Shown here: positions 1-34,939 of the stretch, one piece after another
How the letters are laid out: the number at the start of each line of letters is the position of its first letter
Position numbering within the stretch: the stretch's first letter is position 1
Notes under the pieces: model-generated
Databases searched by the model: none
The model's input: the letters and a program-made list of their open reading frames with translations, nothing else
Told to the model about the DNA's origin: nothing
Program-made: the position numbers and the translations under genes
Assembly (NCBI GenBank): GCA_024280815.1
Contig: JAJRPL010000044.1
Span: forward strand, 1 to 34,939
Length of the DNA stretch: 34,939 nt
Direction: 5' to 3'
Source of the DNA: Bacteroidota bacterium
Lineage (GTDB): Bacteria; Bacteroidota; Bacteroidia; Flavobacteriales; Flavobacteriaceae

Positions 1-258
1 CGAAGAATTGATCGACTAGGCTTTAATGACTTTGCCATCTGTATGGCAAAAACACAAAAATCTTTTTCTGATAATGAAAAGTTAATTGGTAGACCAACAG
101 GGTTTAGAGTAACTGTACGTGAGATAGAAATTGCTGCGGGTGCTCAGTTTTTAATTCCTATTTTAGGTAAAATGATGCGTATGCCAGGTTTGCCAGCAAC
201 ACCAGCCTCTGAAAACATGAGTATTGATGAAAATGGCACGATTTCTGGATTGTCATAA
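1..258 (+). CDS. fhs: Formate--tetrahydrofolate ligase, C-terminal fragment (5' truncated by window)
   Basis: Frame open from base 1: RRIDRLGFNDFAICMAKTQKSFSDN...GRPTGFRVTVREIEIAAGAQFLIPILGKMMRMPGLPATPASENM, matching the conserved Fhs C-terminus (ICMAKTQ.SFSDN, MPGLP..PA.E). Confidence 0.93.
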   Translation, partial: RRIDRLGFNDFAICMAKTQKSFSDNEKLIGRPTGFRVTVREIEIAAGAQFLIPILGKMMRMPGLPATPASENMSIDENGTISGLS

Positions 259-294
259 AATAGTATATTTGTCGAATCTTAATAAACTAAAATA

Positions 295-1248
295 ATGAAA
301 ACAAAACTAGTATTGATCTTAAGCTTATTAATTGTAACTGCAAGTTATAGTCAACATGAACCCGTAATTCCGCCATCAGCTGTAGAAGTAACTATTGACA
401 GCCTTACTGTAAAAAAACACCTCTATACATTGTCTGATGATGCTATGGAAGGTAGAAAAATTGGAACGCCAGGTATTGAAAAAGCAGCACAATACATAGA
501 ATCTGAATTTGAGAGAATTGGTTTGGGGAAGTTTAAAGACTTGACTTCATTTCGTCAGAATTTTCAATAAGACGAAATGGATTTATTTAATATTATAGGT
601 GTTTTAGAAGGTCGTAGTAAAAAAGATGAATATGTTGTCGTTTCTGCACATTATGATCATTTAGGATTGAAAAGTAGCGGAAGCGATAAAATTTATAATG
701 GTGCTGATGATGATGCTTCCGGTGTTTCTGCGGTATTGGCGTTAGCTGAATACTTTAAAGCAAAAGGAACTAATGAGCGAACTATTGTATTTGTAACCTT
801 TACAGGTGAAGAAGCAGGCATGTTAGGTTCAACCTATTTCGGAACACAAATTGATGCCTCTAACTATGTTGCAGGTATCAATATTGAAATGATTGGGAAG
901 GAATCTAAATTCGGATCAAAAACTGCATGGTTGACTGGTTTTGACCGTTCTGATTTTGGAAAGATTATCCAGAAAAATTTAGAAGGTACAGCCTATAAAT
1001 TATACCCTGACCCTTATACAGGTTATAATTTGTTTTTCAGATCTGACAATGCTTCCATGGCAAAATTAGGAATACCAGCTCATACATTTTCTACTGGGCC
1101 ATTAGATAATGACAAACATTATCATAAAGTATCTGATGAAGCTGAAACATTAAATGTGACCACAATTACTGAAACGATTAAAGCCATTGCTAAAGGTACA
1201 GAGAGTATTATAAGAGGTGTTGACACACCTTCTAGAATAAAAGATTAA
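295..1248 (+). pseudogene. M28-family metallopeptidase interrupted by one in-frame TAA (568-570)
   Basis: ORFs 295..570 and 577..1248 are in the same frame: ...SFRQNFQ*DEMDLFNIIGVLEG...VVSAHYDHLG...GADDDASGVSAVLALAEYF...GEEAGMLGS. M28 metal-binding motifs are in the second part, signal peptide in the first. Confidence 0.8.
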
Positions 1249-1310
1249 TTAATGATGTTACAAAATTAAATTTTGTACGTCTTGTAAACTATACAACTAA
1301 AATTAAACGA

Positions 1311-3200
1311 ATGAGAAAAGTAATAATTACACTATTTACAGCCCTAGTATTGGTGAGCTGTAGCACAACAAAAACAACAACTAATGATTTAGCAACACAA
1401 ATACCTATAAGTACTGCTATAGATTTAACTCAAGTAAAAGATGATAAAGTACCCGTTACTATTAACCCCGGAAGGTTTACTGCAGAAACAGTTACCTATA
1501 GATTACCAAAAGTAATTCCAGGCACATATGCTATAAGTAATTTTGGAAAGTATGTTGATGATTTTAAAGCCTATGATTATAAAGGTAATGTATTAACTGT
1601 TACAAAAACAGACACAAATACTTGGACAATTACTAATGCCAGTAATTTAGATAAAATAGAATATAATGTTAATGACACCTTTGATGTTGAAGTTACTGGT
1701 GGAATAGGTAAAGAAGTACCTTTTTCTCCTTCAGGCACAAATATTGAGCCGGCTAATTATGTCTTGAACCTTCATGGATTTATTGGATATTTTGATTCAC
1801 TTAAGAACAATCAATATAAATTAGACGTAACAGCACCTTCATCTTTTATACGCTCTTCAGCATTAAAAAGTACAGGTACTACAACTAGTGAAGACGGATC
1901 AAAAACTACCACCAGTTATTTAGCAACAAGATATTTTGACATTACTGACAACCCAATGATGTATGGTAAATTAGATGTAGAAGAGTTTCAGGTTGGAGAT
2001 ATAAAAATTGTATTGAGTGTTTATTCTCCAAATAAAATACATAATGCTAAAAAAATTAAAGAGACTATGCATAAAATGATGTTAGCTCAAAAAGCTTATT
2101 TAGGCGATATAAATTCTACTACTAGATATGATATTTTTCTGTATTTAGCTGAACAAGGAGAAAAATCTCCTAAAGGTTATGGAGCTTTAGAGCACCATAC
2201 ATCTACCGTTGTAGTTTTACCTGAAGCAATGCCAGAAGAAGCATTAGACAAGAGTATGGTTGATGTTGTTTCTCATGAGTTTTTTCATATTGTAACACCT
2301 TTAAGTGTACATTCAGAAGATGTTCATTATTTTGATTATAATAAACCTACATTTTCTAAACATTTATGGATGTATGAAGGGGTAACAGAATATTTTGCTA
2401 ACTTATTTCAAATAAATCAAGGTTTGGTTTCTGAAAATGAGTTTTATACAAAAATACTAGGTAAAATTCAGGCAGCTTCTAGTTTAGATGATACCATGAG
2501 CTTTACTAAAATGAGTGAAAATATTTTAGAAAAACCTTATGCTAATAATTATTTAAATGTTTATCAAAAAGGTGCTTTGATAGGAATGTGTATTGATATT
2601 TTAATGCGTGAAGAGAGTAATGGTACAAGGGGTATATTATCTTTAATGAAAGAATTATCTTTAAAATATGGAAAAAACAAACCTTTTGAAGATGATAAAT
2701 TAATTGAAGAAATTACTGCCATGACATATCCTTCTGTAGGTGAGTTTTTAACTACACATGTAGTGGGTACTACACCCATAAATTATAATGTTTTTTTTGC
2801 AAAAGTAGGGTTAGAAGTTGCTGAAAGTAACGTTGAAACTAACTACATGCAAAATGCTGGTGCTTTAATTATTAGAGGTGACCAAGAAAAAGGAACTATC
2901 TTTTTTAATAATTTAGTTACCGAAAATAGCTTTTGGAATGAGCAAGGTGTACAAGCAAATGATGTTATTAAAAGTATTGATGGAACTGTTTTAACCATAC
3001 AAAATGCAAATCAAATAATTGGACAGGCTTTTTCTTGGAAACCTGGAAAAGAAATTGAAGTAGTATTAGATAGAAACGGACAGGAAGTTGTTATCAAAAC
3101 AACGCTTACACAATCTTATACTAAAGGCAAAAATTTAAAATCTAAAGCAGGAATAACTGATAAGCAAGTAGCATTAAAAAAAGCTTGGTTAAAAGGGTAA
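1311..3200 (+). CDS. M61-family (glycyl aminopeptidase-like) lipoprotein with C-terminal PDZ domain
   Basis: Lipobox-like LVLVSCS; zinc motif HEFFHIVTPLSVHSEDVHYFDYNKPTFSKHLWMYEGVTEYFA; PDZ-like C-terminus (NDVIKSIDGTVLTIQNANQI). Confidence 0.88.
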   Translation: MRKVIITLFTALVLVSCSTTKTTTNDLATQIPISTAIDLTQVKDDKVPVTINPGRFTAETVTYRLPKVIPGTYAISNFGKYVDDFKAYDYKGNVLTVTKTDTNTWTITNASNLDKIEYNVNDTFDVEVTGGIGKEVPFSPSGTNIEPANYVLNLHGFIGYFDSLKNNQYKLDVTAPSSFIRSSALKSTGTTTSEDGSKTTTSYLATRYFDITDNPMMYGKLDVEEFQVGDIKIVLSVYSPNKIHNAKKIKETMHKMMLAQKAYLGDINSTTRYDIFLYLAEQGEKSPKGYGALEHHTSTVVVLPEAMPEEALDKSMVDVVSHEFFHIVTPLSVHSEDVHYFDYNKPTFSKHLWMYEGVTEYFANLFQINQGLVSENEFYTKILGKIQAASSLDDTMSFTKMSENILEKPYANNYLNVYQKGALIGMCIDILMREESNGTRGILSLMKELSLKYGKNKPFEDDKLIEEITAMTYPSVGEFLTTHVVGTTPINYNVFFAKVGLEVAESNVETNYMQNAGALIIRGDQEKGTIFFNNLVTENSFWNEQGVQANDVIKSIDGTVLTIQNANQIIGQAFSWKPGKEIEVVLDRNGQEVVIKTTLTQSYTKGKNLKSKAGITDKQVALKKAWLKG

Positions 3201-3211
3201 TATCAGGTAAG

Positions 3212-3249
3212 AAAAAAGTCCTGAGTGATTAATCATTCAGGACTTTTTT
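3212..3249. terminator. Bidirectional intrinsic terminator between convergent genes
   Basis: AAAAAAGTCCTGA gtgattaatcat TCAGGACTTTTTTT: perfect arms with T tracts on both strands. Confidence 0.9.
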
Positions 3250-3267
3250 TAATATTATTTAATGTAC

Positions 3268-3930
3268 TTATTTTGCATTTGGCATTTCTAATTTTTCATA
3301 ACCTTCTGGAACAGTCATATCAAATTTACTATCATCTACACTTTCACTTTTAATTTCAGTAACTTCCATAATAGTGTCCATATCCATTCCATTTTGATTC
3401 ATACTGATATTCATATATAAAGGAAATCCTTTTATTTTACCTCCCAATGCAGCACTATATTGTTCTTGAGCTACAATTTTATCAGTAACAAACATTTTTA
3501 TTTTCAATTCTACACCTTGTTGTTTAGTAACAACATCATACCCTTTACATTCATACCCGGCTACAGTTTTAGTTTCTCCATTTGGAGTAACTGTTATTTC
3601 TTTTAATTCTTCTTCAGATTTTTTAAGACTTTGTTTAATATATTTTTTACCCATCATAGGGTTATCCATTAAAGTAAGAGTTTCTTTAGTGTCATTATTA
3701 ATAATAGAAGTGGTTTTACCAGCCATGGGGTTATCCATTTCTGTTCTTCCCTTATTTCCTTTAAAATAGGTTATCGTAGATAAGTCTCCTAGCATGGCAA
3801 ACGCTGCTTTCATTTGTTCATTATCACTACTCATGGTTACTTTTGTAGAAATAACACCTTCTTTAATTTCTTTTTGAGCAAAAAGACTTACGCTCATAGT
3901 TACTAGTAATACTAAAATAATTTTTTTCAT
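3268..3930 (-). CDS. Exported DUF4412-like protein
   Basis: Signal peptide MKKIILVLLVTMSVSLFAQ; TKTVAGYECKGYDV motif typical of DUF4412-type proteins. Confidence 0.65.
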   Translation of the reverse strand: MKKIILVLLVTMSVSLFAQKEIKEGVISTKVTMSSDNEQMKAAFAMLGDLSTITYFKGNKGRTEMDNPMAGKTTSIINNDTKETLTLMDNPMMGKKYIKQSLKKSEEELKEITVTPNGETKTVAGYECKGYDVVTKQQGVELKIKMFVTDKIVAQEQYSAALGGKIKGFPLYMNISMNQNGMDMDTIMEVTEIKSESVDDSKFDMTVPEGYEKLEMPNAK

Positions 3931-3951
3931 AGTTCTTTTTTTAAGATTGAT

Positions 3952-4878
3952 TTAAAGTTCTAATAATCCGTTTGTTTTTTTAACTGCAGCTGCACTTTCT
4001 TGCATTTTTGATTTTTCTGCATCTGTTAGCTTTATTTTTACAATTCTTTCAATACCGTTTTTACCTAAAATTACAGGTACACCAATAGAAATGTCAGTCA
4101 AATCATATTCACCTTCTAATAAGGTCGAGACAGGAAACATTTTATGCGTATCGCAGGCAATAGCTTGAACCATACCAGAAACTGCAGCACCAGGTGCATA
4201 CCAAGCAGAAGTACCTAATAAACCTGTTAGTGTTGCACCACCAACTTTAGTATCTGCGGCTACTTTTTCTAAACGATCTTCAGATAAAAATTCAGTTACA
4301 GGAACACTATTTCTTGTTGCTAAACGTGTTAACGGAATCATTCCTTTGTCAGAATGACCTCCAATTACCATGCCGTTAATATCATATATTGGAGCTTCTA
4401 AAGCTTCCGCCAAACGATATTTAAAACGAGCAGAGTCTAAAGCACCACCCATACCAATAATTCTATTTTTTGCTATTCCAGTAGTTTTATGCACCAAATA
4501 AGCCATCGTATCCATAGGGTTACTTACTATAATAAGTATGGTGTTTGGTGAATGTTCTAATAAATTGGAAGATACCATTTTTACGATTCCTGCATTGATA
4601 CCAATTAATTCTTCACGAGTCATTCCTGGTTTTCGTGGTATGCCAGAAGTAATTACACAAACATCACTATTCGCTGTTTTAGAATAATCGTTGGTTATTC
4701 CGGTAATTTTAGTGTCAAATCCGTTTAAAGAAGCGGTTTGCATTAAATCCATTGCTTTACCTTCAGCAAAACCTTCTTTAATATCTAAAATTACAACTTC
4801 AGAAGCGAAATTTTTAATGGCTATGTATTCTGCACAACTTGCACCTACTGCTCCTGCACCTACTACTGTTACTTTCAT
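3952..4878 (-). CDS. mdh: Malate dehydrogenase
   Basis: MKVTVVGAGAVGASCAEYIA; SGIPRKPGMTREELIGINAGIV; IIVSNPMDTMAYLVHKTTG; VIGGHSDKGMIPLTRLA. Confidence 0.96.
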   Translation of the reverse strand: MKVTVVGAGAVGASCAEYIAIKNFASEVVILDIKEGFAEGKAMDLMQTASLNGFDTKITGITNDYSKTANSDVCVITSGIPRKPGMTREELIGINAGIVKMVSSNLLEHSPNTILIIVSNPMDTMAYLVHKTTGIAKNRIIGMGGALDSARFKYRLAEALEAPIYDINGMVIGGHSDKGMIPLTRLATRNSVPVTEFLSEDRLEKVAADTKVGGATLTGLLGTSAWYAPGAAVSGMVQAIACDTHKMFPVSTLLEGEYDLTDISIGVPVILGKNGIERIVKIKLTDAEKSKMQESAAAVKKTNGLLEL

Positions 4879-4905
4879 TGTATTAATTTTTATATTAGTT
4901 GATGG

Positions 4906-6870
<1,965 letters not shown>

Positions 6871-6881
6871 TCAAGAACATA

Positions 6882-6889
6882 CAAATATA
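6882..6889 (-). promoter_or_regulatory. Bacteroidota -7 element (TATATTTG) upstream of gyrB
   Basis: Minus strand TATATTTG matches TAnnTTTG, 39 bp before the gyrB ATG. Confidence 0.6.
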
Positions 6890-6892
6890 AAA

Positions 6893-6916
6893 AAACACGT
6901 TCTTTTGAACGTGTTT
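6893..6916 (-). terminator. Hairpin/terminator, family 2, downstream of tandem unit A
   Basis: AAACACGTTC TTTT GAACGTGTTT followed by T tract on minus strand. Confidence 0.75.
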
Positions 6917-6996
6917 AATAGGTGATTAATAACGGAAGTTATTAACAAGTTTTCCCAGCTTTTAATGAACTTAAAAACATTTCTTTTTATATAAAA

Positions 6997-7032
6997 GAAA
7001 CAGCCTAATATAGAAATACATTAAACTGTTTC
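6997..7032 (-). terminator. Hairpin, family 1 (GAAACAG...CTGTTTC), downstream of tandem unit A
   Basis: GAAACAG(6997-7003)...CTGTTTC(7026-7032), homologous to copies at 7629, 8162 and 8584. Confidence 0.7.
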
Positions 7033-7077
7033 AACTCATCATAGCAATTAATTCTTTGTATCACTATAATAAATTTG

Positions 7078-7389
7078 TTATAAATCTTTTTGCTCTATAA
7101 TTTTACCTGCATTATTAAATAATACTTCAATACTAGCCGTATCGTCTTTAGTCAATTGCACATAATATACTTCTTGACCATCTAATATTGATTTAAAAGC
7201 TTTACCTGCTGTATAATTAGAAAATTCTGAAGTTATAGCATTGGTAATTGCTTCAGGTAATTCACCTACTTGAATTTCACTTTTTTCTTGTTGGATAGTC
7301 TCTGCAGTGGCTTCAACTACATCTTGAGCGAATACGGTACTTGTTAAACTTAATGTCACAAATACAATTAAATAACTTAGCTTTCTCAT
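7078..7389 (-). CDS. Small exported PepSY-like protein (tandem unit A)
   Basis: MRKLSYLIVFVTLSLTSTVFAQ signal peptide; IQVGELPEAITNAITSEFSNYTAGKAFKSILDGQEVYYVQLTKDDTASIEVLFNNAGKII, PepSY-like. Confidence 0.75.
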   Translation of the reverse strand: MRKLSYLIVFVTLSLTSTVFAQDVVEATAETIQQEKSEIQVGELPEAITNAITSEFSNYTAGKAFKSILDGQEVYYVQLTKDDTASIEVLFNNAGKIIEQKDL

Positions 7390-7420
7390 GATTTTTATTT
7401 TTAATAATTTTTTGTTGATT

Positions 7421-7455
7421 CAAATGTAAATAGAGAATCTAAAGAGAATCTTAAG
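7421..7455 (-). promoter_or_regulatory. Promoter with 11-bp tandem direct repeat (unit A)
   Basis: -7 TACATTTG (7421-7428, minus), 3 bp gap, AGAGAATCTAA + AGAGAATCTTA (7432-7453). Confidence 0.75.
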
Positions 7456-7496
7456 TGTTTTTTTGAGTTAATAAAAGACATTATTAAAATAAAAAA

Positions 7497-7519
7497 AACA
7501 CGCTCAACAAAAGCGTGTT
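7497..7519 (-). terminator. Hairpin, family 2, downstream of unit B
   Basis: AACACGCT caacaaa AGCGTGTT with T tract on minus strand. Confidence 0.75.
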
Positions 7520-7628
7520 TTTTAAACGTTGTTCAATAATTTTGTAATATCGAACGTATTCTCAAAAATAGAGAGAAGTGTTTAAATTTAGAGTGTTTAT
7601 TATATTTTAATAAGTTGATTTGGAAAAA

Positions 7629-7668
7629 GAAACAGCTTAACTTTGTAGTAAAAACATTAAGCTGTTTC
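7629..7668 (-). terminator. Hairpin, family 1, downstream of unit B
   Basis: GAAACAGCTTAA...TTAAGCTGTTTC (12-bp arms) then TCTTTTTCC on minus strand. Confidence 0.8.
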
Positions 7669-7708
7669 AGTAAAAGCAATCAACCCAATTTGCTTTATTT
7701 TTTAACAA

Positions 7709-7924
7709 TTACTCAGGATTTTCAACTTCCTCAGTAGCTTCCTCAACTTCATCTTCTTTTTTATCATCAACGGCTTCTGTTGCTTCTTCGGTAGCTTCAA
7801 CTTCGGTAGCTTCAACTTCTGTTGCTTCAACAGCTTCTTCTACTGCTGTTTCTTCTTGTGCGAATGTATTTGTACTGATTAAACATAATGCAGCAAATAC
7901 AAATAGGTAACTTAACTTTTTCAT
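7709..7924 (-). CDS. Small exported acidic low-complexity protein (unit B)
   Basis: MKKLSYLFVFAALCLISTNTFAQ signal peptide; VEATEVEATEVEATEEATEAV repeats; C-term EDEVEEATEEVENPE. Confidence 0.75.
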   Translation of the reverse strand: MKKLSYLFVFAALCLISTNTFAQEETAVEEAVEATEVEATEVEATEEATEAVDDKKEDEVEEATEEVENPE

Positions 7925-7966
7925 AATTTTTGTTTTTAATTATTAGTGTTAATTGTTTTGTTATGA

Positions 7967-8001
7967 CAAACGTAAGAAGAGAATCTAAAGAGAATCTAAA
8001 G
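7967..8001 (-). promoter_or_regulatory. Promoter with 11-bp tandem direct repeat (unit B)
   Basis: -7 TACGTTTG (7967-7974), 3 bp gap, AGAGAATCTAA x2 (7978-7999). Confidence 0.8.
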
Positions 8002-8063
8002 TATTGAATATACTTTTTCGGAGTAAAGTTAGAGATGTTTGGATAGAGTTATGTTACAAAAAA

Positions 8064-8085
8064 AACACGCTATATAAAGCGTGTT
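8064..8085 (-). terminator. Hairpin, family 2, downstream of unit C
   Basis: AACACGCT atataa AGCGTGTT. Confidence 0.75.
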
Positions 8086-8161
8086 TTAATCAATTTCTCT
8101 TAGGGGAGAAATTTTTAAACTTAGAGTGTTTATTGTATTCTGATAAGTTGATTTGGAAAAA

Positions 8162-8202
8162 GAAACAGCTTAATTTTGTAGTAAAATATATTAAGCTGTT
8201 TC
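8162..8202 (-). terminator. Hairpin, family 1, downstream of unit C
   Basis: GAAACAGCTTAA...TTAAGCTGTTTC. Confidence 0.8.
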
Positions 8203-8243
8203 AATTAAAAGCAATCAACCCAATTTGCTTTGTTTTTTAACAA

Positions 8244-8483
8244 TTACTCAGGATTTTCAACTTCCTCAGCAGCTTCTTCAACTTCATCTTCTTTTTTAGC
8301 TTCAACAGTTTTTTTAGCTTCAACAGTAGCATCAGTTGCTTCATCTACAACTTCTTCAGTTGCTTCAACAGCTTCTTCTGTAACTTCAACAGCTTCTTCA
8401 GTTGCTGTTTCTTCTTGTGCGAATGTATTTGTACTGATTAAAAATAATGCAGTAAATACAAATAGGTAACTTAGCTTTTTCAT
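8244..8483 (-). CDS. Small exported acidic low-complexity protein (unit C)
   Basis: MKKLSYLFVFTALFLISTNTFAQEETATEEAVEVTEEAVEATEEVV...EDEVEEAAEEVENPE; paralogue of 7709..7924. Confidence 0.75.
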   Translation of the reverse strand: MKKLSYLFVFTALFLISTNTFAQEETATEEAVEVTEEAVEATEEVVDEATDATVEAKKTVEAKKEDEVEEAAEEVENPE

Positions 8484-8524
8484 GATTTTTGTTTTTAATT
8501 ATTAGTTTCTAATGTTTGTTATGA

Positions 8525-8559
8525 CAAATGTAAATATAGAATCTAAAGATATTCTAAAG
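8525..8559 (-). promoter_or_regulatory. Promoter with diverged 11-bp tandem direct repeat (unit C)
   Basis: -7 TACATTTG (8525-8532), 3 bp gap, ATAGAATCTAA + AGATATTCTAA (8536-8557). Confidence 0.7.
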
Positions 8560-8583
8560 TTATTGATTCTTTTAGTAAAAAAA

Positions 8584-8624
8584 GAAACAGCTTAATGTTG
8601 TAGTATAAAATATTAAGCTGTTTC
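8584..8624 (-). terminator. Hairpin, family 1, downstream of unit D
   Basis: GAAACAGCTTAA...TTAAGCTGTTTC. Confidence 0.8.
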
Positions 8625-8654
8625 AGTAAAAGCAATCAACCCACATTTACTTTA

Positions 8655-8948
8655 TTATTGTATTACTTTGCCTTCAGCATTATAATCTACTTCAATAGCT
8701 TCACCATCTTTAAATAATTGTATTGAATATATATATTGTCCGTTTTTTGAAGATGTAAAGACTTTTCCAACAGAGTATCCTTTATAATCTGTAGCCAATG
8801 CTTTTGCAATTGCTTCAGGAAGTTGATCTAAGTGAATTTCAGCTCTTTCTTGTTGAACCACTTTAGCTACTTGTTCTTCTTGTGCAAAAGTAGTTGTGTA
8901 GATTAAACTTAATAGTATGAATGCTATTAGAGTGCTTAATTTTCTCAT
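8655..8948 (-). CDS. Small exported PepSY-like protein (unit D); start trimmed to MRKLSTLIAF
   Basis: Signal peptide MRKLSTLIAFILLSLIYTTTFAQ; IHLDQLPEAIAKALATDYKGYSVGKVFTSSKNGQYIYSIQLFKDGEAIEVDYNAEGKVIQ; paralogue of 7078..7389. The longer ORF start (9023) would run through the shared promoter repeat. Confidence 0.75.
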   Translation of the reverse strand: MRKLSTLIAFILLSLIYTTTFAQEEQVAKVVQQERAEIHLDQLPEAIAKALATDYKGYSVGKVFTSSKNGQYIYSIQLFKDGEAIEVDYNAEGKVIQ

Positions 8949-8971
8949 GATGTTTATTTGTTTTGTTACCA

Positions 8972-9006
8972 TAAATATAGAAAGAGAATCTAAAGAGAAT
9001 CTAAAG
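8972..9006 (-). promoter_or_regulatory. Promoter with 11-bp tandem direct repeat (unit D)
   Basis: Weak -7 TATATTTA (8972-8979), 3 bp gap, AGAGAATCTAA x2 (8983-9004). Confidence 0.7.
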
Positions 9007-9088
9007 GTGATAGAGATATACAAGACATCCCTTTTAATCCCTCATTGAAGGTTTGTAAATTAAAATCTTTTTGGCCATCGCCCTGCGA

Positions 9089-10351
9089 TTAAAAAATAAC
9101 AGAAATGGTATGAATTTCTTTTTCACAACTATAATTAAGTTGCCAATTATTGACATCGCAAATTTGTTTGATAATTGCTAAACCCAACCCAAGAGAATCT
9201 TTTAGAGTACTTTCTTTTTTAAAGCGATTGAAAAGGTTTTTAGGATCACCCTTTAAAGGTTTTCCTGTATTAGAAAAGATTAGTGTATCTTTAGTATAAG
9301 TGATATTTATTTTTCCGTTAGGGATGTTATGCTTAATTGCATTGCTCAATAAGTTAGAAATTAAAGTATCTACTAATATTGTATTAGCAGAGCTGATGTG
9401 GTCAGACAACTCTGTCTGTATAGTGATGTTTTTATTAATGATGAAATCCTCGTAGTTTTCAAGTGATTTTTCAATTAACTTTTTAAAAGACACCTCTTCT
9501 TTATTACTAAATTGTTGATTTTCTACTTTTGCCAAGAGCAGTAGTGTCTTGTTTAATTTAGAAAGACGGTTTCCTGCTTGGTAAATGGATTGCAATTGTT
9601 CTGATTGTTCTTTTGTTAAGTCTGATGATTGTAATAAGAGTTCAATTTTTGATTTCATAATAGCTAAAGGAGTTTGCATTTCATGAGATGCATTTTCAGA
9701 AAACTCTTTTAAATTATTAAAATCAGATTGTAATTTTTGTGTTAAGCTTTTTATAGAAGTGTTCAACTCTTTAAATTCATCAATATCTGAAGGTACTAAT
9801 TCAATAGTGTTTTGGTTTTGTATAGAGAAATTTTTAAGCTTATCAATATTTGTATAAAAAGGTTTCCATATTTTTTTTGAAATCTGAGTATTTAATATCC
9901 AAAGCCCAGACAATAACAATAAAATAATAATAAAAGTAGTAATTAAAATTACCCATATAAAATCTTGATTTCTAACTAAAGAGTTTCGTGCAATTATTTT
10001 ATATCGAACACCTTGTAAGGTTTCATATGAGGTTAATTGTCTATATTTTTCAAACTCATCAACACCTTCTCCTTGAATGAGCCTAAGAATTAATGTGTCT
10101 TTGTAAATTATGGTGTCTTTTGGATATAATTTGTTTTCGGCTTCATTTAATTCTTCAGGTTCTTCAAATATGGTTAATGGAACATCATATTTTACTCTCT
10201 TAGCGACAATCTCTTTATTGTAAAATAACTGATTGTCTAACCTATTATTCATTACATTGGTTAATACAAAAATAAGTATGGCACCAGAAAGGATAAATAT
10301 AATAATCGATAACCATAAATAAGTTCTGCCAGTTTTCCGTATGAGTTTCAT
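9089..10351 (-). CDS. Two-component sensor histidine kinase
   Basis: Two TM segments flanking a short extracytoplasmic region; FSENASHEMQTPLAIMKSKIE H-box; LSNAIKHN N-box; GLGLAIIKQIC. Confidence 0.9.
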   Translation of the reverse strand: MKLIRKTGRTYLWLSIIIFILSGAILIFVLTNVMNNRLDNQLFYNKEIVAKRVKYDVPLTIFEEPEELNEAENKLYPKDTIIYKDTLILRLIQGEGVDEFEKYRQLTSYETLQGVRYKIIARNSLVRNQDFIWVILITTFIIILLLLSGLWILNTQISKKIWKPFYTNIDKLKNFSIQNQNTIELVPSDIDEFKELNTSIKSLTQKLQSDFNNLKEFSENASHEMQTPLAIMKSKIELLLQSSDLTKEQSEQLQSIYQAGNRLSKLNKTLLLLAKVENQQFSNKEEVSFKKLIEKSLENYEDFIINKNITIQTELSDHISSANTILVDTLISNLLSNAIKHNIPNGKINITYTKDTLIFSNTGKPLKGDPKNLFNRFKKESTLKDSLGLGLAIIKQICDVNNWQLNYSCEKEIHTISVIF

Positions 10352-10393
10352 AAGTATTTACTCAATGTGTTTAAGTTGCTAATTTTCGTATAA

Positions 10394-11080
10394 TTATTTC
10401 TCAACATCTGTGAATTTATAACCAAGCCCGTACATGGTTTGTAGGTAATCTGTCCCTTCTAGTTTCTTTATTTTTTTTCTTAGATTACCCATGTGAGTAT
10501 AAATGAAGTCATAGCTGTCTGCCATCTCTATATCATCACCCCAAAGATGTTCTGCTATTGATTCTTTGGTAAGTACCTTATTTTTATTGGTGATAAAATA
10601 TAATAGTAAATTGTATTCTTTTTTGGTCAATTCCATGTGTTTTCCATGAATTGTTACAGTTTTTGAACTTGGATCAATATTTATTTCATTAAATTGAATA
10701 CTACTATCATCACCATCAAAATTTCTACGCCTTATTAACGAATTAATCCTTGAATTGAGTTCTGCCAAGTGAAACGGTTTCGTAATGTAATCATCAGCAC
10801 CAAGATCTAATCCTTTTAATTTGTCATCTAAAGAGTTTTTTGCAGAAACAATTAACACACCAGTTTTTGAGGACTGTTCTTTTATTAATTCTAACAAATT
10901 TAATCCGCTACCATCAGGTAATGTGATGTCTAATATAATAATGTCATATCCAAAACTTATAATTTTATCTTCAGCATCAAAAAAGGAAGATGCACTTTCA
11001 CAAATAAAATCTTCGTTTTTTAAATAAGTAGTCATTGAATCGAGTAATTCAATTTCATCTTCAACAATTAAAATTTTCAT
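10394..11080 (-). CDS. OmpR/PhoB-family response regulator
   Basis: MKILIVEDEIELLDSM; DIIILDITLPDGSG; GADDYITKPFHLAEL; winged-helix C-term ELTKKEYNLLLYF...VLTKESIAEHLWG...YTHMGNLRKKI...TMYGLGYKF. Confidence 0.93.
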   Translation of the reverse strand: MKILIVEDEIELLDSMTTYLKNEDFICESASSFFDAEDKIISFGYDIIILDITLPDGSGLNLLELIKEQSSKTGVLIVSAKNSLDDKLKGLDLGADDYITKPFHLAELNSRINSLIRRRNFDGDDSSIQFNEINIDPSSKTVTIHGKHMELTKKEYNLLLYFITNKNKVLTKESIAEHLWGDDIEMADSYDFIYTHMGNLRKKIKKLEGTDYLQTMYGLGYKFTDVEK

Positions 11081-11183
11081 AGTGCTAAATAATTTATTTT
11101 ATAATTTTGATTTGTTGCGGTTGACTACTTTTAATTGTTCTATTTATTTAACGGGTTGTTTGATCTATTAATTGTCTAAAATA

Positions 11184-12014
11184 TTATTTTTTTCTTAAAA
11201 TTGCTTTGTCTGTAAACTTTTCAATAGTAATTGCAGGGTTATTATAAATATGAACCTCAGAGTTATCAATTGCTGAGATAAGAATAGATGTTTTAGCATT
11301 TGCCTGTACATCTGCACTGTCAGAAGCGTCTATAATAACATCACTACTTTCTAATGCCTGACCTTTAAAATCACTTTTATTTTCTGCATTTACATACAAT
11401 TCTGAACAAGTGCCAGAAACGCTAGTTGTTGAATTTCCTTGAAGAGTGGCTTCTACATGATTACAAGAAATATTTAATTTAGCTTTTCCAGATTTATCTG
11501 CATTAATATAAACTTCATCTGCATTTACGGTTAATTTTACATTTGCACTTTCATTGTTGTTTAATATGAATTTTGAAGCGTGAATGTCTAAAGTTAATTT
11601 TGAATCATCATCAGCATTAATAGTGATTTGGTTAAATTTCAATGTGCTGGTAGATCTAATATCTGATTTATCATTACTTATAATTTCATCGATATAATTA
11701 TCAATAACCACATAAACTTTTAAGGCTTTTTTTCGGACAATTCTTTTAGTTAAACTGATAATTAATGTACTGTCAATTACCTCTGTTAATACTGCAACGT
11801 GCAAGTTTTCATCTGCTTCAACAGTAACTGATTGTTCCATGCCTTGGGTAAGGATAACATCTAGTTTGTCATTAACTTCAATTTTATTAAAATTGTCAAT
11901 GTATCTGTCTTCAGTAGTTACAATTTTATTCCCTTTTAATTTATCTTGTGCAGATAGGTTTAAAGGTATTGAAACCAATGTAATGAGTGCAATTATAAGG
12001 TTGATATTTTTCAT
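11184..12014 (-). CDS. Exported DUF2807-type (head GIN domain) protein
   Basis: Signal peptide plus FNKIEVNDKLDVILTQGMEQSVTVEADENL and beta-repeat body (ADKSGKAKLNIS..., DASDSADVQANAKTS). Confidence 0.75.
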   Translation of the reverse strand: MKNINLIIALITLVSIPLNLSAQDKLKGNKIVTTEDRYIDNFNKIEVNDKLDVILTQGMEQSVTVEADENLHVAVLTEVIDSTLIISLTKRIVRKKALKVYVVIDNYIDEIISNDKSDIRSTSTLKFNQITINADDDSKLTLDIHASKFILNNNESANVKLTVNADEVYINADKSGKAKLNISCNHVEATLQGNSTTSVSGTCSELYVNAENKSDFKGQALESSDVIIDASDSADVQANAKTSILISAIDNSEVHIYNNPAITIEKFTDKAILRKK

Positions 12015-12050
12015 TTATATAGTATTGTAAAAGCCAAAGATATCACAAAA

Positions 12051-12084
12051 AACAAAAACTTCGAATTTAAACGAAGTTTTTGTT
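12051..12084. terminator. Intrinsic terminator downstream of asnB remnant
   Basis: AACAAAAACTTCG aatttaaa CGAAGTTTTTGTT. Confidence 0.75.
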
Positions 12085-12109
12085 ATAAAACTGATGTGGA
12101 ACTTATGTT

Positions 12110-13773
12110 TTAATACGCATCATCATGTACATTAGCGACTGCTCTTCCAGAAGGATCATTCATGTTTTTAAAACTTTCATCCCATTCTAATGCGATTTTT
12201 GTACTACACGCTACAGAAGCTTCTTGAGGCACACATAAAGCGGCAGCATCACTAGGGAAATGTTCTGTAAAAATTGAACGGTAATAAAATTCTTCCTTTG
12301 AAGTTGGGGTTTGTAAAGGGAATTTAAACTTGGCATTTGCCAGTTGTTCATCGGTTATGGCTTCATTTACTACTTCTTTCAAGGTGTCAATCCAACTATA
12401 ACCAACACCATCAGAAAATTGTTCTTTTTGTCGCCAAGCCACACTTTTGGGTATCATATCTTCAAAAGCTTTTCTTACTACCCATTTTTCCATACGTTCA
12501 CCATTAATCATTTTGTCTTGCGGATTGATACGCATGGCAACATCCATAAATTCTTTATCTAAAAAGGGTACACGCCCTTCAATGCCCCAAGCGGCTAAAC
12601 TTTTATTGGCACGCAAGCAATCATACATGTGTAATTTACTCAATTTACGAACTGTTTCTTCATGAAATTCTTTCGCATTTGGTGCTTTATGAAAGTATAA
12701 ATAGCCTCCGAAAAGTTCATCAGCTCCTTCGCCAGATAGCACCATTTTTATTCCCATAGATTTGATAACTCTAGCCATTAAGTACATAGGTGTAGAGGCT
12801 CTAATTGTGGTAACATCATAAGTTTCTAAGTTGTAAATCACATCACGAATAGCATCTAATCCTTCTTGAATGGTGAATTTTATTTCATGGTGAATTGTAT
12901 CTATATGATCTGCGACTACTCGTGCAGCAGCTAAATCTGGCGAACCTTCTAATCCTACAGAAAAGGAATGTAATTGTGGCCACCAGGCATCTTTAGTATC
13001 GTCAGATTCTATACGTTTTTCAGCATATTTTTTTGCTATTGCAGAGGTAATTTATGAGTCTAACCCTCCAGAAAGTAATACTCCATATGGTACATCAGAC
13101 ATCAATTGTCTATGAACAGCAGCTTCTAATGCTTCTTTAATTTCTTGAATACTGGTTTCATTATCTTTTACAGCGTCATATTCCGTCCAATCTCGATGGT
13201 ACCATTTAACAAGTTTTCCATTACTACTTGACATATAATGACCTGGAGGAAATAATTCTATTTTGGTACAAACGCCCTCTAAAGCTTTTAGTTCAGAAGC
13301 AACATAGAAAGTCCCGTTTTGATCCCATCCAATATATAATGGAATAATACCCATGTGATCTCTCGCAATAAAATATTCATCTTTTTCAACATCATAAATA
13401 GCAAAGCCAAAAATTCCATTCATTTCATCAATAAAATCAACACCCTTCTTTTGGTATAATGCTAAAATAACTTCACAATCAGATTCTGTTTGAAAATTGT
13501 ACGAACCTTCAAATTGTTTTCGTAACTCTCTATGGTTATAAATTTCGCCATTGGCAGCTAAAATTAGAGACTTATCCTCATTAAATAGAGGCTGCTTACC
13601 TGAAGCAGGATCAACAATAGCTAGGCGTTCATGAGCTAATATAGCATTATCCTCACTATGAATTCCACTCCAATCTGGACCTCGATGACGAATTTTTTAG
13701 ACATTTCTAAAACTTGAGGTCTTAATACCTCAACATTTTGCTTTAAATCGAATGCACATACAATTCCACACAT
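12110..13773 (-). pseudogene. asnB: Glutamine-hydrolysing asparagine synthetase B, disrupted by a -1 frameshift and an in-frame TAA
   Basis: MCGIVCAFDLKQNVEVLRPQVLEMSKK, frameshift in T6/A6 run 13693-13698, then RHRGPDWSGIHSEDNA...; VLLSGGLDS*ITSAIAKKYAEKR with stop at 13052-13054; then TTIRASTPMYLMARVIKSMGIKMVLSGEGADELFGGYLYFHKAP. Confidence 0.88.
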
Positions 13774-14057
13774 AATATTTTATATTTCTAATTACACTGC
13801 AAATGTTAGTTTTTTATTTTAACATGAAAACAAAAACACATGATATAGTTACAGTTTATAATTAAACATGTGCAATTTACCAAATATTTAAACTAAAATT
13901 AATGATAAAGAATAGGTTTAGGTGTAATAGATAAAAAGCAGGCTGTTTTTATAAAAAGTAGTGGGCTATCTAATGAGTTCGGTTACTCTTCAAAATCCTC
14001 AAAATAAACCTTACCTCTAACGCTTGGGTCGAGACTGTTGATTGTTAGAATGAAAGT

Positions 14058-15749
14058 CTATTTGGGTTTGGAAGATAAAAAACCATCCTTAATGTTCTTG
14101 GTTCGCATTTGAGGAATATGATTATAATATGTCGAAAAATATTCAACCATATCTTTGTTTGCACAAGGTAATGGCCCATTAGAGGTTTGCCAAAAAAACA
14201 AGGAATCTTTTGATGGAGAAAAATATTTTAAATTTTGTATTTCATATTCAATAAATTCTATATCCTCAAACTGAGTAATTGATCGTGGTGAAATTATTTG
14301 AGAAAGTATTAGAGGGTACTTCTTACTCATAATTTTATTGTTTGTTACACCATTTAGGTTTAACCCGAATACTCCTAATAAAGTTAGTAGCACCAAATTT
14401 ATTGCAAAAAGAAATTTAATTATATTATACTTTCTATGTAATAAGTTTGCAGATATGAATAAGCCTATTGATAGTAAAACGGGTAGAAAAAATCTATATT
14501 GAGGTGATGTTGTGTAAAACACAATAAACTGAATAAGAAAATAAATATAGAGATAAATCATTTCTTTTTTCTTGTAGTTGAAAAAAGGGAATAAGAATAG
14601 TAAGAGCAAAATTGATTTATTTAAAATACCATTGAGTTTAGGTAAATTGAGCCACATCGAAAATTTGTTAATAAAACTAAGACTATTGAATTCTTCCCAA
14701 TTAGACATTTGCCAACCATACATAGAAGTCGACTGATAATAAAAGTGTTGTAAATTATCATTTAGTTTCCAATCAACATTAACTAATTCATATCCTATTG
14801 ATAGAGGATATAATGGATATCCAGTAATAATACTATTTTTTATGATGAAACTGGATAATGCGATAAAAGATAAAACTATAGGTAATTTCCAATTATTAAA
14901 ACCTTTAGTTTTTACAAGAGTAATTAACAGTAAAATTAAAATAGGAGCTACTGTAACTTTGATTAAGATAGCTAATAAGGTCAACACAGTAATCAGATTT
15001 ATATGATTGCTGCTATTATTTTGAAAAGACTCAATGAATAAGTATATAATAACGGGTACTATAATTATAGTTGGAAGATCAGGAGAAGGGGAGGGAATAA
15101 AAAGAAAAAGAAAAACTAGTGAAATGATAATAAGTGAAATAAATAAATCATTTTTATTTCCAATCGTTTTATATGTTTCCCATTTTTCTAGACAAAAAAA
15201 ACTTGTGATAATTATTAAGAAGCCATTTAAATCATTTAAATCAGATGTAATAAAACTAAAATTAAAACCTGCTTGTAATATGTGCCATCCAGAAGATTGT
15301 CCGAAGAACAAATGCAAATTTGCAAGACCTTTAACTAAGCCATAGTTATTTAACCATTTTATGGTTTGTATATAATAAGATTCATTGTCAGTAAGAAATG
15401 GTAATGATGATGAGTGGATTAGTGAGATTATAATAATAAATAAAAATAGAAATCTACTGCTAATTGAAAATTTAACAAATGAATTTATTGTATTGAGGAT
15501 TATTTTTTTTACGCTAGAAAAGTGAAAAGTAATAAATAAAGTTGAAGCAATTAAGTGTATTAAAAAAAAGTAAAAATCTAATGGAAAAAAAATCGCGTAA
15601 AATGTTGAAATAATTAATTGAATAAAAAAACCAACTAAAATTGTAAATAATATATTGTAATTCTCTAACGGTATCCATTTATTGAAAATTATTCCAATTC
15701 CAAGTGAAATGTATAGAATAAAAAAATATGATAGTAAGATTAAAACCAT
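14058..15749 (-). CDS. Polytopic membrane protein, glycosyltransferase-like (resembles LIC_10190-type membrane proteins)
   Basis: About a dozen hydrophobic segments; DNESYYIQTIKWLNNYGLVKGLANLHLFFGQSSGWHILQAGFNF. Confidence 0.5.
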   Translation of the reverse strand: MVLILLSYFFILYISLGIGIIFNKWIPLENYNILFTILVGFFIQLIISTFYAIFFPLDFYFFLIHLIASTLFITFHFSSVKKIILNTINSFVKFSISSRFLFLFIIIISLIHSSSLPFLTDNESYYIQTIKWLNNYGLVKGLANLHLFFGQSSGWHILQAGFNFSFITSDLNDLNGFLIIITSFFCLEKWETYKTIGNKNDLFISLIIISLVFLFLFIPSPSPDLPTIIIVPVIIYLFIESFQNNSSNHINLITVLTLLAILIKVTVAPILILLLITLVKTKGFNNWKLPIVLSFIALSSFIIKNSIITGYPLYPLSIGYELVNVDWKLNDNLQHFYYQSTSMYGWQMSNWEEFNSLSFINKFSMWLNLPKLNGILNKSILLLLFLFPFFNYKKKEMIYLYIYFLIQFIVFYTTSPQYRFFLPVLLSIGLFISANLLHRKYNIIKFLFAINLVLLTLLGVFGLNLNGVTNNKIMSKKYPLILSQIISPRSITQFEDIEFIEYEIQNLKYFSPSKDSLFFWQTSNGPLPCANKDMVEYFSTYYNHIPQMRTKNIKDGFLSSKPK

Positions 15750-15972
15750 AAAAAAATATGAAGACTAAACATATTATTAGTTATTAATAAGTAACTAATT
15801 AGGATGAAATCCAAATTCAGCGATAAGAGTTAGTAATTCCAAGATATTCACTTGATTTTTAATAGTAGGCATCATTAATATTTATTTTAAGTTGAAGTAT
15901 AAATAATTAGGATCAATACACTTTAAGTTGTTATATATGTAGAGAATTACATATTTTTGTAATCAAACTTAA

Positions 15973-16902
15973 ATGCTTATGAATAAACTTTTTACACTAA
16001 TTTGTATTGTAGGGCTGAGTTCGCAAATCACGTATGCACAAGAATTATATGTGGGTGATAATGCAGAATTTTACTTGGGGAAGGATTTGCCTTTTACTAC
16101 AAACAATACAATTGTAACGCTAGGTTCTACAGGAATTTTCTCCGTAGAAGCTGAAACAGATTGGGGTTCGCTTAGCGAATACGTCAATGGGAAAGTACTT
16201 GCTTACGGTACAGGAACTACTAAATTACCAACAGGTAACAATGGAGTTTATGCTCCAGTAATAGCAAATCATACTGGTGATATAAAAGCATCCTATTTTA
16301 ATACTACACCAACAACAGGCACAAATGGAGCAGATGTAGATGCTGTTTCTACCAAAGAATTTTGGGAATTAACAGGTAATGCTGTTATTACTTTGCCATG
16401 GAATTCAGAGAGTGATATAACTTCTCTAGTTACTAATAATGGAGGAGTATTAAACGCTGTTTCTATTGTAGGATATAATAATGGTACTTGGGATTTAGCT
16501 AGTGCGTTAAATACAAATACTATAACAGGAGATTTGTTAAATGGTACGGTTACTAGCGACGCAGCCAATGAAATAACCTTAGGTGATTTTACACAATACA
16601 CTTTTGGTGTCGATCACCAAGCCGTATTGGCAATTGATGACTTGTTTTTGATTGCAGACATTAACATACTTTCAAACCCTATTGAAATGGGTAAGAATAT
16701 TAAATTCATTTCTTCAACTGACTTTTCTGGTTTAGAGATTTCGTTGTTTGATATAAACGGCAGACACTTACAATTGTATAAAAATATTGTTTCAAATAAT
16801 GGAGTTGGAATTTTACAAATCCCAAATCTATCAAGCGGAATTTATATTCTTCGATTTGAACAAGAGGGGAAACAAGGTGTTAAAAAAATATTAGTTAAAT
16901 AA
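15973..16902 (+). CDS. Exported protein with T9SS type A C-terminal sorting domain
   Basis: Signal peptide; C-term LSNPIEMGKNIKFISS...LSLFDINGRHLQLYKNI...IPNLSSGIYILRFEQEGKQGVKKILVK. Confidence 0.8.
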   Translation: MLMNKLFTLICIVGLSSQITYAQELYVGDNAEFYLGKDLPFTTNNTIVTLGSTGIFSVEAETDWGSLSEYVNGKVLAYGTGTTKLPTGNNGVYAPVIANHTGDIKASYFNTTPTTGTNGADVDAVSTKEFWELTGNAVITLPWNSESDITSLVTNNGGVLNAVSIVGYNNGTWDLASALNTNTITGDLLNGTVTSDAANEITLGDFTQYTFGVDHQAVLAIDDLFLIADINILSNPIEMGKNIKFISSTDFSGLEISLFDINGRHLQLYKNIVSNNGVGILQIPNLSSGIYILRFEQEGKQGVKKILVK

Positions 16903-16917
16903 GATAAAATTACAATT

Positions 16918-17898
16918 ATGAATAAAAAGATACAATTATCAGTATTGATGTTTGCTATTACTTTTGCAGGTTTTGCACAAGTGGGTATTGGTACTACAAG
17001 TCCTGATGCTTCATCAGCATTAGACATTACTGCAACAGACAAAGGTTTTTTAATGCCTAGAATGACAACGGCACAAAGAACGGCAATCGCTAGTCCTGCA
17101 ATGGGTTTACAAGTTTTTGATACAGACACCAAATCTGTATGGATAAATGATGGTACCTTATGGAAAGAGAATTCTGGAGGTGGTAAATTTGTGGATGGAA
17201 TTTCTCCAGATATAGCATATTATGATGGGAAAGTTCGTATTGGGACAAATACTTCTGGCCCACACAAACTCAATGTTGAAAGTAGAAAGTCTGATGATGC
17301 TCATAATCGTGGAATTTCAACTAATGCAGTATATGAAGGAACAGGCACAAGTGAATCAACGTATGGTATTACCAGTACAGCAAGTAATGCAAGTACAGGT
17401 ACCATAGCTTTTGCAATTGGAACAAGAAGTACGGTAGCGAATGGTACTAGCGTTGCTGCTGGAGGAACTGTTTCTCAGGGATTTGGCTCTTGGGGAGAAA
17501 TTGAGAATTATGGAAATATGGGTTTTGTTAGTGGAGCAGTTGGTTCTATTACAAATAACGGAACAATAACTGATGCTGTTGGCTTGTATCTACAGCATTT
17601 AGGAACAGGAACTACAACCAATGGTTATGCAATTTATATCGATGATAGTTTTAATAAAGGAACTGGTAAGAATTATTCTATTTTTTCAAATTCTAATGCT
17701 GATTCTTACCTCAAAGGTAATATAGGTGTTGGTATTGAAGCTCCACAACAAAAAGTGCATATTAGCGGAGCTATGCGTTTAGAGCCTCAAGCTGCAGCAC
17801 CTGCTGGTGGAGCTTTAGGAGATTTGTATGTAAATACTGATGGTAAATTATATTTTCACAATGGTACCGCTTGGAAAGAAGTTCAATTAGCTCCTTAA
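16918..17898 (+). CDS. Exported cell-surface/fibre-like protein
   Basis: Signal peptide; AQVGIGTTSPDASSALDITATDKGFLMPRMTTAQRTAI, a motif common in Bacteroidota exported proteins; GDLYVNTDGKLYFHNGTAWKEV C-term. Confidence 0.6.
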   Translation: MNKKIQLSVLMFAITFAGFAQVGIGTTSPDASSALDITATDKGFLMPRMTTAQRTAIASPAMGLQVFDTDTKSVWINDGTLWKENSGGGKFVDGISPDIAYYDGKVRIGTNTSGPHKLNVESRKSDDAHNRGISTNAVYEGTGTSESTYGITSTASNASTGTIAFAIGTRSTVANGTSVAAGGTVSQGFGSWGEIENYGNMGFVSGAVGSITNNGTITDAVGLYLQHLGTGTTTNGYAIYIDDSFNKGTGKNYSIFSNSNADSYLKGNIGVGIEAPQQKVHISGAMRLEPQAAAPAGGALGDLYVNTDGKLYFHNGTAWKEVQLAP

Positions 17899-17920
17899 AA
17901 AGACAGTAGTGTAATTGTAT

Positions 17921-17950
17921 TTTGTAAATTCAAAAAAATGATTACATTTG
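17921..17950 (+). promoter_or_regulatory. Promoter of trp operon
   Basis: -33 TTTG (17921-17924) and -7 TACATTTG (17943-17950), 18 bp apart; 17 bp before the leader ATG. Confidence 0.7.
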
Positions 17951-17967
17951 TCTCAATCAAATTAAAC

Positions 17968-18030
17968 ATGAAAATAGTTTTAAATACAAATTGGTGGTGG
18001 TGCTCTCGAAACTCAACATTCGTGAAGTAA
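17968..18030 (+). CDS. trpL: trp operon leader peptide, 20 aa: MKIVLNTNWWWCSRNSTFVK
   Basis: Short ORF with TGG TGG TGG at 17992-18000, between a promoter and a terminator, upstream of trpE. Confidence 0.85.
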   Translation: MKIVLNTNWWWCSRNSTFVK

Positions 18031-18061
18031 TCCTATTATCGTATTTAAAAATAAAATATAT

Positions 18062-18095
18062 AAAGGCTTGTCAATCACGACAGGCCTTTTTTATT
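18062..18095 (+). terminator. trp attenuator terminator
   Basis: AAAGGCTTGTC aatcac GACAGGCCTTT followed by TTT; 11-bp stem with one G-U pair. Confidence 0.85.
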
Positions 18096-18156
18096 TATAC
18101 TGAATTTATTTCAGTATCTCATAAATAAGACAATACTGAAAAGCTCAGCATAAAAA

Positions 18157-19559
18157 ATGAAAAAATACAATCTTAATACCCATCATAAAAAATAATTGCA
18201 GATACCATCACACCGGTAAGTGTCTATCTGAAAATTAGAGACCAATACCCTAACAGTATTTTATTAGAGAGTAGTGATTATCATGGCAATGACAATAGTT
18301 TTTCGTACATCTGTTTTAACCCGATAGCCTCTATAAAAGTTGAAAATGAAAAGATTACCCAAACTTTTCCTGATGGAAGTACAGAAGAACAACTAATTGA
18401 TGCAACTACTGATGTGCCAAATGTAATTCATCAATTTTCAAAACGATTTAAAGTTGATAATGACCAAGATTTTAAGTTTATAAACAACGGATTATTCGGT
18501 TATACAACCTATGATGCAGTACGTTATTTTGAGGATATTGAGATCTCTAAAAAAGAAAATTCTTTAAAAATTCCTGATATTTATTATGCTGTTTATCAAA
18601 ATATTATTGCCATTAACCATTTTAAAAATCATGCCTATATTTTTGCTCATTCCTATGATAATGATAGTAATATAGAAAGCATTCATCAATTGATAAAAGC
18701 ACAAAATTTCACCACTTATAAATTTACACAAGACGGAGAAATTAGTTCTAATTTAACAGACAATGAATACAAAGAACATGTGAAAATAGCAAAAAAACAT
18801 TGTGCAAGAGGTGATGTTTTTCAATTGGTATTGTCCAAAAAATTTACACAAAGCTTTAAAGGCGATGAGTTTAATGTGTATAGAACCTTACGAAGTATAA
18901 ATCCGTCACCATATTTATTCTATTTTGATTACGGAGATTTTAAAATTTTTGGAAGTTCACCAGAAGCACAGCTAATTGTAAATAATGGGTTGGCAGAAAT
19001 TCATCCGATTGCAGGAACATTTAAACGCTCAGGTAATGATGAAAAAGATGCTGAATTGGCAAAGAAATTATCGGTAGATGAAAAAGAAAATGCAGAGCAT
19101 GTCATGCTGGTTGATTTGGCAAGAAATGATTTAAGCAGACATGGTAGTCAGGTTAAAGTTGAAACCTATAGAGAGGTTCAATTTTTTTCACATGTTATCC
19201 ATTTGGTAAGTAAAGTCATAGGAAAGAAAAATAAAGATACCACGACTATGCAGATGGTGGCAGACACATTTACTGCAGGTACATTGAGTGGAGCTCCTAA
19301 GCATAGAGCGATGCAATTGATTGAACAATATGAAAAAACGAGTAGAGCTTTTTATGGTGGGGCGATAGGTTTTATGGATTTTGATGGTAATTATAACCAC
19401 GCTATTATGATTCGTACTTTTTTAAGTAAAAACCATGAATTGCATTGGCAAGCAGGTGCAGGGTTGGTGTCAAAATCAGAACCAGAAAACGAATTACAAG
19501 AAGTATACAACAAATTAGGAGCCTTGACAAAAGCGATTGAGTTGGCTGAACGAGTATAA
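18157..19559 (+). pseudogene. trpE: Anthranilate synthase component I with an apparent 1-nt deletion in an A6 run (18187-18192); otherwise intact
   Basis: MKKYNLNTHHKK then stop; adding one A gives IIADTITPVSVYLKIRDQYPNSILLESSDYHGNDNSFSYICFNPIASIKVENEKITQ... continuous with ORF 18414..19559 (GDVFQLVLSKKF, FGSSPEAQL, PIAGTFKRSG, ARNDLSRHG, GTLSGAPKHRAM). Confidence 0.88.
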
Positions 19560-19570
19560 ATAATAAAATC

Positions 19571-19607
19571 CCCTTTCTCTCGACACTTCGGGATTGAAAG
19601 GGTTAGA
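19571..19607 (+). repeat. Palindromic element at trpE-trpG junction
   Basis: CCCTTTC (19571-19577)...GAAAGGG (19596-19602) then TTAGAG. Confidence 0.6.
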
Positions 19608-19614
19608 GATAGAA

Positions 19615-20163
19615 ATGAAAAAAATATTAGTCATAGATAATTACGATAGTTTTACGTATAATTTAGTCCATTATTTAGAGGACTTAGGTTGTGAAGTAAC
19701 CGTAAAACGAAACGATAAATTAACCTTAGAAGAAGTTCAACCTTTTGATAAAATTGTATTATCACCAGGCCCAGGTATCCCTGATGAAGCAGGTTTATTA
19801 AAACCAATTATCAAAAAATACGCAGCCACCAAAAGTATTTTAGGTGTCTGTTTGGGGCAACAAGCTATTGCAGAAGTTTTTGGTGGAAAAATTATCAATC
19901 TAGATACCGTTTATCATGGAGTTGCTACGGAAATTGAGCAAAAAGTAGATGATGAAGTATTGTTTAAAGGATTGCATAAAACCTTAACTGTTGGTCGTTA
20001 TCATTCTTGGGTGGTTGACACCAATTTACCAGAAGTATTAGAGGTCACTTCGGTTGATAAAAACGGACAAATCATGTCTTTACGACATAAAACATATGAT
20101 GTGAAAGCAGTACAGTTTCATCCAGAATCGGTATTAACACCAGATGGAAAACAACTATTATAA
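19615..20163 (+). CDS. trpG: Anthranilate synthase component II (glutamine amidotransferase); start trimmed to MKKILVIDNYDSF
   Basis: VIDNYDSFTYNLVHYL; LSPGPGIPDEAG; GVCLGQQAIAEVFGG; AVQFHPESVLTPDG. Confidence 0.95.
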   Translation: MKKILVIDNYDSFTYNLVHYLEDLGCEVTVKRNDKLTLEEVQPFDKIVLSPGPGIPDEAGLLKPIIKKYAATKSILGVCLGQQAIAEVFGGKIINLDTVYHGVATEIEQKVDDEVLFKGLHKTLTVGRYHSWVVDTNLPEVLEVTSVDKNGQIMSLRHKTYDVKAVQFHPESVLTPDGKQLL

Positions 20164-20205
20164 AATTGGATAAAGAATTAAAAGACGATTATTAACTTAA
20201 CAATT

Positions 20206-20232
20206 CCTCCCCTTTGGGGAGGTTAGGAGGGG
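20206..20232 (+). repeat. Palindromic element at trpG-trpD junction
   Basis: CCTCCCC TTT GGGGAGG TTA GGAGGGG, ending 1 bp before trpD ATG. Confidence 0.8.
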
Positions 20233-20233
20233 A

Positions 20234-21235
20234 ATGAAACAACTATTAAACAGATTAATCAATCACGAAACCATATCGAAAGAAGAGGCAAAACAAGTAT
20301 TGGTAAATATTTCGAAAGGAGATTATAATCAAAATCAGATTGCCTCATTTTTAACGGTATATATGATGCGAAGTGTTACTGTTGAAGAGTTAGAAGGTTT
20401 TAGAGATGCCTTGTTAGAATTGTGTATTGCCATAGATTTGTCTGATTACAATACCGTTGATTTATGTGGTACAGGTGGTGATGGTAAAAACACCTTCAAT
20501 ATTTCTACATTGTCTTCTTTTGTAACTGCTGGGGCAGGAGTACATGTAACCAAACATGGTAATTACGGAGTGTCTTCAATTTCAGGTTCTAGTAATGTGA
20601 TGGAATTTTTAGGGATAAAATTCAGTAATGATAAAGATTTTTTGAAGATGTGTTTAGACCAAGCAGGAATTTGTGTGTTGCATGCACCATTATTTCATCC
20701 TGCTATGAAAAACGTAGCACCTATCCGTAAAGCATTGGGTGTAAAAACTTTTTTTAATATGTTAGGGCCAATGGTAAATCCGTCTTTTCCAAAAAATCAA
20801 TTGGTAGGCGTTTTTAATTTAGAACTGGCGAGAATGTATAGTTATCTCTATCAAAAATCAGATAAAAATTTTACCATTTTACATGCCTTGGATGGTTATG
20901 ATGAAATTTCTTTAACAGGAGCTACAAAAATGATTTCTAATTATACGGAAACTATTCTAAGTCCAGTAGATTTTGGCGTAGATAAAATTCAACAATCTGA
21001 TATATTTGGTGGAAATACCGTTGAAGAATCTGCCAAAATATTTATGAAAGTGATAAGTGGAGAAGGTACAGAAGCTCAAAACAATGTAGTTTCTGCGAAT
21101 GCAGGAATGGCAATTGCAACCGTTAAAAATTTAAATCCAAAAGAAGGCTTTGAACTGGCAAAAGAATCATTATTGAGAGGTAAAGGGTTAGAAACGTTGA
21201 AAAAGTTACAAGAAAAAAGTAGACAGTTGAAATAA
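20234..21235 (+). CDS. trpD: Anthranilate phosphoribosyltransferase
   Basis: DLCGTGGDGKNTFNISTLSSFV; KHGNYGVSSISGSSNVMEFLG; RKALGVKTFFNMLGPMVNP. Confidence 0.96.
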   Translation: MKQLLNRLINHETISKEEAKQVLVNISKGDYNQNQIASFLTVYMMRSVTVEELEGFRDALLELCIAIDLSDYNTVDLCGTGGDGKNTFNISTLSSFVTAGAGVHVTKHGNYGVSSISGSSNVMEFLGIKFSNDKDFLKMCLDQAGICVLHAPLFHPAMKNVAPIRKALGVKTFFNMLGPMVNPSFPKNQLVGVFNLELARMYSYLYQKSDKNFTILHALDGYDEISLTGATKMISNYTETILSPVDFGVDKIQQSDIFGGNTVEESAKIFMKVISGEGTEAQNNVVSANAGMAIATVKNLNPKEGFELAKESLLRGKGLETLKKLQEKSRQLK

Positions 21236-21258
21236 ATATATAAACTAAAAATAAAAGT

Positions 21259-21293
21259 CCTTTCTCCTTTGGAGAGAGGATTTAGGAGAGAGG
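21259..21293 (+). repeat. Palindromic element at trpD-trpC junction
   Basis: CCTTTCTCC TTT GGAGAGAGG ATTTA GGAGAGAGG directly abutting trpC ATG. Confidence 0.8.
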
Positions 21294-22073
21294 ATGAACA
21301 TACTAGACAAAATAATAGCAGACAAAAGAAAGGAAGTCGCCTTAAAAAAGGAACACATTCCAGTTCAACTACTAGAGCAGATACCTTTTTTTGAACGGGC
21401 AACCATTTCTTTGGCAAATAATTTAAGAAATAGCTCAACGGGAATTATAGCAGAATTTAAAAGAAAATCTCCTTCAAAATCTATAATTAATAATACAGCT
21501 ACTGTTGAAGATGTTGCTTTTGGATATGAAAATGCAGGAGTTTGTGGTATGTCAGTTTTAACCGATGAAATTTATTTTGGGGGCACTTTAGATGATTTAA
21601 TACTCGCCAGAGAAAGTTGTAATTTACCACTATTACGAAAGGATTTTGTTATTGATGAATATCAATTGTTAGAAGCTAAAGCTTTTGGTGCTGATGTTAT
21701 TTTATTAATCGCAGCGGTATTGACCAAACAAGAAATCAAACAATTTTCAACCTTTGCAAAAGAATTAGGGTTAGATGTATTGTTAGAAGTACACGATGAA
21801 AAAGAATTACAAAAATCTATCATGCCAAGCTTAGATATGTTAGGTGTAAACAATAGAAATTTAAAAACTTTTGAAGTGAGTTTAGATATGAGTAAAGAGC
21901 TGGCAAGTAAAATACCGAATGATTTTGTAAAAGTTTCTGAAAGTGGTATTAGTTCAGTTGAAGCCATAAAAGAATTAAAACCTTATGGGTATCAAGGGTT
22001 TTTGATAGGCGAGAATTTTATGAAAACTGAAAATCCTGGAGAAAGTGCTAAGAAGTTTATTAGCCTCCTCTAA
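21294..22073 (+). CDS. trpC: Indole-3-glycerol-phosphate synthase
   Basis: IIAEFKRKSPSKSIIN; LLRKDFVIDEYQLLEAKAFGADVILLIAA; LGVNNRNLKTFEVSL; VSESGISS. Confidence 0.96.
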   Translation: MNILDKIIADKRKEVALKKEHIPVQLLEQIPFFERATISLANNLRNSSTGIIAEFKRKSPSKSIINNTATVEDVAFGYENAGVCGMSVLTDEIYFGGTLDDLILARESCNLPLLRKDFVIDEYQLLEAKAFGADVILLIAAVLTKQEIKQFSTFAKELGLDVLLEVHDEKELQKSIMPSLDMLGVNNRNLKTFEVSLDMSKELASKIPNDFVKVSESGISSVEAIKELKPYGYQGFLIGENFMKTENPGESAKKFISLL

Positions 22074-22090
22074 CTCCTACAAAGGAGGGG
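22064..22090 (-). repeat. Palindromic element at trpC-trpF junction, opposite orientation, contains trpC stop codon
   Basis: CCTCCTC TAA CTCC tacaaa GGAGGGG; reverse complement matches the C-arm/G-arm/TTAG/G-arm layout. Confidence 0.65.
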
Positions 22091-22129
22091 AATTAAGAGG
22101 TTAATATTTTTAAAATTAAGAATTAAGTA

Positions 22130-22861
22130 ATGAGTGTAGAACAAGACAAATTCTTTCCCTTCGAGGGAGATGCCGAAAGGCAGAGGGGGCTCAAAATCTG
22201 CGGTATGAAACACCAAGAAAATATCCTAGCAGTTGCTGCATTGCAACCAGACTATCTAGGTTTTATTTTCTATGAAAAATCTGCCCGTTTTTTTGATGGA
22301 GAAATACCCGATTTACCTAAAAACATCAAAAAAGTAGGTGTTTTTGTAGACGCTTCTGTTGAATATATTCTTAAAAAAGTAATTGAATATGATTTGCAAG
22401 CAGTACAATTACATGGCAATGAGTCACCTGAATTTTGTGAAGTATTACTTCGTCACCCTGTCCCGAAGTCTCGGGAGTATTCAGGGTCTCATCAAACAGA
22501 AATCATCAAAGTCTTTTCCATAAAAGACACCTTTAATTTCTCAGTTTTAAAAGCCTATGAAGAAGTGTGTGATTACTTTTTATTCGATACCAAAGGAAAA
22601 AAACCTGGAGGGAATGGTTATACGTTTAATTGGGAAGTGTTAAAAGAGTACCCATCAACAAAACCCTATTTTTTAAGTGGTGGTATTGGGCTTGAAGAAG
22701 TTGACAACATATTGTCTTTCCTGCGTAGGCAGCCCCGAAACTTCGGGGCAAAATATTGCTACGCCATCGACGTAAACAGTAAGTTTGAAATCAAACCAGG
22801 ATTAAAAGATATAGATAAATTAAAAGAATTTAAAAAGAACTTGTCATTTCTATTGAGATGA
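22130..22861 (+). CDS. trpF: Phosphoribosylanthranilate isomerase with in-frame palindromic insertions
   Basis: LKICGMKHQENI; DYLGFIFYEKSARFF; LQAVQLHGNESPEFCE; FDTKGKKPGGNGYTFNWE; FLSGGIGLEEV; AIDVNSKFEIKPGLKD. Confidence 0.94.
   Translation: MSVEQDKFFPFEGDAERQRGLKICGMKHQENILAVAALQPDYLGFIFYEKSARFFDGEIPDLPKNIKKVGVFVDASVEYILKKVIEYDLQAVQLHGNESPEFCEVLLRHPVPKSREYSGSHQTEIIKVFSIKDTFNFSVLKAYEEVCDYFLFDTKGKKPGGNGYTFNWEVLKEYPSTKPYFLSGGIGLEEVDNILSFLRRQPRNFGAKYCYAIDVNSKFEIKPGLKDIDKLKEFKKNLSFLLR
22155..22189 (+). repeat. Palindromic element in trpF N-terminal coding region
   Basis: TTCCCTTCGAGGGAGATGCCGAAAGGCAGAGGGGG, encoding most of an extension before LKICGMK. Confidence 0.7.
22452..22490 (+). repeat. 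Palindromic element in trpF coding region (GTC...CTC family)
   Basis: GTC ACCCTG TCCCGA AGTC TCGGGA GTATT CAGGGT CTC: 39 bp (13 codons), nested stems. Confidence 0.8.
22714..22748 (+). repeat. Third palindromic element in trpF coding region
   Basis: GTCTTTCCTGC GTAG GCAG followed by CCCCGAA AC TTCGGGG. Confidence 0.65.
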
Positions 22862-22920
22862 AAATTCAAATAAAATTAAACAAGTGACCGCTTTAAACTA
22901 AGAATATAAATTGAAAGGTT

Positions 22921-22946
22921 GTCCCCTTGAGGGGACTTTAGGGGTG
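22921..22946 (+). repeat. Palindromic element at trpF-trpB junction
   Basis: GTCCCC TTGA GGGGAC TTT AGGGGTG. Confidence 0.75.
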
Positions 22947-23003
22947 TTTGATATTGACACTAAAAACATTAAACTCCCATCTTAATAGTAACATAATAGT
23001 ATT

Positions 23004-24185
23004 ATGAATTACAACACAAACGAGAAAGGCTACTACGGAGAGTTCGGCGGAGCTTACATTCCAGAAATGCTTTATCCTAATGTAGAAGAATTACGTCAGA
23101 ATTATCTTAAAATAATGGAAGAACCTTCTTTTCAAAAAGAATTTAATCAACTATTGAAAGATTATGTGGGTAGACCTTCTCCATTGTATTTTGCAAAACG
23201 CTTATCAGAAAAATACAAGACAAAAATTTACTTAAAACGAGAAGATTTAAACCATACTGGAGCACATAAAATCAACAATACTATTGGTCAGATATTGATG
23301 GCAAAACGTTTGGGTAAATCTCGAATTATTGCTGAAACTGGGGCTGGTCAACACGGTGTGGCTACTGCAACGGTTTGTGCTTTGATGGGATTAGAATGTA
23401 TCGTGTATATGGGCGAAATTGATATTGCTCGTCAAGCACCTAATGTTGCTAGAATGAAAATGTTAGGAGCAACTGTTGTGCCTGCTTTATCAGGAAGTAG
23501 AACGCTTAAAGATGCAACGAATGAAGCCATAAGAGATTGGATAAATAACCCTGTAGATACTTATTATATTATAGGCTCTGTAGTTGGCCCTCATCCTTAT
23601 CCAGACATGGTAGCACGTTTTCAGGCAATAATTTCTGAGGAAATAAAATGGCAATTAAATGAGCATGAGGATAGAGAAAACCCAGATGTTGTGATTGCTT
23701 GTGTTGGAGGGGGAAGTAATGCCGCTGGTGCATATTATCATTATTTAGATAATTTAGAGGTGAAACTAATTGCGGTAGAAGCTGCAGGTTTAGGTATTGA
23801 TTCAGGTGAAAGTGCTGCTACTTCTGTTTTGGGAAAAGAAGGAATTATCCACGGAAGTAAAACCTTATTAATGCAAACGGAAGACGGACAAATAACTGAA
23901 CCTTATTCAATTTCTGCTGGATTAGATTACCCTGGTGTTGGGCCATTACACGCTCATTTATTTGAAACTAAAAGAGCAGAATTCGTTTCGGTAACTGATG
24001 ATGAAGCTATGAAAGCTGGCATAGAATTATGTGAGTTAGAAGGCATTATCCCTGCTATAGAAAGTGCTCACGCTTTGGCTATTTTTGAAAAACAAACATT
24101 TAAACCAGAAGAGGTAGTTATTCTAAATTTATCGGGTAGAGGTGATAAAGATTTGAATACGTATATTGATTATTTCGGATTATAA
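23004..24185 (+). CDS. trpB: Tryptophan synthase beta chain
   Basis: [73 protein letters not shown]. Confidence 0.98.
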
Positions 24186-24190
24186 ATTTT

Positions 24191-24539
24191 GTCATTTCCG
24201 CTTTCGCGGAAATCTCATAAATAGTATTTATGCACATGTTTTATGTTTACATATTAACAAATAAGAATCATACAACTTTATATATTGGGATGACTAATAA
24301 TTTAAAGAGGAGGTTAATTCAGCATAAAAATGGAAAGAAAAATTCATTTTCAGTAAGATATAATTTAGATAAACTAGTTTATTTTGAAACTACAAAGTAT
24401 GTCTTAAATGCGATTAAGAGAGAAAAGCAACTAAAAAAGTGGAATAGAGAGTGGAAAAATAACCTAATAAATGGACTGAATCCAGATTGGAATGACCTTT
24501 CGGATAATTTTTAGAGATTCCCTCTTGCGAGGGAATGAC
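24191..24539. mobile_element. Candidate palindrome-bounded GIY-YIG element
   Basis: Left end GTC ATTTCCGC TTTC GCGGAAAT CTC (24191-24216); right end, reverse complement, GTC ATTCCCTC GCAA GAGGGAAT CTC (24514-24539); single GIY-YIG gene between them. Confidence 0.6.
24230..24514 (+). CDS. Small GIY-YIG nuclease-domain protein (URI/YhbQ-like)
   Basis: FYVYILTNKNHTTLYIGMTNNLKRRLIQHKNGKKNSFSVRYNLDKLVYFETTKYVLNAIKREKQLKKWNREWKNNLINGLNPDWNDL. Confidence 0.93.
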   Translation: MHMFYVYILTNKNHTTLYIGMTNNLKRRLIQHKNGKKNSFSVRYNLDKLVYFETTKYVLNAIKREKQLKKWNREWKNNLINGLNPDWNDLSDNF

Positions 24540-24553
24540 AAAACATACACTAA

Positions 24554-25321
24554 ATGATGAACAGAATAAACCAAAAACTACAAGAGGATAAAAATTTATT
24601 ATCCATTTATTTCACAGCAGGATATCCAAAACTAGAAGATACAGTTAGTATTATTCAAAATTTAGAAAAATCTGGTGTAGATATGATAGAAATAGGCTTG
24701 CCTTTTAGCGATCCGTTGGCAGACGGCCCAACTATCCAAGCTAGTTCAACGCAAGCGTTGAAAAACGGAATGACAACCAAATTACTTTTTGAACAATTGA
24801 AAGACATTCGTAAAACGGTAAATATTCCATTGATTATTATGGGTTATTTCAATCCTATGTTACAATATGGTGTTGAAGCATTTTGTAAAAAGTGTCAAGA
24901 AATTGGTGTTGACGGACTGATAATTCCAGATTTACCTGTTGATGAATTTCATGAAAAGTACAAAACTATTTTTGAGAAATACGGACTCATTAATGTATTT
25001 TTAATCACACCGCAAACTTCTGATGAACGTATCAAATATGTAGATTCTATTTCTAACGGATTTATCTATATGGTCAGTTCAGCAAGTGTTACCGGTAGTC
25101 AGTCAGGTTTTGGCTCTGAACAAACCGATTACTTTAAACGTATTGCAGATATGAACCTTAAAAACCCTCAAATTGTAGGTTTTGGTATTTCAAATACTAA
25201 AACATTTACTCAAGCTACAAAACATACAAAAGGAGCTATAATAGGTTCTGCATTTATCAAACACCTAACAGAAAACGGTGTTGATACGATTGGTGAATTT
25301 GCAAAAAAAATACTAGAGTAA
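24554..25321 (+). CDS. trpA: Tryptophan synthase alpha chain
   Basis: YFTAGYPKLEDTVSII; DMIEIGLPFSDPLADGPTIQASSTQAL; IPDLPVDEF; GFIYMVSSASVTGSQ; VGFGISNTKT. Confidence 0.97.
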   Translation: MMNRINQKLQEDKNLLSIYFTAGYPKLEDTVSIIQNLEKSGVDMIEIGLPFSDPLADGPTIQASSTQALKNGMTTKLLFEQLKDIRKTVNIPLIIMGYFNPMLQYGVEAFCKKCQEIGVDGLIIPDLPVDEFHEKYKTIFEKYGLINVFLITPQTSDERIKYVDSISNGFIYMVSSASVTGSQSGFGSEQTDYFKRIADMNLKNPQIVGFGISNTKTFTQATKHTKGAIIGSAFIKHLTENGVDTIGEFAKKILE

Positions 25322-25776
25322 TGGCAATGAATATTGTTTTGATTGAGCCTGAAATTCCGAATAATACAGGTAATATTGGTAGACTAAGCTTGGCTTCAGG
25401 ATCAAATTTACATTTGGTAAAACCTTTTGGTTTTGAAATTAGTGATGCCAGATTAAAACGAGCAGGCTTAGATTATTGGCAACACTTATCGGTAATTATT
25501 TATGAGAATATTGAAGATTTTTTTATTAAGAATAAAGACAAAAAAATGGTGTTTTTATCCAGTCATGGAAAAAAGGAGCATTGGTCAATAAATTTTGAAG
25601 ATGAGTTATTTCTTGTTTTCGGAAAGGAATCTCTAGGCTTACCTAAAAATATTTTAGAAAAACATTCTGAGAAACTCTACAAAATTCCGTTGTACAGCGA
25701 ACATATAAGAAGCTTAAATATTGCAAACGCTGTGAGTATTGTTGTTTATGAGGGTTTGAAACAACTTAAAGGATAA
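25321..25776 (+). CDS. trmL: tRNA (cytidine(34)-2'-O)-methyltransferase
   Basis: SPOUT family: MNIVLIEPEIPNNTGNIGRLSLASG; LVFGKESLGLPKNIL; IPLYSEHIRSLNIANAVSIVVYE. Confidence 0.88.
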   Translation: MAMNIVLIEPEIPNNTGNIGRLSLASGSNLHLVKPFGFEISDARLKRAGLDYWQHLSVIIYENIEDFFIKNKDKKMVFLSSHGKKEHWSINFEDELFLVFGKESLGLPKNILEKHSEKLYKIPLYSEHIRSLNIANAVSIVVYEGLKQLKG

Positions 25777-25805
25777 TTACTATCTTTACTGCATAACTTT
25801 TTTGA

Positions 25806-27263
25806 ATGAAACTTAAAAAATTCTCTTTACGTACTCGTATTTTCTTAGTCATGATTATGTTGGTTGTTTTGGCTTCCATACTAATTGCTTTGGTGGCTGT
25901 TTATCAGTACAATGAACAAACTAAAGATTATCACAAAGGCAGGTTAGAACGTAAAGAAAATGCTATTAAAACTAGCATTGATATTGAGTTACAACGCAGA
26001 ACTACGTATCCTGTTGAAGAACAATATTTAGATTTAATTTTTAAAGATAAAATTTACGATATTTCTGACATTAACCAGTTAGATATACTTATGTTTAATT
26101 TGAAAGGAGAATTATTACTAAATACCTCATCAAGTTTTACAAAAGATACTACCAATTATAATTTATCTACTAATGTTTTAACTAAACTTGAAGAAAGTAT
26201 TGACCATAGAATGGTTACTGAAAATAAGACCTCAACAGGTATAAAATATCAATCTTCATATAGCTATATTTATGATAATAAATTTAAACCTATTGGTATA
26301 TTACATTTACATTACTTAAAAGATAATTCTTTTCAAGAGAAAGAATTGAAAGAATTTTTAGAACGTTTGGCATTTGTATATTTTTTACTATTGTTAATTG
26401 CGATTACTGTAGCTTATTTTATTTCAAAATATATAACAAAATCTATTGAAACGGTAAGTGAAAAAATGAATAGGACAGCTTTAAATAAGCGTAATGAAAA
26501 AATTATCTTGAAAAATGCTAGTGTAGAAATTTATAACTTGGTTAATGCATACAATAGTATGGTTGATGAATTAGGTGAAAGTGCTGTGAAATTAGCAAAA
26601 AGTGAACGTGAACAAGCTTGGCGAGAAATGGCAAAACAAGTAGCACATGAAATTAAGAATCCGTTAACACCAATGCGATTGACCGTACAGAGTTTTGAAC
26701 AGCGATTTGATGTAAACGATCCTGATATAAAAACTAAATTAAGTGAGTTTAGCAAATCATTAATTCAGCAAATAGATACTATGAGCTCTATAGCTTCTGC
26801 TTTTTCTAGTTTTGCAGAGATGCCAAAACAAAAAAGGGAAACCTTAGACGTTGTTGAGGTGGTAAGATTGGCGATAGATATTTTTAATGAAGAATATATC
26901 CATTATTTTCATGAAAAGGATACCTTAATTGCTCAATTAGATAAAACGCAACTCATTAGAATAGTTACCAATTTGGTAAAAAACGCAATACAATCAATGG
27001 AGGATAATCAGTATCCAAAAATTGAAGTTAAGGTGAAGGAAGAAGATGGAAATGTAGTTATTAGTGTGGCTGATAATGGAAAAGGAATTTCTGAAGAGGA
27101 TAAAAATATGATTTTTGAGCCAAAATTCACCACAAAATCCAGTGGAATGGGTTTAGGCTTACCCATGATAAAAAATATTGTAGAAGCTTATAACGGAAGT
27201 ATTACCTTTACAACAGAAATAAATAAAGGAACGGTATTTACAGTTAGCATTCCAAAAAAATAA
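25806..27263 (+). CDS. NtrY-like sensor histidine kinase
   Basis: Two TM segments, HAMP-like region, EREQAWREMAKQVAHEIKNPLTPMRLTVQ H-box, NLVKNAIQSM, GMGLGLPMIKNIVEAYNG. Confidence 0.9.
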   Translation: MKLKKFSLRTRIFLVMIMLVVLASILIALVAVYQYNEQTKDYHKGRLERKENAIKTSIDIELQRRTTYPVEEQYLDLIFKDKIYDISDINQLDILMFNLKGELLLNTSSSFTKDTTNYNLSTNVLTKLEESIDHRMVTENKTSTGIKYQSSYSYIYDNKFKPIGILHLHYLKDNSFQEKELKEFLERLAFVYFLLLLIAITVAYFISKYITKSIETVSEKMNRTALNKRNEKIILKNASVEIYNLVNAYNSMVDELGESAVKLAKSEREQAWREMAKQVAHEIKNPLTPMRLTVQSFEQRFDVNDPDIKTKLSEFSKSLIQQIDTMSSIASAFSSFAEMPKQKRETLDVVEVVRLAIDIFNEEYIHYFHEKDTLIAQLDKTQLIRIVTNLVKNAIQSMEDNQYPKIEVKVKEEDGNVVISVADNGKGISEEDKNMIFEPKFTTKSSGMGLGLPMIKNIVEAYNGSITFTTEINKGTVFTVSIPKK

Positions 27264-27268
27264 AAAAT

Positions 27269-28042
27269 ATGTCATACACAAACATCTTAGTTACAGAAAA
27301 TGATAGTATTACAACCATTACTATCAATCGCCCCAAAAAATTAAATGCTTTAAATAGAGAGACTATTCAGGAATTACATGACGCTTTCGCGGATGCTGAT
27401 TCAGATGAAGAAACAAGAGTAATTCTCCTCACAGGTAGTGGAGATAAAGCTTTTGTTGCTGGTGCAGATATTTCTGAATTTGCAAATTTTGATGTTGCAG
27501 AAGGTGCAAATCTTTCTAAAAAAGGACAAGAACTATTATTTGATTTTATTGAAATTTTAAGTACTCCAGTTATTGCTTTAATAAACGGATTTGCTTTAGG
27601 TGGCGGATTAGAATTAGCCATGGCTTGTCATTTTAGAATTGCTTCTGATAATGCAAAAATGGGTTTGCCAGAAGTGAGCTTAGGAGTGATACCTGGTTAT
27701 GGAGGTACACAACGTTTGCCACAATTGGTTGGTAAAGGTAAAGCGATGGAAATGATTATGACAGCTACTATGATTACTGCAGAAGATGCCTTGCAAAACG
27801 GATTGATAAATCATGTAACCACACCAGAAGAATTGCTAACATTGGCAGAGATCATCGCCAATAAAATACTAAGAAATTCACCTATGGCAATTGCTTCAGC
27901 TATTAAAGCTGTGAATGCTAATTTTGAGGATGGTGTAAATGGCTATCAAGTAGAAATAGCACAATTTGGACACTGTTTTGGTACGGAAGATTTTGAAGAA
28001 GGGACAACCGCGTTTTTAGAAAAACGTAAGGCTAATTTTTAA
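27269..28042 (+). CDS. Enoyl-CoA hydratase/isomerase family protein
   Basis: INRPKKLNALN; GSGDKAFVAGADISEF; INGFALGGGLELAMACHFRIA; PEVSLGVIPGYGGTQRL. Confidence 0.93.
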   Translation: MSYTNILVTENDSITTITINRPKKLNALNRETIQELHDAFADADSDEETRVILLTGSGDKAFVAGADISEFANFDVAEGANLSKKGQELLFDFIEILSTPVIALINGFALGGGLELAMACHFRIASDNAKMGLPEVSLGVIPGYGGTQRLPQLVGKGKAMEMIMTATMITAEDALQNGLINHVTTPEELLTLAEIIANKILRNSPMAIASAIKAVNANFEDGVNGYQVEIAQFGHCFGTEDFEEGTTAFLEKRKANF

Positions 28043-28062
28043 ATTTAGTTAAATAAGTTACA

Positions 28063-28932
28063 ATGAAAAAACAAAAACTAGTATTAATAGTATTCCTATT
28101 TTTAGGTTTAATAGTAACATCTATTACCGCACAAGAAAAAAGTAATAGCTTATTATGGAAAATTGAAGGTGATAGTATTCAAACTTCTTATATTTTCGGT
28201 ACCATACACCTTTTACCTCAAGAAGATTATGTGTTAAAAGACAGCGTAAAAAATGCTTTTGAAAAATCAGATGTAATCTATCTCGAATTAGATTTGGATG
28301 ATCCTAGCTTTATGAAAGACATGATGAAATATTCAATGTTAGAAGAAGGTGATGAATTAAAAGCTCATATGGACAGTACAGAATATGTTTTTTTAAATCA
28401 ATACATGAATAAAAATATTGGTGTAGGCTTAAAACAACTCAATAGATTTAAACCACTTTCTTTAACATCCATGATTATGACTACTTTTATGGGTAAACAA
28501 TTGGCTAGTTATGAGTTGACTTTTATAAATATGGCAAAAGAAGCAGAAAAAGAACTGAAAGGCTTAGAAACTATTGAATCTCAAATGGCAATTTTTGATG
28601 AAATACCTTATGATGAACAAATAGATGATATTATTAAAATGTTAAAATCACCTGATGAGACAAAAAAGCTTTACGCTAATATGATAACCCTTTATAAAGC
28701 GGAAAACATTACAAAACTATTTGAATCTATGGAAGACTATTTTGACAATGATCAAGAAATGATGAAGAGTTTGTTATTTGATAGAAATGAAAATTGGGTA
28801 CAACAAATACCTGAGATATCAAAAAAGCAAAAAGTGTTTTACGCTGTCGGTGCAGGACATTTAGGCGGAGACAAAGGTGTTATTCAATTATTGAAATCTG
28901 CTGGTTATAAAGTAACACCAGTGTTAGATTAA
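28063..28932 (+). CDS. TraB/GumN family protein
   Basis: SLLWKIEGDSIQTSYIFGTIHLLPQ; VIYLELDLDDP; FYAVGAGHLGGDKGVIQLLKSAGYKVTPV. Confidence 0.85.
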   Translation: MKKQKLVLIVFLFLGLIVTSITAQEKSNSLLWKIEGDSIQTSYIFGTIHLLPQEDYVLKDSVKNAFEKSDVIYLELDLDDPSFMKDMMKYSMLEEGDELKAHMDSTEYVFLNQYMNKNIGVGLKQLNRFKPLSLTSMIMTTFMGKQLASYELTFINMAKEAEKELKGLETIESQMAIFDEIPYDEQIDDIIKMLKSPDETKKLYANMITLYKAENITKLFESMEDYFDNDQEMMKSLLFDRNENWVQQIPEISKKQKVFYAVGAGHLGGDKGVIQLLKSAGYKVTPVLD

Positions 28933-28991
28933 TAATGTGTAACAAATTTTTAGAATAAGAGTCTTATTAATATAACTAAATTTTAATAACT

Positions 28992-31631
28992 ATGAAAACA
29001 ACAAAACTACTTTTTATGTTATTTGTAATGATTTCATTACAAATAACCAGTCAAGAAAAAAACGCACCCTTAATTGATAGAGATATCTTTTTTGGTAATC
29101 CTGAAATAGCTTCAGGACAATTAAGCCCAGATGGACAATGGATTTCTTTCCAAAAAGAATACAACGGTATTCTAAATGTTTGGGTTAAAAAATTTGATGA
29201 ACCTTTTGAAAAAGCAAAACCTTTAACCAATAATGAAAGACCTCTTGGTGGATATTTTTGGACACATGATAGTAAATATATCCTTTTTGTAAAGGATAAT
29301 AAAGGTGATGAAAACTATAATATTTATGCAGTAAACCCGAAAGATGAGGCGGTAAAAGAAACTGGAGTTCCTGTTTCTAAAAATTTAAGCCCTATGAAAG
29401 ATGTGAGGGTTGTGATTTATCAGGTGAGTAAAAAAGACCCTAATATTATGATGGTTGGCATAAATGATAGAGACAAAGCATGGCACGATTTATACAAACT
29501 AAACATTGCAACCGGAAAATTAGATTTATTATTTGAAAATAAGAATAGAATAACGGGATGGGATTTTGATTGGGATGAAAAACCACGTTTGGCATACCGT
29601 ACTAATGAACAAGGATTCTCAGAAATCTTACGTATTGATGGAGATAATAAATTTACAAAAATATACGAAACTAACTTACAAGAAAGTGCATATATAGCTG
29701 GATGGAATAAAGACAATACCAACACCTATTTAGTCTCAAATAAAGGAGATGTAAATTTTTCTACGCTATATTCTTTTGATCCACAAACAGAAAAGGTTGA
29801 AAAAATTGAAAGCGATCCAAAAAATAAAGTAGATTTTGGAGGTCTATTTATTGATGATAATACCAGAGAAATTCTGTACACTTCGTACACATACGATAAG
29901 AGAGAACGTCTTTGGAAAAATAAAGAGTGGAACAAAATGTTTAAACATCTTCAAAACAAATTTAAAGGCAAAGAAATAGGTTTTGTAAGTTTCACTAAAG
30001 ATTATAACAAAATGTTGATTTCTGTTAGTGGAGATAAATATGCCTCTGAAACCTACCTTTATGATAGAGATACAAAAAAAATAACTCATCAATATACCCC
30101 TAGACCTCGTCTAAAAGAAGTAGAAAAATATTTGGCTACCATGGAACCTATTTCGTTTAAAAGTAGCGATGGTTTAGAAATTCCAGGCTATTTAACCATT
30201 CCTTTTGGTGCCAAAAAAGAAAATTTACCATTGGTGGTTTTAGTCCATGGAGGTCCAAAAGGCCCAAGAGATTATTGGGGTTATAACTCTTATGCACAAA
30301 TGTTAGCCAATAGAGGGTATGCAGTTTTGCAACCTAATTTTAGAGCTAGTGGTGGTTATGGTAAATCATTTTTAAATGCAGGAGATAGAGAGTGGGGTAA
30401 AAAAATGCAAGATGATGTTACTTGGGGAGTTAAACATTTAGTTGCCGAAGGTATTGTCGATAAAGACCGTGTTGCTATTATGGGTGGTAGTTATGGTGGC
30501 TATGCAACACTAGCAGGTTTAGCCTTTACGCCAGAAGTATATACTTGTGGTGTTGATATTGTAGGGCCTAGTAACTTATTTACGCTTTTAGAATCTATCC
30601 CTGCGTATTGGGAAGCCTTTAGAAAAAGTTTATATGAAATGACTGGAGACCCAGAAACTGAAGAAGGTAAAAAATTAATTAGAGAAGCGAGTCCGTTATT
30701 TAGTGCACATAAAATAACGAAACCTTTATTGATTATTCAAGGGGCAAATGACCCAAGAGTAAAACAAGCGGAAAGCGATCAAATAGTTGTTTCTATGCGT
30801 GATTCTGGTAAAGAAGTTGAGTATTTATTGGCTGATGATGAAGGTCACGGATTCAGAAAACCAAACAATAGAATGGCAATGTGGGTAACTACTGAGAAAT
30901 TTTTAGCAAAACATTTAGGTGGTCGTTATCAAGAAACCATGTCTGAAGAGGTGGCTAAACGATTAAAAGAAATCACACAAGATGTTTCTAAAGTAGTTTA
31001 TAAAAAAGCAGAAACGGTTGAAGTACCATCAGCTTTACCAGTATTGAATAATGATTTAAAAGAAGGAACTCACCAATATGATATTACAATAGCTGTACAA
31101 GGGCAAAATATACCTATGCAAGCCACGCGTACTATTAAAAAAGAAGGAAAACAATTGGTTATTACTGACGCTTCTATTTCTGCAATGGGTAATAATGAAG
31201 AGATTATTTATTTAGAAAATATGGTTGCTGTAAAAAGGATTATTAAGCAAGGTGGACAAACCATAGAAGTTAATTACGCTCCAGAAAAAGTTTCTGTAAC
31301 CATGATGGGTAAAACAAAAGATTTTCCTGTAGATGGTGCATTACTTACTAGTGGAGCTGGTTATGATATGTTAATTGCTAGATTTCCTTTAGCTGAAGGA
31401 TATAAAACATCTTTTTACAATTTAGATGTGATGACTCAAAAGTTAAAAACTATGAAATTAGAAGTTGTAGGTAAAGAAGAAGGGAAATGGAAAGTGAAAA
31501 TAGTGAATGCTGAAAATGAAAAAGAAGAAACAATTTTAATGATAGATCCTGTTATAAAACTAGCAACCTATCTTGAACAAGTTGTGCCTGCAATGGGTAA
31601 TGCAAAAATCACTTCAACTTTAAAGAATTAA
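28992..31631 (+). CDS. S9 family (prolyl oligopeptidase-type) peptidase with extra C-terminal domain
   Basis: Signal peptide; beta-propeller-like N-term; [65 protein letters not shown]; about 200 aa beyond the hydrolase domain. Confidence 0.92.
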
Positions 31632-31658
31632 TTTAAAAATTATTCAATTATAGTTAAC

Positions 31659-31686
31659 AAAGGGGTGGCATTAAGCCATCCTTTTG
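31659..31686 (+). terminator. Intrinsic terminator downstream of S9 peptidase
   Basis: AAAGGGGTGGC attaa GCCATCCTTTTG. Confidence 0.8.
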
Positions 31687-31738
31687 TAATTCTACTAATA
31701 AAGTTATTTGAGAATCTACTGCTACTGAGAACTGCTGA

Positions 31739-32404
31739 CTAGACCTCTCCATTCCATTCATTATAAAACTGTTGTAAATAAGTTTCCATAAATTGATGCC
31801 TGTCTGTGGCAATTTGCCGCCCTGTTTTGGTATTCATTTTATCTTTTAAAAGGAGCAATTTTTCATAAAAATGATTGATTGTTGGTGCGGTAGATTTTTT
31901 ATACTCTTCTTTAGTCATGTTTAAATTTGGTGGAATGTCTGGATTGTAGATTTCTCTATTTTTAAATCCACCATAATTAAAACAGCGTGCAATACCAATG
32001 GCACCAATAGCATCCAAACGATCTGCATCTTGTACCACATCTAACTCTTTTGAAGAAAATGTACGTTTTACATTTCCTCCCTTAAAAGAAATATTCTTAA
32101 TAATTTGCACCACATGTTCAATGATGGCAGAATCTACATTTTGCGAAAGTAAAAATTCAGTTGCTTTTTTGGGTCCGATAGTTTCATCACCTCCCGATGC
32201 ATCGGGATGAAATTTAGAGTCTGCAATATCATGTAATAATGCTCCTAGAGTAACTACAAAATCATCTACTTTTTCTCCTTTAGAAATTAATTTAGCATTA
32301 GTAAACACTCTTTGGATGTGAAACCAATCATGACCACCTTCAGCACCTTGAAGGGTTTCTTTTACAAAAAGAATAGTTTTTTCAATAATGAGTTTTTTAT
32401 GCAT
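31739..32404 (-). CDS. HD domain phosphohydrolase
   Basis: GGHDWFHIQRVFTNA; LLHDIADSKFH; VVQDADRLDAIGAIGIARCF. Confidence 0.88.
   Translation of the reverse strand: MHKKLIIEKTILFVKETLQGAEGGHDWFHIQRVFTNAKLISKGEKVDDFVVTLGALLHDIADSKFHPDASGGDETIGPKKATEFLLSQNVDSAIIEHVVQIIKNISFKGGNVKRTFSSKELDVVQDADRLDAIGAIGIARCFNYGGFKNREIYNPDIPPNLNMTKEEYKKSTAPTINHFYEKLLLLKDKMNTKTGRQIATDRHQFMETYLQQFYNEWNGEV
32192..32207. repeat. Perfect 16-bp palindrome inside HD-domain gene
   Basis: TCCCGATGCATCGGGA, coding for part of SKFHPDASGGDETIG. Confidence 0.75.
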
Positions 32405-32417
32405 AGTGCAAAATAAT

Positions 32418-32443
32418 AAATCCCCAGTTTTTCTGAGGATTTT
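32418..32443 (-). terminator. Intrinsic terminator downstream of desaturase
   Basis: AAATCCCCAG tttttt CTGAGGATTTT, one bulge. Confidence 0.65.
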
Positions 32444-32467
32444 ATATGATTTATTATATTCAAATAA

Positions 32468-33454
32468 TTAACGAGTGGCAGCTTCAACCCATTTAAATTG
32501 ATAAGAATCTTCGGGTATTTTCATTCGGTCAGCGAGTCTTAACATTCTTGAAGGTAAACTCATTAAATAATCTCTAGCTTTTTCAGCTTCATCAGTCAGG
32601 TCAGTAATCTTGTCTATTTCCCAACGTTTTATGAGTTTATCCATAATTTCAACATAGTCAAATGAAGTGTATACACCAATACGTTGTGCTGTATTTGAAA
32701 ATTCTTCAAAAGCAGTACCAATTTTATTTCCAGACTCTCTAATGAATAAAGCAGGCATCAAAATTTTTTGTTTCATCATGTATTGAAAAGATAGCATCAT
32801 CTGGCTCGGATCAACCTTGAAAATACGTTCTACGAATTCTGAATAAGCATTGTGATGTCTCATTTCGTCACCAGCAATAATTTTACACATTTTAGCCAAT
32901 TGTTTATTGCCTTTTTCTCTAGCAATTTTAGCAACTCTGTTGTGCGAAATATAAGTAGCTAATTCTTGAAAACTGGTATATACAAAATTTTTATAAGGGT
33001 CTCTACCTGTGCCAATATCAAAACCATCAGCAATTAAATGTTGCGTAGTTTTTTCAATTTCTTTCATGTTCACCCTACCAGAAAGGTATAAATATTTATT
33101 TAATACATCACCATGTCTATTCTCTTCTGCTGTCCATTGTCTAATCCATTTTCCCCAAGGATTTCTTCCTACTTGATCTATTCCTTCAACATCCATCAAC
33201 CATGATTCGTAGGTAGGTAAAGCTTCTTCAGTAATCATATCACCTACTAAAACTACCCAAAAATCATAAGGTAATTCTTTTGCCAATTCACGAATTTCTG
33301 TGACTTCATCAAAAAAGTGATCACCTTCAGAATTAGGTAAAAAATCAGAAGGTTGCCATATTTTATCTACAGGAATAAGATACTTCTCTATAAGAGTATC
33401 AATATCTTTTTCTAGAAATTGCATGACTTCTAGTCTTATATTTTTTAATGACAT
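32468..33454 (-). CDS. Acyl-ACP desaturase
   Basis: WTAEENRHGDVLNKYLYLSGRV and AGDEMRHHNAYSEFVERIF diiron motifs; FQELATYISHNRVAKIA. Confidence 0.92.
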   Translation of the reverse strand: MSLKNIRLEVMQFLEKDIDTLIEKYLIPVDKIWQPSDFLPNSEGDHFFDEVTEIRELAKELPYDFWVVLVGDMITEEALPTYESWLMDVEGIDQVGRNPWGKWIRQWTAEENRHGDVLNKYLYLSGRVNMKEIEKTTQHLIADGFDIGTGRDPYKNFVYTSFQELATYISHNRVAKIAREKGNKQLAKMCKIIAGDEMRHHNAYSEFVERIFKVDPSQMMLSFQYMMKQKILMPALFIRESGNKIGTAFEEFSNTAQRIGVYTSFDYVEIMDKLIKRWEIDKITDLTDEAEKARDYLMSLPSRMLRLADRMKIPEDSYQFKWVEAATR

Positions 33455-33463
33455 ATATTTTTT

Positions 33464-34201
33464 TTAAGTATGAACACCATTTTTAATGGTAGTTTCTATG
33501 TTTTTAATTAGCGTTTCTTTGTCAGTAAAAGTAGCATTTTTTATGGGTTTATGCACATTAAATGTAATATGAGCCCCTAAACCCATAGGAAATTTTCCGT
33601 AACGAACTGTTTTCCAGGAGTTATTGATAGAAATAGGTACAACAATTGCTGTAGGTATTTCTTTAAACAATATTAATAAGCCTCTTTTTTGAAATGCTTT
33701 TGGTACTCCGTCTTTACTACGTGTACCTTCAGGGAAAATCACAGCAGTTCCTTTAGTCCTTTCTATACGTCTAGAAAAATCTAATAAAGCTTTGATTGAT
33801 TGCCTAGGATTTTTTCTGTCAATCAATACGCCTCCGCCATGACGTAAATTATAAGAAACGCTAGGAATGCCTTTACCCAATTCAATTTTACTAATAAATT
33901 TGGGAGACAGTTTACTCATATACCACATAATTGGTGGTATATCAGCAATACTTTGATGGTTAGCAACAATAATTATGGGTTGGTTATTATCTATTTGATA
34001 AGGATTGTTAAAGGTAAAACGCGTACCTAAAATGTTATAGCATCGCAATAAAAAGAACTGCAATATGTTGACACTTTTTTGAAGTGCTTTCTTTCCAAAA
34101 AGACGATCACTTATCCAGAATATAGGATGAAAAATCACCAATGTTAACAGAAAGCATAAATTAAAAATTATAGATATTGGATAAGCTATTAATTTTTTCA
34201 T
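33464..34201 (-). CDS. Lysophospholipid/1-acyl-glycerol-3-phosphate acyltransferase family protein
   Basis: IIVANHQSIADIPPIMWYMSKLSPKFISKIELGKGIP; VIFPEGTRSKDGVPKAFQKRGL. Confidence 0.92.
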   Translation of the reverse strand: MKKLIAYPISIIFNLCFLLTLVIFHPIFWISDRLFGKKALQKSVNILQFFLLRCYNILGTRFTFNNPYQIDNNQPIIIVANHQSIADIPPIMWYMSKLSPKFISKIELGKGIPSVSYNLRHGGGVLIDRKNPRQSIKALLDFSRRIERTKGTAVIFPEGTRSKDGVPKAFQKRGLLILFKEIPTAIVVPISINNSWKTVRYGKFPMGLGAHITFNVHKPIKNATFTDKETLIKNIETTIKNGVHT

Positions 34202-34214
34202 TTTTTAAAAAAGT

Positions 34215-34277
34215 CCTCCCCTTAGGGGAGTCTCGAATCTTCGGAATAAAGGTTAAGATCCCGCTCTTCAGCGGGAT
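34215..34277. repeat. Two adjacent palindromic elements between acyltransferase and bacilliredoxin genes
   Basis: CCTCCCC TTA GGGGAG (34215-34230) and ATCCCGCT CTTC AGCGGGAT (34258-34277, 8-bp stem/4-nt loop). Confidence 0.75.
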
Positions 34278-34335
34278 TAGTTCAGCTAAAACTTTAAATT
34301 AAATTCCTTCTTCATCTTTTTAAAGTTGAGTTTCT

Positions 34336-34746
34336 CTAACAAAATTCTTCGTAAGCCGCAGCTAAGTTGCTTGCAATCATTTCAGCAGACCTACCTTCAA
34401 TATGATGACGCTCAAGCATGTGTACCAATTCGCCATCCTTAAATAAAGCTACCGCCGGAGATGAAGGAGGAAAAGGAATCATATGTTCTCTTGCCTTTGC
34501 AACAGCATCAACATCAACTCCTGCAAAAACAGTGGTGATATGTGTTGGTGTTTTATCAAATTGTAATGAAGCGATAGTGCCTGGTCTTGCTGTACCTGCT
34601 GCACATCCACAAACGGAATTCACCATAACTAAGGTAGTACCACCTTCATTTAAAATATTATCAACATCACTAGCTGTATGTAATTCTTTAAAACCAGCGT
34701 TTACTAATTCTTGACGCATTGGTTTTACTATTTCTTCTGGATACAT
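34336..34746 (-). CDS. BrxA/BrxB family bacilliredoxin
   Basis: MVNSVCGCAAGTARPG; IPFPPSSPAVALFKDGELVHMLERHHIEGRSA. Confidence 0.93.
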   Translation of the reverse strand: MYPEEIVKPMRQELVNAGFKELHTASDVDNILNEGGTTLVMVNSVCGCAAGTARPGTIASLQFDKTPTHITTVFAGVDVDAVAKAREHMIPFPPSSPAVALFKDGELVHMLERHHIEGRSAEMIASNLAAAYEEFC

Positions 34747-34828
34747 ATTTTTATAATTTTTTAAAATAAATTCTGCTACAAAGATACATATAATTATATT
34801 TGAATTTTATTAGAAAATAAAACGATTT

Positions 34829-34939
34829 ATGTCAAGTTTCGCAAAGTTTATTGGTGCAAGTTTAGGATGGTCTTTAGGTGGGCCAATTGGTGGAATTTTA
34901 GGTTTTGCTTTAGGAAGTTTAATTGATGGTTTTTCTGGA
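34829..34939 (+). CDS. 5' end of a TerB/DnaJ-like protein (truncated by window)
   Basis: MSSFAKFIGASLGWSLGGPIGGILGFALGSLIDGFSG, glycine-rich N-terminus seen in such proteins; open to window end. Confidence 0.5.
   Translation, partial: MSSFAKFIGASLGWSLGGPIGGILGFALGSLIDGFSG

Follow-up and report, generated by a model that had tools for sequence, protein, structure and literature searches.

Gene content of the locus

The window, by which we mean the whole 34,939-nucleotide stretch of DNA analysed (contig JAJRPL010000044.1 of a Flavobacteriaceae bacterium), carries on its minus strand an array of four short genes next to the genes of a two-component system. The sensor histidine kinase gene (9089..10351) encodes a protein that scores 437 bits with the PorY-family model NF052314 (cut-off 350), and the response regulator (RR) gene (10394..11080) encodes an OmpR/PhoB-type protein in which the receiver domain (Response_reg, PF00072) and the winged-helix domain (Trans_reg_C, PF00486) both score above their cut-offs; this RR is the predicted binder of the operators described below. 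The short genes, which we refer to by their first coordinate, encode a secreted PepSY-like (DUF2874-type) protein of 97 aa (8655..8948), two acidic Glu/Ala-rich secreted proteins of 79 aa (8244..8483) and 71 aa (7709..7924) that are paralogs of each other, and a second secreted PepSY-like (DUF2874-type) protein of 103 aa (7078..7389). The downstream border of the array is gyrB (4906..6843, minus strand), which also follows the array in G120, the other species of the genus, and in two further relatives (G025 and G150).

The products of genes 7078 and 8655 score 17-18 bits with PF11396, below its gathering cut-off of 28.3 bits (E 0.007 for 8655). Their homologs behind the same operator in relatives score above this cut-off, and both window proteins are related to the second domain of those PepSY-like proteins (hhalign probability 96.8%). 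A structure model of the 7078 product is confident over residues 34-103, with pLDDT >90 in 61 residues, and its best matches are 3u1w, 4k61, 4hbr, and 3db7, which predicts a PepSY-like fold. In matching these structures and in being secreted, the 7078 protein resembles the DUF2874/PepSY_like proteins (BT0923, BACUNI_01296), from which the window proteins differ as short single-domain versions that fall below the Pfam cut-off. Family searches with the duplicated acidic proteins 7709 and 8244 returned no clear family.

Two features elsewhere in the window are recorded here. At 17945-18072 on the plus strand, ahead of the genes from 18414, lies a Bacteroidete tryptophan peptide leader RNA (RF01692), whose 62 bits exceed the gathering score. 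Within 12110-13423 on the minus strand, ORF 12110-12841 matches only the C-terminal residues 312-554 of the 554 of asparagine synthase B, which suggests either a truncated or frameshifted gene or an assembly error at this place.

Four operators at a fixed distance from -7 elements

A sequence-only reading of this DNA had described four tandem 11-bp repeats ahead of the short genes, each 3 bp from a minus-strand -7-like element; all four are present, and the 3-bp gap is exact in every case. Compared with two tandem copies of AGAGAATCTAA, the repeats at 8983-9004 and 7978-7999 have no mismatches, the one at 7432-7453 has one, and the one at 8536-8557 has three. The -7-like elements next to them are TATATTTA (8979-8972), TACGTTTG (7974-7967), TACATTTG (7428-7421), and again TACATTTG (8532-8525). 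Dinucleotide shuffles of the window gave a chance expectation of 0.01 for 22-mers with three or fewer mismatches, compared with the four seen, and none of 100 shuffles contained four repeats. The window holds no other match to the 22-mer, and no copy was found upstream of the RR gene, where the best site within 200 bp has 9 mismatches in 24 positions and resembles those in shuffled sequence; on both counts the earlier description was accurate.

The repeat itself was upheld and its phasing revised, as it is better read as CTTTAGAWTNN on the coding strand, which gives the operator CTTTARAWTNN-CTTTAGAWTNN-N5-TANNTTTG. In this register the operator-promoters, all on the minus strand, are CTTTAGATTCT CTTTAGATTCT CTTTC TATATTTA before gene 8655 (8972..9006), CTTTAGAATAT CTTTAGATTCT ATATT TACATTTG before gene 8244 (8525..8559), CTTTAGATTCT CTTTAGATTCT CTTCT TACGTTTG before gene 7709 (7967..8001), and CTTAAGATTCT CTTTAGATTCT CTATT TACATTTG before gene 7078 (7421..7455). 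All four promoters face leftwards, and the start codon of the short gene that each one serves is 23-42 bp past the -7 element. In the promoter numbering of Flavobacterium johnsoniae, where TANNTTTG occupies -12 to -5 (PMC6847099), half-site 2 spans -28 to -18 and half-site 1 spans about -39 to -29, over the weak -33 element.

The spacing was analysed in the window and in 20 loci of relatives that had been fetched solely for encoding a relative of the neighbouring kinase, with a search that used the two half-sites alone and left the -7 element out. This search returned 68 sites compared with 20 in reversed sequence; TANNTTT stood at offset 7 in 42 of the 68, and at any other offset no more than 5 times. 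This fixed distance between half-sites and -7 element is consistent with an activator overlapping the upstream promoter element. Among 67 distinct sites from the fetched loci, the consensus is CTTTARAWTNT for half-site 1 and CTTTAGAWTT for half-site 2, and the G of half-site 2 is conserved in 99% of the sites; at the same position half-site 1 has G or A about equally often. These values are relative to a preselection of sites with at most two mismatches to CTTWARAWT per pair and TANNTT at the fixed offset. At some promoters (L043 4012/4001 and 4650/4639; L035 7741/7730; L040 12500/12511 and 11445/11456), a third half-site lies upstream of the two in the same 11-bp register.

Candidate operators elsewhere in the same genome

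The genome-wide scan that the sequence-only reading had suggested was run on the source assembly, which is incomplete (72%, 482 contigs). With the 22-mer it yielded one extra match with three mismatches (C358:2566), which was discarded because it lies inside a coding region. The generalised operator identified eight further candidate sites on other contigs, compared with none for the reversed-pattern control. They precede, for example, genes for an apiosidase-like enzyme (C112), a beta-helix protein (C358:4836), and a secreted protein of no named family (C387); the candidate at C358:2555, inside a coding region, is probably a chance match. One candidate operator is shared by the two species of the genus, where it precedes an orthologous gene of ~100 aa (C92, and C111 of G120). 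At L080:2550 and L089:2903 (both minus strand), operators stand 229 and 166 bp before orthologous ~100-aa genes of the two species, and leaders of this length may contain an additional small RNA or ORF.

The operators track the neighbouring response regulator

OmpR/PhoB regulators bind tandem direct repeats with 11-bp periodicity next to promoters, and the window has this arrangement, with two direct half-sites of ~11-bp period at a fixed promoter position. The sequence-only reading had proposed that the neighbouring RR activates all four units, and had named conservation of the repeat in genomes lacking this RR as one observation that would speak against it. The exact 22-mer was too narrow for a search across 251 genomes, and the motif was rephased and loosened. 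In a set of 151 genomes, two or more boxes were present in 14 of the 20 with a kinase ortholog compared with 2 of the 131 without (Fisher p = 2e-13, a value made optimistic by kinship among the genomes). Counted as sites, there were 62 in the 20 kinase-bearing genomes and 18 in the 131 others, against 2 and 21 for the reversed-pattern control. One of the two exceptions, G141, does encode such an RR, and an operator lies 20 bp ahead of the start of that gene (L096).

The position of the operator also points to this RR. In 11 of the 20 loci an operator lies 4-21 bp before the RR start codon, a placement never reached in 200 shuffles of each, and these 11 RRs form one supported clade (96/90). The window RR groups with those of G120, G025, and G150 (81/92), and this group has no operator before the RR and has the array instead, which explains the copy missing from that position in the window. 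The genomes with the most diverged RRs (G019, G129, G133, and G011) have no box. In a kinase-profile scan of named genomes, the box was found only in the Nonlabens locus among 74 Bacteroidota loci, which makes the operator the property of a clade rather than of PorY-family kinases at large. Two further observations concern individual relatives. G148 has two whole kinase/RR loci (L036 and L037), each with an operator before the RR. In G076, near a long-branch RR, a perfect 11-bp tandem of the variant half-site CTACAGATTTC likewise lies 5 bp from TAGGTTTG (L047:12414, minus strand) and precedes an outer-membrane receptor-like gene; this is possibly an operator that changed together with its regulator.

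A different OmpR-type regulator of the same genome might bind the boxes, with the neighbouring RR a bystander; many regulators of this type exist, and no box precedes the RR gene of the window. We consider this improbable, because the box stands before the ortholog of this very RR in 11 loci, the layout follows the tree of this RR, and the boxes are concentrated on the contig that carries the kinase/RR pair.

The genes behind the box in relatives bear on a second alternative. They encode an ArnC-like glycosyltransferase, an LpxE-like PAP2 phosphatase, and an LtaS/OpgB-like sulfatase, all of which score below equivalog cut-offs, as well as PepSY_like proteins, an outer-membrane barrel protein, and an OEP channel. 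The four window units are evidently related by duplication, with the leaders and signal peptides of 7709 and 8244 86-96% identical, and the repeats could accordingly be read as a mere by-product of tandem gene duplication with no regulatory role. That reading is contradicted by the comparison, since an identical operator at identical spacing precedes unrelated genes in other genera, and we give it almost no credence.

Based on these comparisons, the box is almost certainly the binding site of the neighbouring RR, and the repeats are best read as operators through which this adjacent OmpR/PhoB-type RR would activate the short units (probability roughly 0.88). The proposed link to the RR thus gains support from relatives; the idea that four genes are what it controls needs widening, as the driven units in relatives are not always genes. 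In a search of open papers, neither this operator nor any direct-repeat operator of the OmpR type in Flavobacteria came to light.

Relationship to the PmrA/PmrB and PorX/PorY systems

The best NCBIfam model for the RR is PmrA, at 166 bits compared with a cut-off of 330, and the second- and third-best of its solved relatives are BasR/PmrA of Klebsiella. The PmrA box is CTTAAT-N5-CCTAAG; its half-site 1 contains the -35 element, and PmrA reads bases through Asn188, Asn196, and Arg210 (PMC3973317, PMC4660055). In an alignment mapped by hand, PmrA Asn196 and His193 correspond to N199 and H196, both invariant in 20 RRs, and the position of Arg210 is occupied by Tyr217. DrrD has the same His/Asn pattern, so this match is merely supportive. 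Set against the PmrA-type box CTTAAK-N5-CTTAAK, the box described here, CTTTARA-N4-CTTTAGA, has an equal period and related letters, and its half-site 2 is nearly always CTTTAG.

The resemblance to PmrA/PmrB is one of an OmpR-family RR with tandem half-sites of almost the same letters and an 11-bp period, the first of them overlapping the upstream promoter element, and targets that in relatives include ArnC-like and lipid-A-phosphatase-like enzymes. No lipid A modification gene with a box was found in the window's 72% complete genome; the targets visible in the window are the PepSY-like and acidic proteins. Further differences from PmrA/PmrB are a sigma-ABfr -7 promoter in place of -35/-10, Tyr in place of Arg210, and a kinase that matches the PorY-family model and scores 70 with the PmrB model (cut-off 314). 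The system thus appears to work like that of PmrA, but we do not class it as PmrA/PmrB, given an RR score under the cut-off and a kinase that falls within the PorY-family model.

What the system has in common with PorX/PorY is a kinase that scores above the PorY-family cut-off of NCBIfam. PorX consists of a receiver and a PglZ domain, has no DNA-binding motif, and is unlinked to porY (PMC5005315), whereas the RR here adjoins its kinase and has a DNA-binding Trans_reg_C domain. Since PorX has no DNA-binding domain, the system is not assigned to PorX/PorY either.

A shared 3' hairpin module and units without ORFs

Each window gene is followed on the minus strand by a conserved 3' UTR module, which behind gene 8655 (8577..8654) comprises GGGTTGATTGCTTTT and the terminator hairpin GAAACAGCTTAA...TTAAGCTGTTTC. 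The other copies lie at 8155..8233 (gene 8244), 7622..7698 (gene 7709), and 6990..7066 (gene 7078, the most diverged). A G-rich loop (AGCAAATTGGGTTGATTGCT), which has diverged at 7078, and a terminator stem of 12-13 bp make up the module. In G120 the same module is found in two ORF-less units that alternate with coding PepSY-like units. In G150 and G025, every operator unit between the kinase gene and gyrB has no ORF longer than 18 aa and has a strong terminator at its end; these units share CTGAGGGGATTAAT and ATTAAGCTRTTTTAATT, not the module of the window's genus, so the two RNA types are only possibly homologous. The G120 array breaks its assembly, as the end of L030, the 783-bp contig L052, and the end of L087 share nearly the same PepSY-like gene, and any count of its units from these contigs is approximate.

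No Rfam family reached its gathering score at the locus. When a covariance model of the module (R1) was run against the 151 genomes, strong copies were confined to the window's genus, and most other good matches belonged to a distinct conserved element, which lies in the 3' UTR of a lipoprotein gene that has no box. That element, AAATTTTGGTTGGTTATTTAGTTTAGAAACCGTTTAAAG...CTTTAAGCGGTTTC, is located past the stop codon of this gene, which encodes ~312-317 aa, in at least 10 Flavobacteriaceae genera (L178, L180-L184, L186, L188, L192, and L193, at about 1501-1575 of each); it has changes on both stem sides, no box nearby, and a layout like that of the window's 3' module.

These units raise the question of what the array makes. 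One answer is that it mainly produces RNA under the same RR, as small RNAs that stand alone or are cut from 3' UTRs and that have a G-rich loop and a terminator at the end, with the proteins second or optional. The units of G150 and G025, all ORF-less with terminators, the two such units in G120, and the sharing of the module by coding and non-coding units within the genus argue for it, as does the comparison of 8655 with 8244 and 7709 in the window, which gives 73-74% identity for the 3' UTR and 48-56% for the mature coding parts. There is also a precedent, in that CpxR-driven cpxP yields CpxQ from its 3' UTR (PMC4817254). On the other side, recent duplication of the terminator or gene conversion would mimic such conservation, covariation in the module is slight (2 of 20 pairs), and the PepSY-like ORFs are kept as proteins between species. 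Complements of the G-rich loop are not usefully enriched in the window's own genome either: the 38 matches, two of which are modules of the array itself, compare with 20 for the control and give no usable target list. We regard a mainly RNA-producing array as a credible possibility that falls somewhat short of even odds.

The parallel with CpxR and cpxP/CpxQ is that an OmpR-family RR would drive an mRNA that encodes a small secreted protein and carries a distinctive RNA module at its 3' end; the differences are the several tandem copies, the ORF-less units in relatives, and the absence of sequence relation. The analogy suggests, without proof, that RNA forms part of the array's output, as CpxQ does for cpxP. 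The wider claim, that the clade's main conserved RR output is RNA, made by an expandable tandem array of box-driven units between kinase and gyrB, with a constant G-rich-loop/terminator module that would serve as a small regulatory RNA and an optional ORF that has been gained or lost, is offered tentatively, as one we are inclined to doubt.

Proposed mechanism and implications

We propose that an envelope signal, itself part of the proposal, would activate the kinase and that a dimer of the phosphorylated RR would bind directly, head-to-tail, on CTTTARAWTNN and CTTTAGAWTNN, immediately upstream of the sigma-ABfr -7 element. The bound RR would replace the weak -33 contact and recruit polymerase at a -7-only promoter, so as to activate rather than repress transcription. 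PmrA and PhoB activate likewise at their boxes. Each operator would drive one short unit, and the four predicted transcripts, two for PepSY-like proteins and two for acidic secreted proteins, would each end in the common 3' hairpin/terminator module; roles for the small proteins and the RNA module are likewise inferred.

In Bacteroidota, with promoters unlike those of E. coli, the sites to which ordinary response regulators bind have, to our knowledge, been little mapped. The outcome of this analysis is a regulon defined by sequence, with a fixed operator-promoter geometry at a -7-type promoter, and tied to kinases of a family otherwise associated with type IX secretion. It places a PmrA-like box before envelope-modifying genes in another phylum and names candidate small RNAs that would be under the control of the regulator.

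Follow-up and report, generated by a model that had tools for sequence, protein, structure and literature searches.

The trpF gene of the Flavobacteriaceae genome studied here carries, in frame, a 39-bp nested palindrome that constitutes an insertion in a surface loop of the encoded enzyme, on the side of its TIM barrel opposite to the active site. This loop, between α4 and β5, is an insertion hot spot in which about ten relatives hold other, often decayed, repeat copies. The palindrome is probably a nested, non-autonomous mobile repeat resembling the CGTC-tagged REPs and copied in frame into a tolerant loop, with a small GIY-YIG nuclease as its proposed mobiliser. The window, that is, the whole stretch of 34,939 nucleotides that was analysed, belongs to genome G000, and the other G and L numbers used below denote the genomes and loci with which it was compared.

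The element occupies positions 22452–22490 of the forward strand and is composed of a GTC border, an outer left arm ACCCTG (22455–22460), a nested inner palindrome TCCCGA-AGTC-TCGGGA (22461–22476, with arms at 22461–22466 and 22471–22476), the pentanucleotide GTATT, an outer right arm CAGGGT (22482–22487) and a CTC border (22488–22490). With the base that precedes it, the left border forms a CGTC tag (22451–22454), and the pairing of the outer arms, evident in the sequence, is also present in the RNA fold (−17.3 kcal/mol, z = −3.3 relative to mononucleotide shuffles). The first-pass annotation had described an in-frame GTC...CTC palindrome of 39 bp in trpF, and both the letters and the open frame are exactly as it gave them; its translation of the insert was read in the correct frame before TEIIKVFSI, with the omission of one Q. 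It had also noted that the borders are those of the ends of a GIY-YIG element, and the same GTC and CTC are indeed found there, the element starting 1.7 kb away at 24191. A search of the 2.62 Mb genome returned no second copy of the exact 39-mer (its reversed control gave no matches). Three hairpins made of GTC, 6-bp arms and CTC are found in the window, namely the one in trpF and those on either side of the GIY-YIG gene; 200 dinucleotide shuffles give an expectation of 0.075, and the nested form, present once in the window, was never obtained in those shuffles.

The host ORF (22130–22861, forward strand) encodes phosphoribosylanthranilate isomerase: its sole Pfam match is PRAI (PF00697, E = 4.9e-33), nearly full length, and the top Foldseek matches of its model are the TrpF structures 1dl3, 1v5x and 1nsj. 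The frame runs uninterrupted through the palindrome (EFCEVLL-RHPVPKSREYSGSHQ-TEIIKVFSI), which encodes most of the α4-β5 loop, and the motifs KICGM, LFDTKG, GGNG and LSGGI are all intact. The segment that follows LHGxExPEFC has 23 residues in the window and 9–14 in most of the 35 or more relatives aligned (11 in most of those free of REPs), so that the gap predicted by the first-pass annotation is present. It had also proposed modelling to see whether the insert falls in a surface loop. This is the case in the AlphaFold model obtained with an alignment of ten TrpF sequences, taken from the window and from named genomes (pLDDT 83, pTM 0.82; the prediction made with no alignment, pLDDT 34, was unusable), in which the inserted residues 109–123 connect the helix 100–108 to the strand 124–131 with a low local confidence, as expected of a flexible loop. 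In (βα)8 enzymes, the α-to-β loops are situated at the end of the barrel that does not carry the active site, its stability face; tolerance of inserts by TrpF at the α4-β5 loop is therefore expected.

The conserved protein begins near codon 21 of the ORF (LKICGM), and the extension upstream, to which those of relatives are unrelated, contains a palindrome of another type, CCCTTCGAGGG (22157–22167, forward strand), that is possibly untranslated. Another palindrome type, CCTCCCCTTTGGGGAGG and similar sequences, is found in the spacers of the trp operon (20206–20222, 22070–22095 and 22915–22950).

The nested element belongs to a real repeat family with copies elsewhere in the genus. It recurs as GTCACCCTGTCCCGAAGCTTCGGGAGTTTCAGGGTC in three intergenic copies in G003 and, with a one-base variation, in one copy in G007; with a strict pattern, the ACCCTG type was counted five times in G003, twice in G007 and once each in G000, G004 and G012, and GTCATT types are present in 63 and 76 of the 101 family genomes. 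The same nesting is displayed by another repeat of G000, GTCATTCCTG-TCCCGAAACTTCGGGA-GCAGGAATC (L120, 16542–16576). The inner palindrome TCCCGANNNNTCGGGA has 39 sites in G000 and 103 in G001, with none in G002 and G009, and its reversed control was absent from these four genomes. The loop of the window matches the REP with a score of 31.5, against a mean of 8.0 for shuffled sequences. An ordinary variable loop in which a palindrome arose by chance would agree with the wide variation of loop length in TrpF, but it is contradicted by the shuffles, the match score and the copies within the genus, and we reject it as exceedingly improbable. A census of hairpins by border triplet, covering 171 kb of G000 and 400 kb of G016, contained too few hairpins for the GTC border to emerge, and the tag was examined next to GIY-YIG genes instead. 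Most strict GTC hairpins within ORFs of the genus samples resemble fortuitous AT-rich matches; we therefore derive no genome-wide rate of in-frame insertion. An in-frame case was seen in G112 (L261, 3863–3886), where a GTCATTCCTGCGAAGGCAGGAATC repeat is translated as VIPAKAGI within an ORF of 489 aa similar to dihydrolipoamide acyltransferases; this peptide probably belongs to a linker.

Among the TrpF loops compared, matches to the REP (p ≤ 0.01 against shuffles) were obtained in 10 of the 16 with at least 18 residues and in none of the 21 shorter ones (Fisher p = 2e-5). The inserts are diverse. The nested ACCCTG form of G000 recurs, its arms decayed, in G007, G008 and G010; a 27-nt ACCCTG form is present in G016 (8-bp stem) and, decayed, in G013; and an ATGCTG form occurs in G035. 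A two-hairpin insert is present in G005 and absent from its sister species G002 and G004, and G015 and G001 hold further types. Inserts are also found in named, cultured species: the loop of Leeuwenhoekiella parthenopeia (L130) reaches about 80 residues and contains GTCACACTGAGCTTGTCGAAGTG close to its beginning, and that of Dokdonia sinensis (L133) likewise holds a long insert. Part of the long loop of L. parthenopeia (L130, 740–1651) is a degenerate VEVPVPSA tandem repeat. According to the first-pass annotation, homologs in which this stretch is equally long, alignable and not palindromic would speak against an insertion; alignable segments of nearly this length and with decayed arms are indeed those of G007, G008 and G010, but they resemble the REP (p 0.003–0.007) and are best read as decayed copies. 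The loop offers a natural series of insertions of different age, in which some hairpins are intact and others have decayed and survive solely as protein sequence, so that mobile DNA turning into protein can be followed.

These inserts could derive from a single ancestral insertion in the genus, followed by turnover of the hairpins or gene conversion, instead of from repeated insertions at a hot spot. Indeed, the ACCCTG-type insert lies at the same codon position and in the same frame in G000, G003, G007, G008, G010, G013 and G016, which makes one old insertion possible for these species. However, the pair of hairpins of G005 among insert-free sisters and the other or longer inserts of G015, G001, G035, L130 and L133 speak against a single event, and descent alone would hardly preserve near-perfect arms across divergent lineages. 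We regard such an ancestral insertion as a real possibility, though not the favoured one, and it is compatible with the mobile repeat proposed above.

A second REP-derived segment of the same gene, TTGTCTTTCCTGCGTAGGCAG plus the nested CCCCGAAACTTCGGGG (22712–22749, forward strand), lies in the α7-β8 loop, where repeats of the GTCATTCCTG type are found in trpF of the window, G001, G006 and G013. A perfect TTGTCATTCCTGCGTAGGCAGGAATC is in frame in G001 and G006, with a loop of 21 residues, equal to that of repeat-free relatives, and the upstream flank in G006 is like the native gene of G016 up to about 8 nt before the repeat. With the loop length unchanged, the native sequence looks overwritten instead of interrupted by an insertion. 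In the trp tree, G006 and G013 fall outside the group of the other carriers, which requires at least two events or an exchange between species. Homology-like overwriting would fit copying during repair; if real, repeats spreading in this uncommon way would escape ordinary indel scans.

The candidate mobiliser is encoded in the same window by a small GIY-YIG nuclease gene of 94 aa (24230–24514, forward strand; PF01541, E = 3.2e-16, 59.8 bits), bracketed by the hairpins GTCATTTCCGCTTTCGCGGAAATCTC (24191–24216, forward strand) and GTCATTCCCTCGCAAGAGGGAATCTC (24514–24539, reverse strand), both with the head outward. The conserved Arg and Glu, R28 and E65, are invariant in A1, and the closest solved structures are the UPF0213 proteins 1zg2 and 1ywl. 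The element within the trp operon is present as a whole unit in G000, G013, G029, G030 (with a decayed gene) and G035, and the short, empty trpB-trpA spacers of other species have no such hairpin pair, which indicates that the hairpins arrive with the gene. The first-pass annotation had taken the trpF palindrome for a non-autonomous copy of this element family: the shared GTC tag and hairpin class agree with this, but the arms of the two ends differ from those of the trpF hairpin, so this particular element was not its source. The ACCCTG-type hairpin of TrpF does border GIY-YIG genes in congeners, including within the trp operon, and the 25-mer GTCACCCTGAATTTATTTCAGGGTC of TrpF in G016 also adjoins GIY-YIG genes in G003 and G013. 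Any local influence of a trp-operon GIY-YIG gene on insertion in TrpF is suggestive at most.

This bracketing extends well beyond the genus. In a scan of GTDB genomes giving 80 GIY-YIG loci from many phyla, 27 had strict GTC hairpins on both sides in the head-out orientation, and 5 in the head-in one. Counted by sides, GTC is by far the most frequent tag next to GIY-YIG genes, on 67 sides against a mean of 2.8 for other tags. With a looser test, head-out GTC hairpins flank both sides in 35 of the 80 loci and at least one side in 59, against means of 0.17 and 2.9 loci, respectively, for the other 63 three-base tags. None of the 319 other ORFs in these loci is bracketed by GTC hairpins, and the density of head-out hairpins is 2.1/kb within 250 bp of the GIY-YIG gene and less than 0.15/kb beyond 500 bp. 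Judged by their record titles, the both-sided loci include Bacteroidota, Bacillota, Spirochaetota, Patescibacteria, Gastranaerophilales, Pseudomonadota and others; some are metagenome bins, in which such labels may be mistaken. The left and right hairpins of one locus match each other (8.2 versus 5.5 of 10 arm bases, permutation p = 2e-4). In the looser test, 21 of the 80 loci had no GTC hairpin, several of them presenting matched hairpins with an eroded tag. In L058 and L059, the GIY-YIG gene is located just downstream of a tRNA gene, and the 3′ part of the tRNA and a terminator-like hairpin are repeated on the other side of the nuclease gene, as though the ends of tRNA genes had been targeted.

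The number of hairpins per genome also follows the nuclease: among 100 family genomes, sampled at about one per genus and with phylogeny not fully corrected for, the median is 15 hairpins in those with a strong GIY-YIG match and 2 in the others (p = 4e-8, Spearman 0.50). The effect persists in RAYT-free genomes (p = 3e-6). In the same sample, RAYT without GIY-YIG had no effect on hairpin number, and RAYT presence added slightly among genomes already with GIY-YIG (p = 0.03). No GTC hairpins were found at the 12 RAYT loci searched (L074–L085), and since RAYT alone is not predictive either, RAYT is disfavoured as the mobiliser. Exceptions exist, however. G117 has 94 hairpins (two patterns) and long GIY-YIG proteins only, with no small GIY-YIG gene, which may reflect the loss of the gene or be a sign of another route, and a strong match to a small GIY-YIG protein is likewise missing from three further hairpin-rich genomes, G073, G074 and G101.

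Alternatively, the nuclease gene could be a passenger or homing parasite, settled beside or between existing hairpins that spread otherwise (by a RAYT-like transposase, template switching or gene conversion). GIY-YIG proteins are known homing endonucleases, and both the abundance of hairpins in G117 and the slight added effect of RAYT would fit this idea. Against it, the hairpin pair is missing from the short empty trpB-trpA sites, the two hairpins are matched within a locus, and neither the RAYT loci nor the presence of RAYT without GIY-YIG points to that transposase. We consider the passenger scenario unlikely, and prefer mobilisation of the repeats by the nuclease, which we infer from the association of the sequences.

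Under this proposed mobilisation by the nuclease, the small GIY-YIG protein, a relative of structure-selective nucleases such as SLX1, would recognise GTC-tagged hairpins and nick or cut there or at similar sequences, and a hairpin-copying repair would then insert or overwrite sequence at new sites; genes would survive where the reading frame is kept and the change falls in a surface loop. A GIY-YIG gene flanked by two hairpins would represent the autonomous form, and hairpin pairs or single hairpins the non-autonomous ones. SLX1, itself a GIY-YIG nuclease, is described as a promiscuous structure-selective endonuclease (PMC9071465), which makes hairpin recognition by the small protein plausible. 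More broadly, small GIY-YIG nucleases could be the missing mobilisers of CGTC hairpins in many phyla, in a two-part system parallel to RAYT/REPIN and based on a different enzyme, with hairpins that insert into or overwrite genes and thereby add loops to enzymes such as TrpF; this generalisation may equally well hold or fail.

CGTC-tagged REPs were defined by Di Nocera et al. (2013) as four families, apparently without a dedicated transposase, and were reported in Bacteroidetes, with some copies inside genes (PMC3733652). The present repeats share with them the CGTC tag at one end, the palindrome, the unpaired 3-nt tail (CTC at 22488–22490 in trpF, the consensus being CCA), the mostly head-to-head pairs and the repetition within the genomes of the group (ACCCTG and GTCATT types). 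In contrast to the 8–9 bp stem with AT pairs at the first and second positions and the 4–5 nt loop of those families (PMC3733652), the outer stem in trpF has 6 bp, with A-T as first and C-G as second pair, and encloses a 21-nt loop with the nested 6-bp palindrome. Because of this shorter stem and long nested loop, the trpF element is best described as a variant of the CGTC-tagged REPs, outside the four families. It further differs in the association with a GIY-YIG gene. No dedicated transposase was reported in 2013 for these REPs, which include some protein-coding palindromes of Rickettsia (PMC3733652); the GIY-YIG genes, flanked in many phyla by CGTC-type hairpins that match each other, provide a named candidate enzyme. 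No paper linking GIY-YIG to REPs was found in the open-access literature, subscription journals and preprints being outside the scope of the search.

The first-pass annotation had drawn an analogy with the Rickettsia palindromic elements (RPEs), which is strengthened by the classification of RPE-4 and RPE-6 of R. conorii as CGTC repeats (PMC3733652). As with RPEs, an in-frame palindrome is tolerated in a conserved enzyme, trpF staying open. However, RPEs are about 150 bp long (PMC10969869), much longer than the 39 bp in trpF, and their sequences and hosts are different, the present host grouping with Flavobacteriaceae, among others by the nearest named neighbours of its GIY-YIG gene; RPEs were here compared by description only. 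Moreover, one enzyme loop is struck repeatedly in many species here, and one site is apparently overwritten with its length unchanged. Similarly, REPIN/RAYT systems combine non-autonomous hairpins with a gene bracketed by the same hairpins, but here the tag is CGTC/GTC instead of GTAG, the bracketed gene encodes a GIY-YIG nuclease instead of a tyrosine transposase, and RAYT genes are not the ones flanked. With GIY-YIG homing endonucleases and SLX1-type nucleases, the candidate mobiliser shares the domain PF01541; unlike the homing enzymes, it is associated with no intron or intein, and its gene lies between matched hairpins.

Elsewhere in the window, an asparagine-synthase-like gene (12110–13423) and a peptidase-like gene (295–1248) are each split in two ORFs, possibly by a frameshift or an assembly error. 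Between 6893 and 8624, repeated terminator-like hairpins, AAACAGCTTAA...TTAAGCTGTTT and AAAACACGC...GCGTGTTTT, surround two related genes for small secreted proteins (7078–7389 and 8655–9023).
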